Under the pieces are notes generated by a model. That model ran no database searches. It saw only the letters and a program-made list of their open reading frames with translations, and was not told the DNA's origin. 64,000 bases of DNA from an uncultured cyanobacterium (lineage in GTDB: Bacteria; Cyanobacteriota; Cyanobacteriia; Cyanobacteriales; Microcystaceae). The DNA is taken from the NCBI GenBank assembly GCA_903887375.1, contig CAISPN010000047.1, forward strand, positions 1-64,000, read 5' to 3'. Position 1 is the first letter of the stretch. Each line of letters begins with the position of its first letter. Shown piece by piece: positions 1 to 64,000 of the stretch. Position numbers and translations under genes: made by a program.

Positions 1-80
1 CAATTGAACACCGCTGTTCTAGCAGTACCGATATGAAGATTTCCTGTAGGGCTTGGGGCAATACGAACTCTAACTGTCAC
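1..80 (-). CDS. gltX: Glutamyl-tRNA synthetase, N-terminal fragment (cut by window edge)
   Basis: Reading the minus strand from a GTG at 80-78 gives a 26-codon N-terminus containing [16 protein letters not shown], the class I synthetase nucleotide-binding signature of GluRS with the HIGH-type motif HIGT at residues 16-19. The enzyme charges tRNA with glutamate and, in cyanobacteria, also supplies Glu-tRNA for tetrapyrrole synthesis through glutamyl-tRNA reductase. The rest of the gene lies outside the window. It starts 13 bp after the ligA stop codon on the same strand, so the two are probably co-transcribed. I see no ATG or strong Shine-Dalgarno in the gap. GTG is the only sensible start, and family members begin with the same few residues before the motif. 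Confidence 0.9.
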
Positions 81-93
81 AGTTGTTTTCTTT

Positions 94-2115
<2,022 letters not shown>

Positions 2116-2149
2116 TTATAATTAAAAAAATTAATATTTCTTAATAATA

Positions 2150-3013
2150 ATGCTAACTTCTACTTTAGATAAACAAGCTTGGCAATGGAGAGATCATTCA
2201 ATTGAATATACCGTAAGCGGCAAAGGTGCCCCTATTCTGCTAATCCATGGTTTTGGCGCATCCATAGGGCATTGGCGCAAAAATATCCCTGTTTTGGCGC
2301 AAGCTGGTTATCGAGTCTATGCTCTTGATTTGTTGGGATTTGGTGGATCAGATAAACCCATTATTGACTATAACTTAGACCTTTGGAGAGATCAAATTAA
2401 AGATTTTTGGCAAGATCAAATCCAAGAGGGAACCATATTTATAGGCAACTCCATTGGTGGGCTACTTGCTTTGATGTTGGTTAGCCAATATCCCCAAATT
2501 GCCACAGGGGCTATATTACTTAACTGTGCTGGTGGACTCAATCACCGCCCTGAGGAATTAAATTTGCCCTTGCGATTAATGATGGGTGGCTTTAGTCAAT
2601 TGGTTGGCTCTCCCCTATTGGGCCAGTGGTTGTTCAATCAAGTCCGGCAAAAAAGTCGCATTCGTCAAACTCTCTATCAAGTTTATTGTGATAGGGATGC
2701 TGTAACTGATGAGCTGGTGGAGATTTTACATGAACCATCTAATGATCCTAATGCTCAAAAAGTCTTTGCTTCGGTTTTGGCCGCAGATCCTGGTCCCAAG
2801 CCCAAAGATTTATTAGACAAAATAGAGCATCCTCTACTGGTTTTATGGGGTGATCGCGACCCTTGGACACCAATTTCTGGAGCTAAAATCTACCAAGATG
2901 ATCCTCGAATAGATTTTGAACTCATAGAGGGAGCTGGACATTGTCCCCATGATGAAAATCCTACTGAGGTGAATGAAAAAATTCTGCAATGGCTTAAGTT
3001 GAAAAACCTATAA
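2150..3013 (+). CDS. Alpha/beta-fold hydrolase
   Basis: The 287-residue protein has a complete alpha/beta-hydrolase core: an oxyanion-hole HGFG motif at about residues 33-36, a nucleophile elbow GNSIGG with Ser101, an acid in GDRDPW (probably Asp237) and the histidine in GAGHCPHDENP (His264). There is no signal peptide, so it is cytosolic or thylakoid-associated. The sequence resembles the chlorophyll/phytol-related esterase and haloalkane-dehalogenase-like hydrolases common in cyanobacteria and plastids, but the substrate cannot be read from the motifs. The ATG lies in an AT-rich 34-bp gap shared with ligA, and no Shine-Dalgarno is obvious. The fold and triad are certain; the reaction is unknown. 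Confidence 0.85.
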   Translation: MLTSTLDKQAWQWRDHSIEYTVSGKGAPILLIHGFGASIGHWRKNIPVLAQAGYRVYALDLLGFGGSDKPIIDYNLDLWRDQIKDFWQDQIQEGTIFIGNSIGGLLALMLVSQYPQIATGAILLNCAGGLNHRPEELNLPLRLMMGGFSQLVGSPLLGQWLFNQVRQKSRIRQTLYQVYCDRDAVTDELVEILHEPSNDPNAQKVFASVLAADPGPKPKDLLDKIEHPLLVLWGDRDPWTPISGAKIYQDDPRIDFELIEGAGHCPHDENPTEVNEKILQWLKLKNL

Positions 3014-3020
3014 AGAATAA

Positions 3021-4070
3021 TTAATACAAAAGTGTAAATTTCAGTGGTTGCTTGAGACCCTTAGAATAAATCAAAAGATATGGTCCATCTATCCGTATTT
3101 GATAGGCTCTTTCTAAAGCATTGAGAAAGAGGGATTCTTGGTTGGCCACAGCCTCAAAGCAAGCCTTTCGAGTAGAGGCTATATTACTCATTTTAAGATT
3201 TTCGCCCTTTAGTTTATATTGACCAAAATACCGATTACAGCCAGCTAGTCCAGATATACGACCTTGTGAATCAAACTTGAGTTTAGTTTGTAGATTGTCG
3301 ATAACCCCTCTACCGCCTAAGTCTTCTAGGAGCCACTGGCCCTGTTGGAGTTGTTGTTCTAATCCCAAAGTTTCTACTGGATCAAGCAAGATATCTACAG
3401 TCTCAGGAGCACCATTAGTAATCACAGGATAATTTCTAGTAGTAGTAAAAGCTAATCGATCCTCAATTCTAATTTCTGCGCGCACTATATAAGAATGATT
3501 GGGTATGATATCTAATCTATTAAATCTCAATTGAAAAGGAATTGGTATATTTTCTCCTTTAGTCAAGATAATTTGTTGTGCCAAAACTTTAGCTGCGCTA
3601 TCTTGGAGAGATACATCTAAAAGTTTAATAATAACCTGAGAGTTAACTGGCAAGGCAATCCGTTGGCGATAGCTGAGCTTTCCCCTAACTACAGAGATAT
3701 TATTTGTATTTGAAATCACTTGGCTGCCCATTTCTCGAAGAAAATTGCCGATTGCTATTGAGCAAGATTGACGATCTTTACTAAAAAATACATTAATCTT
3801 TTCTTCCCCTTTGAGGTTGAAATAACTGATTCCCTCCCGGTTAAGCTTTAAACTAGCTGGAGATGTCAGCCAATTGACATCCCTTGTTTTATCGTAAGCC
3901 TGCAACATCATTATTCCAGCTTGAGGATAAATTGTTATCTGCTGGCTATTACCCTGACAGATAGATATATTATTTTTGTCGGCTAAAGCTGGCTTAGCTG
4001 TCAAGGGAATACTTAATAGACAGAGATATAGCAAGCTTTTATAAGTATTTTTAAACATATTTTTTTGCAT
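3021..4070 (-). CDS. Secreted YbaY-META two-domain protein
   Basis: A hydrophobic signal peptide (about residues 10-30, ending ALA) precedes three parts. First is a roughly 90-residue cyanobacterial N-terminal region. Second is a YbaY-type beta domain (about 125-230, with VRGKLSYRQRIALP and repeated beta strands), the fold also found in type III secretion pilotins and lipoproteins. Third is a C-terminal META (HslJ-like) domain (about 240-349, with GLAGCNRYFGQY and the family's cysteines). The protein should be periplasmic or surface-exposed. META domains are linked to stress and antibiotic tolerance in other bacteria, but no role can be assigned here. The second Met (codon 5) is an equally plausible start. 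It is divergent from the adenine methylase with a 40-bp gap. Confidence 0.75.
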   Translation of the reverse strand: MQKNMFKNTYKSLLYLCLLSIPLTAKPALADKNNISICQGNSQQITIYPQAGIMMLQAYDKTRDVNWLTSPASLKLNREGISYFNLKGEEKINVFFSKDRQSCSIAIGNFLREMGSQVISNTNNISVVRGKLSYRQRIALPVNSQVIIKLLDVSLQDSAAKVLAQQIILTKGENIPIPFQLRFNRLDIIPNHSYIVRAEIRIEDRLAFTTTRNYPVITNGAPETVDILLDPVETLGLEQQLQQGQWLLEDLGGRGVIDNLQTKLKFDSQGRISGLAGCNRYFGQYKLKGENLKMSNIASTRKACFEAVANQESLFLNALERAYQIRIDGPYLLIYSKGLKQPLKFTLLY

Positions 4071-4110
4071 TAATTTACAATATATATATAATAATAGCTG
4101 TTATTCCATA

Positions 4111-4935
4111 ATGGATAAAAAATTCATTAAAAGTCCTTTGAGATATCCAGGTGGTAAATCAAAAGCTCTCAACAATATAATTCCACATATTCCATCAGAT
4201 ATTCAAGAATATAGAGAACCATGTATTGGTGGGGGTTCAGTTTTTTTGGCAGTAAAACAAAAATTTGGAGATCATCTAAAACGATACTGGATTAACGATT
4301 TAAATTTTGATCTATATTGCTTTTGGTTTTATGCGCAAAAAGACATAGAGTTTCTTGTCCAAAAAGTAGAAAAAATCAAGCGACAATATACAGATGGGAG
4401 GGAGTTATTCAATTATTTTAAAAATGAAGATATTAAACTGAGTGAATTTGATAGAGCAGTAAGGTTTTTTATCTTAAATAGGATTACATTTAGTGGTACA
4501 GTTGATTCTGGGGGCTACTCTCAACAAGCTTTTGAAAAAAGATTTACAGATTCATCTATATCTAGATTGTGTGAGCTTTCTCCTATTTTACAAAATACTT
4601 CTTCTGTCTATATTACTCATGGAGATTATGAAAAACTCTTGTTTCAAGAAGGCAGTAATGTTTTTATTTTTCTCGATCCGCCTTATCTAAGTGCTACCAA
4701 ATCAAAGCTATATGGTTCAAAAGGAAATTTGCATACAGGTTTTGATCATGAAAGATTTGCACAAAATATGTACAAATGTCAACATAGATGGTTAATTACC
4801 TACGATGATTCTCCAGAGATTAGAAAGTTATTTGGCTTTGCTAATATCACCCAATGGACTCTCCAATATGGTATGAATAACTACAAACAAGAAAACGCAT
4901 CACTAGGACACGAATTAATAATTAAAAACTATTAA
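4111..4935 (+). CDS. D12-class DNA adenine-N6 methyltransferase (Dam-like, orphan)
   Basis: The 274-residue protein carries the SAM-binding motif LRYPGGKSKAL (residues 10-20) and the catalytic DPPY at 189-192, the signature order of Dam/DpnM-class (D12) adenine methylases. It should methylate adenine in a short DNA site. GATC is the commonest specificity in this class but cannot be proved from sequence. No restriction endonuclase gene flanks it: the neighbours are a META protein and a PEP-CTERM protein. I therefore call it an orphan methylase. The gene looks more AT-rich in codon use than the ligase or carotenoid genes nearby, which could reflect acquisition by transfer. It ends 14 bp from the convergent PEP-CTERM gene. 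Confidence 0.85.
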   Translation: MDKKFIKSPLRYPGGKSKALNNIIPHIPSDIQEYREPCIGGGSVFLAVKQKFGDHLKRYWINDLNFDLYCFWFYAQKDIEFLVQKVEKIKRQYTDGRELFNYFKNEDIKLSEFDRAVRFFILNRITFSGTVDSGGYSQQAFEKRFTDSSISRLCELSPILQNTSSVYITHGDYEKLLFQEGSNVFIFLDPPYLSATKSKLYGSKGNLHTGFDHERFAQNMYKCQHRWLITYDDSPEIRKLFGFANITQWTLQYGMNNYKQENASLGHELIIKNY

Positions 4936-4949
4936 CCAAGAAAAATTAA

Positions 4950-5447
4950 TTATTTTTGTTTTGTTAATTTAATTTTCCCTACAAAGACTAATGTAGTGAA
5001 AAAAAGTATTCCTGGAATAAAAGATGGCTCTGGTACATCATTAACTTGGATACTATTCTGAAAATCCACTGATTGTTTATCTGAGCCAATGTTTTCACCT
5101 TTGTAATAATTCCCACCGGTATTTTCAGTTTTTTTGGCTATTGAAGCAAAACTGCTCATGTAAGCGAAAGAATCAGTTGACGTAGTCTGGGGTGAAGGTT
5201 CAGATTGATCTACTGTATTTGCTCTATTGCCTAAGGAGTAACCATTACTTACTGGTGTGATTTTAGGCGAAGAAATTTCAAGTTTACGACCAACAATATT
5301 ATAAAGAGTGTTATTAGCCAATGTTTCAGGTTGCGCAATAGATGGAGGCAGCAAAAAGTTCAAAGACACTAGTCCAGCTGCCAATAGGGAAGTTTGCGTA
5401 ATTTTCGATGCCGTATGAATAAAACTATTCTTGGAAAGTAGATTCAT
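4950..5447 (-). CDS. Small exported PEP-CTERM protein
   Basis: The protein has an N-terminal signal sequence (hydrophobic stretch about residues 20-38 ending SIAQP) and a short, Ser/Asn-rich low-complexity body of about 100 residues. It ends in a canonical PEP-CTERM sorting signal: VPEPS, a hydrophobic span (IPGILFFTTLVFVG) and a basic tail (KIKLTKQK). Such proteins are recognised by an exosortase at the inner membrane and are often tied to exopolysaccharide. The passenger matches no family I know. A GAGGA Shine-Dalgarno lies about 9 nt upstream of the ATG. It differs in type from the PFE-type tails at 33 kb, so the cell may use two sorting classes. Confidence 0.75.
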   Translation of the reverse strand: MNLLSKNSFIHTASKITQTSLLAAGLVSLNFLLPPSIAQPETLANNTLYNIVGRKLEISSPKITPVSNGYSLGNRANTVDQSEPSPQTTSTDSFAYMSSFASIAKKTENTGGNYYKGENIGSDKQSVDFQNSIQVNDVPEPSFIPGILFFTTLVFVGKIKLTKQK

Positions 5448-5905
5448 TAATGTAAATCCTCGTTATAATTTTGTTACAAATCTGCATAATTGTTATGAGT
5501 AATTCACAAATCCAAGTAATAGCTGATAAGCGCATAAAAACTCGTATTCAGTGCTTCTAAATACCCAACTTTTTTAATTCTATTCATTAATGACAAAATT
5601 GAATTTAGACTTGCAATTTTGTTGCAAATGTATACAATGCTTATCCTTGATGCTTTTTTATTTTTATGGGAGAACGATGGACAGAATGACCCCATATCAA
5701 TTAACGCTTCCAAGAACTTTCTGTTTAACCTAGCTTTCGTATTAATCTTGTAATTGAGGCGAATTTATAGTCTTTTGCTCTGTTGCCTGGTTCTCCAATT
5801 AGCTCAAACATTTTTACTATCTTTTGTGAGTTCTAGAGTTGACCGAGAATTATTACAGAATGTAAAGTATAATATAAATAAAACTTTGATTGAGATTAGA
5901 GCTAA
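5448..5905. other. 458-bp intergenic region between PEP-CTERM gene and crtP
   Basis: This AT-rich stretch separates two divergent genes and should hold both promoters. A 69-codon open frame on the minus strand (5504-5713) has no recognisable product or ribosome binding site and I do not call it a gene. I see no RNA gene or long repeat. Confidence 0.5.
5868..5873 (+). promoter_or_regulatory. Probable -10 box of crtP promoter
   Basis: A perfect TATAAT lies 32 bp before the crtP ATG. The nearest -35-like hexamer, TTGACC at 5839-5844, is 23 bp away, too far for a standard sigma-70 promoter. Either the -35 contact is weak or an activator is involved. Confidence 0.45.
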
Positions 5906-7312
<1,407 letters not shown>

Positions 7313-7423
7313 TTATCTTTGAGTGATCCAAAAAAATTATCTTTCTAGAATGCTGATTAAAGCAGGTTTCAATGAGACAATTCTAAAGAGCTAAGAAAAT
7401 TACTTCTTCTGCAGCCGGGATTA

Positions 7424-8356
7424 ATGCTTCAACTGCCTAAACCAACAACAACCCAAAAAGTGCTCGTTTCTCTCTCAGAGTCATATGAACTCTGTCGTCA
7501 AATCACATCACAGTATTCCAAGACTTTTTACTTGGGCACTCTCTTGATGCCGCCCAAAAAACGTCGTGCCATCTGGGCAATTTATGTCTGGTGCAGAAGA
7601 ACTGATGAGTTGGTTGACGGTCCTCAAGCTGCCTCTACCAATTCGGCGACATTAGATCTCTGGGAAAAAAATCTAGAGAGTATCTTTGCTGGAGTTGTCA
7701 GCGCCGATGTTGATCTAGCGCTAGTTGATACGCTAGAAAATTATCCGATGGATATTCAGCCCTTTCGCGATATGATTGCCGGGGTCAAAATGGATCTCTA
7801 TCGCAGTCGCTACGAAACTTTTGAAGATCTCTATCTTTATTGTTACCGTGTTGCTGGGACTGTTGGTCTGATGACTAGTCCTATCTTGGGGCTTGATCAA
7901 GCTGAGCAAAACGCAGCTCCGCCTTGGGAAAAACTATATCCTGGCCCGCAAAAAGAAGCAGTTGCCCTCGGTATTGCCAATCAGCTAGTGAACATATTGC
8001 GAGATGTTGGAGAAGATGCTCAAAGAGGTAGAATATATCTACCTTTAGAGGATTTACGCAAATTTGACTATAGCCCTGAAGATCTTTTAGCTGGAGTAAT
8101 TGATGAGCGCTGGCGAGCTCTGATGCAGTTTGAGATAGTCAGAGCCAGAAAGTATTACCAAGAATCCAGCAAAGGAATCAAGTATCTAACTAGAGATGCG
8201 CGCTGGCCAGTCTGGGCTTCACTATTGCTCTATCAAGGTATTCTAGATGTCATTGAGCAGAATCAATATGATGTCTTTAACCGCAGAGCTTATGTGCCAG
8301 GGGTCAATAAATTTTTCTATCTACCTGAAGCTTGGCTCAAAGCTCAAGCTATGTAA
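7424..8356 (+). CDS. crtB: Phytoene synthase CrtB
   Basis: The enzyme condenses two geranylgeranyl diphosphates to phytoene, the committed step of carotenoid synthesis. Both aspartate-rich Mg-binding motifs are intact: DELVD at residues 61-65 and DVGED at 194-198, within [15 protein letters not shown] and [16 protein letters not shown]. At 310 residues it is of normal length. The 111-bp gap after crtP contains no terminator-like hairpin that I can see, so the pair may be co-transcribed. pdxJ begins 17 bp after the stop codon. The start at 7424 is the first ATG of the frame after a weak purine stretch. Confidence 0.97.
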
Positions 8357-8373
8357 ACTATTACATTTTAATT

Positions 8374-9117
8374 ATGCTCACTTTAGGAGTAAATATAGAT
8401 CATATTGCCACTATCAGGCAGGCTAGAAGAACTATAGAGCCTGATCCTGTAGCGGCTGCTTTTTTAGCTGAATTAGGCGGGGCTGATGGTATAACCGTTC
8501 ATCTGAGAGAAGATCGTCGCCATATTCAAGATAGAGATGTTGAGATATTGCGCCAAACAGTACGCACTCATCTGAACTTAGAAATGGCGCCTACTGAGGA
8601 GATGATTGAGATAGCGCTACGAATCAAACCAGATTATGTCACTTTGGTACCAGAAAAAAGAGAAGAAGTAACCACCGAAGGAGGTTTAGACCTGCTGAGC
8701 AATCTGGACTATTTTGCTCAAGTGGTAGATAGGCTGCAGTCTTCTGGCATTCCAGTAAGTTGGTTTATCGATGCACAAGAGGATCAAATCAAAGCAGCAG
8801 CTCAAACCAATGCTCTTTTCATTGAACTGCATACTGGCAAATACGCCGAGGCTCATGATGAAAAAAGTCGTCAGCAAGAATTAAGTTTTTTAAACCAAGG
8901 AACTCAACAAGCCAAGCAATTGGGACTGAGAGTCAATGCTGGACATGGTTTGACCTACTGGAATGTTTATCCGATTGCCTGTATTGCTGGGATAGAAGAG
9001 CTAAATATCGGGCATACTATAATTAGCCGCGCTGTCTTAGTTGGCATGGAGCGAGCAGTCCGCGAGATGAAACTTGCCATGCAAAAACCACAAAATCAGG
9101 AAAATTCAAGAAAATGA
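8374..9117 (+). CDS. pdxJ: Pyridoxine 5'-phosphate synthase PdxJ
   Basis: PdxJ condenses 1-deoxyxylulose 5-phosphate with 3-amino-2-oxopropyl phosphate to form pyridoxine phosphate, the DXP-dependent vitamin B6 route. The N-terminus [17 protein letters not shown], then [18 protein letters not shown] and the glycine-rich phosphate site [11 protein letters not shown], define the TIM-barrel family. An in-frame ATG exists 42 bp upstream inside crtB, but all family members begin just before LGVNIDH, so I place the start at 8374, giving 247 residues. It follows crtB by 17 bp and overlaps ycf54 by 4 bp (ATGA). I recall the same pdxJ-ycf54 pairing from Synechocystis (slr1779-slr1780). Confidence 0.95.
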
Positions 9118-9443
9118 CTACCTATCATTACCTTTTAGCCAGTCAAAAATTTTTATTAGAAGAAGAGCCACTTGAAGAAGTACTCAATGAGAGAATACGC
9201 CACTATAAAGAGCGCAACAAAGAAATAGATTTCTGGCTAGTCAAACAGCCTGCTTTTTTGGAGGCTTCTAGCCTATCCAAGATAAAATCTCAAGTGCCGG
9301 CCAAATCTGTAGCCATTATCTCTACCAATGAGCAGTTCATTATCTGGCTCAAGTTGCGTTTAGAGTATGTCTTACTAGGTAAGTTTGAAACTCCGCTAGA
9401 AGGTATCGAAGACCCCCTAGCTTCAGTGGATTTGGTAGCTTGA
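9114..9443 (+). CDS. ycf54: Ycf54, factor for Mg-protoporphyrin monomethyl ester cyclase
   Basis: The 109-residue protein matches the Ycf54 family through its start ([20 protein letters not shown]), [15 protein letters not shown] and [10 protein letters not shown] segments. Ycf54 is required for accumulation and activity of the aerobic Mg-protoporphyrin IX monomethyl ester oxidative cyclase, which makes the isocyclic fifth ring of chlorophyll. It binds the cyclase subunit at the membrane and has no catalytic motif of its own. The gene is translationally coupled to pdxJ by a 4-bp overlap. It ends 1 bp from the convergent radical SAM gene. Length is normal and identification is firm. Confidence 0.93.
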
Positions 9444-9444
9444 T

Positions 9445-10539
9445 CTAAAGCCTAGGCAGCCATTTAGCCTCTTCAAGTACCGCGTTGATAGAAATTACAT
9501 TTCGAGGATCAAACCAAGCCCTTAGCGCTCTGGTGATTTGTCCTTTGGCTAGAGAATCTACTCCCTGGCTAAGAGATACTGCAATATGCTGCATCACACT
9601 GGCATCTCTATAGCAGTCCATCATACAGTTGGTGCAACCATCGAGAACTCTTTGGCTACCATCAAACTCAAAGACATGACATAGAGGTTCTGCCCAATTA
9701 TGGCAGCGATAAAGATTGAGATGCCAATCCAAGTAAAAGAACTTCCACCCCCCCAGACAGCCAAATTGCTCTGGTTCACCGCGCAAATGATTCTGCATAT
9801 CCTCAATTGAAGCTGTGGGGTTAACAACATGAAATTGTTTTTTGAGAGCTTTAATAGCTTCAAATCGCTCTTGTAGCTCTTCTACTGTATAGTCAACCAG
9901 ATTGGAATCAGCATAGCCCAAATAGTTAGAAGCAAGAGTAGTTAAAGGATAGGAGAAAGTAACACTATCAAAGCCCAGACTAGTTAAAAATTTTGGCAAC
10001 TGGGTATAATCATCAATCAGCCGACTCATAGTGACTGAAGCGGTTGTACCAATATCATATTGCTTAAATAGCTCATTAGCAAGCTTAATCCTCTCACAGA
10101 CGCCTTTGAGACCTCTATTGTTTTCATGCTTTTCGGCTGAAGCTGCATCTATAGAGATAATCACACTAACTAGTCCAGCTTCAGCTAAAGCTTTAATTCT
10201 CTCACTGCTCAAAAGAGAACCGTTGGTAACTAGCATTGGAGCCATGCCAATACCAGAGGCATGACGAATCATTTCTTCAAGTTGGGGATGGAGCATAGGC
10301 TCTCCGCCTACATAAATCAAAAAATAAACCCCATTGTTGTAGAGATTTTCGGCCGCTTGCTTAGCATCTTCTAGTGAGACTGAATGCTTAAGTTCAGGCA
10401 GCATCTTATCTACAGCAAAATTACAAAACCCACAACGAGCATTACAATTGCTAGTAATAGCAAACTGGCACATTGAAGGGCCTCCCTCAGTGATACCCTG
10501 CCAGGCTAGGTTCCAAAAATTTCTCTTTTTTTGTATCAT
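9445..10539 (-). CDS. Radical SAM protein, last gene of the hopanoid operon
   Basis: The 364-residue protein has the radical SAM cluster motif CNARCGFC (C32, C36, C39), the GGEPMLHPQ strand typical of SPASM/HpnH-like enzymes, and a cysteine-rich C-terminus ending in CTNCMMDC (about residues 295-303). That tail resembles the CADCMMHC end of HpnH at 15.7 kb, suggesting an auxiliary cluster and a distant common origin. It overlaps hpnI by 4 bp, so it is almost certainly translated with the hopanoid genes. It is not HpnH or HpnJ, both of which are present separately. I infer a hopanoid side-chain modification; the reaction is not known to me. Confidence 0.8.
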   Translation of the reverse strand: MIQKKRNFWNLAWQGITEGGPSMCQFAITSNCNARCGFCNFAVDKMLPELKHSVSLEDAKQAAENLYNNGVYFLIYVGGEPMLHPQLEEMIRHASGIGMAPMLVTNGSLLSSERIKALAEAGLVSVIISIDAASAEKHENNRGLKGVCERIKLANELFKQYDIGTTASVTMSRLIDDYTQLPKFLTSLGFDSVTFSYPLTTLASNYLGYADSNLVDYTVEELQERFEAIKALKKQFHVVNPTASIEDMQNHLRGEPEQFGCLGGWKFFYLDWHLNLYRCHNWAEPLCHVFEFDGSQRVLDGCTNCMMDCYRDASVMQHIAVSLSQGVDSLAKGQITRALRAWFDPRNVISINAVLEEAKWLPRL

Positions 10540-11687
10540 AACTCCTCAATCAGTAACAATTTACCTTTATCTACTAACTTAAATTTGTTATCTCTCCAAG
10601 AGATAGTATCACCAAAAAATCCCAGCACCCAGATCACAAAATCAAACATATCTCTTAGAGGTACTAAATAGAGATATTTTTTAGCCAGGCTATCTTTAAA
10701 TAAAACAGCACCTATAATATAAGCCATTAATAATCTAATTAGCCAGCTTAGGCTAAACACCAGATAGCTAAAGAGTGAAAATTTACTCAACAGCAAAAAG
10801 AATAAACTATTTGTAGTTAATTGAGTAAAAATCAATCCCACATAACCCCAGAATCTTTCGCTCTTTACCCCTTTGGCCCAGCGCAACTGGCGAGCAAATA
10901 AATCAGCCAATTTCACATCAGCCGATACATGCTCTACAATATAGCGCGAGAGATGAACCCGATAACCTCTACGATAGGGTTGATTGGCTAGCTGAAAATC
11001 ATCACTGAGATAATCAGCAATTGCCTCAAATCCACCAATTTCTTCTAATACAGCTCTTTTGATCGCGATAGTTGAACCAAAACCAAAAGAAACCCCCTCT
11101 AGTTTGCGTGCTACCATTATTTTGGGATTAAACACTGTAGCAATGCCCAGAGCTTCAAAAATAGCTACATTTCCTTTGACAAGAGAATTATAGGGACAAG
11201 TAACTACAGCAGTTTGAGGATCTTTAAGAGGTTTGACTATCTCTTTTAAATAATCAGATCCAACTTTGATATCACTATCGGCAATCACTAAAATAGGATA
11301 TTTAGCAATTGTTAGAGCGTTGGCTAAATTAGAAACTTTTAAATTATTACCGATGGTTCGCTCATTAACTATTAAAGAGATATCCAGATCTGGAAAATCT
11401 TGCTTGATCTTTTGGGCTATTTTGAAGCAAGGATCATCTAGGCTGCGCAGAGCAAAAACTATCTGGTATTGAGTATAATCCTGCTGACAGAAGGAAGCCA
11501 AATTCTCATAGATTTGCCAATCTAAACCACATAGAGGCTTGATTATTGTTAATGGGGGACTATATTGTTGCTCTTGTTTAAAATCTTGCTTAAAAAAATC
11601 TATAGCAGCGTAAATGGCATAGAGATTATAGATAATGGCACTTAGGGACAATCCCAAAAATAACATTCTCAAAATATCGATAATCAT
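10536..11687 (-). CDS. hpnI: Hopanoid glycosyltransferase HpnI
   Basis: This is a family GT21-like (ceramide glucosyltransferase-like) membrane enzyme of 383 residues: one N-terminal membrane helix, a GT-A domain with VIADSDIKVGSDYL and SDDFQL, the processive-type motif RQLRWAKG, then several C-terminal membrane helices. In hopanoid producers HpnI attaches N-acetylglucosamine to bacteriohopanetetrol, which HpnK then deacetylates. Here hpnK lies two genes upstream in the same operon, which supports the assignment over a sphingolipid role. It overlaps the EamA gene and the terminal radical SAM gene by 4 bp each. Confidence 0.85.
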   Translation of the reverse strand: MIIDILRMLFLGLSLSAIIYNLYAIYAAIDFFKQDFKQEQQYSPPLTIIKPLCGLDWQIYENLASFCQQDYTQYQIVFALRSLDDPCFKIAQKIKQDFPDLDISLIVNERTIGNNLKVSNLANALTIAKYPILVIADSDIKVGSDYLKEIVKPLKDPQTAVVTCPYNSLVKGNVAIFEALGIATVFNPKIMVARKLEGVSFGFGSTIAIKRAVLEEIGGFEAIADYLSDDFQLANQPYRRGYRVHLSRYIVEHVSADVKLADLFARQLRWAKGVKSERFWGYVGLIFTQLTTNSLFFLLLSKFSLFSYLVFSLSWLIRLLMAYIIGAVLFKDSLAKKYLYLVPLRDMFDFVIWVLGFFGDTISWRDNKFKLVDKGKLLLIEEL

Positions 11688-12493
11688 TGCTCTGCCAAAA
11701 AAAGAACACCCAGGGCAATCATTGATATACCGACTAATCGCCCTTTTGCCAATTTCTCATTGAGAATAAATTTAGCTCCTAGCATACTGATTATATAGGT
11801 CAAAGCTGAAGCCGGTCGTATTAAAGAAATATCAGCCCAGCTCAAAGCCGCAATCATAGCGGCAAAAGCGGTAGCCTGACTGACAACTCCACCTAGAATA
11901 TTGCGATTGCCAATGACCCTGGTAATTGTCTTCCAAATTCGACCATCTGAATTATTAGTAACCTGTTTCATTCCTTTGGCCATGAGGATATCGCCAGTAG
12001 CATCAGCAAAGGAAATAATAAATACTGCCAACCATGTCTTAGAGATTACCAGCCCTAGAGGTAGAAAAAAAGCCGGAACCATTCTGCTATTGACAGAAAA
12101 ATCCATTGTGGTCTTAGCTTTAGTAATACTCACCAGCATTACTCCACAAGTGATGGCAAATATACCTAACCAACGAGTCAGGGGAACTTGCTCTCCCAAA
12201 ATCAACACGGCAAAGACGGCATTGAGCACATAGCTAAGAGCATGGATTGGCAAAACAAAGCTCAAATCTAGCCGGGAGATAGCACCCAAATAGAGAATCA
12301 AAGAGGTTACAAGAAAAATTACCGCTAGCCAGATCCAAAAGTTACTAAAAAGAAAGATGAACAAAGAGATCACAGTAGCAAGATCCAGATGCATAAAATT
12401 AACTGCGCTCAAGGATTTCATGCCACGACTAAGCCAAATATCACCCAAAACCTGGGTGATCATCAAAAGAGATAGTAGAACAAAATTTTTCAA
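11684..12493 (-). CDS. EamA/DMT-family membrane transporter in hopanoid operon
   Basis: The 269-residue protein has about nine to ten hydrophobic helices arranged as two EamA repeats (about 1-115 and 150-269). The first ends with LPIHALSYVLNAVFAVLILGEQVP and the second with IRPASALTYIISMLGAKFILNE, the duplicated signature of drug/metabolite transporters. It overlaps hpnK and hpnI by 4 bp on either side. By position I infer it moves a hopanoid or a precursor such as an activated sugar across the membrane. Substrate and direction are unknown. DMT proteins are too varied for a name. Confidence 0.75.
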   Translation of the reverse strand: MKNFVLLSLLMITQVLGDIWLSRGMKSLSAVNFMHLDLATVISLFIFLFSNFWIWLAVIFLVTSLILYLGAISRLDLSFVLPIHALSYVLNAVFAVLILGEQVPLTRWLGIFAITCGVMLVSITKAKTTMDFSVNSRMVPAFFLPLGLVISKTWLAVFIISFADATGDILMAKGMKQVTNNSDGRIWKTITRVIGNRNILGGVVSQATAFAAMIAALSWADISLIRPASALTYIISMLGAKFILNEKLAKGRLVGISMIALGVLFLAEQ

Positions 12494-13320
12494 ACCTGAT
12501 TTATAACCTCATTAAAGCCAACTAATTGAAAACCTGCTTTGACAATTGCCTCTTTTACCTTTTCACTAACAAGAGCCTCTAGCTCAAAGCTGCCTCTACC
12601 TAGCAAATCTGGATGTAGATAAAGCTCAACTAAATTTCCCTGCATCAGGGGTAATAGGGAAAGTAAATATTGTTCAGTGATTTTGCCAGTTTGCAGTAAA
12701 CCATAGACGCGATCTAGATAAGGTATACCCAGAGCTTGTAAATGTTTTTGCTGAGAGTGCCGTAGCATAGAAAAGATTTTTCCTCCGATAGTCTTTTGGA
12801 GTCTGCCACTTGGTTCAACTTGCAAGTTGATATCTATTTCTTCGTAGGGAAGACGAATAGTGGGTATCGAAAATTCCTGGGTTAATTTCAAAATAATACC
12901 CATCACTGTTGGATTGATATGGTGATGATAATGGCTATCTAGATGGGTCATGATTAATCCGCTCTGAGCAAAGGCTTCTAGTTGCGCTCTGATTTCCGCT
13001 TCTAGTTCTGCTTTAACCTTGGGATTAAATTGGTAATTTAAACTAGCCCAAGTAGTCCAGCTGGAAAAATTCTGCCCCTTGTCCACCAGGTGGGGAATTT
13101 CACTATGTTGAAGATAGGATTTGCCACCACCTAGGACCAAATGCAATCCCACATTTAAAGAAGGGTTGGCCTTAGCTAGCTTGATAGCTTCACCAGCCGC
13201 CTCAGCAGTAATCATCAAGCTAGTACTAGTCAAACAACCCTTTTGATGAGCCTGGATGATTGCCTCATTGACACTTTGAGAAATGCCAAAATCATCCGCA
13301 TTGATTACTAGATAGCGCAT
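12490..13320 (-). CDS. hpnK: Hopanoid-associated deacetylase HpnK (ChbG/YdjC family)
   Basis: The 276-residue protein has the YdjC/ChbG metal site: NADDFG with Asp10-Asp11, the histidine in NVGLHL (His60) and the THLDSHYHHH cluster (His126, Asp128, His130). HpnK removes the acetyl group from the N-acetylglucosaminyl-bacteriohopanetetrol made by HpnI, giving the glucosamine derivative. Its place in an operon with hpnH, hpnI and hpnJ favours HpnK over a chitooligosaccharide deacetylase. It follows the ferritin-like gene by 4 bp and overlaps the EamA gene by 4 bp. Length is typical. Confidence 0.88.
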   Translation of the reverse strand: MRYLVINADDFGISQSVNEAIIQAHQKGCLTSTSLMITAEAAGEAIKLAKANPSLNVGLHLVLGGGKSYLQHSEIPHLVDKGQNFSSWTTWASLNYQFNPKVKAELEAEIRAQLEAFAQSGLIMTHLDSHYHHHINPTVMGIILKLTQEFSIPTIRLPYEEIDINLQVEPSGRLQKTIGGKIFSMLRHSQQKHLQALGIPYLDRVYGLLQTGKITEQYLLSLLPLMQGNLVELYLHPDLLGRGSFELEALVSEKVKEAIVKAGFQLVGFNEVINQV

Positions 13321-13324
13321 AGGG

Positions 13325-14176
13325 CTAATTGGTCTGGACCGAGAGGCTATTTTTTTTCGGTAGCAATTTAACTACAGAAAGAGCAACACTAGAAAGCCTA
13401 GGGAGTAATCTTGGCTGGAGAAGTTCTGGATCGAATTGCTGCATTCTTTTTTGATTTTCTTGAATGCAAAGTGAAAAAAACATTTCTGCAGTTAGATCGT
13501 CCATAAAAGTGCGAGCTCCAGTTGCCGCAAAAGCTTGCTCTTCACGCTCTCCAGCTCCAGCAAAGGTCTTAACCAATCCTGTTAGCGCGCTTCCATAGTG
13601 ATATAGGGCATGGGCTGAGCGCAAGGGAGACCAACCTCTACCTCGCTCTATCTGCAAATAGCTGATCCAATTGACAAAGAAAACAATATGGCGAGCTTCT
13701 TCGTTCATAATAGGATCGAAAATATCGAAAAATGCCTGAGGTAGATACTTAGCCAAGCGAGCTATCTCAAATAGACCAAAGGCAAAGAAAGAATCTAAAC
13801 ATTCTTCAAAACCGAAATCTGTAAAGGCTCTTTCTATATCAAGGGGTAGCTCTATATTTTCAGGCTGTGATATAGGTATTTCATAGCGGTTAATCAAAAA
13901 TTGAATCAAGCGTCCATGACGAGTTTCTTCTTGACCTTGAAGGGTGATTGCCTCTCTAATTAAAGGATCTTCAATCGTCTTGGCAAAAGCGCTGACCATG
14001 ATCCCGGCTTTTTTTTCAGTATAGAGTGCTTCTTTCCAGAAAGGAATAGCTCTTAATCTCTCTAAGGAAACGGGATCTAGATCTGGCCAAGGTAGGGTTT
14101 CTGGATTATATTCTTGGTAGCTATCGAGAAAACTACGACAAAATAGTTCTTTATGAGCTTGGGTTCCTAGTTTCAT
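13325..14176 (-). CDS. Diiron ferritin-like protein in hopanoid operon
   Basis: The 283-residue helical protein contains two EExRH motifs, EETRH (Glu83/84, His87) and EEARH (Glu159/160, His163). With upstream Glu54 and middle Glu137 these form a complete six-ligand set for a carboxylate-bridged diiron centre. The spacing resembles ferritin-like oxidases/oxygenases rather than storage ferritins: it is longer, has no cage-forming signature, and carries a basic C-terminal end. It sits between hpnJ (24 bp) and hpnK (4 bp). By position it may hydroxylate or desaturate a hopanoid, or supply iron/oxygen protection to the radical SAM enzymes. Function is inference only. Confidence 0.75.
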   Translation of the reverse strand: MKLGTQAHKELFCRSFLDSYQEYNPETLPWPDLDPVSLERLRAIPFWKEALYTEKKAGIMVSAFAKTIEDPLIREAITLQGQEETRHGRLIQFLINRYEIPISQPENIELPLDIERAFTDFGFEECLDSFFAFGLFEIARLAKYLPQAFFDIFDPIMNEEARHIVFFVNWISYLQIERGRGWSPLRSAHALYHYGSALTGLVKTFAGAGEREEQAFAATGARTFMDDLTAEMFFSLCIQENQKRMQQFDPELLQPRLLPRLSSVALSVVKLLPKKNSLSVQTN

Positions 14177-14200
14177 AATATTTATTTATCCTTATCAAAA

Positions 14201-15631
14201 TCAAACAAGAGATTGATTACGGCGATCTTTGAGATAGGCAAAAAATTCACGACCTTCTCTCAGACGACGTACTAACATTTGTGGATCTGCCAACATCTCC
14301 TGGACAATCGGAATGATGGCTTGAGGACGGAAATAGAAACGGCGATAAAGGCGCTCTACTGCATCGTCAATTTGCTTAGAGCGCAGATGAGGATATTCTA
14401 GGGTAGATAGCTGAATACCAGATTCAGAAACCATAGCTCCACTAGTAAACCAGTTGTTTTCTTGGGCTTGGCGGTAAAGCTCGGTTCCAGGGTAAGGAGC
14501 GGCAATCGAAACCTGGATAGTATGTGGATTGACTTCACAGGCAAAGCGAATGGTATCTTCAATGGTCTCTTGCGTTTCATTGGGTAAACCAATGATAAAA
14601 GTACCATGTACAGTGATTCCCAACTTACGACAATCAGCCATAAACTTGCGTGCTACTTCTAGCTTGATGCCCTTTCTGATACCATCTAAGACTTCTTGGT
14701 TGCCCGATTCAAAACCAACTAGAAGCAATCTCAATCCATTATTTTTAAGGGTTTTTAAAGTCTCATAGTCCAGATTAGCTCTAGCATTACAACTCCAGGT
14801 GAGCTTTAGCTTTTTGAGATGTTCGCTAATGGCAATTGCTCTGGCTTTATCGATGGTGAAGGTATCATCATCAAACATATATTCGCGCACGCTATTGCCA
14901 AAAAGGGCTTTAGCCTGCTCCATTTCTTGTCCAACTGCCTCTGGGCTTTTAGAGCGATATTGATGGCCACCAATGGTCTGAGGCCAGAGACAAAATGAAC
15001 ATTTGGCCGGGCAACCTCTGCCTGTATAGAAAGAAATATAGGGATGCAGTAGATAGCCAATGAAATATTTATTGATATCTAGATCCCTTTTATAAACTGG
15101 CAATACCGAAGGCATTGCATCCCAATCGTGAATCAGATCGCGCTCAAGGTTGTGTTGAATCTGACCATTTTCATCTCGATAGCTTAAACCCTTAATGGTT
15201 GAGTAAGGTTTTCCTTCTGCAAGCTCTAAACAGGTATAGTCAAACTCACTGCGGCAGACAAAATCTATAATTGGATTTTCTTGAAGGGTCTGCTCTGGTA
15301 ATACCGCTACATGAGCTCCAATAAAACCTATCTCCGTAGAGGGTTTCTGTTGCTTGATAGCTTGGGCACACCTGACATCATTGTCCAGTGAAGGAGTACT
15401 GGTATGCATGATCACCAGTTCGTAGTCTTTAGCTATTGCCAGAATATCTTCTACTGACTGTCCAGCAGGAGGAGCATCTACCAATTTACTACCTGGGACT
15501 AAGGCTGCAGGCTGAGCTAGCCAAGTAGGATACCAAAAAGAGGTGATTTCTCGTTTAGCTTGATATCTAGAGCCAGCACCCCCATCAAATCCATCAAATG
15601 AAGGTGGGCTTAAAAATAATGTTTTTTTCAT
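14201..15631 (-). CDS. hpnJ: Hopanoid radical SAM enzyme HpnJ (B12-binding type)
   Basis: The 476-residue protein begins with a Rossmann-like cobalamin-binding region (about 1-160), followed by the radical SAM motif CPAKCSFC (C207, C211, C214) in GRGCPAKCSFCLWPQTIGG and a long C-terminal helical part. This is the HpnJ architecture. HpnJ is needed to make bacteriohopanetetrol cyclitol ether, probably by ring contraction of the glucosamine left by HpnI and HpnK. hpnH lies 5 bp upstream in the same operon and all three cyclitol-ether genes are present. Length and motifs are normal. Confidence 0.9.
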   Translation of the reverse strand: MKKTLFLSPPSFDGFDGGAGSRYQAKREITSFWYPTWLAQPAALVPGSKLVDAPPAGQSVEDILAIAKDYELVIMHTSTPSLDNDVRCAQAIKQQKPSTEIGFIGAHVAVLPEQTLQENPIIDFVCRSEFDYTCLELAEGKPYSTIKGLSYRDENGQIQHNLERDLIHDWDAMPSVLPVYKRDLDINKYFIGYLLHPYISFYTGRGCPAKCSFCLWPQTIGGHQYRSKSPEAVGQEMEQAKALFGNSVREYMFDDDTFTIDKARAIAISEHLKKLKLTWSCNARANLDYETLKTLKNNGLRLLLVGFESGNQEVLDGIRKGIKLEVARKFMADCRKLGITVHGTFIIGLPNETQETIEDTIRFACEVNPHTIQVSIAAPYPGTELYRQAQENNWFTSGAMVSESGIQLSTLEYPHLRSKQIDDAVERLYRRFYFRPQAIIPIVQEMLADPQMLVRRLREGREFFAYLKDRRNQSLV

Positions 15632-15636
15632 AGCTA

Positions 15637-16650
15637 TTAACCCAATACACTCCCAATTGCCCGTCCCATATTCTCAAGCTTGAGAGCATCGAGAGCTGCA
15701 GTAGTCTCATAACCACAATGCATCATGCAATCAGCGCATTTGGGATTGCCACTTTTAGGACCATATTGCTTCCAGTCGGTTTTTTCCAGTAATTCTTGAT
15801 AACTACTGTAGTAGCCCTCATTGAGAAGATAACAAGGCTTTTGCCAACCCAATATGCTATAACTGGGCATACCCCAAGGTGTGCAATCGTAATCTTTTTC
15901 ACCCATCAGAAAATCTAGAAAGAGGGGATTATGATTGAAATTCCAATTTTTTTGTTTCTTTTTCCAGGGATTTAATAATTCTCTAAAGAGCGCCTTGGTC
16001 TGTTCTTTTTTAAGGAAATGCTCTTGATCTGGAGCCCACTCGTAGCTATAACCGGGCGAGATCATCATGCCATCAAGATTGAGGGTCTCTAGAAAATCAA
16101 AGAACTCTTGCATTCTTTGAGGATCTGCTCCAGCAAAGATCGTAGTATTAGTACTAACTCTAAAGCCTTTAGCTTTAGCGGCCTTGATTGCTTTAACGGC
16201 AACTTCAAAAACACCATCTCGATCTACTGATTGGTCGTGCTCTTGCTGGAAACCATCCAAGTGAACGCTAAATGTCAAATAGGGTGAAGGGGTGAAGCGA
16301 TCTAAGTTTTTTTCCAGCAAAATAGCATTTGTACAAAGATAAATATATTTCTTGCGCTGGATTAATCCTGCAACTATCTCGTCAATTTGGGGATGAAGCA
16401 GTGGCTCACCTCCAGGGATAGAGACAATAGGAGCGCCGCACTGCTCGACAGCGGCAAAGCAATCTTGAGGGCTGAGGTTCTGTTTGAGGATTTCAGCTGG
16501 ATGTTGGATCTTGCCACAGCCTTTGCAAGCTAAATTACAGCGAAAAAGTGGCTCTAGCATTAAAACCAGGGGAAACTTTTGGCGACCCCGAAGCTTTTGT
16601 GTAAATATATATTTACCTATATCCAAGGCTTGTTGTATTTGTACAGCCAT
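15637..16650 (-). CDS. hpnH: Adenosyl hopanoid synthase, radical SAM HpnH
   Basis: HpnH joins the 5'-deoxyadenosyl radical to diploptene to give adenosylhopane, the first step of side-chain formation. The 337-residue sequence has CNLACKGC (C38, C42, C45), [23 protein letters not shown] and the C-terminal [11 protein letters not shown] tail, all typical of HpnH. It is the first gene of a seven-gene minus-strand run. A good Shine-Dalgarno AGGAG (16656-16660) sits 5 nt before the ATG, so the 93-bp gap to sds probably carries the operon promoter. The squalene-hopene cyclase gene and hpnG are not in the window. Confidence 0.93.
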
Positions 16651-16743
16651 CTCAACTCCTAAACACCTAAATTAATTTTTATTATTGTGGCTTGACATTT
16701 GCTTCTTATCTAGGATACACCTAATGTCGCTAAAAAAAGTAAG

Positions 16744-17715
16744 TTAGTATAACCTATCCAAAACATACTCAACTAGATCTAGTAGAGCTTGGGCTGAAGG
16801 AGAAGGAGCAAGGCAATCGAGATACTTAGTAGCTGAAATTGCATGCTGATTAGCCATCTCGCGTGATTTTGCTATGCCTTGACTGCTCATCACCATGCTG
16901 ATGGCATTTTCAAGATCTCCATCTTGACTAAATTCTCTCTCTATAAGGGTTTTTAAATAGGGTTTTTCCTGCATAGCTAAAAGGGCAGGAGCAGTGATAT
17001 TGCCACTGGCCAAATCAGAGCAGGCAGGTTTACCTAAAACATCACTAGCAGTGGTGAAATCTAAAATATCATCCACAATTTGAAAAGCCAGTCCCAAATG
17101 TTTGCCGTAATTGTAAAGAGAATCAACTACTTGACGAGGGGCATCACTCAATACTGCGGCAGCTTTTGTGCTATTGGCAATCAGAGAAGCTGTTTTGTAA
17201 TAACTCTTTTCTATATAGCCTTCTAGGCTCAAACTTGTATCAAAACGATTAATCCCTTGGAGTATTTCACCTTCGGCAAAATCGCGGATCACCTCAGAGA
17301 GTAACTTGACCACCTCTAGATTATCTAAATTTGCTAAATACCAAGATGATTGAGCAAAAAGAAAATCTCCAGCTAGAACAGCAATACGGTTATTAAACAG
17401 GCTATTTACTGTAGGGACATTGCGACGGAGATCTGCTTCATCGACTACATCATCATGCACCAATGAAGCTGTATGGATCATTTCAGTAATCTCAGCTAGT
17501 CTTCGATGACGCTGCGTGAGTTCCTGCTCCAAAAGCGTTGCTCTAGAGGCCAATAAGACTATGGCAGGTCGCACTCGCTTACCGCCGGCTGTGAAGAGGT
17601 GCTCAGCTGCGGCCCCTAAAATAGGATGACGAGCGCCGATTAACTGGGTTAAGTTCTCGGTTAGTAATTCGAGATCAAGTTCAACTGGAGCAAAAAGAGA
17701 TGAGGTGGAGATCAT
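16744..17715 (-). CDS. sds: Solanesyl diphosphate synthase
   Basis: A trans-polyprenyl diphosphate synthase of 323 residues with both aspartate-rich motifs: DDVVDEADLRRN (D88-D92) and DDILD (D215-D219). The close match to cyanobacterial/plastid long-chain synthases (GARHPILGAAAEHLF, GKRVRPA, HDDVVDEA) indicates it makes the C45 side chain of plastoquinone. The GGPP synthase for carotenoids and chlorophyll has a different N-terminus and should be elsewhere. The stop codon is 93 bp from the hpnH start. Upstream lie 100 bp of AT-rich sequence before the next gene on the same strand. Confidence 0.88.
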   Translation of the reverse strand: MISTSSLFAPVELDLELLTENLTQLIGARHPILGAAAEHLFTAGGKRVRPAIVLLASRATLLEQELTQRHRRLAEITEMIHTASLVHDDVVDEADLRRNVPTVNSLFNNRIAVLAGDFLFAQSSWYLANLDNLEVVKLLSEVIRDFAEGEILQGINRFDTSLSLEGYIEKSYYKTASLIANSTKAAAVLSDAPRQVVDSLYNYGKHLGLAFQIVDDILDFTTASDVLGKPACSDLASGNITAPALLAMQEKPYLKTLIEREFSQDGDLENAISMVMSSQGIAKSREMANQHAISATKYLDCLAPSPSAQALLDLVEYVLDRLY

Positions 17716-17817
17716 TAGCTAGCGCCTATTTTGGCAAGATAGTTACGAAAGTTTACATATCCTTATAAACATTCTAAGCTAATCTCAGAAAATTAAGTTA
17801 GATGAATTACTCTAAAC

Positions 17818-18225
17818 TTAGCAGTAACTTGATTGAATCAGGTACTGTTTGATGCTCCTATTGATATCCTGGGCTAGATTTGCTCTGCTAATTTCCCTCT
17901 GACAGTCTACAAAAACTACAGAATCTATCTCAGCTCGGCCAAAGACTTCAAACAATAAATGAGTAACAGGTAGCAATTTACAGATACCTTTACTTTGCTC
18001 AAAGGCAAAAATCACCCTCTTTTGTTGACCAGGGTTACTTTTAGATTCAAGGATGGTCATTAACCAATCTCCCGATTGATTAGTCGCAATGTAATATTGC
18101 TCCTGGGGCAAAGTTGAGGCATAGTTTTGCAAAACAGGCACAAATGCACCAGAGATGACCTGGGGTGGGACATCATAACTAGCTGCTTGATCTATGAGAA
18201 TTTGTAATTGTTCTTCCAACAACAT
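17818..18225 (-). CDS. Conserved cyanobacterial protein of unknown function
   Basis: A 135-residue soluble protein without signal peptide or membrane helices. It shows alternating strand and helix patterns (WLMTILESK, KRVIFAFE, ICKLLPVTHLLFEVFGRAEID) and ends with a cysteine. It looks like proteins I have seen annotated as hypothetical across cyanobacteria, but I do not recognise a named domain. It lies between the tmRNA terminator and sds on the same strand, so it may have its own promoter in the 60 bp after that terminator. I cannot assign a function. Confidence 0.6.
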   Translation of the reverse strand: MLLEEQLQILIDQAASYDVPPQVISGAFVPVLQNYASTLPQEQYYIATNQSGDWLMTILESKSNPGQQKRVIFAFEQSKGICKLLPVTHLLFEVFGRAEIDSVVFVDCQREISRANLAQDINRSIKQYLIQSSYC

Positions 18226-18284
18226 ATTTAAATCATCTAGAAGCTATTTTGTTTGTAAGGTAACACTTTTGCTATAACAATAAC

Positions 18285-18309
18285 AAAAGAGTGAGAATCA
18301 ATCCCACTC
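18285..18309 (-). terminator. Rho-independent terminator of ssrA
   Basis: On the minus strand an 8-bp stem (GAGTGGGA/TCTCACTC with one G-U pair, arms 18302-18309 and 18289-18296) with a 5-nt loop is followed by TTTT. It lies 15 bp beyond the tmRNA 3' end. Confidence 0.7.
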
Positions 18310-18324
18310 TCAAATTTTTATTAA

Positions 18325-18709
18325 TGGAGCCGAGCAGAGTTGAACTGCTGTCCAAATCGGGTATTAGCTGTCCGATCATTCACAGGTTTAGCTCATCTGA
18401 TCCTCAGAGCGGGAACCCTCAATTATCCCAGAGGATAGGATTCTTTACTAAATCTTAGCCTGGGGTCTAGCAAAGACGACCATCAGGAGCATCCGTTGGG
18501 GGTTGGTCTATAGTCTTTAACGGAGTCAAACCATAGACGCTCGGATCAGTTTTAGATCTTAGGCAGCAACAGGTGCAGCTTTACGAGCGAAAGGAACGAT
18601 GTTGTTCGCAGTTACGTTTTGTTTGAGCCCGGTATTCACAAGAGAAGACTCACTCTTGACCTGCATCACGGGGGAGTTTTCGCCAACCTGTCGAAACCGT
18701 TACGGCCCC
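18325..18709 (-). ncRNA. ssrA: tmRNA (transfer-messenger RNA)
   Basis: The 385-nt RNA starts GGGGCCGTAACGGTTTCGAC, the universal tmRNA 5' end, and finishes with the T arm GGACAGCAGTTCAACTCTGC and acceptor strand CGGCTCC plus discriminator A. The two ends pair over seven bases (one G-U). The tag frame at 18609-18559 reads ANNIVPFARKAAPVAA then TAA, a cyanobacterial-type tag with resume codon GCG. It rescues stalled ribosomes with SmpB and marks the nascent protein for proteolysis. It is the one-piece form. CCA is not encoded. Both a strong promoter and a terminator can be seen. Confidence 0.97.
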
Positions 18710-18722
18710 TCGATACACTTTT

Positions 18723-18751
18723 ATTATAGACAATTTTTCTAATTATTGCAA
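18723..18751 (-). promoter_or_regulatory. ssrA promoter (sigma-70 type)
   Basis: On the minus strand TTGCAA (18751-18746), a 17-bp spacer and a perfect TATAAT (18728-18723) end 13 bp before the mature tmRNA 5' end. The -35 box lies inside the last codons of the DUF2252 gene. The spacing is ideal and the promoter should be strong and constitutive. Confidence 0.8.
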
Positions 18752-19951
18752 CAATACATCTGAATCATAAAAATCCTGGTAGTCTTGTTTGACTTGGAGT
18801 GAGTAATTTTGGCTATAAGTGAGAATTTCGCCAGGCCAGTCTTTCTGGCAGGCAAATTCAATCAAACGATCTGGTATATCAGAGCCGGATCTATCTGCAG
18901 CGCGCAGTTGTGACCAAGCTGCCAGATTAGTCATCGTCTTGAGCAATTGTTCAAAATTATTTATTTCTTGTTTTAACTGTTTGAGATTGACTTTATCTTC
19001 TTTGGGTTGCAACTCTTTGAGTAAAAAAGATTGCTCGCCATCTTCTACCGTCAGTAATATAGCTGGTGAAGTACTCTGCATATTTTTTTGGATAGTGCTG
19101 GTGCGCTGCGCCTGAGTTTGCCAGTTAGGTTGGGTTACTTTGAGATATTTTGCTAAAGCTGAGCCAGTTTGAGCCTTGAGATCTAGCAAGTAGTTTTTAT
19201 CCGGTGAGCCTTTACCTTCAACCAAAATCACATAGCGCTCCAAACCAAGGCTACTATTTCCCCCAATACGCCCTGCTATATCTAATACTTTAAAAAAGTC
19301 AGAGTTTTTGCTTTTGCTGCCAAGATCATCAATCAATCGCTTGAGCTTTTCAAACTTGCTTTCTCCAAGGGCAAAATTGCGCTTAGGGTCTAGTTTAAGT
19401 CGCCGTTGCTTATTTACTAGTTCGGTTCTATTATCTAAAAAATCTTTTCTTTTGCGCAGCTGCAAGCTTACTAAAAGCTCTTTAACTAAACCTTGGGCCG
19501 TTTGGGTTTCTACGCTATAGACATGTCCATTGCAGAGAGCTTGTGTGAAACTATCTAGAGCTGATTTTGCTAAAATAAATGCCTCAGACTGGCTATAAGA
19601 AAGATTATCTGCTGCTAGAAAAACGCTAGTTAAAAATCGGGCAATTTCCCAGGTGCAAGGGGCTAATACTGCTTCATCAAAATCATTGAGATCAAAGTAA
19701 ACTAGGCGATTATCTCCTTTAAAGCTACCAAAATTTTCTAGATGAAGATCTCCGCAAATCCAAGCTAGTGGCGCATCATTTAAAGGGCCACACTCAGGCC
19801 AATCTTGGTAAAAAAGATGACAACTTCCCCGGAAAAAACTAAAGGGATTAGCACGCATTGCCTGATATTTTAGCTTAAGCAATCCTTCATCTCTGCCTTG
19901 ATTAAACTGTGTAATCTCTTCTACAATGTTTCGCTGTGATTGCTTAGCCAT
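18743..19951 (-). CDS. DUF2252 family protein (kinase-like fold)
   Basis: The family signature is clear: FFRGSCHLFYQDWP, WICGDLHLENFGSFKGD and YFDLNDFDEA. GDLHLENFG and DLNDFD resemble the catalytic and metal loops of small-molecule kinases such as aminoglycoside phosphotransferases, but no substrate is established. The frame stays open to an ATG at 20071, which would overlap the divergent response regulator start. The ATG at 19951 has an AGAGGA ribosome binding site (19959-19964) 7 nt upstream and fits homologues, so I start there (402 residues). The last codons overlap the -35 box of ssrA. Confidence 0.78.
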   Translation of the reverse strand: MAKQSQRNIVEEITQFNQGRDEGLLKLKYQAMRANPFSFFRGSCHLFYQDWPECGPLNDAPLAWICGDLHLENFGSFKGDNRLVYFDLNDFDEAVLAPCTWEIARFLTSVFLAADNLSYSQSEAFILAKSALDSFTQALCNGHVYSVETQTAQGLVKELLVSLQLRKRKDFLDNRTELVNKQRRLKLDPKRNFALGESKFEKLKRLIDDLGSKSKNSDFFKVLDIAGRIGGNSSLGLERYVILVEGKGSPDKNYLLDLKAQTGSALAKYLKVTQPNWQTQAQRTSTIQKNMQSTSPAILLTVEDGEQSFLLKELQPKEDKVNLKQLKQEINNFEQLLKTMTNLAAWSQLRAADRSGSDIPDRLIEFACQKDWPGEILTYSQNYSLQVKQDYQDFYDSDVLLQ

Positions 19952-20023
19952 ATCCAAGTCCTCTTGGTACATAAAAACGCATCGTCTAGATAGAGAATCT
20001 GGCACAATAGAGAGACTATTGAT

Positions 20024-20052
20024 CATAGTCTTTTTAACCATAGTCTTTTTAA
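20024..20052. repeat. Two-copy 15-bp tandem repeat upstream of the response regulator
   Basis: CATAGTCTTTTTAA occurs at 20024-20037 and 20039-20052, period 15 bp. It fills the gap between the divergent DUF2252 and response regulator genes, and its second copy abuts the AAGGA ribosome binding site of the regulator. Confidence 0.75.
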
Positions 20053-20062
20053 GGAAAAAAAA

Positions 20063-20764
20063 GTGAATCAACCGCCTAAATTATTGTTGGTCGATGACGA
20101 ACCTGGAATTCGTGAGTCAATTAAAGCCTATCTAGAGTTTGACAACGAATTTCAGGTCAAAGTAGCCAGTAATGTCAATGAAGCATTAGAGATATTACAA
20201 AAAGAAACTCCAGATCTTTTTATATCCGACATTATGATGCCGCAAGTTGATGGCTATCAGTTCCTTAAAAAAATTCGTGAAGATGGGCGTTTTAAAACAG
20301 TTCCCTTTATTTTCTTAACAGCTAGAGGAATGACCTCAGACCGTATTGCAGGATATCAGGCACACTGTGATGCCTATCTTTCTAAGCCATTTGAACCAGA
20401 AGAACTGAGAGTGATTATCAGCAATCTTCTAGAAAGAAGACAGGAAACCACTCAAGGAGATAGTGAGAGCGCCAAATTAGATGAAATACGTCAAGAAATC
20501 AAAGAGCTCAAAGAACAATTAGGACATGCAGGTAATTCCCATCTACAGGTGACCCCATCACCCCATAAGATTGACCTAACCCCTAGAGAACAGAGTATCC
20601 TAGAGCTAGTAGCCCAGGGACTTATGAATAAAGAAATTGCCGTTCGTTTAAATACCAGCGTGCGCAATGTTGAAAAATACGTTAGTCGTCTTTTTACTAA
20701 AACCGAAACCAACAGTAGAACTGAGCTAGTGCGTTTTGCTCTTAAACATGGACTTACCCAATAA
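20063..20764 (+). CDS. NarL-family response regulator (Rre1/Ycf29-like)
   Basis: The 233-residue protein has a receiver domain (about 1-125) with Asp11-Asp12, phospho-acceptor Asp56 in SDIMMPQVDG, and Lys108 in LSKPF. A short linker leads to a LuxR/NarL helix-turn-helix (about 170-232, LTPREQSILELVAQGLMNKE). The receiver sequence matches what I recall of the Rre1/Ycf29 regulator of cyanobacteria and red-algal plastids, which responds to heat and salt with the kinase Hik34. That link is from memory and no kinase gene is nearby. The start is GTG with AAGGA (20051-20055) upstream. The RDD protein gene follows 5 bp later. Confidence 0.85.
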   Translation: MNQPPKLLLVDDEPGIRESIKAYLEFDNEFQVKVASNVNEALEILQKETPDLFISDIMMPQVDGYQFLKKIREDGRFKTVPFIFLTARGMTSDRIAGYQAHCDAYLSKPFEPEELRVIISNLLERRQETTQGDSESAKLDEIRQEIKELKEQLGHAGNSHLQVTPSPHKIDLTPREQSILELVAQGLMNKEIAVRLNTSVRNVEKYVSRLFTKTETNSRTELVRFALKHGLTQ

Positions 20765-20769
20765 AGACA

Positions 20770-21312
20770 ATGACTCTTGATAGGACTCCCATTCGTTATT
20801 ATCCCAAAGTTTCAATTGAAAGAAGAATCTATGCTTTTTTAATTGACTTTGTTGTTGTCTGGCTATTGAGTTCTTTTATCGGCGATTGGTTGATACGCAC
20901 CATAATTTTTCTGAGTCTCTGGTGGGTTGCTCGGGTGATCGCCGCGCAAAAAAACCATGGACAAAGTCTAGGTCATTGGTCGATGGACATCAAGGTAATT
21001 GACCCTCGTTTTGATCGCACACCTGGTATGGTAGAGCTAAGCAAGAGAGAAGTAATTTTAGGTCTTGCTGCCCTATTGGCAATGTGGGGACTAGAAATAG
21101 GACTAGCCAATGGTTTATCGATGATTTTGCTACTTTCTCCTTTGATAGCCGATGGTGGAGTCGCCCTAGCTGATCCTGAATTTTATCAAGCCTTTCATGA
21201 TCGTATAGCTGGTACCATGGCAATCACTACTAAAAGAGGTTATTCTTTGGATTTGCGTCTTAGAAAATTATGGCTAGATACAAAGCGCAGATTACGAGAT
21301 CGTCAAAAGTAA
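20770..21312 (+). CDS. RDD family membrane protein
   Basis: The 180-residue protein begins with a basic stretch and the RDD signature (IERRIYAFLIDFVVVWLL: Arg and Asp residues in the first helix), then further helices around 45-60 and 95-125 and a basic C-terminal tail (about 155-180). RDD proteins are membrane proteins of mostly unknown role; some act as Na+/H+ antiporters. GQSLGHWSMDIKVID is the usual RDD loop. It lies 5 bp behind the response regulator and 20 bp before a YdcF gene, so the three may form an operon. No function is assigned. Confidence 0.78.
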   Translation: MTLDRTPIRYYPKVSIERRIYAFLIDFVVVWLLSSFIGDWLIRTIIFLSLWWVARVIAAQKNHGQSLGHWSMDIKVIDPRFDRTPGMVELSKREVILGLAALLAMWGLEIGLANGLSMILLLSPLIADGGVALADPEFYQAFHDRIAGTMAITTKRGYSLDLRLRKLWLDTKRRLRDRQK

Positions 21313-21332
21313 AAATCATCCCAATGTTTTAG

Positions 21333-21914
21333 ATGGATACCAAGCTAGATTCGCCATTATCCTTACGTAAAAAGAAATCAGTTCTGGGGCTTTTAGCTAT
21401 AAGTCCTTTGCTGATTTTATTTTGCTGGTGCGGAGCAAGGGCAATCAAGGCAAGGATAAGTAGACCACAGATTATTTTTGTTCTAGGTGGTGATCAACAA
21501 AGAGAAAAAGATGCCGCCCAATTAGCTCTATATAACCCTGATTTGCCAATTTGGGTATCTTCAGGTAGCCCTGGTAATTATGTCAGGAAAATATTTCGCC
21601 ATGCCGGTGTCAATCTCAATAGATTACATCTAGATAATCAAGCAGAAGATACTTTAGAGAACTTTACAACTTTGGTAGACCAGTTTAAAGCAAGAAAAAT
21701 CAACAATGTCTATTTAGTAACCTCAAGTTCACATATGACCAGAGCCTATTTGATTGGAGAGATAGTATTTGGCAGTAGAGGTATTGTAATGAGGCCAGTG
21801 TTTGTACAAACAAATGACAAAGGTGACTATCCAATTAAATCAATCAGAGATGTGCTCAGAGCAATTTGGTGGTTATCTACTGGTTCAACTGGACATAGAT
21901 GGTTTAAAACTTGA
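21333..21914 (+). CDS. YdcF/SanA-like (DUF218) membrane-anchored protein
   Basis: A 193-residue protein with one N-terminal membrane helix (about 15-35) and a DUF218 domain: IIFVLGGDQQREKDAAQLA, IWVSSGSPG, AEDTLENFTTLVD and LVTSSSHMTRAYL contain the conserved acidic, Thr and Ser-x-H-x-x-R positions of YdcF/SanA. SanA and ElyC relatives affect envelope integrity and undecaprenyl carrier use in enterobacteria. Here the role is not known. It ends 42 bp before tRNA-Arg on the same strand. The assignment to the family is firm and the function open. Confidence 0.82.
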   Translation: MDTKLDSPLSLRKKKSVLGLLAISPLLILFCWCGARAIKARISRPQIIFVLGGDQQREKDAAQLALYNPDLPIWVSSGSPGNYVRKIFRHAGVNLNRLHLDNQAEDTLENFTTLVDQFKARKINNVYLVTSSSHMTRAYLIGEIVFGSRGIVMRPVFVQTNDKGDYPIKSIRDVLRAIWWLSTGSTGHRWFKT

Positions 21915-21956
21915 CATTAGTGAGCAGCTCATGAGATTATCAAGAATACCCATTTT

Positions 21957-22029
21957 GGGGATGTAGCTCAGAGGATAGAGCAACCGCCTTCTAAGCGGTC
22001 GGCCATTGGTTCGAATCCAATCATCCCCG
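21957..22029 (+). tRNA. tRNA-Arg (anticodon UCU)
   Basis: A complete 73-nt cloverleaf: acceptor GGGGATG/CATCCCC, D arm GCTC/GAGC, anticodon stem ACCGC/GCGGT with loop CTTCTAA, T arm ATTGG/CCAAT with TTCGAAT, discriminator G. The anticodon TCT reads AGA/AGG. CCA is not encoded. The 3' acceptor strand overlaps the end of aroH on the other strand by 9 bp. Confidence 0.96.
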
Positions 22030-22419
22030 TTGTAATTCCATTTGAGAAAGATCCAGATCCAGATCAGGTCTAAGAACCCTGGCGCCTCTAAGATAGGTAT
22101 GATGGATTTGGTTTTGATTTTTGAGAGTATTGACATAGAGCAAAACCCTAATACAATGATCCAAACTGCCTTCTACATACATCTGCTGAACATCAAGCAA
22201 AGGAATATTGGACCAATTGAGGCGTTCACGCGCTATCGAGGCCGGATATAGAGCATCAAGATCTCTAGTGACGGTAAAAATCACACTGATAATATCATCA
22301 GATTCGAGTTGATTGTGGTGCTCGAGAGCATCTAGCAGTTCTGTAACCACCAGGGTGATGGAATCTACTGTATTTTCCGATGCTGTGGTTGCTCCACGAA
22401 TTGCCCGCACTTTCCACAT
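22021..22419 (-). CDS. aroH: Chorismate mutase, AroH class
   Basis: This 132-residue enzyme converts chorismate to prephenate for phenylalanine and tyrosine. The AroH-type (Bacillus subtilis-like) trimeric fold is shown by the N-terminal VRAIRGATTA, FTVTRDLDALYPA, ARE and the C-terminal VLLYVNT and TYLRGARVLRPDL segments, with active-site arginines present. The stop codon and last two codons lie within the acceptor strand of tRNA-Arg on the opposite strand. A purine-rich AAGGAGG lies about 12 nt before the ATG, a little far. sppA ends 67 bp upstream on the same strand. Confidence 0.92.
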   Translation of the reverse strand: MWKVRAIRGATTASENTVDSITLVVTELLDALEHHNQLESDDIISVIFTVTRDLDALYPASIARERLNWSNIPLLDVQQMYVEGSLDHCIRVLLYVNTLKNQNQIHHTYLRGARVLRPDLDLDLSQMELQRG

Positions 22420-22486
22420 TGGCTATAATGTCCTCCTTTGCTGTTGGTTCCCACTCATTGTATGACTGTGACTCTTAAATCTTAGT

Positions 22487-23287
22487 TCAACAACTGTAGA
22501 ACCAAAGAGGTTGACCGCTAGTCATTAATTCAAAGGTGAGCAGTTCCAAACTCCCTCCCCTTAAGGGTAGCAGTTTTTTAAGGAAAGGTTTCGGTTCCTC
22601 AATGTTGTAACATTTCGTTTTGTTTGGATCTAATCCGACTAATTTGGCAGCCAAAATTCTGGCATCTTCTTCAGTACCTAAACTATCAACCACGCCTAAT
22701 GAGAGAGCCTGCTCTCCTGTGAAAATCCGTCCATCAGCAAAACTTTTGACAGTTTCTACAGGAATATTGCGGCTATGAGATACCGTCTGAACAAACTGAT
22801 TATAAGTACTATCAATCAATTGTTGGAGAATATCTTCTTCTTCGGGGGTTAATTGACGATCAAAAGAGAGAATATCTTTATAGGGACCAGATTTGATCAC
22901 CTTGAAAGAAACACCAATTTTTTCGAGAAGTCTTTCTAGATTGTTGCCACGTAAAATGACTCCAATGCTACCTGTGATGGTCCCAGGATTGGCTACGATA
23001 TGATCGGCGCCCATGGCAATATAAATCCCGCCAGAAGCTGAGATATTGCCAAAGCTAGCGATGATTTTGGTTTTTTCTCTCAAGCGCATCAAAGCTGAGT
23101 AGATTTCTTGTGAATCTCCAACTGTTCCCCCAGGAGAGTCAATACGTAAAAGCAGGACTGGGAATTTTCTCTGCTCTACAAAATCAAGAGCCTTGAGTAC
23201 TCTTTTGCGAGTTTCAGAGAAGATTGGCCCACTAACTTCGAGACGGGCTATTTGCTTGCTTGTTTTTGGTCTAAATGGCCAGATCAT
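22487..23287 (-). CDS. sppA: Signal peptide peptidase SppA (S49 serine protease)
   Basis: A 266-residue, single-domain SppA (36K type). Catalytic Ser85 lies in NISASGGIYIA and Lys137 in KSGPYKD, giving the Ser-Lys dyad. LRIDSPGGTV and GSIGVI are the other conserved loops. It digests cleaved signal peptides or damaged membrane proteins. Unlike many homologues it has no obvious N-terminal membrane anchor, only a hydrophobic patch of a few residues. It starts 6 bp after the topA stop codon, so topA and sppA form an operon. Cyanobacteria usually have a second, longer SppA, which is not seen here. Confidence 0.9.
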   Translation of the reverse strand: MIWPFRPKTSKQIARLEVSGPIFSETRKRVLKALDFVEQRKFPVLLLRIDSPGGTVGDSQEIYSALMRLREKTKIIASFGNISASGGIYIAMGADHIVANPGTITGSIGVILRGNNLERLLEKIGVSFKVIKSGPYKDILSFDRQLTPEEEDILQQLIDSTYNQFVQTVSHSRNIPVETVKSFADGRIFTGEQALSLGVVDSLGTEEDARILAAKLVGLDPNKTKCYNIEEPKPFLKKLLPLRGGSLELLTFELMTSGQPLWFYSC

Positions 23288-23293
23288 TAGTTT

Positions 23294-25903
23294 TTATTTG
23301 GTAGTTGTTTTGGAGCGCTTGGAAGATGTTTTTTTACCAGAATTGCTCTTTGGTACTTTAGCTGCTAGTAGTGAGAGAGCTTTTTCTAAGGTTATTGTAT
23401 CTATAGTTTCTCCTTCAGGCAGTCCGACATTGGTCTTATTGTGTTTGATATAGATACCATAAGGACCTTCATAGACCCCAATAGATAAATTATCACTAGG
23501 ATGGTTGCCCAGCTCTTTAAGGGGGGGTTTAGCAGCTCTATTTCTAGTTCCGCGCGCTTCTTTGGGAGTTGCCAAAATTTCTAAGGCTCTCTCTAAGTCT
23601 ATAGTCAGGACATTGTCGTCTTTTTTGAGTGAGCGGTACTCTTTGGCATTTGTTCCTTGATCGTGGAGGATGTAGGGTCCATAGGGACCAAGGCTAGCTT
23701 TTATAGTTCCTCCTGTTTCGGGGTGCTGACCAAGTACTCTAGGCAAATCCAACAGCCCAACAGCGATTTCCAAGGTTACCTCTTCCGGCTTGATCGTCTT
23801 GGGTATAGGCGCTCTTTTTGGTTTTTTCTTGCCTTCTTCGGGGATTTCACCTAATTGGAGATAGGGTCCATAAGGGCCTACCATTAAGAAAATAGGTTGA
23901 TTAATAGTTGGATGAACTCCCAGTTGCTCGGGACCTTCTGCTTTCTGTCGCAGGAGAAGTTCAAGCTGCTCAATGGCTAAATCTGCAGGGGCAACATCAG
24001 GTGGAATAGAAACTGGGATGGTTTGTTCTCCTTTTTTCACTTCAACATAGGGACCAAATCTACTGATTTTGATCACATTTTCGAAATTCTGCAAAGGAAT
24101 AGCTCTAGCTATACCAGGATCTATATTTTGTTCACCTTGTTTAACCTGTTGAACCAATCCACTTTCACCTAGATAAAACTTCTCCAGATAGGGGAGCCAT
24201 TTAGCATCACCAGTGGCAATTTCATCTAGAGTCTGTTCCATTTTGGAAGTGAAGGCTGTATCGACTAGATCAGGGAAGTTAGATTCTAAAAGTCCAACTA
24301 CGGCAAAGGCAGTAAAGGTGGGAATCAAGGTCTTGTTGCGCATTTGCGCATAACCTCTATCTATAATAGTACTAATGATGGTTGCATAAGTACTTGGCCT
24401 GCCTATTCCCTCGGATTCTAAAGTTTTAACCAGAGATGCTTCGCTATAGCGCCCAGGTGGTTGGGTTTGATGGCCTATAGCTTCTAATTGGCGGCAGTTA
24501 GGATGATCTCCTTTGGCTAGGGCGGGTAAAATTACTTCTTGGTTGTCCAGGGCTGCTTCAGGATCGTCAGAGCCTTCGACATAGGCCCGGAAAAAGCCTG
24601 CAAATTCAATTGTTTTCCCAGAAGAGCGAAAGATAGCATTTTCTACTGCAAAAGAAACCGAAAGTTGCGTCAATCGGGCATCAGCCATCTGGGAGGCAAC
24701 TGTTCTTTTCCAAATTAGCTCATAGAGAGATGCTTCTACTCCAGTGAGATCGGTTTCCTTGGGCAGTCGAAAAGTACTGCCAGCAGGTCTGATTGCTTCA
24801 TGAGCTTCTTGGGCTCCTTTACTTTTGGTTGTATATTGGCGAGGTTGTGGAGAGAGATAATTTTTGCCATACATCTGCTCAATACAACTGCGAGCGGCGC
24901 TAATTGCCTCTGAGGAGAGATGGACTGAATCAGTCCTCATGTAAGTTATATAACCGCGTTCATAGAGATTTTGAGCAGTACGCATGGTATCTCTAGCTGA
25001 GAGGTTAAGCTTGCGGTTAGCTTCTTGCTGCAGGGTAGAGGTTGTAAAAGGTGGAGAGGGTTTGCGGATATTTGGTTTTTCTTCACGATCACTGACGGTC
25101 CATTGTTTAGACTGTAAGCTTTCTTTGAGTTTGTCCGCTTCTAGCTGATCTAGCAGTATGATATTTTTGCTCTTGGTTAATTTCCCGGTATTGGGGTCAA
25201 AGTCAGCTCCAGTTGCTACCTTTTGTCCATCTAGGCTGAATAATTTGGCTTCAAAATTTATCTTGTCTTTTTCCAAATTTGCCTTGAGATCCCAATAGCT
25301 CGCTTCGACAAAAGCGCGGCGCTCCCTTTCTCTTTGTACCAACAAGCGGACTGCTACAGACTGCACTCTTCCAGCAGAAAGAGCAGGGGCGATCTTTTTC
25401 CAAAGTAATGGTGAGAGAGTATAGCCTACCAGACGATCTAAAATTCTTCTGGTTTCTTGAGCATGTACTAAATCTAGATCGATATTGCGGCAATTTTCTA
25501 AGGCTTTGCCTATGGCTTCTCTGGTGATTTCGTGAAAGACCATCCGTTTAATAGGAACTTTGGGCTTGAGCAGTTGAGCTAAATGCCAGCTGATACTCTC
25601 GCCTTCACGATCTTCATCAGTAGCCAGAATCAACTCATCTACTCCCTTGAGGGCACTTTTGAGCTCTTTGACTACTTTTTCTTTGGATTTGGGAATGACA
25701 TAGAGCGGTTCAAAGTCATTATCTACATTGACTCCTAAATTGGCCCATTCCCGATTCTTGTATTCAGGCGGTACCTCTTCAGCAGAGCCGGGCAAGTCCC
25801 TGATATGTCCCATGGATGCTTCCACCCTATAGTCTTTGGGAAGATAGTTGCGGATTGTCCTAGCTTTAGTTGGAGACTCGACAATGACTAATTTTGACAT
25901 CAC
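23294..25903 (-). CDS. topA: DNA topoisomerase I TopA
   Basis: An 869-residue type IA topoisomerase that relaxes negative supercoils. It has a Toprim domain ([19 protein letters not shown]), the active-site Tyr321 in [10 protein letters not shown], and at the C-terminus at least four GPYGPY-type repeats (about 600-840) instead of zinc fingers, as is usual in cyanobacteria. The last 20 residues are Lys/Ser/Thr-rich and probably bind DNA. The gene encodes two Met codons at its start and either may be used. A 13-bp perfect palindrome lies 24 bp upstream of the start codon. sppA follows by 6 bp. Confidence 0.96.
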
Positions 25904-25926
25904 TCTTGACCTTGAAATATACTATT

Positions 25927-25939
25927 TAGGTATTACCTA
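25927..25939. promoter_or_regulatory. Palindrome upstream of topA (possible operator)
   Basis: TAGGTA-T-TACCTA is a perfect 13-bp palindrome 24-36 bp upstream of the topA start codon, in the 199-bp divergent gap with ndhB. Size and position suit a repressor or supercoiling-responsive site, but I know no factor for it. Confidence 0.35.
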
Positions 25940-26102
25940 CAAAGAGCTTGAGCAAATTTTTCACTCTTCTCTTACTATTTAACGATGATAAAGAGGAAAT
26001 TACCCAATTTGTCAAATGTTTTATTTGAAAAATTGATGTAGAGATCCCTCTTCCTAGTCTAGTATTGTTAAAGATTGAGCGTTTAAAGTCTTATTACAAG
26101 TT

Positions 26103-27644
26103 ATGGATTTTTCAAGTAACATTGCGAGTCAACTTAACGCTGGGACAATTGCACCAGAGGGAATTGTCATAGTCACCCTACTTTTGGTTCTAGTAGGAGA
26201 TCTTTTAGGAGGGAGACAATTTTCCAGCAAATTTCTTCCCTATTTGGCTATTTCGGGTTTGCTTTTATCTATAGGAGCACTCTGTTTGGGCTGGAACCGA
26301 AGCGAGACTATCTCCTTTCTCGGCTCATTTGAATCAGATAATCTGAGTATAATCTTCCGCTCGATTATCGCACTTTCAGCGGTAGTTACCATCTTGATGT
26401 CAATTCGCTATGTCGAGCAAACAGGCACTGCTTTGGCTGAGTTTATTGCTATTTTACTCACGGCGACTGTAGGCGGTATGTTCCTCTCCGGCGCCAATGA
26501 GCTATCGATGATTTTCATTTCTTTAGAGATGCTCAGTATCTCTTCATACCTGATGACAGGCTATATGAAAAGAGATTCGCGCTCTAATGAGGCTGCCTTG
26601 AAATATCTTTTGATTGGGGCTTCTAGCTCAGCTATTTTTCTCTATGGCGTATCTTTACTCTATGGATTATCTGGTGGTGAAACTAATTTGCATTCAATTG
26701 CCAACAAGATAGTCTTGACTGATTCTGCTAGTTCTTTAGGATTAGTAATCTCTTTGGTTTTTGTAATTGCCGGGATTGCTTTTAAGATATCTGCTGTACC
26801 ATTTCACCAATGGACTCCCGATGTCTATGAAGGTTCACCAACTCCAGTGGTTGCCTTTTTATCAGTTGGTTCTAAAGCTGCAGGATTTGCCTTGGCAATT
26901 CGCCTATTGGTAACTGCCTTTGGTTCACTCTCCGAACAGTGGCATTTTGTCTTTACTGCTCTGGCTATTTTGAGTATGGTTCTGGGCAATGTGGTCGCTC
27001 TTGCCCAAACTAGTATGAAAAGGATGTTGGCCTACTCATCTATTGCACAAGCTGGTTTTGTGATGATTGGTTTGATTGCCAATAGTGATGCTGGTTATTC
27101 CAGTATGATTTTTTATCTGTTGGTTTATCTGTTCATGAACCTAGGGGCTTTTACTTGTATTATTCTATTTTCCCTGCGCACTGGTACAGACCAGATTAGT
27201 GAATATGCCGGGCTTTACCAAAAAGATCCTCTCTTAACTCTGGGATTGAGTATCTGTTTGCTCTCTTTAGGTGGTATTCCACCTCTGGCGGGCTTTTTTG
27301 GCAAGATATATCTTTTCTGGGCAGGTTGGCAGGCAGGGCTTTATGGTTTGGTTTTGCTCGGACTAGTAACCAGTGTTATCTCCATCTATTACTATATTCG
27401 TGTAGTAAAAATGATGGTAGTCAAAGAACCTCAAGAAATGTCCGAAGTGGTCAAAAATTATCCAGAGATTCGTTGGAACCTCAATGGGATGCGTCCTCTC
27501 CAAGTAGGATTGGTTCTTTCTTTGATTGCTACTACCCTAGCGGGGATTCTTTCTAATCCTCTGTTTTCTCTGGCTAATGATTCTGTTACCAGTACTTCAA
27601 TTTTGCAATCTGCCAAGCCAGTTCCACAAATATCCCTCAAATAA
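26103..27644 (+). CDS. ndhB: NAD(P)H-quinone oxidoreductase subunit 2 (NdhB)
   Basis: The 513-residue, about 14-helix membrane protein belongs to the antiporter-like NuoN/NdhB family. Key segments are [41 protein letters not shown] and [16 protein letters not shown], which carry the lysines and glutamate of the proton channel. In cyanobacteria NdhB is a membrane-arm subunit of all NDH-1 complexes, serving cyclic electron flow, respiration and CO2 uptake. A strong hairpin terminator follows 8 bp after the stop codon. The start is an ATG after an AT-rich leader; a weak TTGATG-N16-TAGTCT pair lies about 45-70 bp upstream. Confidence 0.96.
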
Positions 27645-27651
27645 AAAACCT

Positions 27652-27692
27652 AAAAGCCTACATTTAACCAAATAGCTATGTAGGCTTTTTTT
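27652..27692 (+). terminator. Intrinsic terminator of ndhB
   Basis: A 12-bp perfect stem (arms 27652-27663 and 27678-27689) with a 14-nt loop is followed by a run of T. The stem begins with A and ends with T, so it could work in both directions. It ends only 6 bp before the proC start codon. Confidence 0.85.
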
Positions 27693-27698
27693 AAGATA

Positions 27699-28496
27699 AT
27701 GACAAATCCTAAACTAGGTATTATTGGTGCTGGGGTGATGGCTGAGGCTATCTTCTCTAGATTAATTAGCGTTGGTCTCTATAGCGCTCCAGAAATCATC
27801 CTCAGCGATCCACAACAATCTCGTAGAATTTATCTACAAGAAAAATATAAAGTACAAACAACTAACGATAATCAACAAGTAGCTGATGTTCAAGATGTTG
27901 TGATTCTCGCTATTAAGCCACAAATCTTGGCTCAACTTGAACCTCTGAATATTAAAGCCAATTTGCTGATCTCCATCCTTGCCGGGATTTCTCTTGAGCG
28001 GTTAACAAGTATTTTTCCTAATCAAGCAATAGTCAGAGCTATGCCCAATACGCCTGCTACAGTTGGCGCTGCTATGACTGCTATTTCTCCAGCAACAGGT
28101 GTAGAATCTGAGCAAATCGAGCTAGTCCAAAGAATTTTTGCAGCTATTGGTCAAGTAGTTGAGTTACCAGAGAGCTCAATTGATGCGGTGACTGGCCTAT
28201 CTGGTTCAGGCCCTGCCTATGTGGCAATTATGGTTGAAGCTTTAGCTGATGGTGGAGTAGCTTCAGGCTTGCCACGTCCTATCGCTATGCAATTGGCTAT
28301 TCAAACTGTTTTGGGAACTGCCCAACTGTTGCAAAATAATAAAATCCACCCAGCTATCCTCAAAGATCAAGTGACCAGTCCAGGTGGTACTACTATTGCA
28401 GGAGTCAGAGCTCTAGAAAATGGAGGCTTTAGAGCAACGGTAATTGAAGCTGTTTTAGCTTCCTACCACCGCTCCCAAGAGCTTGGCAAGCAATGA
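27699..28496 (+). CDS. proC: Pyrroline-5-carboxylate reductase ProC
   Basis: ProC performs the last step of proline synthesis using NAD(P)H. The 265-residue sequence has the N-terminal dinucleotide fold LGIIGAGVMAEAIF, VILAIKPQ, the central VRAMPNTPATVGAAMTA and the C-terminal signature TGLSGSGPAYVA followed by DQVTSPGGTTIAGV. Length is typical. The start codon lies 6 bp after the T-run of the ndhB terminator, leaving almost no leader and no Shine-Dalgarno. Its transcript must therefore begin inside the terminator region, inside ndhB, or come from read-through. Confidence 0.95.
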   Translation: MTNPKLGIIGAGVMAEAIFSRLISVGLYSAPEIILSDPQQSRRIYLQEKYKVQTTNDNQQVADVQDVVILAIKPQILAQLEPLNIKANLLISILAGISLERLTSIFPNQAIVRAMPNTPATVGAAMTAISPATGVESEQIELVQRIFAAIGQVVELPESSIDAVTGLSGSGPAYVAIMVEALADGGVASGLPRPIAMQLAIQTVLGTAQLLQNNKIHPAILKDQVTSPGGTTIAGVRALENGGFRATVIEAVLASYHRSQELGKQ

Positions 28497-28516
28497 GCCA
28501 CCCTGCATAGGATTAA

Positions 28517-29251
28517 CTAATTTTGAAGAGGTGATTTAACTGGGTTATCTATGTTGGTTTTGGGAATAGTAGGAGTAGACGGTAGCTCAGGAGATGAATT
28601 AATGAGCGGAACAGAACTTCTAACAGGGTTGGGTGTAATTCCCTGGCGGTTTACGGGATTTCCGTAGGATGGAGTTGGAGAAGGTAGAATGCTTTTTTCT
28701 GGTTTGGGGGTTTGATTATAGCTTGAAGGAGAGGGGACTATACTTTTTTCTGGTTTGGGAAGCTGATGAGTTACAGGAGCTGGATTAGCTTTACGATAGG
28801 TTGGCTCTGGTTTATATCTGTTGATGTTGGGTTTGGGAGTTGATTGTCTTGGAACGGTCCTAGGTTTAGGTTGAGTAGCTTTAGGTTTAGTAGCTTTAGG
28901 TTGAGTAGCCTTAGGTTTTGTAGCCTTAGGTTTTGTAGCCTTAGGTTTTGTAGCTTTAGGCTTAGTAGCTTTAGGCTTAGTAGCTTTAGCTTTAGTAGCT
29001 TTTTTCGGTTTGGCTTTAGCTTTAGTAGCTTTAGGCTTAGTAGCTTTAGCTTTAGTAGCTTTTTTCGGTTTGGCTTTAGCTTTAGTAGCTTTTTTAGGTT
29101 TAGTAGCAGTAGTAGCCTTTTTAGATTTAGCAACTAAAACCTGTTCTGGCTCTTTGGTTTTGGGAGCTATGTTTCCTGCGCTGTTACTGGAAAATGCAGG
29201 TAAAGAGAAAAAAGTACTAGTAACAAGTAGAGAAAGAAGAGCTCGTTTCAC
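28517..29251 (-). CDS. Exported lysine/alanine/proline-rich repeat protein
   Basis: A 244-residue protein with a signal peptide (hydrophobic residues 5-20, FSSNSAG cleavage region). A strongly basic repeat zone (about residues 43-135) is made of KPKAT, KAKAT and KPKKAT units, and a Pro/Ser-rich tail contains two PKPEKSI-PSP copies. The zone looks like histone H1 or PK-rich tails, but the signal peptide places it outside the cytoplasm. It may bind acidic polysaccharide or the cell wall; this is inference. No catalytic domain is present. It is convergent with proC. The DNA shows a perfect 60-bp tandem duplication. Confidence 0.65.
   Translation of the reverse strand: MKRALLSLLVTSTFFSLPAFSSNSAGNIAPKTKEPEQVLVAKSKKATTATKPKKATKAKAKPKKATKAKATKPKATKAKAKPKKATKAKATKPKATKPKATKPKATKPKATKPKATQPKATKPKATQPKPRTVPRQSTPKPNINRYKPEPTYRKANPAPVTHQLPKPEKSIVPSPSSYNQTPKPEKSILPSPTPSYGNPVNRQGITPNPVRSSVPLINSSPELPSTPTIPKTNIDNPVKSPLQN
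28860..29130. repeat. Degenerate 15-bp repeats with a perfect 60-bp tandem duplication
   Basis: The repeat zone of the lysine-rich gene is built from 15-bp units (five codons, KPKAT). Within it 28971-29030 and 29031-29090 are identical over 60 bp (20 codons). Such arrays expand and contract by slippage, so repeat number should vary between strains. Confidence 0.9.
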
Positions 29252-29325
29252 TGTAGGCCTCGAAATATTATCTCTTGGTAATCATAAATAATATTAAAAC
29301 AGTTTAGTCCGAAGTTATAACAGAA

Positions 29326-30000
29326 CTAGATAAAATTAGTGCAAAGAAAATAAGCAAGATAAGCACTACCTAAAGGGACCAACAAATTGTCTATTCCCAC
29401 TTGAGAAATCAATTCTAATGCACTGCTAAAAACACCTACTACTAAAGAAATTAACCAAATTTGCCAAGAGCTACCAAATACCAAAGCCAGAATCATAAGA
29501 GTAATCCCAAAACTTACCAGCAGCATAGTCAAAGAACCTTCAAGGCTTTTATTCATACCAAGGGCTTTAAATTTATGCTTGCCGAATCTTTTGCCAATAA
29601 TGGCAGCTAGTCCATCACCCCAAGTCATTATCAGCACACCCAAAACTGCAAAGTAGGGATAATCTCTCCAGAAAATCCAAGACAATACTCCTATGCTCAG
29701 AGAGTAAAAAAAAGATCCCAAGCTTTTACGGCCTACCCCACTGAGACTATAGATTATCGGAATAAAATAAGAGATTAAACAAACTAGGGAAGAGGCAATT
29801 GAAGCTTGCAGAATAATTGAAAAAGGAATTTTTAACCACCAGGCAATCAAGATCACATTGCCCACCCCTATATGAACGATTTTGCGAGGAGCTTCAGTAT
29901 CTTTTCCTTCTCTTCTATGTATTATCTCAGCCGCTAAAATAACAATAGCCAGGTAAAGAATCACCCAGACCAAGGTAGAAGAAAAAGATAATATCTGCAT
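29326..30000 (-). CDS. Phytol/polyprenol kinase family membrane protein
   Basis: The 224-residue protein has about six or seven membrane helices and the family signature [13 protein letters not shown] (about residues 36-48). The conserved [19 protein letters not shown] and [10 protein letters not shown] come later. These are shared by the CTP-dependent phytol kinase VTE5/Slr1652 and dolichol kinases. In cyanobacteria the likely role is phosphorylating phytol released from chlorophyll for tocopherol or phylloquinone synthesis. A farnesol/polyprenol substrate cannot be excluded. The ATG starts 36 bp from the divergent yidD gene. Confidence 0.82.
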
Positions 30001-30036
30001 AAATTTCCCATTTTTTTCAATTATGTCTATGCTCTC

Positions 30037-30267
30037 ATGAAATTTGTTCTAATTAATCTAGTTAAGGGTTATCGGCGTTGGATATCTCCTTTGTTTTTAC
30101 CATCTTGTCGTTTTCAACCAACTTGTTCTCAATATAGTATAGAGGCATTAGAAAAACATGGTGCCCTATGGGGAACTTACCTATCTATTAAGAGGATTCT
30201 CTCTTGTCATCCTTGGCATAGTGGTGGCTATGATCCAGTTCCTGACAAAATTGATCCAGATCAATAG
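30037..30267 (+). CDS. yidD: Membrane protein insertion efficiency factor YidD
   Basis: A 76-residue protein with the whole YidD signature: [32 protein letters not shown], and the C-terminal [13 protein letters not shown]. The three conserved cysteines are present. YidD is an amphipathic helical protein at the inner face of the membrane that helps YidC-dependent insertion. The gene is convergent with a phosphopantetheinyl transferase gene and their 3' ends overlap by 80 bp. Family length and motif order leave little doubt. Confidence 0.93.
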
Positions 30268-30955
30268 AAAAACCCAGAATTTTTTCTAACTTCCCCTTAC
30301 AAGCAAGTGCTCCGTAGTATCTAGTTTGAGGTGAGAAACTATAGATACTCCAAGGCCTTTCCAAGAAGAAGCGATCTTGCTCTATTGTCAATTTGACCTT
30401 GTCTAACCCTCCTGCTATCCCTTGACCGGTGGCTTTGAGATAAGCCTCTTTAGCGGTCCAAAGTTTAAAAAACAACTCTTGCTCATTGGAGTATGTTTCT
30501 AGATATTCACAGTCTTGGCTATTAAAAAAACGCCTGGCAATTTCTTTAATATTGCCCATATCTTTGGCATATTCTAGATCTATTCCCAATTCACTATATT
30601 GACCAAGGGCATAGAGCACATATCCTTGGGAATGGGACAGGTTAAAATTGAGTTTAGTTGTTGCTATTTGTGCTAGTTTTGGTTTTCCTGTCTCACTGTA
30701 GCTAAAGAGGATCTCTTCTGGTCTAGATTGTAAATAGCGTCCCAAAATAAGCCTCAACATTCCTCTGGCGATAATAAATTGCTCAGCATGTTTGGTTTGT
30801 AAAAATTTTCCAGCTCTTTCTAGTTCATCGGCTGAAAGCAATCGAGTGAGAAAATCCAAGATATTTTGAGAACAATTTAAACTAGCTTGCCATAGATGAA
30901 CCTCATGCTGTCCTAAAATGTAGTCTGCTGTATCAAATTGCCAATTTAATTTCAC
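30188..30955 (-). CDS. 4'-Phosphopantetheinyl transferase (Sfp/HetI family)
   Basis: The enzyme moves phosphopantetheine from CoA to carrier proteins of fatty acid, polyketide or heterocyst-glycolipid type synthases. It shows the double-domain Sfp layout: [10 protein letters not shown] at the N-terminus, [15 protein letters not shown], the Mg motif GIDLEY, and [18 protein letters not shown] take the GTG at 30955 as start (255 residues), just 4 bp from the divergent CadD gene. An ATG at 31015 would add 20 residues and overlap that gene. The last 80 bp overlap yidD on the other strand, encoding a His/Asp-rich tail outside the catalytic fold. Confidence 0.87.
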
Positions 30956-30959
30956 TGTT

Positions 30960-31580
30960 ATGAGTGTGGATCCTAGATTAGTTCTCGTTTCTATTGCGGC
31001 TTTTTTGGCCACCAATATGGATTGTTTGGTTGTTCTACTGTTTTTTTATTGCAGGATCAATAACGAGTTTAGACCTAAGCATATTGTTCTAGGTGAGTAT
31101 CTCGGTTTTTCTATCTTGATTTTACTGAGTCTGCCTGGTTTTTTGGGCGGTTATTTAATTTCTAAATCCTGGATTGGTTTATTGGGGTTAATGCCTTTAT
31201 TTTTGGGGTTAAAAGGACTTGTAGAATCTAATGTCGATATTGATGAAGAGCTCAATACTAAAGCGGTTTCACCTTTTTTTAGAAGGGGAATTTTTCGCTA
31301 TTTCAATCCCTATATTCTAGAAGTGATGTTTGTTCAGATTGGCAATGGTGGCGACAATGTTGCAACCTATATACCGTTATTTGCTAGCTTGAAACTAAAT
31401 GAACTATTGGTGGTCATAGCCATCTTTTATTTTTTAGTTGGTTTATTTTGCGTTTTGGCCTATTACTTGACTAGAGTGCCTAAAGTTGCCTATTTAATTG
31501 AGCGCTATGTCAATCGAATAGTCCCCTATCTCTATATTGCCCTGGGGGTTTACATCATTGGGAATAGTTATTTTTGGTAA
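30960..31580 (+). CDS. CadD-type cadmium/cation transporter
   Basis: A 206-residue membrane protein with about five or six helices that matches the cadmium-resistance transporter family: ATNMDCLVVLLFFY near the start, LGLKGLVE, and the conserved IGNGGDNVATYIPLFA. The family belongs to the LysE exporter superfamily. Members protect against cadmium or act on other cations, and the substrate here is not shown. The gene starts 4 bp from the divergent phosphopantetheinyl transferase start, and its last 26 bp overlap rimM convergently. Confidence 0.8.
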   Translation: MSVDPRLVLVSIAAFLATNMDCLVVLLFFYCRINNEFRPKHIVLGEYLGFSILILLSLPGFLGGYLISKSWIGLLGLMPLFLGLKGLVESNVDIDEELNTKAVSPFFRRGIFRYFNPYILEVMFVQIGNGGDNVATYIPLFASLKLNELLVVIAIFYFLVGLFCVLAYYLTRVPKVAYLIERYVNRIVPYLYIALGVYIIGNSYFW

Positions 31581-32103
31581 TCTCTAGTAATCCTTTGGGT
31601 GGATTTATTTCTATTTTTTTGTTAACCAGATCTACTACTGGGACAATCTCTTTGACAAAGGGAATCAGATAATTTGCTCCTTGAATTGGTTTTACTTCTA
31701 AAATATCTTGTCCTGCAAAAATAATATCTACTACTTTACCTAAACTATTGCCATCTTGTTGATTGTAAACCTCAAGATCTAATAGTTGGGATACGTGATA
31801 TTCATCTTGGGCTAATTGAGGAAGATCGGCTGAATCTACCAAAACCTCATAGCCACGCAAATCTTCTGCTGCATTTCTATCATTGATTCCAGAAAAAGTG
31901 AGGATATAGAGGTTTTTGCCAGGCACTATGCGGCCTTGCAAAAGTTCAATTTCTCTAATATCTTGACCATCTTTAGCACGAAGATAGCGCAGCCCTTTTT
32001 TAGTAAATCTCTCAGGAAAATCAGAATCTGGATAGACTTTAACTTCTCCTTTGATTCCTTGGGCTGCAACAATTTCACCTATTTTGAGCAAATTATCATT
32101 CAC
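31555..32103 (-). CDS. rimM: Ribosome maturation factor RimM
   Basis: RimM helps assemble the head of the 30S subunit around protein S19. The 182-residue protein has the N-terminal RimM domain (IGEIVAAQGIKGEVKVYP and FPERF) and the C-terminal PRC-barrel (about 100-175, LLDLEVYNQQDGNSLGKV, LIPFVKEIVPVVD). The stop codon lies inside the 3' end of the convergent CadD gene (26-bp overlap). It starts 6 bp after the stop codon of the HpsJ-like gene, suggesting co-transcription. Confidence 0.95.
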   Translation of the reverse strand: MNDNLLKIGEIVAAQGIKGEVKVYPDSDFPERFTKKGLRYLRAKDGQDIREIELLQGRIVPGKNLYILTFSGINDRNAAEDLRGYEVLVDSADLPQLAQDEYHVSQLLDLEVYNQQDGNSLGKVVDIIFAGQDILEVKPIQGANYLIPFVKEIVPVVDLVNKKIEINPPKGLLEITKNNYSQ

Positions 32104-32109
32104 AAATAT

Positions 32110-32865
32110 CTACTCTTCTCTCAATTGCTTATAGATCATCCTTGACCATCTGGTCAATCTCCAGATCATGAACATACAGACGCCGCCTAGAAAAGTTCCC
32201 AGTATATATTTAATGGCGTTTTTATAAAATTCCATCATGCGGGTTTTGTTCTCACCAGCGGCAAATTTACGATATTTCAAGGCATCGTTGACCAGCTTTT
32301 CGGTTACTTCAGTTTTAATCTGGGGAAATGCTCTTCCACTGCGTATTATATCTTCTGCTCCAAGTTTGGTCGCCTGCGATATGGCTAAAAGTTGCTGACT
32401 AGAGGTTGCTTGAGTTACTAATTGCTTGACCCGCTCTAAACCTGTATCAAATTTGGCAATCTGGACTGTATTTTGCGCTCTCAAACGATTATTGATCTTC
32501 AAGGCATCTGAAAGTATCAATGGAAACATGGCAAAGTAGAGTATAGACAGTGCCAAGGCAACCCAGGAGAAAAAGTTCAACCATCTAGCCTGCTTGAGCC
32601 TAATCTCGTTTTTGTCTATGTAAAAGAACACTAGAAAATAAGCAAGTAGTGGAGACCATATTTGCTCAACGAGACGGCCAACTGTATTAAATTCCCAGTC
32701 TGGGTTGAATATGTAAGCTGGTATTAAAATTGCCAGATAATCCAATAGGCAAAATATAAATACAAAATAGCCAATTGTCCTTAACAAAGTCAGTGATCTT
32801 TGCTCAGTACTCTTGTTAGCTTCATATACTGAACGGTTATTTATTCGGGGCTTTTCGATTTCCAT
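32110..32865 (-). CDS. HpsJ-like membrane protein
   Basis: A 251-residue protein with an N-terminal cytosolic stretch, three helices (about 28-50, 70-85, 93-115), a soluble helical middle and a last helix near 215-235 before a basic end. This layout and sequences such as RTIGYFVFIFCLLDYLAILIPAY and QIWSPLLAYFLVFF match the HpsJ-like family, which is associated with hormogonium polysaccharide and with cyanoexosortase loci. It is directly downstream of a PFE-CTERM gene and upstream of rimM. I infer a role in sorting or export of those proteins. An internally deleted copy lies at 33773-33958. Confidence 0.62.
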   Translation of the reverse strand: MEIEKPRINNRSVYEANKSTEQRSLTLLRTIGYFVFIFCLLDYLAILIPAYIFNPDWEFNTVGRLVEQIWSPLLAYFLVFFYIDKNEIRLKQARWLNFFSWVALALSILYFAMFPLILSDALKINNRLRAQNTVQIAKFDTGLERVKQLVTQATSSQQLLAISQATKLGAEDIIRSGRAFPQIKTEVTEKLVNDALKYRKFAAGENKTRMMEFYKNAIKYILGTFLGGVCMFMIWRLTRWSRMIYKQLREE

Positions 32866-33050
32866 GATTTCTAAAAATATTTAAGATCAAAAAAAAGACT
32901 CAAATTTCTCTGAGTCTTTAGTATTATAAGTTGTTTGGGTTAGATATTTGCCTGTTTTTTGGCAGCAGATCTCTTTTTGATTTGTCTCAAGCCCAAGAAT
33001 AAAGGTACTCCCAAAAGGACGCCTTGCTCAGGAGAGAATTCAAAGGGTAC
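32163..33050. repeat. Segmental duplication, copy A (complete)
   Basis: 32163-32224 matches 33773-33834, and 32742-33050 matches 33835-34144, with only a handful of mismatches and one extra A in copy B. Copy A keeps the 517 bp missing from copy B. It spans most of the HpsJ-like gene, the terminator and the sorting-tail codons of the first PFE-CTERM gene. Confidence 0.9.
32886..32919 (-). terminator. Terminator after PFE-CTERM gene 1
   Basis: A 9-bp perfect stem (AAAGACTCA/TGAGTCTTT, arms 32894-32902 and 32911-32919) is followed on the minus strand by eight T. It lies 20 bp after the stop codon of the 32940-33617 gene and should separate it from the HpsJ-like gene. Confidence 0.82.
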
Positions 33051-33617
33051 TGCTAATGAGACGCCATTGTTAATCTGTTTTACAAAAGTACCAGGATCAC
33101 TGACAGCTGAAACAAGAGTTGTGGACGTTACTCCAGCGGCAAAAAGAACAGGCGCGATATTAGCATTGTTAGATAAGAGGTTTACATTGATCCCCCCGGG
33201 AGTATAAGTCGAATTCATTATTGTATTAGGAGCGCTGGGATCAAAATTGTAGAGCGCACTTATTTTTGCTTTATCAAATTGCTTGTTAGCAGTAATGCTC
33301 CAGGTGGAGGTACCAGTACCGGGAGAAGTTGTTGTTATGCTATTATTTGGGCCATGATCAATGTTGAGGTTATAGAAGCCTCCGGAGGTGCTTATATCAA
33401 CCACGTCGTTAGCGTTCAGACCGGTGTAACTTTGCAACTGATAAGTCAGAACATCAGCACCATTAGTGATTGTTACCCCATTTGTCCAAGTAGTATCGTT
33501 TAGAGCTAATTGGGTTCCCAATGTATATGGGGTAAAAATTGCACTAGCTGACCCGGAATGTAGAAGAGATGCGCTCGCAGCTAAAAGTGCAGAGGCAGCA
33601 ATTTTGTTGAATTTCAT
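32940..33617 (-). CDS. PFE-type (PEP-CTERM-like) exported protein 1
   Basis: A 225-residue protein with a signal peptide (MKFNKIAASALLAASASLLH, cleavage after SASA). A Thr/Asn/Gly-rich beta-type passenger of about 160 residues follows. The C-terminus has VPFEFSPEQG, a hydrophobic span (VLLGVPLFLGL) and a long basic tail (RQIKKRSAAKKQ). PFE-FSP tails are the cyanobacterial variant of the PEP-CTERM sorting signal, processed by cyanoexosortases. The passenger has no family I recognise. Its tail is identical in protein to that of the 34034-34651 gene. A terminator follows at once. Confidence 0.75.
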   Translation of the reverse strand: MKFNKIAASALLAASASLLHSGSASAIFTPYTLGTQLALNDTTWTNGVTITNGADVLTYQLQSYTGLNANDVVDISTSGGFYNLNIDHGPNNSITTTSPGTGTSTWSITANKQFDKAKISALYNFDPSAPNTIMNSTYTPGGINVNLLSNNANIAPVLFAAGVTSTTLVSAVSDPGTFVKQINNGVSLAVPFEFSPEQGVLLGVPLFLGLRQIKKRSAAKKQANI

Positions 33618-33772
33618 AGATAAATGTTCCTAGCAAGAGTTAATGGAAATACACTAACAAATTATTGTGATGAATCTAGGGTAAATGCATGCAAAAAAGA
33701 GACATAATATGCTATGTAAAGACAAAAAAATTATTGATTTTTATATGTTTTGTAGGCTACCCTAGACCCTGA

Positions 33773-33958
33773 AGATCATGAACATACAGACGCCGCCTAG
33801 AAAAGTTCCCAGTATATATTTAATGGCGTTTTTACCAATAGGCAAAATATAAATACAAAATAGCCAATTGTCCTTAACAAAGTCAGTGATCTTTGCTCAG
33901 TACTCTTGTTAGCTTCATATACTGAAGGGTTATTTATTTGGGGCTTTTCGATTTCCAT
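33773..33958 (-). pseudogene. Internally deleted copy of the HpsJ-like gene
   Basis: Relative to the intact gene at 32110-32865, this copy keeps the first 41 codons or so (ATG at 33958-33956), then lacks 517 bp, then keeps 62 bp from near the original 3' end and stops short of the original stop codon. The deletion is not a multiple of three, so the frame is lost. The kept 124-bp 5' part differs at only two positions, so the copy is young or has been homogenised. Confidence 0.88.
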
Positions 33959-33981
33959 GATTTCTAAAAATATTTAAGATC

Positions 33982-34013
33982 AAAAAAAAAGACTCAAATT
34001 TCTCTGAGTCTTT
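33982..34013 (-). terminator. Terminator after PFE-CTERM gene 2
   Basis: Duplicate of the terminator at 32886-32919: the same 9-bp stem (arms 33988-33996 and 34005-34013) and a run of nine T on the minus strand. It lies 20 bp after the stop codon of the 34034-34651 gene. Confidence 0.82.
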
Positions 34014-34033
34014 AGTATTATAAGTTGTTTGGG

Positions 34034-34651
34034 TTAGATATTTGCTTGTTTTTTGGCAGCAGATCTCTTTTTGATTTGTCTCAAGCCTAAGAATAAAGGT
34101 ACTCCCAAAAGGACGCCTTGCTCAGGAGAGAACTCAAAAGGCACTGGGGTGCTGACAGTACTACCCTTTGGGAATCCTTTAGAGAAAGTAGTAGCTGTAC
34201 CATCATTGTTGTACTTTAAACTGGAAACTTTAGGATCTCCTATACCAAGAATACTTGCGGTATCTCCGCCAGCACCGGTTAAAGCGCTACCAAAGTTGAG
34301 CTCAAGAGCATTGAAGGCATTCAGGGTTGGCGTAGTGGCATTGTCAGGATAGCTATATTTAAGTGAAAGAAAAGTAGAACCAGAAAGAACTGATCCATTA
34401 AGGGCCGTAAAGGTTACAGAAGTAACACCGGCAGGGGCGGTTTGACCTCCTACTAAACCACTTGCTGTGATGTTGATGTTGGTATAGGCAGTTCCATCAA
34501 AGTCAAAAGTACCTGTAACATTAATTGAACCAGGTGGAAGTACAATTGGGTCTGGGTTAAAGGAATAGGTCAAGGCATGAGCTGCAGCAGACTGTAAAAG
34601 CACTGCGCTGGCAACTAAAGCTGAGGCAGAAGCTAGTTTGTTCAATTTCAT
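34034..34651 (-). CDS. PFE-type (PEP-CTERM-like) exported protein 2
   Basis: A 205-residue protein with a signal peptide (MKLNKLASASALVASAVLLQ, ending AAAHA) related to that of protein 1. A different beta-rich passenger follows (about 26-168, with GSINVTGTFDFDGTAYTNINITASG). The last 36 residues are identical to the PFE-CTERM tail of protein 1. The last 111 bp differ from gene 1 at about five positions, all synonymous. The passenger opening (dual FDFDGTAYTNI pattern) resembles short beta-sandwich PEP-CTERM proteins but I cannot name it. It probably forms part of the outer surface or exopolysaccharide. Confidence 0.75.
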   Translation of the reverse strand: MKLNKLASASALVASAVLLQSAAAHALTYSFNPDPIVLPPGSINVTGTFDFDGTAYTNINITASGLVGGQTAPAGVTSVTFTALNGSVLSGSTFLSLKYSYPDNATTPTLNAFNALELNFGSALTGAGGDTASILGIGDPKVSSLKYNNDGTATTFSKGFPKGSTVSTPVPFEFSPEQGVLLGVPLFLGLRQIKKRSAAKKQANI

Positions 34652-34783
34652 AATTTATACCTGTTAATTGAGAAAGGTCGTTTTTCCACGATTAATGGCT
34701 CTAATTTAACATAGATAGATTTATAAATCAAGCTATTTAAATTACAACTTTAAAAATCGTTAAAGTGCTCATTAGCCTCCTAT

Positions 34784-34857
34784 ATATCAGGTTAGAATGA
34801 CCTTCTATTAAAAATAATTTATATCAGGTTAGAATGACCTTCTATTAAAAATAATTT
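34784..34857. repeat. 37-bp perfect tandem repeat before the MFS gene
   Basis: Two identical 37-bp units (34784-34820 and 34821-34857) end 9 bp before the MFS start codon. Each contains AGGT-N7-ACCT, an imperfect inverted repeat that could be an operator. The rest is AT-rich. Confidence 0.92.
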
Positions 34858-34866
34858 TTTTGTGCA

Positions 34867-36189
34867 ATGAAATTAACACGTTATCAATGGATGGTGCTTT
34901 TTGCAGCTTGGCTAGGCTGGGGTTTTGATATATTTGATGGTCTTTTGTTTAACTACGTGGCTCCCAACTGCGTACCAACTCTTTTAGGTTTGACTATTGG
35001 CTCTAGTGAGGCTAAGACTGCTACTTTATATTGGACTGGTCTGATTACCTCGATTTTGCTTCTAGGTTGGGCTTTTGGTGGGATCTTTTTTGGTTATATT
35101 GCCGATCGCATTGGTCGAACCAAAACTTTACTAATAACCATGTTGCTCTATGCCATTGGAACTGCTAGCTGCGCTTTTGCTCCTAATATTCAAACTTTAA
35201 TGTTATTTAGATTGATAGCCAGTTTGGGTATTGGGGGAGAATGGGCAGCCGGGGCCTCTATGGTGGCAGAAGTAATGCCCCCAAAATATAGAGTAGAAGC
35301 TGGAGCTCTGCTCTATACCTCTGCCTCGATGGGGTTGTTTCTGGCAAGCTCTGTCAATTATTTAGTTTCTAGAGTTTTGTTTTCTGCTAGTCCTGAAGTT
35401 TCATGGCGCTATGTCTTTTTAGCTGGGTTGATTCCTGCGGCAGTTGCTATTTCTATTCGTTTTTTTGTCAAAGAGCCTGAAGCTTGGGAATCTCAAAAGG
35501 GGCAAAAGCCTCCATCTATCGGGGAAATTTTCGCCCCAGGAATCAGAAAAGCAACCATTAGCGGTTTATCTGTTGCGGTGATCGCCCTATTGACTTGGTG
35601 GAGCTGTAATAGTTTTATTCCAGTAGTAGCTAGTGGCCTTGCTCAAGTTGCTGTCAAAGCCCAAGCTATACCAGCAAATCAGGTGCAAATTGTCATAGAA
35701 GAGTGGAAAACATCTATCACTAATAGTTTTAATTTTGGGGGCTTAATCGGTACTTTGCTGACTATCCCGGCGGCTAAAATTTTAGGGCGCAAGTGGATGT
35801 TTGCTATTTATTTTGTGCTCTCTAGCTTAGCTGTTACTTTTACTTTTGGCGGAGCGCACAGTGGCACCTTAAATGTATGGTGTTGGTTATATTTTGCCAT
35901 TGGGCTGACGGTCTTTGGTATCTTTGGGAGCTTTACTTTTTATCTACCAGAGCTGTTTCCCACCAGGTTGAGGGCTACTGGTTCAGGTTTTTGTTACAAC
36001 GCAGGGAGAATCATCACGGCAATTGGCCCATTTTTAGTTGGTCAGATTGCCTCTAGCAAAGTCAATGCCTTACAGGGAGCCTTTGAAGTATTATTTATCA
36101 TTGGCTTTATTCCCCTATTAGGCATAGTGATCATGCCCTGGGTTATAGAAACCAAGGGGGAAAAAGGAGAGAAATCTTCGCTATACTGA
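34867..36189 (+). CDS. MFS transporter (AAHS/sugar-porter-like)
   Basis: A 440-residue, 12-helix major facilitator protein. It has the loop 2-3 signature GYIADRIGRTK (about residues 78-88), GIGGEWAAGASMVAEVMPPKYR in helices 4-5, and the second-half PELFPTRLRATGSGFCYNAGRI. These are typical of aromatic acid and organic-acid:H+ symporters and related sugar porters. Substrate is unknown. A DUF3110 gene follows by 19 bp and murQ by a further 3 bp, so all three are probably one transcript. The start lies 9 bp after the tandem repeat and has no clear Shine-Dalgarno. Confidence 0.85.
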   Translation: MKLTRYQWMVLFAAWLGWGFDIFDGLLFNYVAPNCVPTLLGLTIGSSEAKTATLYWTGLITSILLLGWAFGGIFFGYIADRIGRTKTLLITMLLYAIGTASCAFAPNIQTLMLFRLIASLGIGGEWAAGASMVAEVMPPKYRVEAGALLYTSASMGLFLASSVNYLVSRVLFSASPEVSWRYVFLAGLIPAAVAISIRFFVKEPEAWESQKGQKPPSIGEIFAPGIRKATISGLSVAVIALLTWWSCNSFIPVVASGLAQVAVKAQAIPANQVQIVIEEWKTSITNSFNFGGLIGTLLTIPAAKILGRKWMFAIYFVLSSLAVTFTFGGAHSGTLNVWCWLYFAIGLTVFGIFGSFTFYLPELFPTRLRATGSGFCYNAGRIITAIGPFLVGQIASSKVNALQGAFEVLFIIGFIPLLGIVIMPWVIETKGEKGEKSSLY

Positions 36190-36208
36190 CAACATTCATC
36201 CTCAAGCT

Positions 36209-36877
36209 ATGACCATGAAAAGACTATATCTTTTGCTTTTTGAAGAAGAAAAGATCCTCAGTATTGCTCTGGGGCAATATAGAATAGTGCCCATTTTTGA
36301 ATCCGAGGAAGATGCCTTCGGCTACAGTTCAAATGTCGAAGAGTCATCTAGAATTATTTCTCTCGAATTAAAAGATCTGATCAACTATGCTAGAGCTACA
36401 AGCTACAGCTTTAAACTGGTTGCCAGAGGAACACAGTTAAACGTTCCATTAGAATGGCTCGAATTAGTGGAATGGTCATCACAGAAATACCAAACCCAAA
36501 ACCTACAAGAGGTCTACATTTTGCTATTTGAATCTGGCAAAGAAACCGAGGGTGTCCATAGCCTCAAGATTAACCGCTATGACATCGTTTTGTTATTTGA
36601 AGCTCAAGATGATGCTACACGCTATTGTTTGCTGCTTGAGGCTCAGGATTTTCCAACTCCTACTGTAGAGGCAATCTTGGTTGAAGATGCTATAGATGCT
36701 TGTGATGTGGCTGGTTATGCCTGGCAAATTGTCAAAACCGAGGGTCTGACTCTTCCACCAGATAAAAACCTCCAACAAACCGACTGGCAGCAGGATGAAC
36801 TCGAGCAAGAAGATCAAAATGACGATGATCAAGATGATCTAGAAAGTATACGCCGCAAATTAGAAGGACTGCTTTAG
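36209..36877 (+). CDS. Tandem DUF3110 protein
   Basis: The 222-residue protein contains two copies of the cyanobacterial/plant DUF3110 unit: a weaker one (about 4-75, LYLLLFEEEKILSIALGQYRI) and a clear one (about 101-180, VYILLFESGKETEGVHSLKI and LLFEAQDDATRYCLLLEAQD). A very acidic tail ends it (about 190-210, with runs of Glu and Asp). No catalytic residues or signal peptide are seen. DUF3110 function is not established. The gene sits between MFS and murQ with tiny gaps, which suggests common expression but not a shared pathway. Confidence 0.75.
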   Translation: MTMKRLYLLLFEEEKILSIALGQYRIVPIFESEEDAFGYSSNVEESSRIISLELKDLINYARATSYSFKLVARGTQLNVPLEWLELVEWSSQKYQTQNLQEVYILLFESGKETEGVHSLKINRYDIVLLFEAQDDATRYCLLLEAQDFPTPTVEAILVEDAIDACDVAGYAWQIVKTEGLTLPPDKNLQQTDWQQDELEQEDQNDDDQDDLESIRRKLEGLL

Positions 36878-36880
36878 ATT

Positions 36881-37789
36881 ATGGACCAAACAAGGGGTCA
36901 CCTTTTAACTGAACTAAATAATCCCAATAGTCAAAATTTGGATCAGCTCACACCTCTAGAATTGGTAGAGCTATTTAACCAAGAGGATTTATATACAATC
37001 AAGGCCATTGAACAAGCCAAAGTTGAATTGGCCAAAGCCATCGAAATAATTACTACTGCCCTTTCTCATGGTGGAAGGTTATTTTATGTAGGAGCTGGCA
37101 CCAGTGGAAGATTGGGTGTGCTAGATGCCGCAGAATGTCCACCTACTTTCTGTACGCCACCAGAGCTGGTGCAGGCAATCATTGCCGGTGGAGAGTCTGC
37201 TTTAGTTAGAAGCTCAGAGGGGTTAGAAGATAGTGCAACCGAAGGAGAGCAGATTGTCAAGCTCAGGGGAGTTAATGAAAAAGACGTACTAGTGGGTATC
37301 ATGGCAGGTGGTACTACGCCCTATGTCCATGGCGCCCTAGCTCAAGCAAGAGCTCTTGGAGCTAAAACTATAGCGATTGCCTGTGTGCCCAAAGAGCAGA
37401 TAAAAATTGAAGCCGATCTAGATATTCGTCTGCTCACTGGTCCAGAAATTGTCGCCGGTTCTACCCGTCTCAAAGCTGGTACTGCCACTAAGATGGCTCT
37501 TAATATTCTCTCTACAGGAGTAATGGTTCGTCTGGGTAAGGTGCATGGTAACCGTATGGTTGATGTTTCTGTTACTAATAGCAAGCTCAAAGATAGGGCA
37601 TTGCGAATCTTAAAAGATCTTACAGGTATAGCTCATCATGAAGCCGAACATTTACTAGAGAGCAGTGGTAGAAAAGTTAAACTATCTCTTTTGATGTTTT
37701 GGACTGGATTGGGCGCTCAACAAGCACAACAACTTCTTGATCAAAATCAAGGAAAACTCAGATCTGCTCTCCATTCACATGAAAAATAG
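36881..37789 (+). CDS. murQ: N-acetylmuramic acid 6-phosphate etherase MurQ
   Basis: MurQ removes lactate from MurNAc 6-phosphate, giving GlcNAc 6-phosphate in cell-wall recycling. The 302-residue protein has the SIS sugar-phosphate domain: GGRLFYVGAGTSGRLGVLDAAECPPTF, GIMAGGTTPYVHGALAQA, and GPEIVAGSTRLKAGTATKMALN. Conserved catalytic glutamates (Glu near 113 and in the EGL segment) are present. It starts 3 bp after the DUF3110 gene. No PTS, AmgK or anhydro-MurNAc kinase gene is in the window, so the source of MurNAc 6-phosphate is not visible. Confidence 0.94.
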   Translation: MDQTRGHLLTELNNPNSQNLDQLTPLELVELFNQEDLYTIKAIEQAKVELAKAIEIITTALSHGGRLFYVGAGTSGRLGVLDAAECPPTFCTPPELVQAIIAGGESALVRSSEGLEDSATEGEQIVKLRGVNEKDVLVGIMAGGTTPYVHGALAQARALGAKTIAIACVPKEQIKIEADLDIRLLTGPEIVAGSTRLKAGTATKMALNILSTGVMVRLGKVHGNRMVDVSVTNSKLKDRALRILKDLTGIAHHEAEHLLESSGRKVKLSLLMFWTGLGAQQAQQLLDQNQGKLRSALHSHEK

Positions 37790-37798
37790 AAATAACCC

Positions 37799-38923
37799 AT
37801 GAACCAACTTTCTCCTATTTTGTCTGAAGATCTCACCCAAATAAAGTCTATTTTTGGTATAGATACTTTTTTTGCTACTGAAACAGTTTCATATCAAGAG
37901 GGAGTGATTTTTAAGGGCAATCTAAGAGGAGAACCGCAACAGACCCACGCTAAACTTTCAGCCAAACTCAAGAATATATGTAGTGATAAGTACCGCCTTT
38001 TTTTAGTAGAAAGTCCAGAAGATAAACCAGTGGTAATAGTTTTACCTAGCAGTCAAGATCCCGCTATCACTACTTTGTCTCAAAAAAATTTAGCCTTAGT
38101 GCTCTTTGTTGCTACGGTTTTTACCAGTTTTGAAGCAATTTCGTTAATGCTGGGTTTTGATCTATTTAAACAAAGTAACCGTTTTTTAGAATCTCTTCCA
38201 CTAGCTCTAGGACTATTGTTGATTTTAGCAGTACATGAAATTGCTCACCATATAGTAGCCAAACGCTATCAAGTTAAATTGAGCATTCCTTTCTTTTTAC
38301 CAAGTTGGCAAGTAGGCTCTTTTGGGGCTATCAATCGTTTTGAATCACTTTTACCCAATCGTCAGGCGCTTTTTGATATTGCTTTTGCAGGTCCAGCCCT
38401 TGGCGCTCTAGTCTCCCTGTTGGTGTTAGTCGCTGGGCTTTTTAATTCTTCTAATGGTATATTACAAGTCCCTAGTACTATTTTTCATAGTTCTATTCTG
38501 GTGGGCATTCTAGCTCGTTTGACCTTAGGTGATGCTCTAGCAGAATCAATGGTCAATATTAGTCCCTTGGTAGCTTTAGGTTGGTTGGGTTTGATGATTA
38601 CTGCCGTTAACCTTCTTCCGGCTGGCCAACTAGATGGAGGAAGAATTGCTCTAGCTATATACGGGCGTAAGATTGCTCGCAGACTGACATTGGCCACAAT
38701 TATTATCTTAGGTTTAGTAGCTTTGGGTAATCCTGACAACTCACTTGCTCTTTATTGGGAACTAGTGATTCTATTTCTCCAGAGAGAACTAGAAAAGCCT
38801 AGCCTCAACGAAATCAGCGAAATTAATGACACTAGAGCTGCTCTTGGACTTTTAGTCTTTGTTGGCGCTTTATTGGTATTGTTTCCAATTGTCCCTTCAC
38901 TTTCAGCTAGATTGGGCTTTTGA
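37799..38923 (+). CDS. Site-2 protease family protein (M50, EGY-like)
   Basis: A 374-residue intramembrane metalloprotease with the zinc motif HEIAHH (His146, Glu147, His150) and the third ligand Asp279 in NLLPAGQLDGGRI. About eight hydrophobic helices surround these. A soluble N-terminal region of about 95 residues precedes the first helix, as in cyanobacterial and plastid EGY proteases. Such enzymes cut membrane-bound regulators or take part in photosystem assembly. The target is unknown. It starts 9 bp after murQ, continuing the same gene run, and ends 2 bp from the convergent SemiSWEET gene. Confidence 0.88.
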   Translation: MNQLSPILSEDLTQIKSIFGIDTFFATETVSYQEGVIFKGNLRGEPQQTHAKLSAKLKNICSDKYRLFLVESPEDKPVVIVLPSSQDPAITTLSQKNLALVLFVATVFTSFEAISLMLGFDLFKQSNRFLESLPLALGLLLILAVHEIAHHIVAKRYQVKLSIPFFLPSWQVGSFGAINRFESLLPNRQALFDIAFAGPALGALVSLLVLVAGLFNSSNGILQVPSTIFHSSILVGILARLTLGDALAESMVNISPLVALGWLGLMITAVNLLPAGQLDGGRIALAIYGRKIARRLTLATIIILGLVALGNPDNSLALYWELVILFLQRELEKPSLNEISEINDTRAALGLLVFVGALLVLFPIVPSLSARLGF

Positions 38924-38925
38924 GA

Positions 38926-39189
38926 TTAGCCATATTTGAGTTTAAAATATAGTATAACTAAAAGCAAAGCTAGAGTGACAGCATTGGCAATAATTACTGA
39001 GGGAGAATTTTTGGCCAAACCATAGAGTAACCAGAGAAATACGCCATTGGTAAAGATAATGATCCAAGGAAAGGAAAGATCCCTAGCGGAACGAGTTTGC
39101 CATACGCGCAGGACTTGGGGCAGGAAAGAAAAAGTAGTCAATGTACCGGCCATCAAACCTAATCCTTCAACTGAATGATATTCAATCAT
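38926..39189 (-). CDS. SemiSWEET family sugar transporter
   Basis: An 87-residue protein with three helices and the PQ-loop motif SFLPQVLRVWQTRSARDLS, which is characteristic of bacterial SemiSWEETs. These work as dimers and let sugars pass down their gradient. The final helix is followed by a short basic end. It stands alone, convergent with the site-2 protease gene (2-bp gap) and 100 bp from the cpcS start on the other strand. Sugar specificity cannot be read. Length is normal for the family. Confidence 0.85.
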   Translation of the reverse strand: MIEYHSVEGLGLMAGTLTTFSFLPQVLRVWQTRSARDLSFPWIIIFTNGVFLWLLYGLAKNSPSVIIANAVTLALLLVILYFKLKYG

Positions 39190-39289
39190 AGTAATTTTGT
39201 ATTTTGCTATCTCATATTTTGTGAGTGAAGCTCTATATAATAATGAATTAAAATTAAATAAACAATTAAAAAAAATAATAGATTTAAAT

Positions 39290-39871
39290 ATGGACGCAAT
39301 GGAATTTTTTCGCCGCAGCTCAGGCCAGTGGAAATCACAAAGAACTACACATCATTTGCCTTTTCGTCGTTCTGAGACTGGCCAATCCCAGATTCAGGTA
39401 GAAACTTTGCCAGTAGATCATCCGATGGTTCCAGAAATATGCGCCCTTCACAACGAAGATCCTAGTGGTGCTATTGGCGGGGCCCATGTCAGTTGGGATG
39501 GTTCTATGTCTTGGGATAAACAGGATGAAAACCACCAAGGCTCAACTGTATTTGTCTTAGTTCCAGAGCCCGGTAATCCTCAAAAAGGAACCCTTTTGAG
39601 AGAAAGAGGCTATGCTGAGATAGTACCGGTTGCGGGAAATTACTATATTGATGGTGAAAATGCGCTGGTTCTGGTAACCGAATATGAAACTATGAGCATC
39701 TTTGAAAGATTTTGGTTTGTCAACCCCAATACCAGAATGAGAACCAGCACAGTTCAGAGATTTGGTGGTTTTAGCACCGCTACTTTCTGTGTTGAATCTA
39801 GAATTGACCCGCAAGCAGATTCTCAATCTTCTGCAGATTCAACTTCTTTTTACGCACTTAGCGGTTGGTAG
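39290..39871 (+). CDS. cpcS: Phycobiliprotein chromophore lyase CpcS/CpeS family
   Basis: The lyase attaches phycocyanobilin to the Cys82-type site of phycobiliprotein beta and allophycocyanin subunits. The N-terminus MDAMEFFRRSSGQWKSQRTT, HHLPFRRSETG and the later FERFWFVNPNTRMRTST identify the S-type lipocalin-like barrel. An ATG 93 bp upstream is in frame, but the extra 31 residues are AT-coded and absent from homologues, so I start at 39290 (193 residues). The partner CpcU, if used, is not in the window. The rbgA start codon follows directly after the stop codon with no gap. Confidence 0.9.
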   Translation: MDAMEFFRRSSGQWKSQRTTHHLPFRRSETGQSQIQVETLPVDHPMVPEICALHNEDPSGAIGGAHVSWDGSMSWDKQDENHQGSTVFVLVPEPGNPQKGTLLRERGYAEIVPVAGNYYIDGENALVLVTEYETMSIFERFWFVNPNTRMRTSTVQRFGGFSTATFCVESRIDPQADSQSSADSTSFYALSGW

Positions 39872-40714
39872 ATGGCAAGCATACAATGGTACCCTGGACA
39901 TATAGCCAAGGCTGAACGCAATCTCAAAGAACAACTCAAAAAAGTAGATCTCATCCTAGAGGTTAGAGATTCGCGTATCCCCCTTGCTTCGCACCATCCT
40001 TTGCTAACTAGCTGGATTGGCAGTAAACCCAGATTGCTCATACTCAATAGAGTAGATCTAATTCCTGAAGTAATTAAAGATAGCTGGAGTCGTTGGCTTG
40101 GCAGAACTGATGAGAGCTTTCATTTTACCAATGCTAAACAAGGCGAAGGAATCAAACCTATATTAAGAGCCTGCGCCACTCTAGGTGAGGCAATCAATTC
40201 TAAAAGGCAAGACAAAGGAATGCTTCCTCGTCCTGTACGAGCAGTAGTTTTGGGCTTTCCCAATGTTGGCAAGTCGGCTTTAATCAATCGTCTACTTGGT
40301 CGCAAGGTTGCAGCTAGTGCTAGAAGAGTAGGAGTTACCAGGCAGTTGCAATGGGTAAGAATTTCCCCAACTATTGAATTACTGGATGCTCCCGGTGTGA
40401 TTCCCTCTCGTTTGGAAGATCAAAACGCGGCAGTCAAGCTGGCAATCTGTGAAGATATTGGTGAAGCATCCTACGATAATCAACTAATAGCAACTGCTTT
40501 TATTAAACTTCTGCAGGAATTAGAACAAACTGAAAATTTGGCAATTCGCTACAGATTAGAAGCCTCAGCCGACAGCGCTGAAGATTATCTAGAAAAACTA
40601 GCACAGCACCGCTATCAAGATGATAAAGAAAGATGCGCTCTAGCTATCCTTAACGACTTTCGTCAGGGTTTTCTTGGCCCTATCGCTCTTGAACTTCCGC
40701 CAGACACTCTTTAA
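39872..40714 (+). CDS. rbgA: Ribosome biogenesis GTPase RbgA/YlqF
   Basis: A circularly permuted GTPase of 280 residues: NRVDLI (G4) precedes GFPNVGKSALINRL (G1) and DAPGVIPS (G3). This order is diagnostic of the YlqF/RbgA family, which finishes the 50S subunit, including loading of uL16 and others. The N-terminal WYPGHIAKAERNL is also a family mark, and a helical C-terminal domain ends it. It starts immediately after the cpcS stop codon. The last 35 bp overlap the convergent deacetylase gene. Confidence 0.94.
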   Translation: MASIQWYPGHIAKAERNLKEQLKKVDLILEVRDSRIPLASHHPLLTSWIGSKPRLLILNRVDLIPEVIKDSWSRWLGRTDESFHFTNAKQGEGIKPILRACATLGEAINSKRQDKGMLPRPVRAVVLGFPNVGKSALINRLLGRKVAASARRVGVTRQLQWVRISPTIELLDAPGVIPSRLEDQNAAVKLAICEDIGEASYDNQLIATAFIKLLQELEQTENLAIRYRLEASADSAEDYLEKLAQHRYQDDKERCALAILNDFRQGFLGPIALELPPDTL

Positions 40715-41609
40715 CTGTAAAGAGAACTGATTGAGCCAGAGCATCTAGGTCATAGCCACCTTCTAACCCAAAAAGAATTTTTTGGGTAATTTGCAAACAG
40801 TAATTAGTCAAAACTCCATAATCTTGAGGATAAAGAGATATCTGGGCTAAAGGATCGCTGTAATTGGCATCATAACCGGCGCTGACAATCAGTAAATCAG
40901 GCGAAAATTCACTCATAAAGGGCATTATCTGCTGGTCAAATGCTTCTTTATATTGCTTGAGAGTACTTCCAGGAGCAAGAGGTATATTGAGCACATTGTT
41001 ATAACTACCTCGATCACTGGCTTTGCCTGTATAGGGATAAGCTGGATATTGATGAAGCGAACAGTAAACAATCTGTGGGTTATCTTCTATTATTTCTTCG
41101 GTTCCGTTGCCATGGTGTACATCCCAATCCAAAATAGCTACTTTTTTGATATTGGGTTGCTTGAGTGCGTAAGTAGCGGCAATAGCGGCATTACTAAATA
41201 AGCAAAAGCCCATACCTTGATCAGCTCTGGCATGGTGTCCTGGAGGACGTGATAAAACAAAGGCGGGTTTTGAAAATTGCAGCACTTGGTCAATACCATC
41301 TAACCAAGCATCAACTGCTAAGACAGCTACATCAAAACTTTCGCTCGAGATGATGGTATCTTCATCGAGGGCGCCTCCTCCCCTTTGCGCTATAGCTTGC
41401 AGATGATTAATATATGGATCTAGATGTACTGATTGAACATACTCTAGGGTATTTCTAGCTTTGGGCTCTAACCAGTTCAACTGATTGGACCAAGATACAT
41501 TACGCAAAGCGCCAACTATCGCACTGAGCCTTTGCGGGCTTTCAGGATGAAAAGCACCAGTGCGATGTTGCAGAAATTTATCACAGTAAATAATGGGCAA
41601 GGAAGCCAA
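40680..41609 (-). CDS. Histone deacetylase family protein (AcuC/class II-like)
   Basis: The 309-residue zinc hydrolase keeps all active-site residues: RPPGHHARAD (His125, His126), zinc ligands Asp163 and His165 in DWDVHHGNGT, Asp247 in SAGYDANYSDP, and the catalytic Tyr in GLEGGYD (about 295). Bacterial members act on acetyl-lysine, acetylpolyamines or related amides; the substrate here is unknown. The best start is a TTG at 41609, as no ATG or GTG exists between the upstream in-frame stop and the conserved LPIIY. It lies 5 bp after a possible 37-residue membrane peptide. Its 3' end overlaps rbgA by 35 bp. Confidence 0.9.
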   Translation of the reverse strand: MASLPIIYCDKFLQHRTGAFHPESPQRLSAIVGALRNVSWSNQLNWLEPKARNTLEYVQSVHLDPYINHLQAIAQRGGGALDEDTIISSESFDVAVLAVDAWLDGIDQVLQFSKPAFVLSRPPGHHARADQGMGFCLFSNAAIAATYALKQPNIKKVAILDWDVHHGNGTEEIIEDNPQIVYCSLHQYPAYPYTGKASDRGSYNNVLNIPLAPGSTLKQYKEAFDQQIMPFMSEFSPDLLIVSAGYDANYSDPLAQISLYPQDYGVLTNYCLQITQKILFGLEGGYDLDALAQSVLFTVKECLAEVQER

Positions 41610-41614
41610 GGAGA

Positions 41615-41728
41615 TTACTTCTTGGTTTCTTTGATTCTAACTGGGATGAGAACTTCTTCAGGCTCAACTCTAGAGTTGCCTAGTACCACCAAGGCTACAG
41701 CAAAAACACATAAAACAAGTAATGTCAT
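41615..41728 (-). CDS. Possible 37-residue single-helix membrane peptide
   Basis: A short frame from ATG at 41728-41726 to TAA at 41617-41615 encodes a hydrophobic N-terminal helix (LLVLCVFAVALVVLG) followed by a charged tail (RVEPEEVLIPVRIKETKK). It lies 5 bp upstream of the TTG start of the deacetylase gene, so translation could couple the two. No strong Shine-Dalgarno is seen (only CAGAAAG). A 71-codon frame on the opposite strand covers the same bases but looks random. I recognise no family. The gene call rests on the clean helix-plus-tail layout and position. Confidence 0.4.
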   Translation of the reverse strand: MTLLVLCVFAVALVVLGNSRVEPEEVLIPVRIKETKK

Positions 41729-41805
41729 CTTTCTGAGAGTTTTGTAAACTTATATTAACAATTCTAACTCTAACGGACTAATCTTGACCAAGTAAAAACA
41801 CTTAT

Positions 41806-41831
41806 AAGCTTAAAAAAAGTTTAAGTTTTTT
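41806..41831 (+). terminator. Hairpin with T-run, possible terminator
   Basis: On the plus strand AAGCTTAAA and TTTAAGTTT pair (9 bp, one G-U, arms 41806-41814 and 41820-41828) around a 5-nt loop, followed by T. No plus-strand gene ends here, so it could end an antisense or unrecognised transcript, or be chance in AT-rich DNA. The remaining gene-free bases 41729-41933 hold nothing else I can see. Confidence 0.3.
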
Positions 41832-41933
41832 CTAGTTCGAGCCCTCAACGAGAGTGTAGAAGCATATTTATCTCTGTTTGTCCCCTAGTCTTAAAAAAAT
41901 GTAATAATATAAAGATGAATATTAAAATTTAAT

Positions 41934-42593
41934 ATGGAACTACCTAACATACAAGACTGCCTAGAGAGCCCAGATCCTCAAAAACGTATGAGGGGAATTA
42001 CCGAGCTGAGGAATTATCCCGCTGAAGTAGTGGTTCCTTTACTAAAAAGACTAGTAAGCGATAAAGAATTTATTGTGCGCACCTTTGCTGTGATGGGACT
42101 AGGAAGAAAACAGAGCCAAGAGGGTTTTGATCTGTTATTAGAGATTGTGAATTTTGAGCCAGATACCAATGTAAGAGCTGAAGCTGCTGATTCTCTTGCC
42201 AGATATGGCGAAGATGCCCTCCCCCATCTATTGGATTTATTTGCTCGCGATTCTAATTGGTTGGTCAGGCATAGTATTATCGCAGCTATAGATGCTCAGA
42301 AATTCCCTGAGGTTCTTTACAAACTTTGCCAAATTGGTATTGATGATAGTGATCGAGAAGTCAAACTAGCTGCTATAGGAGCATTAGGGCAGCTCCATCA
42401 GAGTAATCAACAAGAAGTTGCCCTAGATCTTCTTATAACTCAAGCCACTTGTGAAGATCCACTCATTAGAGCACAAGTAGCTAGAGTTTTGCCCTGTTTT
42501 GAAAATAAACAATTGGCCAAAGACACCTTGCTAGAGCTACGTCAAGATAGAGATTATAGAGTTGTAGGAGCCAGCTTAGAAGGGTTGCTCTAG
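41934..42593 (+). CDS. HEAT-repeat protein
   Basis: The 219-residue all-helical protein consists of about six HEAT repeats, for example VRTFAVMGLGRKQSQEGFDLL, VRAEAADSLARYGEDALPHLL and VKLAAIGALGQLHQ. Cyanobacterial HEAT proteins include phycobilin lyases (CpcE/F) and NblB, but it lacks recognisable lyase-specific segments, and it may simply be a scaffold. There is no signal peptide. It ends 1 bp from the stop codon of the convergent outer membrane protein. The name is structural only. Confidence 0.75.
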   Translation: MELPNIQDCLESPDPQKRMRGITELRNYPAEVVVPLLKRLVSDKEFIVRTFAVMGLGRKQSQEGFDLLLEIVNFEPDTNVRAEAADSLARYGEDALPHLLDLFARDSNWLVRHSIIAAIDAQKFPEVLYKLCQIGIDDSDREVKLAAIGALGQLHQSNQQEVALDLLITQATCEDPLIRAQVARVLPCFENKQLAKDTLLELRQDRDYRVVGASLEGLL

Positions 42594-42594
42594 T

Positions 42595-43428
42595 TCAAAA
42601 TTTAAAAGTTGCTGCTATATATGGACCATTTAAACTCTCATTAAAGGTCATATTGTTATTGCCATAGGTAATTTGGTAAAAATGGTAGCCTAATGTAAAA
42701 GAGATGTTTTGGTTAGCCCACCAATCAACCCCAGCTAAAGCATTCCAACTGAGATCTTCATCTCCGGCGAGACCAAAACCGGAAACATCTCCTCTGGCCC
42801 AAAAAATAATTGGCTGAGATATCTGGAGGGCTACTTTGCCTCCAATCATAGGTTCAAACCAAGTGCGTCCCTGTGATACACTTTTTTGAAAAGTAAAATC
42901 AACAGCGCCTATATTCAAAGTACTGTTGATAGTTGTAGTAATTGCATTGAGTCTAACTCCGACAATTGGCTCAAAAGAGAAAATTGGAAAATTTTCACTT
43001 GTCCAGCCCTGTTTTGGTCCAATATGATAACTCAAGGCAAAATCATATATACCCTGGTCAAATGTCAAATCTGATTGAAAGCTAGCATTGAGAATTGGCC
43101 CTGAATTTTTGATTCCACTGCCATTTAAGCTCACATAATAGGCATCAGTGATAAAGCCAAAATCACGATACCAGACCTCAATCCGAGCGCTAGCAGTCAT
43201 TCTCAGTACCTGAAGTAAATCTCCAAGACTTTGCTGATATTCGACAGAGCGATTACCAATACCTACATTGCCGTAGGTAGTTACAGGAAGAGTACCATAG
43301 GGCTGAATTTGAAAACTCCAGTTATCTTCTTGAATTTCTGCTGGAGGAATTTGAGCAAAAACACCAGTAGCTGGTGAAGATAAAAGAATTGCTAACAAAG
43401 AACTTGAAAAAAGAGAATAAAATCTCAT
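42595..43428 (-). CDS. Predicted outer-membrane beta-barrel protein
   Basis: A signal peptide (MRFYSLFSSSLLAILLSSPA, cleavage near VFAQ) is followed by about 250 residues of alternating polar and hydrophobic strands with many aromatic residues. The chain ends in Phe (AATFKF), the usual barrel C-terminal signal. I count enough strands for an 8- to 12-stranded barrel. An ATG 24 bp further upstream is in frame, but the signal peptide fits the start at 43428 better. It is most like uncharacterised OmpA/OmpW-sized barrels of cyanobacteria, with no conserved motif I can name. Confidence 0.6.
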   Translation of the reverse strand: MRFYSLFSSSLLAILLSSPATGVFAQIPPAEIQEDNWSFQIQPYGTLPVTTYGNVGIGNRSVEYQQSLGDLLQVLRMTASARIEVWYRDFGFITDAYYVSLNGSGIKNSGPILNASFQSDLTFDQGIYDFALSYHIGPKQGWTSENFPIFSFEPIVGVRLNAITTTINSTLNIGAVDFTFQKSVSQGRTWFEPMIGGKVALQISQPIIFWARGDVSGFGLAGDEDLSWNALAGVDWWANQNISFTLGYHFYQITYGNNNMTFNESLNGPYIAATFKF

Positions 43429-43489
43429 AATATTTATTAATATCTCAATCAATTTAACAAGATTATACTCTATCTGCTATTTTGAAGAG

Positions 43490-43789
43490 TCAAAAACCTG
43501 ATGTTGCCCATTGTAAAAGTCTTTCGTTTGATCCGTAGATACATTCAACCTCTTTTCCAGTTCTATCTATATATTTCCATCTAGAAATTCCATTAGTTGA
43601 ATCAATTAATTTTCCTGGAGTTCCGAGAATATTGTCTATTTCTTGTTTACGAGTATTGTAAGGGTATTTCTGCGAATTACTTTTTTCACTATCGGTTAAT
43701 TTTTCAATCTGATATTTCTGTTGCTGAGAAAATACAAATGAATTGTTGTTTTGAGCAAGGAGTTGCGAAATAAGGACTATCTCAAACAT
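43490..43789 (-). CDS. Hypothetical protein with BamE-like motif
   Basis: A 99-residue protein with a short hydrophobic start (FEIVLISQLLA, perhaps a signal sequence ending LAQ) and a Gln/Ser/Lys-rich linker. The C-terminal half QEIDNILGTPGKLI...SRWKYID has the pattern of the SmpA/BamE fold (helix, LG-P turn, then W-Y strand). BamE-like domains are found in envelope assembly lipoproteins, but no lipobox cysteine is present here. It is 61 bp upstream of the beta-barrel gene on the same strand, which would fit an envelope role. The assignment is weak. Confidence 0.45.
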   Translation of the reverse strand: MFEIVLISQLLAQNNNSFVFSQQQKYQIEKLTDSEKSNSQKYPYNTRKQEIDNILGTPGKLIDSTNGISRWKYIDRTGKEVECIYGSNERLLQWATSGF

Positions 43790-43903
43790 AATACATACGG
43801 CAGTTTGGTTTATTGCTACTATCGTACGTTAAAAGTTCATAATTTGCTTACTCTCTTAAAAATATATAATAATTGTTTACTAGGTGGATCTTAAAAATCA
43901 AAA

Positions 43904-45049
43904 ATGTTTCAAAAAAACACCATTTCTCAAGAACTAGTCAGACTCAAGGCAGAACAAATATGGCGCAATAGAGAATCTCAAGGATTAAATGGCAGCCCTG
44001 AGCAGGATTGGTATGAGGCAGAAGTTATCCTACAATCCTGGAGTAGCAGGCAATGGTTGAAAATGCAGATCAATTGGCAAGAGTTTTGGCGATGGAGCGG
44101 AGTCCATGAAAAAAATGGGTGGGATTACCTCGAGCTTGCTATTAATATAGGTAGGTTTTTAACAGGAATTTCTATTCCCTTTTTACTATTTTTAGGCACT
44201 AACTATCTTGCAGCGCAAAATAATAAACAACAACAGGCAATTGCAATTGAGCGCTATCAACAGGATTCTTTGACTCAATATCTAGAACAAATGTCCGGAC
44301 TTTTGACTAATAAAAATCTCAAAGATGACGTCAATCAAGCTCGCACAATAGCTAGAGCGCGAACACTATCAACCCTAAGAGAGTTAGATATTAATAGAAA
44401 AGTATTATTAATCAAGTTTTTATACGAGGCTAATTTAATTTCTTTACCCGTAGAGAGAACTATAGTTCTTTTAGAGGGCGCCGACCTTTCTGGTATATCA
44501 CTAGTAAAAGCCAATCTCCAAAGAGCAAATCTCTCAGGCGCCAATTTATCAGGTGCTAATCTCCAAAAGGCAAAACTCACCGGAGCCAATCTCTCAGATG
44601 CAATCTTAAAAGATGCAGATCTCAGTGAAGCCCAAATCTCAGGTTCAAATTTCCAAGAAGCTAAACTTATAGGGACTAAATTAGCTCTCACTAACCTCAA
44701 AGATGCCGATTTTGCAGGAGCAGATCTTTCAGGAGCCAACTTACAGCAAGCTGATTTGACTAACACTAACTTAACTCTGGCTAATCTATCAGGTGCCAAT
44801 CTAAAAAATGCTCGACTTGCTCAAGCTCGACTTATTGGAGCAAGCTTAGCCAAAGCCGAACTAATTGGTACTATTTTTTTAGGAGCTGATTTAGAAGAAG
44901 CCAATTTGCGAGAAGAGCCCAAAAACCTCACCCTAGAGCAAATAAAAGCTGCTAAAAACTGGGAAAAAGCCTACTATTCTGACAGTTTTACCCAAAAGCT
45001 AGGTTTAACAGAAAATCAACCCGCTACCTTGCAAGATAGCAATGTCTAG
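43904..45049 (+). CDS. Membrane-anchored pentapeptide-repeat protein with DUF2934-like start
   Basis: The 381-residue protein starts with a DUF2934-like segment (RLKAEQIWRNRESQGLNGSP, DWYEAE). A membrane helix follows (about 85-105), then a helical linker (about 110-190), about 28 pentapeptide repeats of A(D/N)LSG type (about 190-335) and a short tail. The repeats form a right-handed square helix. Proteins of this kind are abundant in cyanobacteria and mostly without known role. The repeats run without interruption and the DNA shows no exact long repeat, so the array is old. Confidence 0.8.
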   Translation: MFQKNTISQELVRLKAEQIWRNRESQGLNGSPEQDWYEAEVILQSWSSRQWLKMQINWQEFWRWSGVHEKNGWDYLELAINIGRFLTGISIPFLLFLGTNYLAAQNNKQQQAIAIERYQQDSLTQYLEQMSGLLTNKNLKDDVNQARTIARARTLSTLRELDINRKVLLIKFLYEANLISLPVERTIVLLEGADLSGISLVKANLQRANLSGANLSGANLQKAKLTGANLSDAILKDADLSEAQISGSNFQEAKLIGTKLALTNLKDADFAGADLSGANLQQADLTNTNLTLANLSGANLKNARLAQARLIGASLAKAELIGTIFLGADLEEANLREEPKNLTLEQIKAAKNWEKAYYSDSFTQKLGLTENQPATLQDSNV

Positions 45050-45100
45050 AAATTTATTTTGTTAAGGATGCGCAAATATAAAATAATTCAAGCAAAAGTA

Positions 45101-45889
45101 CTAGTTGTATAAAAAAGATAATGGATAGCTCATATCAGCAGCAAATCCCAATATTGCCTGATCTTTGTGTTCGTAAAGTAAATTTCCCTGTTTATTAAAG
45201 AGAAAAGTCGCACCTCTTTGGGTTAAATAGGTTGAATCTGGAACATAGGTAGTCCAATTTCTCAGAACTTCATTCATGTTGCGTAAGCGCAAAGTGGCTA
45301 GCTCAAATGGTCTTTGAAAACCACTACCACCAGCTCTATTAAAAAAAGAGCCTTGAATTGCAGGTAGTGGTTTGATGTGAATAATTTGGTCATTTTCCAG
45401 TAGCTGTGGAGCTTGGCGATCTCCTCTATAACCTCGCCATACCTCAGCTAAAGTTCCAGGACTCCCAATTCCTGCGCACATCAACATTAGATTCAACCAG
45501 GCATTTATAGTTGGCGAGAGGTTTGGTATTTTTAGAGATAGTCCTCGATACAGATTGAGTAACGAATGTATTTGAGCTTGAGGATCAACAAAAAGATCAG
45601 TTTCAGCAAATCCTGTATATTCACAAAATCTCTGACCTGAAGCAAGATCACCTATGCCTATTGCTCTGGTTACTATACCTGCATCATGTAGTTTTTGAGA
45701 TTCACGTTTTAACCACCAAGCATATTCAAGGCTATCAAAATCACCCAGTTGCGGCCAGAGGATCACCAATAGTTTTTTGGCGCTTTGGCAATCGCTCAAA
45801 ATAAATTCTGTTTGGCCATTACTGACTCGCTGCATTTGAATCTGTTGAAAAATTGAGTAATAATCTTGATTTTGTGATACTGATTTCAT
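45101..45889 (-). CDS. AhpC/TSA-like thioredoxin-fold protein lacking the CxxC site
   Basis: The 262-residue protein matches the AhpC-TSA_2/PRXL2 family conserved in cyanobacteria and plastids: LWPQLGDFDSLEYAWWLKRE, RAIGIGD, FCEYTGF, LFVDP, LMLMCAGIGSPGTLAEVWRG and GFQRPFELATLRLRNMNEVL. The peroxiredoxin-like cysteine pair expected after the first strand is replaced by PQLGDF, so classic thiol peroxidase activity is unlikely. C34, the Cys in FCEYTGF and the Cys in LMCAGIG remain. It follows the P-type ATPase gene by 14 bp on the same strand and they are probably co-transcribed. Confidence 0.75.
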   Translation of the reverse strand: MKSVSQNQDYYSIFQQIQMQRVSNGQTEFILSDCQSAKKLLVILWPQLGDFDSLEYAWWLKRESQKLHDAGIVTRAIGIGDLASGQRFCEYTGFAETDLFVDPQAQIHSLLNLYRGLSLKIPNLSPTINAWLNLMLMCAGIGSPGTLAEVWRGYRGDRQAPQLLENDQIIHIKPLPAIQGSFFNRAGGSGFQRPFELATLRLRNMNEVLRNWTTYVPDSTYLTQRGATFLFNKQGNLLYEHKDQAILGFAADMSYPLSFLYN

Positions 45890-45903
45890 GGTAATTAATA
45901 TAT

Positions 45904-47811
45904 TTAGAGCGCTCTAGTTGCATTGAAAATAGCCAGCAAGGCAACCCCCACGTCAGCAAAAACAGCCTCCCACATATTAGCTAACCCAAATATACCTAGT
46001 ATGATAAAAATACCCTTAATAGCTAGGGCAAAAATGATATTTTGCCAAACAATATTACGAGTTTTTTGGGCAATTTGGATTGCTTCTAATACTTTTGAGG
46101 GTGAATCACTCATTAATACAACATCGGCAGTTTCAATCGCTATATCTGAACCCATAGCCCCCATAGCAATACCAACATCGGCTCTTGCTAATACAGGAGC
46201 ATCATTAATGCCATCTCCAACAAAGGCAACTTTTCCATTTTTGCCAAACTTTCCTAGTAAAGTTTCTACTGCTATGGATTTTTCTTCTGGTAACAGTTCA
46301 GCTTGATAGGAATCCAAATCCAAAGTTTCGGCAATTTTTTGGGCTACTGCTTGCGAATCTCCAGTTAACATTATCACCTGCTCGATACCATGATTTTTAA
46401 GATCGCGTATCGCTTTAATAGCATCTGCTTTTAGCTTATCTTCTATTACAATGTAGCCGGCATAAATGCTATCAACTGCCAGGTGAACCACCGTTCCCTT
46501 TACTTGACAAGTATCATGGAGAATATTTTCCCGGTGAAGCAAGCGATCATTTCCTGCCAAAATAACAGAGCCCTCTAAGGTTGCTTGAACCCCACAGCCG
46601 GCAATTTCTTTATAATCGCTAACCAAGTTCTCATCAATCTCTCGGTTGTAGGCTAATAGCAGTGATTTAGCAATCGGATGGTTGGAATTGGACTCAACCA
46701 GGGCCGCTACTTTTAGAATATATTGCTCACTAAAGCCATTGTAGGGTACTATTTGACTAACTTGAAATACCCCTTGAGTTAAAGTGCCAGTTTTATCAAA
46801 AACTACAGCTTTGAGATTAGCTAAGATATCCAAGAAGGTTGAACCCTTGACTAGGATACCTCGCCTGGCAGCTCCACCTACTCCCCCAAAATAACCGACA
46901 GGTATGCTGATCACCAGGCCGCAGGGACAGGAAATTACCAGTAAAATTAACGCCCTATAGGCCCATTGACTATAACTAGCTCCAGGTAACAACAATGGTG
47001 GTAACAGAGCAATCAATATTGAGATAATTACTACAATTGGAGTATAACGGCGTGCAAATTTAGTGATGAACTTTTCAGTCTGCGCTTTTTTAGCGCCAGC
47101 ATTTTGTACTAAATCAAGAATGCGAGCAATCGAGGAATCACCATAAAGATTAGTTACTTTAATATTTAATAGCCCTGTTTGGTTGATCATCCCTGCTAGT
47201 ACTTTTTCCCCTGGAGTTACAAAGCGTGGCATAGATTCTCCACTCAAAGCCGAAGTATCAACTTGTGATTGACCATCTATAATCTGCCCATCTAGAGGAA
47301 TCCTCTCACCTGGTTTGACTACAATTATTTGGCTTAGCTTAATCGATTCAGGAGAAACAACAATCAAACCATCTTCGGTTTTCAGATTGGCTCTATCTGG
47401 ACGAATTTCTAACAGAGAGGAAATCGAACGGCGCGAACGAGCAACTGCCGATTCCTGGAATAACTCACCAATTCGGAAAAATAACATCACTCCTACAGCT
47501 TCGGGTAATCTACCTATGGCAATTGCTCCAATGGTGGCAATGGTCATCAGAAAATTTTCATCGAATATCCTACCTTTTAAAAGATTGACCCCAGCACTAG
47601 TAAGAACATTTGAGCCAGCCAAGAGATAAGCAGGAAGATAGATAAGATATTGGCCAAGTGAGTAGGGCGTCTGTTTCAATTGTTCCTGGAAAAGCCTGCC
47701 AAGAATAAATAAAGCAAGCACAACTGCTACTAAAAATGCTTCGCGCTTTAGATTGAATTCGTCTTGGTGCTCGTGATTATGATCATGATTGAGTTGAGGA
47801 GTTTGGATCAT
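45904..47811 (-). CDS. Heavy-metal P-type ATPase (Zn/Cd type, PIB)
   Basis: A 635-residue export pump with the metal-binding CPC motif (C295-P-C297) in VISCPCGLVISIP, the phosphorylated Asp339 in DKTGTLT, TGDSQAV, and GDGINDAPVLA. It has the Lys of FALAIKGIFIILG and the Asp of FADVGVALLAI in the last helices, the combination used by Zn/Cd/Pb ATPases. Instead of a CxxC domain the N-terminus has a short His-rich stretch (HDHNHEHQ). It should export Zn or Cd. No ArsR/SmtB regulator gene or classic 12-2-12 operator is seen. It is divergent from the STAND gene (95 bp). Confidence 0.9.
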   Translation of the reverse strand: MIQTPQLNHDHNHEHQDEFNLKREAFLVAVVLALFILGRLFQEQLKQTPYSLGQYLIYLPAYLLAGSNVLTSAGVNLLKGRIFDENFLMTIATIGAIAIGRLPEAVGVMLFFRIGELFQESAVARSRRSISSLLEIRPDRANLKTEDGLIVVSPESIKLSQIIVVKPGERIPLDGQIIDGQSQVDTSALSGESMPRFVTPGEKVLAGMINQTGLLNIKVTNLYGDSSIARILDLVQNAGAKKAQTEKFITKFARRYTPIVVIISILIALLPPLLLPGASYSQWAYRALILLVISCPCGLVISIPVGYFGGVGGAARRGILVKGSTFLDILANLKAVVFDKTGTLTQGVFQVSQIVPYNGFSEQYILKVAALVESNSNHPIAKSLLLAYNREIDENLVSDYKEIAGCGVQATLEGSVILAGNDRLLHRENILHDTCQVKGTVVHLAVDSIYAGYIVIEDKLKADAIKAIRDLKNHGIEQVIMLTGDSQAVAQKIAETLDLDSYQAELLPEEKSIAVETLLGKFGKNGKVAFVGDGINDAPVLARADVGIAMGAMGSDIAIETADVVLMSDSPSKVLEAIQIAQKTRNIVWQNIIFALAIKGIFIILGIFGLANMWEAVFADVGVALLAIFNATRAL

Positions 47812-47906
47812 TGTTTCAGTTAAAAAAATTGTTTTTGTATACTGACAAACTAACGCATTGGGTATAAAATTACTTTTAGGACAAATGATATTCTTAAATT
47901 TATTTA

Positions 47907-49442
47907 ATGACTTTCGCGGAAGTTCTCACTTTGGTCGAGATCCTAATTGCCCCCAAACATTTAAAAAAGGCACAAAAATTAGTCTTTGAATACTGCTGGA
48001 AGGGTCTATCCTATTGCGAAATTGCTCAAGCTACTGACTATGACCTAGGTTATATCAAAGAGATTGGTTCTAAATTGTGGCACATATTATCTGAAGCAAC
48101 TGGAGAGAAGGTCAATAAAAAAAATTTACGTACTGTCTTAGAATACTACAGTCGCGGTAAAAGAGTCCCTAAGTTGAAAAACTCACAACAAAATTGGGGA
48201 AATATAACAAGCACTGAAATATTTTATGGACGTGAGTCTGAATTGGATATTCTTATTCAATGGTCTGTTAAGGAAAGAGCTCGTCTGATCGGTGTGATGG
48301 GAATGGCTGGAATTGGCAAAACAACCCTAGTAGCAAAACTAGTTCAGGAAATTCGCAGAGAATTTGACTATATGTTTTGGCACTCTCTTAAAGATCCCGA
48401 TCTTCCTAGAGAATTTTTAAAAAATTTAATAGGCTTTTTATCTAATGAGAATAAAGAGATACCTAGAACCCAAAATGAACAAATATTAGAATTACAAAAT
48501 TGTTTAGCATCAGCTCGCTGTCTAGTTATTTTAGATAATTTCGACAGTCTTTTTCAGGTTAAAGAAAGCAGCGGTAAATACAAAAAAAAGTATCAAAAAT
48601 ACGAAGAAATACTATTAAACATCGGCCAATCTTCACATCAAAGTTGTGTAATTATAACCAGTAGAGTAACTCCTAATGAGATTGCTTTTTTACAGGGAGA
48701 GTCTCGTTCAATTAAAGAAATAAGGCTCCAAGGTCTGGAAGAAAAGGCCTCTAGACAACTTTTAAGCATAAAGGGTATTAAGAGCTCTAGAGAAAATTTA
48801 GCGACTATTATAAAGTTCTATCAAGGTAATCCCCTTTCATTATCAATAGTTGCTTCTTCAATTCAAAGAATATTTGGTGGAAATGTTGCAGCATTTATAG
48901 AAGAAAGGGTATTTATATTGGGTGGAATCCATCAGCTTTTGAAAAACCAAATTGGAAAATTATCTCAAATCGAACAACAAGTGATGTATTGTTTAGCCAT
49001 CAATAACGAACCAGTCCCTATTAGCAAATTACAAATGGATATTTATCCTAATATTACAGTTTCTACATTGCTGGAAATTTTAGAATCATTGAGATTGCGC
49101 TCACTGATTGAAAGAACAAAAGATGGCTTTACCCAGCAACCTATTGTCATGCAATATATGAGCGAAGAATTGGTAAAGCAAATTGTCCTAGACCTTGAAT
49201 CAAAATCTTATAGTTTTTTAAATAGTTATAATCTAATTGGTGGTAGTAGCCAGATTAACAAAATTATCAAACCCCTGGTAACTAATATTGTTGAATCTTT
49301 TCCCAATCTGGAGCTATTGCAGGCTAATTGCCAGATCATTGTCCAACAACTTAGTAGTCGTGATGGCTATGCCATTAGTAATTTAGTCAATTTGAGCTCT
49401 TATTTACCCATCGATTTAAAAAAATTGGAAATTGATAGTTAA
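47907..49442 (+). CDS. STAND NTPase (vMAP-N + NB-ARC) without sensor repeats
   Basis: The 511-residue protein has a vMAP-type N-terminal helix-turn-helix domain (about 1-90, GLSYCEIAQATDYDLGYIKEIG). An NB-ARC ATPase follows with Walker A GMAGIGKTTL (Lys138), Walker B CLVILDNFD (Asp210), an arginine sensor ITSR, and YQGNPLSL (GxP). Winged-helix and linker parts come next. It ends at about the point (NLVNLSSYLPIDLKKLEID) where homologues continue into WD40 or pentapeptide repeats. The stop codon overlaps the convergent pilC stop by 4 bp. Such proteins are signalling or defence switches; trigger and effector are unknown. Confidence 0.8.
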   Translation: MTFAEVLTLVEILIAPKHLKKAQKLVFEYCWKGLSYCEIAQATDYDLGYIKEIGSKLWHILSEATGEKVNKKNLRTVLEYYSRGKRVPKLKNSQQNWGNITSTEIFYGRESELDILIQWSVKERARLIGVMGMAGIGKTTLVAKLVQEIRREFDYMFWHSLKDPDLPREFLKNLIGFLSNENKEIPRTQNEQILELQNCLASARCLVILDNFDSLFQVKESSGKYKKKYQKYEEILLNIGQSSHQSCVIITSRVTPNEIAFLQGESRSIKEIRLQGLEEKASRQLLSIKGIKSSRENLATIIKFYQGNPLSLSIVASSIQRIFGGNVAAFIEERVFILGGIHQLLKNQIGKLSQIEQQVMYCLAINNEPVPISKLQMDIYPNITVSTLLEILESLRLRSLIERTKDGFTQQPIVMQYMSEELVKQIVLDLESKSYSFLNSYNLIGGSSQINKIIKPLVTNIVESFPNLELLQANCQIIVQQLSSRDGYAISNLVNLSSYLPIDLKKLEIDS

Positions 49443-50665
49443 CCCAATTTGTCATAGATAGAAAACAGTGGCATATACATAGCCAGTAAAATAGTACCGA
49501 CTATGGTAGCAACAAAGACTATCAAAAGCGGTTCAATCAAACTAGTTAAAGCCTTAACAGCTTGTGCAACTTCATCTTCGTAAAAGTCGGCAATCTTCAT
49601 CAGCATTGCATCTAGTTCTCCAGTCTCTTCTCCAACGTTGATCATCTGTATAGACATAGGCGGAAATACCCTAGCTTTCTGAAGCGCTAGTGAAATTTCT
49701 CCTCCTTGTTGAATATCAGATTTAGCGTTTTGCACGGCATCTGCAATCACTCGATTACCAAGAGTCTTAGAAACAATATCTAGTGACTGTAGAATCGGTA
49801 CTCCCGATTTGAGAAGTGTGCCCAAAATCCTACTAAAAAGAGCTATGGAGCTCTTCTGGTTTAAATTCCCAAATAGGGGCATTTTTAACTTAAACAGGTC
49901 AATTTGTCTTCTTCCCATCGGTGTTTTGTAATAAGAAACTAGTAAAAAAAGGATTGCTAAAATAATGGCAATGGGAATGATAATTAACCAGCTACGTAAA
50001 ACTTCACTTAAAAAGACCATAAATTGGGTCAGTGGTGGCAAAGTGGCATGGATTTGCTCAAAGATCTTGGCAAAGGTAGGAACCAGAAAAATTGTCATAC
50101 CAAAAAAAGCCAAAATAGCAATTATCAGAACCACTAATGGATAGGCTAGAGCTGATATTATCTGATTTCTCAATTTAGCCATGTCCTCATAGAGATTAGA
50201 TAGCCGTTCAAGTACTTCATCTAGCACCCCACCACTTTCGCCGGCTTCAACCATAGATACATAGAGTTCATCAAAACATTGAGGATGTTTTTTCATTGAG
50301 TCTGCCAGATTATTTCCTTCTTGTACTTCGGCAGTTACATCACGCAGGACACGCTTAAGTTTATTGTTAGTGCATTGTTCTTGTAATATATTCAGGCATC
50401 TGACAATAGTAACTCCGGCATTGATCATCACTGAAAATTGACGAGAAAAAAGTGCTTTATCCTTAATCGAAATATTACCAAAATTACGATCAAGAAAAGG
50501 TAGTAGATTAATATTATTAAGATTGATGCTCGATCTTTTAATTTTGCCAACTCTGGGAAATTGTGATCTAAAAAGAGCAGCAGCTTGCTGGATAGAACCT
50601 GCTTCGACGCTTTGCTTGGATACTCTACCGGTGCTATCTACAACTTGGGCTACAAATTTGGGCAT
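49439..50665 (-). CDS. pilC: Type IV pilus platform protein PilC
   Basis: The 408-residue inner membrane protein has two GspF domains (about 70-190 and 275-395) with the repeated patterns FSRQFSVMINAGVTIVRCL and FSRILGTLLKSGVPILQSL, and three membrane helices. PilC couples the motor ATPases PilB and PilT to pilin polymerisation in the inner membrane. Gene order pilB-pilT-pilC on the minus strand is standard. It begins 30 bp after pilT. The last 4 bp overlap the STAND gene convergently. Confidence 0.95.
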   Translation of the reverse strand: MPKFVAQVVDSTGRVSKQSVEAGSIQQAAALFRSQFPRVGKIKRSSINLNNINLLPFLDRNFGNISIKDKALFSRQFSVMINAGVTIVRCLNILQEQCTNNKLKRVLRDVTAEVQEGNNLADSMKKHPQCFDELYVSMVEAGESGGVLDEVLERLSNLYEDMAKLRNQIISALAYPLVVLIIAILAFFGMTIFLVPTFAKIFEQIHATLPPLTQFMVFLSEVLRSWLIIIPIAIILAILFLLVSYYKTPMGRRQIDLFKLKMPLFGNLNQKSSIALFSRILGTLLKSGVPILQSLDIVSKTLGNRVIADAVQNAKSDIQQGGEISLALQKARVFPPMSIQMINVGEETGELDAMLMKIADFYEDEVAQAVKALTSLIEPLLIVFVATIVGTILLAMYMPLFSIYDKLG

Positions 50666-50695
50666 AGGAATCTACAAAAATATACTGGTTAAATT

Positions 50696-51808
50696 CTAGA
50701 TGCGTTGGCCAATTTTGGCATTGGCAAAGCCAAGTCCTTGAAGTATTCTCTGCAACTCGTCAGGACGAGTACTTTTGGCTATAGACTCCTCAACCGAGAT
50801 AACTCCATTTACTACTAAATTGGCTAGACTTTGTTCCATTGTTGTCATGCCTAGCTTGGCTCCTGTCTGGATAGCTGAATACATCTGGGATGCCTTACCT
50901 TCTCTGATGAGATTGGCAATAGCTGGTGTGACAACCATAATTTCTTGAACCAAAGCTCGTCCTAATTCTCCTGGTTTGAGGGCTCTTTTTTTAGCCAAAC
51001 ATTGACTAAAGACTGCCAACAAAGAGTTAGAAAGCATCGCCCTGGTCTGTGCCTGTTGCTCTGGCGGAAAAACATCAATAATTCGATCTACAGTGCCAGC
51101 AGCAGAATTAGTATGCAAAGTAGCAAAGACAAGGTGACCGGTTTCAGCAGCTGAGATCGCTAGAGAGATAGTTTCAAGATCTCGCATTTCCCCTACTAGT
51201 ATAATATCAGGATCCTCACGCAGCGCTGATCTTAGAGCATTGGCAAAGCTTTTAGTATCTTCTCCCTTTTGACGTTGGTGGAATAGACTTTTGACATTGG
51301 GAAAAACGTATTCTATGGGATCTTCGATTGTCAAGATATGCTCTGATCTAGTACGATTAATCAAATCCAGCATAGCTGCTAGAGTAGTAGTCTTTCCCGA
51401 GCCGGTCTGTCCCGTAACCAACACCAAGCCTCTGGGACGATTAGTAATCTCTCTAATAATTTCTGGTAGCCCAAGTTGATCAAAATTGGGTACCTTATAG
51501 GAAAGTGCTCTGATACAGGCAGCGTAACAACCTCTTTCTTTGTAGACATTTACGCGAAAGCGGGCTAAACCCTTGACACCATAAGAGCAATCCAACTCCC
51601 AAGTCTGTTCTAGTTCCTTGCGTTGGTTATTGTTGAGCATACTAAAAATGAGCCTTTGACTCTCTTGCGCCGTCAATGGTTTATCGTCTACAGGTGCAAG
51701 TTTGCCGCCAATTCGAAAGTAAACAGGGGCTTCTGCCTGGATATGCATATCAGAGCCACCTGTTTGGATCAATTGTTCCATTAAATCTTCAATTACTAGT
51801 TCAGCCAT
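50696..51808 (-). CDS. pilT: Pilus retraction ATPase PilT
   Basis: A 370-residue secretion ATPase with Walker A GQTGSGKTTT (Lys139), Asp box TIEDPIEYVF, Walker B DIILVGEMRD and the His box GHLVFATLHTNSAAGT. The C-terminal AIANLIREGKASQMYSAIQTG is the PilT retraction signature. It pulls type IV pili back and so drives twitching motility and phototaxis, and helps natural transformation. The N-terminal PAS-like domain (about 1-100) is intact. It lies 8 bp after pilB and 30 bp before pilC. Confidence 0.96.
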   Translation of the reverse strand: MAELVIEDLMEQLIQTGGSDMHIQAEAPVYFRIGGKLAPVDDKPLTAQESQRLIFSMLNNNQRKELEQTWELDCSYGVKGLARFRVNVYKERGCYAACIRALSYKVPNFDQLGLPEIIREITNRPRGLVLVTGQTGSGKTTTLAAMLDLINRTRSEHILTIEDPIEYVFPNVKSLFHQRQKGEDTKSFANALRSALREDPDIILVGEMRDLETISLAISAAETGHLVFATLHTNSAAGTVDRIIDVFPPEQQAQTRAMLSNSLLAVFSQCLAKKRALKPGELGRALVQEIMVVTPAIANLIREGKASQMYSAIQTGAKLGMTTMEQSLANLVVNGVISVEESIAKSTRPDELQRILQGLGFANAKIGQRI

Positions 51809-51816
51809 AGGGATTA

Positions 51817-53877
51817 TTAATTTTTGATTGTTTCGCTGTTAAAGTGATCTGTTAATCTGGTGCTCAGACAATAAGGACAATCCAACCATTCTGGGCTGAG
51901 ATCCCCTTGGCAATTTTGGCAGATCAGGCTGTTTTTACGTCTGGCTTTTAGCTCGGATTCTAATGCAGCATCAGTAAAGATTACGCGTTCTACCTCTTCT
52001 AAAGTTGTATAACCTTGTTTTACTAAATTCAAGCTATAGCTAAGTAAAGTGACCATCCCTTCTTCTACAGCAGCTTCTTTGATCTTATCTGTGCTGGCTT
52101 GTTGGTTAATGAGCCTTTCTATCGTTTCTGTCATCAACATCAACTCATAGACGCCAATTCGTCCTTTATAACCACTACCAGAACAACTCGGACAAAGAGT
52201 TGCTTGGGCTTTGGCATTTAGAAGCTGTTCACCTGTTAAGCTATTGGCTTTATAGAAAAAGATATCTGCTTCTTCACCTGCAAAGGAAAATCCATAACGA
52301 GCCAATTCTTCCTTGTTTGGGTTATAGGGAATTCGACAATCTAGACAGACTTTTCTGACTAGTCTTTGAGCAAGTATACCCAAAAGCGAGCCTGAAATTA
52401 GGAAGGTTTCCAGTCCCATTTCTTCTAAACGGGCTATTGCTCCTGCTGCATCATTGGTATGCAAGGTGGTTAAAACCAAATGCCCAGTCAAAGCAGCTTC
52501 TAGGGCTGTTTTGGCTGTTTCTCTATCTCTGGTTTCTCCAACTAGAATAATATCGGGATCTTGTCGCAAAAATGAGCGCAAAACTGAGGCAAAATCTATT
52601 CCTTTTTCTCGGATAACCTGCACTTGGGTGATTCCTGGCAGGGAATACTCAATGGGATCTTCTACGGTACAAATATTGACAGATTGATCATTGCGCTCAG
52701 CCAACATCGAATAGAGTGTGGTTGATTTTCCTGAGCCTGTAGGACCAGTTACCAGAATTAAACCAAAGGGCCTTGAAGAAATTGAGCGCACATCTTCTAG
52801 AATTTTCTGATCTGTGATCAATTTGTCTAGTCCTAATTGGGTCGCATAATTATCCAAAATCCTTAAAACAACCTTTTCCCCATATCGGCTGGGTAAAGTA
52901 CTGATCCTAAAATCTATTTTGCGCCCCTGAAAAATACGGCGAATCTTTCCATCTTGGGGTATTCGTCTTTCGGCAATATCAAGATCAGCCATTATTTTAA
53001 AGCGGGCTACCACTGATTGGGCTATTTTTTTAGGCAAGGGGTCAACAGATTGATTTAGTACCCCATCTTTGCGAAGACGTACCCTTACATAATCCTCTTG
53101 AGGTTCAAAGTGTATATCAGATGCCTGCTCCTGTAGAGCTTTGGCTAGAATTTTATTAACTAGATTGATAATCGGCGCATCAGCTGCTTCTTCTGCCGCA
53201 AGATCATCATCAACATCTTGCTCTTGATATTCATCAGAAAGCGAAGATTCTAAATTGAGATATACATCGCTTAGATCAGCTAGCTTGGCTAATTCTTGCT
53301 CTTTTAAAATCTGCTCGTTGGCTTCTTTGAGAAATGATTCAGCTTGAAAATATCGCTCGAGTAGTTTTTCATAATCATCGCGGGTAATCACTACTCTTTG
53401 GAGATTAATTTCTCTGGGCTTTAAAACACGATTGAGATCATCTTGAGCCTCAAGATTATCTGGATTAGTCATAGCCACGATAACTAATTTGTGATCACCT
53501 GAAGAAGATTTGAGGGGAAATAATTTGTAACGCCGGCAAATATCAATAGAAATCAAGTCTTGGACCAATTGCACCATCTCGTTGCTATCTATAATATTAA
53601 TATCTAGATCAATACACTCTAAGCCATAGACAATCTTGAGTTCGAAAAGCCTTGTTTTTTTGTATTGTCTAACCAACTCTGGTGGTAAACTAGTTCCCGT
53701 GATTGAAGATAGTACATCGGTAAGCAATTGCCCTGAAGAATGGCATTTTAGTAATGCTTGCTGCATTTGCTCCGGGGTGACGTAGCCTGATTCAATTAAT
53801 TTATTGCCAAAGGGGGAAAACTGATTGCGCAGAGCAACTGCCCGGGAACGTTTGTTAGAAGAGATAGAATAGTTCAT
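51817..53877 (-). CDS. pilB: Pilus assembly ATPase PilB
   Basis: An extension ATPase with an N-terminal MshEN/T2SE-N domain, Walker A GPTGSGKSTT, EDPIEYSLPG, DIILVGETRD and TTLHTNDAAGA, and the internal four-cysteine zinc site (VCLDC and LCPSC). The C-terminus has an additional CQNC...CPYC zinc ribbon, common in cyanobacterial PilB. The frame extends to an ATG at 53931, but homologues begin near MNYSISSNKRSRA, so I start at 53877 (686 residues). Upstream it is divergent from grpE. It heads the pilB-pilT-pilC operon. Confidence 0.95.
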   Translation of the reverse strand: MNYSISSNKRSRAVALRNQFSPFGNKLIESGYVTPEQMQQALLKCHSSGQLLTDVLSSITGTSLPPELVRQYKKTRLFELKIVYGLECIDLDINIIDSNEMVQLVQDLISIDICRRYKLFPLKSSSGDHKLVIVAMTNPDNLEAQDDLNRVLKPREINLQRVVITRDDYEKLLERYFQAESFLKEANEQILKEQELAKLADLSDVYLNLESSLSDEYQEQDVDDDLAAEEAADAPIINLVNKILAKALQEQASDIHFEPQEDYVRVRLRKDGVLNQSVDPLPKKIAQSVVARFKIMADLDIAERRIPQDGKIRRIFQGRKIDFRISTLPSRYGEKVVLRILDNYATQLGLDKLITDQKILEDVRSISSRPFGLILVTGPTGSGKSTTLYSMLAERNDQSVNICTVEDPIEYSLPGITQVQVIREKGIDFASVLRSFLRQDPDIILVGETRDRETAKTALEAALTGHLVLTTLHTNDAAGAIARLEEMGLETFLISGSLLGILAQRLVRKVCLDCRIPYNPNKEELARYGFSFAGEEADIFFYKANSLTGEQLLNAKAQATLCPSCSGSGYKGRIGVYELMLMTETIERLINQQASTDKIKEAAVEEGMVTLLSYSLNLVKQGYTTLEEVERVIFTDAALESELKARRKNSLICQNCQGDLSPEWLDCPYCLSTRLTDHFNSETIKN

Positions 53878-54028
53878 AAGCACGTTGTAGCATATGAGGG
53901 ATATACTCCATACTATAGGGGCAATCCTCACTTTCTCAAATGATTACTGATGATGTTAAATTGAAATTACTAAAAAACTTGACTAAATTTTTAGACAAAT
54001 CTTCCTTGTTCCATATTAAACGAACACT

Positions 54029-54694
54029 ATGAATAACGAAAACGAAATCTCAGAAGTGATTGAAGAAACCAACTCCACTCCGGCTCAAGCAGAAGTAATC
54101 GAAGAATCTACTGGAGAATTTGAAGAGCAACCAAGCCTTCAAGAAGAAGAGATTAATAGTATTATTGCCGTTCTACAGGCTGAAATAGGCAATCTGCGTG
54201 GGCTATTGGAAGAGCAAACCCAAAAAGCAGAACAATATAAGAAGCAATATTTAAGCATTGCTGCCGATTTTGAGAATTTTCGCAAGAGGACAGAGAAAGA
54301 GAAACAAGAGCAAGAGATTAAAGGAAAAAAACAAACCATAGTTGAATTGCTCTCTGTTGTAGATAATTTCGAAAGAGCCAGAGTTCAGATCAAGCCTAAT
54401 ACCGATGGTGAAACAGCTATTCACAAAAGCTACCAAGGTGTTTACAAAAATCTAGTAGATGGGCTCAAAAAGCTTGGAGTCTCGGCTATGCGCCCTGAAG
54501 GTGAAGTATTTGACCCTCAATATCATGAAGCTATGCTCAGAGAAGCAACGGATGAATATCCTGAAGGTACAGTAATCGAACAATTGGTGCGTGGCTATAC
54601 CTTAGATGATCAAGTATTGCGCCATGCCATGGTCAAAGTAGCTACACCTAAAGAAAACTTCTCGCACCCTGAGCAGGAAGATCAAACTGAATAA
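54029..54694 (+). CDS. grpE: DnaK nucleotide exchange factor GrpE
   Basis: The 221-residue protein has a long acidic N-terminus (about 1-45, Glu-rich), a coiled coil (about 45-110, [19 protein letters not shown]), and the C-terminal beta domain with [20 protein letters not shown] and [18 protein letters not shown]. GrpE releases ADP from DnaK. dnaK starts 10 bp downstream and dnaJ follows. I see no CIRCE inverted repeat upstream, so HrcA control is unlikely. A stress response regulator could act instead. Confidence 0.95.
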
Positions 54695-54704
54695 ATAAAT
54701 TACT

Positions 54705-56687
54705 ATGGGCAAAGTTATTGGAATCGACTTGGGAACTACTAATAGCTGTGTATCGGTTTTAGAAGGCGGCAAACCCGTCATAATTCCCAATGCTGAGGGT
54801 TCTAGGCTAACTCCAAGCATAGTAGGCTTTAGTAAAGCAGATCAGCGCCTAGTTGGCGATCTAGCCAAACGGCAGTCGGTTTCCAATGCCGAAAATACCA
54901 TATATAGTATCAAAAGATTTATTGGTAGACGTTGGGAAGAGACTATAGAAGATAGGATCCGCGTTCCCTATAAATGCATTATGGGAAGGGATCAGATGGT
55001 AGATGTGCAAATTAGAAACAAAGTTTTCACTCCCCAAGAGATATCGGCTGTGATTCTGCAAAAACTTAAAGGTGATGCAGAAGTGTATCTCAACGATAAA
55101 ATTACCAAAGCAGTAATCACTGTTCCTGCCTACTTTACCGATTCGCAGAGACAGGCTACTAAAGATGCCGGTGCTATTGCTGGTCTAGATGTTTTGCGAA
55201 TTATCAATGAACCAACTGCTGCTGCCTTAGCCTATGGACTAGATAAAGGACACCAAGAACATTTTATTCTAGTCTATGATTTAGGTGGTGGTACTTTTGA
55301 TGTGTCTATTCTCCTATTGGGTAATGGGGTTTTTGAAGTTAAAGCAACTTCTGGCAACAACCATCTAGGCGGAGATGATATCGATGCGTTGATTGTCAAT
55401 TGGTTAGTGGAAAATTTTCAGGCAAATGAGGGGATTAATCTACTAGAAGATAAAATGGCTATGCAGCGGTTGAAAGAGGCTGCCGAAAAAGCCAAAATAG
55501 AACTTTCCACACTGCAAAATACCTCCATCAATTTACCCTTTATTACAGCCGATAAAAGCGGTCCCAAGCATCTTGAGGTTGAATTAACCAGAGGAAAATT
55601 TGAAGATATTGCTCGTAGCCTAATTGAATCTACCCTAATACCTGTTAACCAGGCGCTTAAGGATTCTAATCTTGGGCCGCAAGATATCCAAAGGGTCTTG
55701 TTGGTAGGTGGCTCTACGCGTATGCCTCTGGTACAGAGGGTTTTGCAGAAAATCTTTCTGCCTAGTCAAATTGAGCGCACAGTCAATCCTGATGAAGCTG
55801 TCGCCCTAGGGGCGGCAATTCAAGCTGGAGTAATTGATGGAGAAGTAGAGAATGTTTTGCTGCTTGATGTTACTCCACTATCGCTTGGGATTGAAACCTT
55901 AGGCGAGGTATTTACTAAAATTATCGATAAAAATACTACGATTCCTACGAGTAAATCCCAGATATTTTCTACTGCTGCAGATGGTCAAACCTCAGTCGAG
56001 ATACATGTTCTCCAAGGTGAAAGAGCGCTAGCTAAGGACAACTACACACTTGGTCGATTTTTACTCACTGGAATACCACCAACCCCACGTGGGGTGCCCC
56101 AAATTGAGGTTTTTTTTGATATCGATGTCAACGGCATAATTAAAGTAACTGCTCTTGATAGGGGAACGGCCAAAGAACAAAAGATCACCATTAACAGTAC
56201 CGGAGGACTAGAAGGTGATGAAATTGAAAGAATGCGCCGCGAAGCCCAAAAATTTGCCGAGCAAGATCGCCAAGTTCTAAAAATTGTAGAATTGAGAAAT
56301 CAAGCTGATGGTCTTTTCCAAACTTATGAGACAACACTCAGGGAAAATGGACATCTAATTTCTGAAATTGACAAAATTGAAGCTAGAAACAGAAGAAATT
56401 CTCTAGCGCAGGAGCTGCAAAAAGCTTCTAATAATTCTGTTGAAACAATACAATCTCTATTAGATCAATTTAAAGAACACTTGATGTATATAGGTACGGA
56501 AATATACAAAAAAGGAAATTCTTCACCTAAGATCTCATCTGATATAGCTTTTGAGACTTCCAGTATACTTACAAGCCCCAGTCAGTTCTTAACAGAGAGT
56601 GGTTCTAACAAAACAGTTCAAGTAGAGCAGAATTTCGATTTTGAATCAGACGAAACTGTAGCAAATGACTATGAAACTGTAGACTAA
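54705..56687 (+). CDS. dnaK: Chaperone DnaK (Hsp70, DnaK2 type)
   Basis: A 660-residue Hsp70 with the ATPase domain ([45 protein letters not shown]), the substrate domain (about 390-500, [34 protein letters not shown]) and a helical lid with an acidic, variable tail. The tail lacks the EEVD-like end found in some homologues and ends DYETVD. Cyanobacteria have three DnaK proteins; the link with grpE and dnaJ is typical of the essential DnaK2, but I infer the class from context. dnaJ starts 80 bp later. Confidence 0.95.
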
Positions 56688-56766
56688 ACAGAAAGTCCAA
56701 AAATTTGCTAGAGTGCAATTTAGATCTTTTTGATTTTTTTAACTATTTATTTAGCCCCCCGATTCT

Positions 56767-57903
56767 ATGCCAGGTGACTATTACCAAATTCTGAATGTAT
56801 CGCGCGATGCCAGCAAAGAAGATATCAAGCAGGCTTTTCGTCGTCTTGCCCGAAAGTACCATCCTGATGTCAATAAAGAGGAAGGAGCTGAAGAACGCTT
56901 TAAAGAGATTAATCGCGCTTATGAGATTCTCTCAGATCCTGAAACCAAAGCTCGCTATGATCGTTTTGGCGAAGCAGGTGTATCTTCTGGAGCCGGAGGT
57001 CCTGGCTATGAATATTCAGACATGGGAGGCTTTGCAGATATCTTTGAAACCATTTTTAATGGCTTTGGTGGTATGGGAACAGCCCCCGGCGGTGAGCGAA
57101 GACGTAAAGGAGGCCCTGTCTCTGGCGATGACCTGCGCCTGGATCTCAAGCTTTCTTTCCGTGAAGCTATTTTTGGTGGGGAAAAAGAAGTACGCATACC
57201 CCATTTAGAATCCTGTCAAGTTTGTCGTGGCAGCGGTGCCAAAGCTGGCACAGGAGTCAAGTCATGCACAACCTGTAGTGGCTCTGGCCAAGTTAGACGT
57301 ACTACTCGCACCCCTTTTGGAAGTTTTGCCCAGGTTACAACCTGTCCAACCTGCAATGGTTCTGGTGAGATGATTGAGGAAAAATGTGTATCTTGTGGTG
57401 GTGCAGGTCGCAAACAAGAAACCAAGAAGCTCAAAATCACTATTCCTGCTGGTGTAGATAGTGGCACTCGCTTACGTGTTGCTAATGAAGGCGATGCTGG
57501 TCTTAAAGGAGGCAATCCTGGAGACCTCTATGTCTATGTTTTTGTTGAGCCGGATCCTGAGTTCAGGCGCAATGGTATCAATATTGAATCAGAGACTAGC
57601 ATCAGCTACTTACAGGCTATTTTGGGCGCGCGGGTATTGGTGAATACTGTTGATGGAGAAGAAGCTCTACTGATTCCACCAGGCACTCAACCTAATACCG
57701 TTTTGACCCTAGAAAACAAGGGTGTACCTAAGTTGGGCAATGCAGTTGCTAGGGGTAGTCATTTAATCACAATTAAAATTGCTATTCCCACACGATTCAA
57801 TGCCGAAGAGCGCAAACTATTAGAGGAGTTAGCCAAGATTAAGGGCGAGCAGACAAATAAAGGTGGACTAGAAGGTTTTCTAGGAGGATTTTTCCATAAA
57901 TGA
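56767..57903 (+). CDS. dnaJ: Co-chaperone DnaJ (type I, with zinc fingers)
   Basis: The 378-residue protein has a J domain (about 3-70, with the HPD in KYHPDVN), a Gly/Phe-rich linker, four CxxCxGxG zinc repeats ([32 protein letters not shown]; about 150-225), and two C-terminal substrate domains. It delivers clients to DnaK and stimulates ATP hydrolysis. Type I features are all intact. The stop codon overlaps the next gene's ATG by 4 bp, so the tusA-like gene is translationally coupled. Confidence 0.96.
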
Positions 57904-58127
57904 GCTCTCTACCGCTTGATCTTCGAGGGACGCCTTGTCCTCTCAACTTTGTCAAAACCAAGCTGAAATTACAGCAAATGCCACCAGATACAATTTTGGA
58001 AGTCTGGTTGGATTCAGGTGAGCCGATAGAACAGGTTCCCGATAGCTTGAGGATCGAAGGATATATAGTTAGTGAAATCTTACCGGAGCTAGAATTCTTT
58101 AAATTAAAGGTTCTACGTCCAGAGTGA
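57900..58127 (+). CDS. TusA/YedF-like sulfur carrier protein
   Basis: A 75-residue protein of the TusA/SirA fold: [19 protein letters not shown] carries the single conserved Cys of the CPxP-type motif (here CPLN), followed by two strands ([15 protein letters not shown]). TusA proteins pass persulfide sulfur for tRNA thiolation or molybdenum cofactor. YedF-type relatives have less clear roles. It overlaps dnaJ and rsgA by 4 bp each. The atypical Asn in place of the second Pro is worth noting. No TusBCD genes are nearby. Confidence 0.82.
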
Positions 58128-59155
58128 ACCAATATCAGGGAACAGTTCTCTCAGCTTTAGCCAATTTTTATTGGGTATTTTTGGAAGAAGTAGAGATTTA
58201 TGTTCTCTGTACTCGTCGCTCTCTTCTCAAAAAAATTGGCCAATCAGTTGTCGTAGGAGACCATGTAATAGTTGAGCAGCTTGATTGCCAGTCCCAGCGG
58301 GCAGTAATCAGTCAAATCCTGCCAAGATCATCGATGCTGAATAGACCGCCTATAGCCAATGCCAGCCAGATTTTGCTAGTTTTTGCTCTAGCGGATCCGC
58401 CTCTTGATCCTTGGCAGCTTAGTCGCTTTCTCATCAAAGCCGAATCTACCCAAATTGAGGTATGTCTTTGTCTTAACAAAACAGATTTAATCAGCCAACA
58501 GGAGGCTCAACAATGGCAGCAACGATTACAGGCATGGGGCTATGATACCCTTTTAATCAGCCTGAATAAACAACAAGGACTAGATCAGCTCAATAGTAGT
58601 TTGCTCAACAAAATTACAGCCCTAGCTGGACCTTCTGGAGTTGGCAAGTCCAGTTTGATAAATTCCCTGATTCCAAAGGCTAGCCAAAAGGTAGCTCATG
58701 TCTCTGGTAAGTTACATCGAGGTCGCCATACCACCCGACATGTTGAATTATTTAAGTTGCCTAATGGCGCCGGTCTGCTAGCTGATTCACCTGGTTTTAA
58801 CCAGGCCGAGCTCGAATGTAGTCCTTATGATTTAGCTTACTTTTTCCCCGAAGCCAAAACAATGCTGGGCAAATGTCAATTCAACAATTGCTTACATCGC
58901 GAGGAACCCAATTGTGCGATCAGGGGAGATTGGGAGCGCTATGAACATTATCTAGAGTTTTTGGCAGAGGTTCTCAATCAACAATTTGCCCAAACGCGAG
59001 AATCTAATCTCAAGGTTAAAATGGGATCCCAGGGGATTAAGCTTTATGAACCAAAGTTAGAATTCAAAAAGTATCGCCAAAATTCCCGTAGACAAAAACA
59101 GCAGGACCTAAAAAAGTCCTATCAGCAAGATGATGATTCGCATTTAGATATTTAA
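58124..59155 (+). CDS. rsgA: Small ribosomal subunit biogenesis GTPase RsgA
   Basis: A circularly permuted GTPase of 343 residues: OB-fold (about 1-70), NKTDL (G4) before GPSGVGKSSLINSL (G1), then DSPGF (G3), and a zinc knuckle with CQFNNCLH and NC. RsgA checks late 30S maturation and is released by GTP hydrolysis. The start is a GTG (58124) overlapping the previous stop codon (GTGA). The last 60 residues are very Lys/Gln/Asp-rich, a lineage-specific extension. Identification is firm. Confidence 0.94.
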   Translation: MNQYQGTVLSALANFYWVFLEEVEIYVLCTRRSLLKKIGQSVVVGDHVIVEQLDCQSQRAVISQILPRSSMLNRPPIANASQILLVFALADPPLDPWQLSRFLIKAESTQIEVCLCLNKTDLISQQEAQQWQQRLQAWGYDTLLISLNKQQGLDQLNSSLLNKITALAGPSGVGKSSLINSLIPKASQKVAHVSGKLHRGRHTTRHVELFKLPNGAGLLADSPGFNQAELECSPYDLAYFFPEAKTMLGKCQFNNCLHREEPNCAIRGDWERYEHYLEFLAEVLNQQFAQTRESNLKVKMGSQGIKLYEPKLEFKKYRQNSRRQKQQDLKKSYQQDDDSHLDI

Positions 59156-59160
59156 CTATT

Positions 59161-59616
59161 ATGATCCCTACTTGGCTAGTACTTGGAGCTATCACTTTTT
59201 TGATGGCCTATCTGACCAATCGACTTAATGGGCGTGACATTCGCTGGTTTAATCAGTTAGTTCGTCCCCGCTGGTTGACCTTTGAAAGGGCTATACCTTT
59301 TATCTGGATTTTTATTTTTACCACTTTGGTGGCATCAGCTACCCTGGTTTGGGATAGCAGACCGAACAACTGGCTGTTGATGGGGCTTTATCTTCTTTTG
59401 CAGTTATTGATTCTCTCCTATACCCCAGTTATCTGTAAATTACGTAGCTTAGAGGCTGGGACATTTGTCGGGATTTTAGGTTTTGTTCTGGGACTAGTAA
59501 TTGCCTTTTTAGTCTTTCCCATTAATAATGGCGCTTTTTTACTTTTACTACCCTATCTTCTCTGGAGCCCTATTGGCACTCTGGTAACTTGGCTGATGAT
59601 TCCTCTTAATCGCTAG
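59161..59616 (+). CDS. TspO/MBR-like membrane protein
   Basis: The 151-residue protein has five hydrophobic helices and the spacing of TspO/peripheral benzodiazepine receptor proteins: VRPRWLTFERAIPFIWIFIF resembles the KP-WxxPxW...PxW segment, and LLPYLLWSPIGTLVTW the last-helix LPYxxW. TspO binds porphyrins and affects tetrapyrrole stress responses in cyanobacteria. Similarity is moderate and several Trp of the canonical motifs are replaced, so it may be a divergent paralogue. It begins 5 bp after rsgA. Confidence 0.6.
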   Translation: MIPTWLVLGAITFLMAYLTNRLNGRDIRWFNQLVRPRWLTFERAIPFIWIFIFTTLVASATLVWDSRPNNWLLMGLYLLLQLLILSYTPVICKLRSLEAGTFVGILGFVLGLVIAFLVFPINNGAFLLLLPYLLWSPIGTLVTWLMIPLNR

Positions 59617-59700
59617 AAAATCTTGGGAAGATTACGACTGGTTATGACCCAATTATGATAATATCTTAATGAAACTTTAAAATAATTTACGAAAAATTAA

Positions 59701-60681
59701 ATGAAATTATTGGTCGTCGGTGCCACTGGCACCCTTGGAAGACAGGTAGCTCGATGTGCCATCGACCAAGGTCATCAAGTAACCTGCCTAGTGAGAAGCC
59801 TTAAAAAAGCAGCGTTTTTGAAAGAATGGGGCGCCCAATTGGTAGAGGGTGATTTCTGCAAGAAAGAAACTCTACCAGGAGCTCTTGAGGGTATTGAGGC
59901 TGTGATTGATGCTGCCACAGCAAGAGCTACCGATTCATTGAGTATCAAGGAAATTGACTGGGATGGCAAGGTTAATTTGATCCAAGCTGTTACTCAAGCT
60001 GGAATTAAAAGATATATCTTCTTCTCTATTTTAGATGCCGAAAAATATCCCAATGTCCCTTTGATGGATATTAAAAACTGTACAGAAAAATTTTTAGCCC
60101 AGACTAATCTAGACTATACAATACTCAGACCTTGTGGTTTTATGCAGGGTCTCATTGGCCAATATGCAATCCCTATTATAGAAAACCAAGGAGTCTGGAT
60201 AACTGGAGAAGGCGCCGCAGTAGCCTATATGGATACCCAAGATGTGGCTAAATTTGCAGTACGCGCCCTAGATGTTCCAGCTACTATTGGTCAAAGCTAT
60301 CCGGTTGTTGGCTCAAGAGCATGGAAGGCAGAAGAGATAGTAGCTCTATGCGAAAGACTTTCCGGGCAAGATGCCAAAGTGTTCCGCATTCCTAGTGGTT
60401 TCTTGCGCGTGATGTACAGATTAGCCTACTCTTTTAAATGGACATTAAATATTGCTGATCGTCTAGCCTTTGCTGAGGTATTGGCTAATGGCAATAAATT
60501 AAATGCTCCTATGGAGAGAGTATATGAGGTATTTGGCCTAGATCAGGGCGAAATCACTACTCTAGAATCCTATTTTAATGAATATTTCAGCCGCATCTTG
60601 AAAAAACTCAAAGAAATTGGCTACGAAAAAGATAAAAATAAGAAGAAGCAGAAAAAAAGTCCCTTTAAAAGCAAAGTTTAA
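59701..60681 (+). CDS. ycf39: Ycf39, atypical SDR for photosystem II assembly
   Basis: A 326-residue NAD(P)-binding protein with the N-terminal LLVVGATGTLGRQVAR, VEGDFCKKETLPGALEG and FFSILDAEKYPNVPLMDIK segments of Ycf39. It lacks the Tyr-x3-Lys catalytic pair of classic SDRs. With high-light-inducible proteins Ycf39 delivers chlorophyll to newly made D1 in early photosystem II assembly. The C-terminus carries a Lys-rich extension (about 305-326). An 84-bp AT-rich gap separates it from the TspO-like gene. nadK follows 25 bp downstream. Confidence 0.92.
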   Translation: MKLLVVGATGTLGRQVARCAIDQGHQVTCLVRSLKKAAFLKEWGAQLVEGDFCKKETLPGALEGIEAVIDAATARATDSLSIKEIDWDGKVNLIQAVTQAGIKRYIFFSILDAEKYPNVPLMDIKNCTEKFLAQTNLDYTILRPCGFMQGLIGQYAIPIIENQGVWITGEGAAVAYMDTQDVAKFAVRALDVPATIGQSYPVVGSRAWKAEEIVALCERLSGQDAKVFRIPSGFLRVMYRLAYSFKWTLNIADRLAFAEVLANGNKLNAPMERVYEVFGLDQGEITTLESYFNEYFSRILKKLKEIGYEKDKNKKKQKKSPFKSKV

Positions 60682-60706
60682 GAATAAAGTTTAGGATAAT
60701 TGTATT

Positions 60707-61624
60707 GTGGCAAAGGTCGGCATCATCTATAACGATATCAAACCGATTGCCTGTAAAGTTGCTGAGCAATTGCAACAGGAGATGGTATCTCTGGGCGTTG
60801 ATGTATATTTATCCACTGGTAGTGGTGGTATACTTGGCTATTCTGAGCCCGGACGTCCCGTCTGTTATGTTCGCATTGAAGATGTAATACCAAAGAACTT
60901 TGATGAGAATCTGGACTTTGCTATAGTCTTAGGTGGAGATGGAACTGTTCTATCTGCTCTAAGGCAACTGGCACCAAAGGGAATTCCGGCTCTTACTGTC
61001 AATACTGGACATATGGGATTTCTAACAGAAGCCTACAGCGATCAACTCCCTTTGATCATTGAAGATCTCCTCCAGGGTCATTATGAAATTGAAGAGCGCT
61101 CAATGATGACTGTTAAGCTCCTTAGAGAAGATACCCTTCTTTGGGAAGCGCTTTCACTCAATGAGCTGGTGGTGCATAGAGAGGCTCTTACTAGCATGTG
61201 TCATTTTGAGATTCAAATTGGAGATCACGCGCCAGTAGATATTGCTGCCGATGGAGTGATTCTAGCTACCCCAACAGGTTCCACTGCCTATTGTCTCAGC
61301 GCTGGTGGTCCAGTGGTCACTCCAGATGTTCCAGTGTTGCAGTTAGTGCCAATATGCCCCCATTCTCTAGCCTCGCGCGCTCTGGTTTTTTCCGACAAAC
61401 AGAGAGTGAAAATTTATCCAGCTACTCCCAATAGAATGATGGTGGTAGTTGATGGGAATGCTGGCTGTTATGTTCTACCTGAAGATCATATTGAAGCAGA
61501 GCGCTCATCTTATAATGCTCGTTTTATTCGCCTTAAATCACCGGAATTTTTCCGCATTCTCAGAGAGAAATTGGGCTGGGGGCTGCCCCATATTGCCAAG
61601 CCCAGCACCAAGGATTTCGATTAA
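60707..61624 (+). CDS. nadK: NAD kinase
   Basis: NadK phosphorylates NAD to NADP, needed for photosynthetic NADPH. The 305-residue protein has the family motif GGDGT (residues 76-80) in [28 protein letters not shown], and [18 protein letters not shown] with the NE/D ([13 protein letters not shown]) motif. The start is GTG at 60707. Cyanobacteria have two NAD kinases and I cannot say which this is. The final 4 bp overlap the convergent ndhD stop codon. Confidence 0.94.
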
Positions 61625-63207
61625 CTATCAGCTATTGTTGGGGCTACTAGAGAAAGCCCGCTCCAAGCCGGCTCTTGCTGGGTATTGGCTATAATTGGCA
61701 AAGCTCCTCTAACTTTGCTGGCAATCTCCACCGTGGTTACATCGTAGCTGGTGGTCACCAACTTAGGATATATACCAATGGCGATGATAGGTAACAGTAA
61801 GCAAACTGCGACAAATATCTCACGTGGTTGGGCATCGTAACTAAAACCATCTAGAGTTTGATTTGCTTGGTTATTGCCGTAGAAAACAACTCGCAACATA
61901 GATAACAGGTAGATGGGAGTTAGGATAAGGCCAATCGCAGCTAGTAAAGTAACCCCAACTTTAAAGCTGGAACTATAGGCATCGCTGGCAGTCAGTCCTA
62001 AAAATATACTCAACTCACTGACAAAACCACTCATCCCTGGCAAAGCTAAAGAAGCCATTGAAGCTGCTGTAAATAGGGCGAATATTTTGGGCATTGTCTT
62101 AGCTATACCACCCATTTCGTCCATCATCAGGGTATGGGTTCTTTCATAGGTTACCCCAGAGAGGAAAAACAGAGCAGCGGCAATTAATCCATGAGAGATC
62201 ATTTGTAATAGAGCGCCATTTAAACCTAAATCGCTAAAGCAGGCGATACCTATTAGCACAAAGCCCATATGGGATATAGAGGAAGATGCCAGTCTTCTTT
62301 TGAGATTAGTCTGGGCAAAAGCAGTCAACGCTCCATAGACTATATTTACTACACCTAGGATAATTAAAAGTGGAGCAAACTTAATATGAGCATGGGGTAA
62401 AAGATCTACATTGAAACGAATCAGCCCGTAACCACCCATCTTGAGTAGTACTCCAGCTAAAATCATCGAAACTGGGGCGGATGCTTCACTATGAGCATCA
62501 GGCAACCAGGTATGTAGGGGAAAAATAGGCAGCTTAACACCAAAGGCAATCAGCAGACCAGCATAGGCCAATACCTCTAAAATTTGAGGATAGGACTTGA
62601 GCTTGAGTTCTGCTAGATTAAAAGTGACGGTATCTCCATAGAAGGCAAGAGCCAAGCCGGCAACGAGAATAAATATAGAAGCTAAAGCAGTATATAAGAT
62701 GAATTTGGTGGCAGCATAGAGACGATTTTTGCCACCCCATATAGAAATTAGAATATAGACGGGAACTAGCTCTAATTCCCACATTAAGAAGAACAAGAGA
62801 AAATCAGATGCGGCAAATACTCCAATTTGAGCACCATAAAGCAGCAGCATTAAGGCATAAAATAATTTAGGTTTTTTCTCAACACGCCAAGAAGCAACCA
62901 GAGCCAATGTGCTGATAAAGCCCGATAGAAGAATCAAGGGCATAGAAAGTCCATCTACTCCTACGCTCCAGGTAAAACCAATTTGAGGAATCCAATTATA
63001 GGTTTCAACTAGCTGCATCTTGCTAGTGTGGAAGTCATACTTGCTCCAAAAGAGATATATCGTAGCGGCAAAGTGGGTAAAGCCGACTGCCAAAGAATAC
63101 CAGCGCACAGTCTTTCCATCTTTATCAGGAAGCAAGGGTATGGCCATTGCCGATAGGAAAGGAAAGAGGATCAGGGTCGTTAACCAAGGGAATGAAGTTA
63201 GTTCCAT
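61621..63207 (-). CDS. ndhD: NAD(P)H-quinone oxidoreductase chain 4 (NdhD1 type)
   Basis: A 528-residue, about 14-helix antiporter-like subunit of NDH-1: [72 protein letters not shown] and [14 protein letters not shown] are typical. NdhD1 belongs to the complex serving cyclic electron flow and respiration, while NdhD3/D4 serve CO2 uptake. I favour the D1/D2 type by the N-terminus but am not certain. It is divergent from hemB across 163 bp, and ends inside the last codon of nadK. Confidence 0.92.
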
Positions 63208-63370
63208 AGGAATATATACCTAGTTTGTCTAAGATCATTATATTAACTTTTGTAAAGATTTAACAAGAGGTAATAAGAAAAAATCTCTTCAATAAGATTC
63301 ATGAAGAGTAAAGAGCTTAAAGCAGGACTGGGAATTTACACTCAAAAAAGAAATATTTACAAAAGAGACT

Positions 63371-64000
63371 ATGTTTCCCACCAATCGTCCACGCCGTTTA
63401 CGTCAGAGCCCACAATTACGCCGCATGGTGCAGGAGACGACCTTAACCCTCAATGATCTGATCTATCCCCTTTTTGCCGTTGCTGGTGAAGGTATATCAA
63501 AAGAAGTTAAATCGATGCCTGGAGTCTATCAGCTCTCTGTAGACAAAATTGTAGAAGAAGCTAAAGAGTGTTTTGATTTGGGAATACCCTCAATTATTCT
63601 CTTTGGTATACCAGTAGATAAGGATAATGATGCCACTGGCGCTTGGCATGACCATGGCATTGTCCAAAAGGCCGCCTCTGCTGTTAAACAAGCAGTCCCA
63701 GAGCTAGTAGTAATAGCTGATACCTGTCTATGTGAATATACTACCCATGGGCATTGTGGCTATCTCAGAGATGGCGATATCACTGGAACGGTACTCAATG
63801 ACCCAACTTTAGAGCTACTTAAGAAAACCGCGGTATCTCAAGCCAGAGCTGGCGCAGATATCATAGCTCCTTCCGGCATGATGGATGGTTTTGTTGCTGC
63901 CATAAGAGAAGGCTTAGATGAGGCGGGTTTTCAAGATATTCCCATTCTCTCCTACGCTGCTAAATATGCTTCTGCTTATTATGGACCTTTTCGTGATGCT
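63371..64000 (+). CDS. hemB: Porphobilinogen synthase HemB, N-terminal part (cut by window edge)
   Basis: The first 210 codons of delta-aminolevulinate dehydratase. N-terminal [15 protein letters not shown] and [10 protein letters not shown], the cysteine zinc site [14 protein letters not shown] (C119, C121, C129) and the first Schiff-base lysine K198 in [17 protein letters not shown] are present. The second catalytic lysine lies beyond the window. It joins two 5-aminolevulinate molecules to porphobilinogen for heme, chlorophyll and bilins. The ATG follows a purine stretch (AAGAGA). The upstream 163 bp contain an inverted repeat CTCTTC-N12-GAAGAG (63285-63308). Confidence 0.95.

Follow-up and report, generated by a model that had tools for sequence, protein, structure and literature searches.

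The window, a stretch of 64,000 nucleotides of DNA from an uncultured cyanobacterium, carries a close-packed operon of seven genes, and the reading of it that we consider rather probable is one of polar-tail assembly on bacteriohopanepolyols (BHPs), in which a ferritin-like diiron protein (DII) is an O2-dependent hydroxylase forming pentol and hexol, an EamA-family protein serves export and a second radical SAM enzyme (rSAM2) edits the head group. What was observed directly is which genes are present, how they are linked, where they co-occur and how well the DII ligands are conserved; from these observations and from protein families we infer the activities of DII, EamA and rSAM2.

Seven close-packed genes for the hopanoid side chain

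The seven open reading frames of the run all lie on the – strand, span 16650..9445 and follow the order hpnH, hpnJ, DII, hpnK, EamA, hpnI, rSAM2 (Table 1). The preliminary description had assigned the four hpn genes by motif, and each of their products exceeds its curated NCBIfam cut-off. The same description had listed a diiron protein, an EamA transporter and a second radical SAM enzyme as extra members, and these too were recognised correctly: DII carries the conserved motifs E..ExxH..E..ExxH, with four carboxylate and two histidine ligands, and the other two proteins score above the cut-offs of PF00892 (gathering score 28.2) and PF04055. Its account of the packing, with 4-bp overlaps and gaps of 4–24 bp, agrees with the measured intergenic gaps of +5, +24, +4, –4, –4 and –4 bp. 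Clear, close-packed hpnH, hpnI, hpnK and hpnJ are shared with the hpnI-hpnK-hpnJ cyclitol ether cluster of Burkholderia and Alphaproteobacteria (PMC12583986); the window differs in its gene order and in three added genes that the available part of that paper does not name.

Table 1. Genes of the operon, with coordinates in the window and the evidence for each assignment
Gene and product	Position	Strand	Evidence
hpnH, adenosyl-hopene transferase (radical SAM)	15637..16650	-	TIGR03470 548 bits, cut-off 225
hpnJ, radical SAM, cyclitol ether formation	14201..15631	-	TIGR03471 804 bits, cut-off 578
DII, ferritin-like diiron protein, proposed side-chain hydroxylase	13325..14176	-	ligands, fold, HpnH-positive hosts
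hpnK, YdjC-type deacetylase	12490..13320	-	TIGR03473 254 bits, cut-off 233
EamA-family membrane protein, proposed flippase of glycosylated hopanoid	11684..12493	-	PF00892 42.8 bits, cut-off 28.2
hpnI, glycosyltransferase	10536..11687	-	TIGR03472 341 bits, cut-off 310
rSAM2, radical SAM with C-terminal SPASM-like cysteines, proposed head-group editor	9445..10539	-	PF04055 75.4 bits, above cut-off

In the published steps (PMC12583986), HpnH attaches the adenosyl group, adenine is stripped off by an HpnG-type enzyme whose gene lies outside the operon, and HpnI adds N-acetylglucosamine, which HpnK deacetylates and HpnJ contracts to the cyclitol ether. The operon would assemble and finish the polar tail. 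The window genome has a squalene-hopene cyclase gene (SHC; TIGR01507, 933 bits, cut-off 431) on contig C66 and one relative of an HpnG-like protein (33% identity, E 6e-22) on contig C121, both dispersed away from the operon.

A solanesyl diphosphate synthase gene lies 93 bp upstream of the operon on the same strand, and the 3' end of the operon abuts a convergent Ycf54 gene. Consensus scans gave 19 promoter matches (shuffled mean 21.4) and 7 terminator matches (shuffled mean 8.4), no excess in either case, so that a single transcript is neither supported nor split by these scans. Among 80 listed loci, the seven-gene order recurs only in close relatives, namely in L039 with L114, which are two contigs of one metagenome-assembled genome (MAG), and partly in L040. 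Because the extra genes are shuffled outside these relatives, the seven genes are no fixed unit.

DII is a putative iron enzyme of an undescribed family

The six ligands of DII are kept in nearly all of 116 relatives (E54 in 115, E84 in 116, H87 in 116, E125 in 115, E160 in 116 and H163 in 116), the exception being L035, in which two ligand Glu residues are replaced. The window protein has no Pfam or NCBIfam match at E up to 10, a setting at which the HMMER filters discard most matches above 0.1; other members give sub-threshold matches to AurF, AcsF and Ferritin_2. When the DII profile was compared with the PDB, the chains matching at E up to 1 were MiaE-type hydroxylases only, with 5ux1 at E 0.0057, which falls short of significant membership of the MiaE family.

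The AlphaFold model of DII (pLDDT 88) has a ferritin-like fold. Its nearest folds are R2lox, RNR R2 and methane monooxygenase at Z 13–14 (the 50 VIA-align rows shown are all R2-like, RNR R2 or methane monooxygenase), a range that helical bundles can approach by chance, with Z near 13, and the best Foldseek match is weak (E 2.9e-3). DII thus shares a ferritin-like helical fold, E/ExxH/E/ExxH ligands and faint profile similarity with the MiaE tRNA-(ms2io6A) hydroxylase (PDB 5ux1, 8fhb), AurF, AcsF, R2lox and the methane monooxygenase hydroxylase. Unlike these proteins, it belongs significantly to no described family, and its hosts and many of its neighbours are hopanoid genomes and genes. DII represents an undescribed family of putative iron enzymes, and its members would be soluble ferritin-like diiron oxygenases.

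DII and the other extra genes occur in HpnH-positive genomes

Of 386 Cyanobacteriota genomes, 84 have HpnH and 19 have DII, and every one of the 19 is HpnH-positive. With relatedness ignored, the association has p 4.5e-14, or 8e-8 with 181 tallied same-class genomes, the 99 HpnH-negative same-class genomes being a hand tally of listed rows with 12 matchless genomes outside them. In Alphaproteobacteria, 18 of 289 genomes carry DII and all 18 are among the 77 with HpnH (p 9e-12, relatedness again ignored). Over the two draws, DII hosts are HpnH-positive in 37 of 37 cases, four of which have fragments only, and the same is true of 4/4 named MAGs with DII, two of them outside the draw. DII is spread over many clades of the alphaproteobacterial HpnH tree, which was built from 76 of the 77 HpnH sequences (G551, split by a stop, was omitted) with four named references, most genomes having no order assignment. 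In Paraburkholderia phymatum and Caballeronia zhejiangensis, searched as single replicons, HpnH is absent from the DII-bearing replicon itself.

Common occurrence of the extra genes without hopanoid genes had been named beforehand as the finding that would count against their role; in the draws searched, the hosts are HpnH-positive for DII (37/37), rSAM2 (10/10) and EamA (18/18). Within the HpnH-positive cyanobacteria, HpnJ is present in 7 of 16 genomes with intact DII and in 28 of 64 others (80 of the 84 genomes tallied, the fragmentary HpnJ of G155 scored as absent). DII is thus statistically independent of HpnJ and is probably not the cyclitol-ether enzyme. The suggestion that the extra genes act on the same product therefore survives in part: by their hosts, all three belong to hopanoid metabolism, but the cyclitol ether is not necessarily the substrate of each.

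Two candidate roles for DII were rejected on the same counts. The HpnJ frequencies speak against a dedicated component of the cyclitol ether pathway, and the presence of DII in only 19 of the 84 HpnH-positive cyanobacterial genomes speaks against the missing enzyme from ribosylhopane to bacteriohopanetetrol (BHT).

The neighbourhood of DII was compared at 80 named loci, which were selected from 255 relatives by exact peptide pattern. Core hpn genes lie near DII in 67 of them and are absent from the stretch examined in 13; an HpnG-like gene is nearby in 34 and hpnI, J or K in 35, the HpnJ and HpnI labels including paralogues (e.g., HpnJ at 42–43% in L050, L052 and L060). An alphaproteobacterial arrangement, hpnI-J-K-DII(-DII)..hpnA..SHC, is seen at L150, L151 and L163. 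DII adjoins core hpn genes in just 4 of the 18 alphaproteobacterial DII genomes; within the up to 31 kb examined, no hpn genes lie near it in 14 of the 18 or in 3 of 4 Burkholderiaceae stretches. In Cupriavidus metallidurans CH34, DII is less than 5 kb from hpnA and hpnH.

DII as a candidate hydroxylase for pentol and hexol

DII may be responsible for the extra hydroxylation of hopanoids, and it is the best candidate for the formation of pentol and hexol, known products without a known gene. It would put an extra hydroxyl into the hopane side chain beside the polyol to give bacteriohopanepentol, and a second copy, where present, would lead to the hexol, in both cases before, or independently of, head-group decoration. 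The available part of a survey of 54 strains (PMC12583986; November 2025) gives the pentol and hexol genes as unknown, with no candidate near the hpn clusters, and neither there nor in the titles and abstract openings of the open-access literature is a gene for pentol or a diiron hopanoid hydroxylase named.

Reports on producing organisms bear on this assignment in both directions. Burkholderia cenocepacia K56-2 makes pentol cyclitol ether (PMC8560942), and DII is present in another strain of the species, an agreement at species level. Four Dolichospermum/Aphanizomenon strains had no pentol in the available account (PMC5642901), and these genera are absent from the titles of the 80 DII loci listed, an agreement at genus level. 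Pentol cyclitol ether is present in Rhodopila LVNP, which was cultured with and without oxygen, the culture used for LC-MS not being specified in the available sections (PMC8590665); pentol formed anoxically would contradict an O2-dependent enzyme. The occurrence of pentafunctionalised BHPs in Acidobacteria (PMC5462960) may also count against DII.

More tentatively, and with real doubt, the family may consist of position-specific side-chain hydroxylases, with clade III acting at C-31 (proteobacterial pentol), clade II at C-30 (hexol) and clade I forming the cyanobacterial pentol. The latter is described as the 30,32,33,34,35-pentol, seen only in cyanobacteria (PMC5642901). In Alphaproteobacteria, clade II copies occur only alongside clade III (7/7 genomes) and single copies are of clade III (12/12), as the hydroxylase reading in general would expect if hexol needs pentol first. 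BHpentol and BHhexol serve as geological biomarkers. The DII family would allow genome-based prediction of pentol producers; if DII needs O2, pentol and hexol would be oxygen-dependent markers, and if the three-clade scheme is true, these biomarkers would be tied to genes and molecular oxygen.

Alternative roles for DII

It is unlikely, in our estimate, that DII is instead a diiron desaturase making ring double bonds (delta-6 or delta-11) in BHPs. Ferritin-like desaturases exist, and the Foldseek matches of DII include a stearoyl-ACP desaturase. The gene for unsaturated BHPs is likewise unknown (PMC12583986), and such compounds are reported in B. cenocepacia (PMC8560942) and Acetobacteraceae (PMC12583986). 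Against this, Sphingomonadales with 15–90% pentol plus hexol show 0–1% unsaturated BHPs (PMC12583986, Table 3), a comparison of which their DII status is not part. The neighbours of DII at named loci are side-chain genes (hpnG/I/J/K). We know of no report of ring-unsaturated BHPs in cyanobacteria. DII is common in that phylum, and pentol is one of the BHPs most often reported from it (PMC5642901).

Somewhat less credible still is the oxidation of BHT by DII at C-32 to a 32-oxo product, from which enol hydration would give pentol. Such alcohol oxidations are usually carried out by dehydrogenases, and no hydratase was recognised in a small sample of ten annotated DII neighbours. An oxidation and hydration route is nevertheless proposed as an alternative in PMC12583986, where Zymomonas mobilis is given as the source of a reported 32-oxo hopanoid. 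Under this route, DII would still be a pentol gene.

We give a similarly low probability to another BHP-linked role, be it protection of radical SAM enzymes from O2 or peroxide, or sensing of iron or O2 at hopanoid membranes. Rubrerythrin-like ferritin folds can scavenge peroxide, and the operon holds three radical SAM enzymes. However, DII is patchy among HpnH-positive cyanobacteria, and fragments of it persist in three genomes that keep HpnH (G167, G328 and G382), which argues against a helper needed by HpnH; tandem, diverged copies resemble specialisation for substrate or position. That mere chance placed the extra genes beside hpn genes in the window genome, as the dispersal of SHC and the HpnG-like gene and the narrow distribution of the seven-gene order might suggest, is highly improbable and is contradicted by their confinement to HpnH-positive hosts in the draws searched, with repeated linkage in two phyla.

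Probable roles of EamA and rSAM2 in export and head-group chemistry

Alongside DII as a candidate hydroxylase, the other two extra genes, EamA and rSAM2, suggest that cyanobacteria export the product and carry out additional chemistry on its head group. EamA (counted at E up to 1e-12; one match, in G159, is partial) is present in 18 of 45 HpnH-positive and 0 of 35 HpnH-negative genomes, a chosen sample of 80 that covers 45 of the 84 HpnH-positive genomes, among them every carrier of intact DII (16) and of rSAM2 (10). Of the 13 named loci showing EamA, 9 have it flanked by hpnK and hpnI. ArnE and ArnF, flippases of an amino-sugar lipid, share the EamA domain and match the protein weakly, but at 22 and 21.8 bits it is far below their NCBIfam equivalog cut-offs of 92 and 99. 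From its family and position, EamA is probably a flippase that would carry the glycosylated hopanoid across the membrane.

In rSAM2, the CX3CX2C motif (C32, C36, C39) and the C-terminal C261, C279, C302, C305 and C309 are invariant in 14 sequences. Counted at E up to 1e-40, it occurs in 10 of 386 Cyanobacteriota genomes, all HpnH-positive. Its profile matches BlsE and BtrN, two radical SAM enzymes whose substrates are sugars or aminocyclitols, the nearest solved relative being the cytosylglucuronate decarboxylase BlsE (E 5.7e-24). The PDB match is limited to the core domain, and the best 25 of 60 NCBIfam families all score far below cut-off and below 78 bits. TIGR03470 (cut-off 225) is absent from these 25, and a second HpnH was rejected on this ground. 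An AlphaFold model from six sequences (the window and related loci) had pLDDT 49 and was unusable. rSAM2 probably edits a sugar or cyclitol head group, which it would modify by radical chemistry; this is the weakest of our functional assignments. Relatives of an amidinotransferase, noted as a lead, do not keep strictly to HpnH-positive genomes: among 80 genomes there are 9 carriers, of which one is HpnH-negative.

The operon in the window is a variant of a known hopanoid cluster

The seven ORFs of the operon run in the order hpnH, hpnJ, DII, hpnK, EamA, hpnI and rSAM2, with gaps of +5, +24, +4, –4, –4 and –4 bp, and HpnH, HpnJ, HpnK and HpnI each score over the NCBIfam cut-off. The diiron protein DII of the window has no match to Pfam or NCBIfam models; of the remaining two extra genes, one encodes a membrane protein of the EamA family and the other a radical SAM protein, rSAM2. 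The 2.93 Mb genome containing the window, whose relatives in the searches were cyanobacteria, has a squalene-hopene cyclase (SHC) over cut-off on another contig, and its HpnG-like gene (33% identity to the query) is likewise on another contig. The preliminary description had proposed a possible undescribed route for this operon, which is instead a variant form of the hopanoid cluster already described.

Coordinates of the operon, its flanking genes and features at other loci
Feature	Locus	Position	Remark
Hopanoid operon, seven ORFs	window	16650 to 9445	– strand
Solanesyl diphosphate synthase	window	16744-17715	93 bp upstream of operon, same strand
Ycf54 gene	window	9114-9443	convergent; its end 1 bp from last operon gene
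Divergent DII relative (34%)	L035	9556-10416	two of six metal ligands lost (E54, E125)
Apparent fusion of a clade III and a clade II DII domain	L118	8110-9852	one 580-residue ORF
Cyanobacterial HpnG-like phosphorylase	L027	10579-11337	79 bits; TIGR03468 cut-off 187
HpnJ-like radical SAM protein	L050	9928-11346	directly after DII; 42-43% to HpnJ
HpnJ-like radical SAM protein	L052	10016-11422	directly after DII; 42-43% to HpnJ
HpnJ-like radical SAM protein	L060	10018-11439	directly after DII; 42-43% to HpnJ
Amidinotransferase	L022	6436-7536	adjoins DII or DII piece
Amidinotransferase	L046	950-2047	adjoins DII or DII piece
Amidinotransferase	L167	886-1974	adjoins DII or DII piece

DII follows hopanoid synthesis

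DII follows hopanoid synthesis in both groups of genomes drawn. It was found in 19 of 386 Cyanobacteriota genomes (16 full-length, 3 as fragments), and 84 of these 386 had HpnH above the cut-off, including 19/19 DII hosts; in Alphaproteobacteria the counts were 18 of 289 for DII (in pieces in G572) and 77 of 289 for HpnH, including 18/18 DII hosts. With kinship ignored, the hypergeometric p for DII in HpnH-positive genomes was 4.5e-14 in Cyanobacteriota, 9e-12 in Alphaproteobacteria and 8e-8 in same-class cyanobacteria alone (82 HpnH-positive of 181 tallied). DII carriers are spread across many clades of the alphaproteobacterial HpnH tree, and 4/4 alphaproteobacterial MAGs from the named-locus scan, two of them also in the draw, are HpnH-positive. 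Fragments or broken copies of DII occur in the HpnH-positive genomes G382, G167 and G328 (loci L036, L037 and L019), and at L037 the broken gene still adjoins HpnG-RND-HpnA-HpnH; these copies probably represent recent loss of DII.

The neighbourhood of DII was analyzed in a named-locus set, i.e., the best 80 of 255 DII relatives. In 67 of these 80 loci one or more of the genes hpnA, G, H, I, J and K lay around DII, with hpnI, J or K in 35 and an HpnG-like gene in 34. Same-strand genes within 300 bp of DII included HpnG in 28 loci, HpnJ in 19 and HpnK in 19, more rarely HpnI (5) or EamA (2). None of hpnA/G/H/I/J/K was found near DII in 13 of the 80, several of which are short contigs; L053, L070, L105, L115 and L118 had none of them near DII despite more than 18 kb each. 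The cyanobacterial phosphorylase that was scored fell well under the TIGR03468 cut-off, so the protein is called HpnG-like and not curated HpnG, and cyanobacterial HpnG may for the same reason escape genome annotation.

In Nostoc and relatives, a frequent layout has DII-HpnG divergent from RND permease-HpnA-HpnH. At L050, L052 and L060, DII is preceded by an HpnI relative, and at L052 and L060 it is followed by hpnK and a second HpnI; the HpnJ-like proteins of these three loci possibly carry out a different ring chemistry. Among Alphaproteobacteria, L150, L151 and L163 show hpnI-hpnJ-hpnK-DII(-DII)..hpnA with SHC nearby, and the hpnH, SHC and hpnA genes of L152 lie between two copies of DII. 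No hpn or SHC genes were found near DII in 14/18 alphaproteobacterial DII genomes; that most alphaproteobacterial DII genes lie apart from hpn genes counts against the main reading.

On the megaplasmid of Cupriavidus metallidurans CH34, DII is followed by a glycosyltransferase and then by hpnA (opposite strand) and hpnH, all within 5 kb, and in three other Burkholderiaceae DII stretches no hpn neighbour was seen. All 13 plasmid-collection records with DII are from Burkholderiaceae. The 31 HpnH records of this collection carry DII in Burkholderia (4/4), Cupriavidus (4/4) and Caballeronia (3/3) and lack it in Mycetohabitans (9), Azospirillum (7), Streptomyces (2), Roseomonas (1) and Methylobacterium (1); two DII records lack HpnH. 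Each such absence applies to a single replicon and not to the whole genome. In a Burkholderia cenocepacia record, DII and HpnH are some 377 kb apart.

DII is a candidate gene for bacteriohopanepentol

Residues E84, H87, E160 and H163 are invariant in 116 aligned DII relatives. Conservation of E54 and E125 is 115/116, the exception being L035, which has no hpn neighbour in the surrounding DNA and whose host genome is HpnH-positive. The AlphaFold model of DII is confident and all-helical; in structure it comes closest to R2-like ligand-binding oxidase, ribonucleotide reductase R2 and the hydroxylase of methane monooxygenase (Z 13-14), with Foldseek E no better than 2.9e-3, scores that helical bundles can reach by chance. 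Searched against the PDB, the sequence profile matched MiaE-type hydroxylases only (E 0.0057 and 0.16). A clade II relative and a Burkholderia relative gave sub-threshold AurF matches, the former also to the AcsF (PRK13654), Ferritin_2 and Rubrerythrin models. Desaturase activity is a possible alternative to hydroxylation.

Among 80 HpnH-positive cyanobacterial genomes, HpnJ was over cut-off in 7/16 with intact DII vs 28/64 others; there is no association, so the predicted target of DII is probably the side chain in general and not the cyclitol ether. The patchy presence of DII, its diiron ligands and its HpnG and HpnIJK neighbours would fit a hydroxylase adding the extra hydroxyl of bacteriohopanepentol. 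The pentol and hexol genes are called unknown, with no candidate near hpn clusters, in PMC12583986, and among open-access papers none was listed whose title or opening abstract lines name such a gene. DII is a strong, testable candidate for this known product without a gene.

Agreement between DII and pentol is at the level of species or genus, not strain. According to PMC5642901, pentol is among the most reported cyanobacterial BHPs and the C-30,32,33,34,35-pentol is seen in cyanobacteria only; no pentol was found there in strains of Dolichospermum and Aphanizomenon, the majority of which make cyclitol ether. Neither genus is named in a title among the best 80 of 255 DII relatives, and Nostoc, whose pentol derivatives have been characterised (PMC8560942), is named in 23. 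Burkholderia cenocepacia K56-2 is reported to make pentol cyclitol ether (PMC8560942), and DII is present in another strain of that species. A possible argument against an O2-dependent hydroxylase comes from Rhodopila LVNP, a producer of pentol cyclitol ether. It was cultured with and without oxygen, and the culture used for LC-MS could be either (PMC8590665).

In a midpoint-rooted tree of 112 unique proteins, DII resolves into clade III (n=19, support 1.0), clade II (n=10, 0.934) and cyanobacterial clade I (n=83, 0.813). Single-copy alphaproteobacterial DII belongs to clade III in 12/12 cases, and two-copy genomes (five in the draw, two from the named-locus scan) have one II and one III in 7/7; clade II is never alone in Alphaproteobacteria. 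It stands beside clade I in three cyanobacterial genomes (L058, L065, and L113 with L087). In PMC12583986, which covers 54 strains, hexol is rare and restricted to Rhodospirillales; Asaia, Nitrospirillum and Enhydrobacter are its named hexol makers. Table 3 of that paper has 19 strains with 5% or more pentol plus hexol, and the BHPs it gives for relatives of Rhodopseudomonas palustris and Methylorubrum include no pentol. One natural reading would be a putative sequential hydroxylation, by clade III and then clade II.

EamA, rSAM2 and an amidinotransferase beside DII

Relatives of EamA, counted at E up to 1e-12, occur in 18/45 HpnH-positive vs 0/35 HpnH-negative chosen genomes (Fisher 5e-6), and EamA sits between hpnK and hpnI in 9/13 named loci showing it. 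On the simplest reading, its predicted role is that of a flippase for the amino-sugar lipid.

At E up to 1e-40, rSAM2 is in 10/386 cyanobacterial genomes, 10/10 of them HpnH-positive. HpnJ is present in 9/10 rSAM2 genomes vs 26/70 others (Fisher 0.002, kinship ignored), an excess that favours a place for rSAM2 in the cyclitol branch. The exception, G080, carries rSAM2 but lacks HpnJ. In eight further rSAM2 stretches, core hpn neighbours were found at L178, L181 and L182, EamA only at L183, and neither at L179, L180, L184 and L185. The conserved cysteines and the nearest solved relative, cytosylglucuronate decarboxylase, suggest that rSAM2 may act in sugar or cyclitol chemistry.

In two cyanobacteria an amidinotransferase gene adjoins DII; in one alphaproteobacterium its neighbour is a piece of DII lying at the edge of a contig. 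The nearest solved structures of the amidinotransferase are SxtG and arginine:glycine amidinotransferase. One of its loci, L046, is titled Gloeocapsa, and a guanidine-substituted BHT cyclitol ether is described from a Gloeocapsa enrichment (PMC5642901); the enzyme is a candidate for this guanidine modification. Its relatives are in 9/80 genomes, counted by presence only, irrespective of neighbours.
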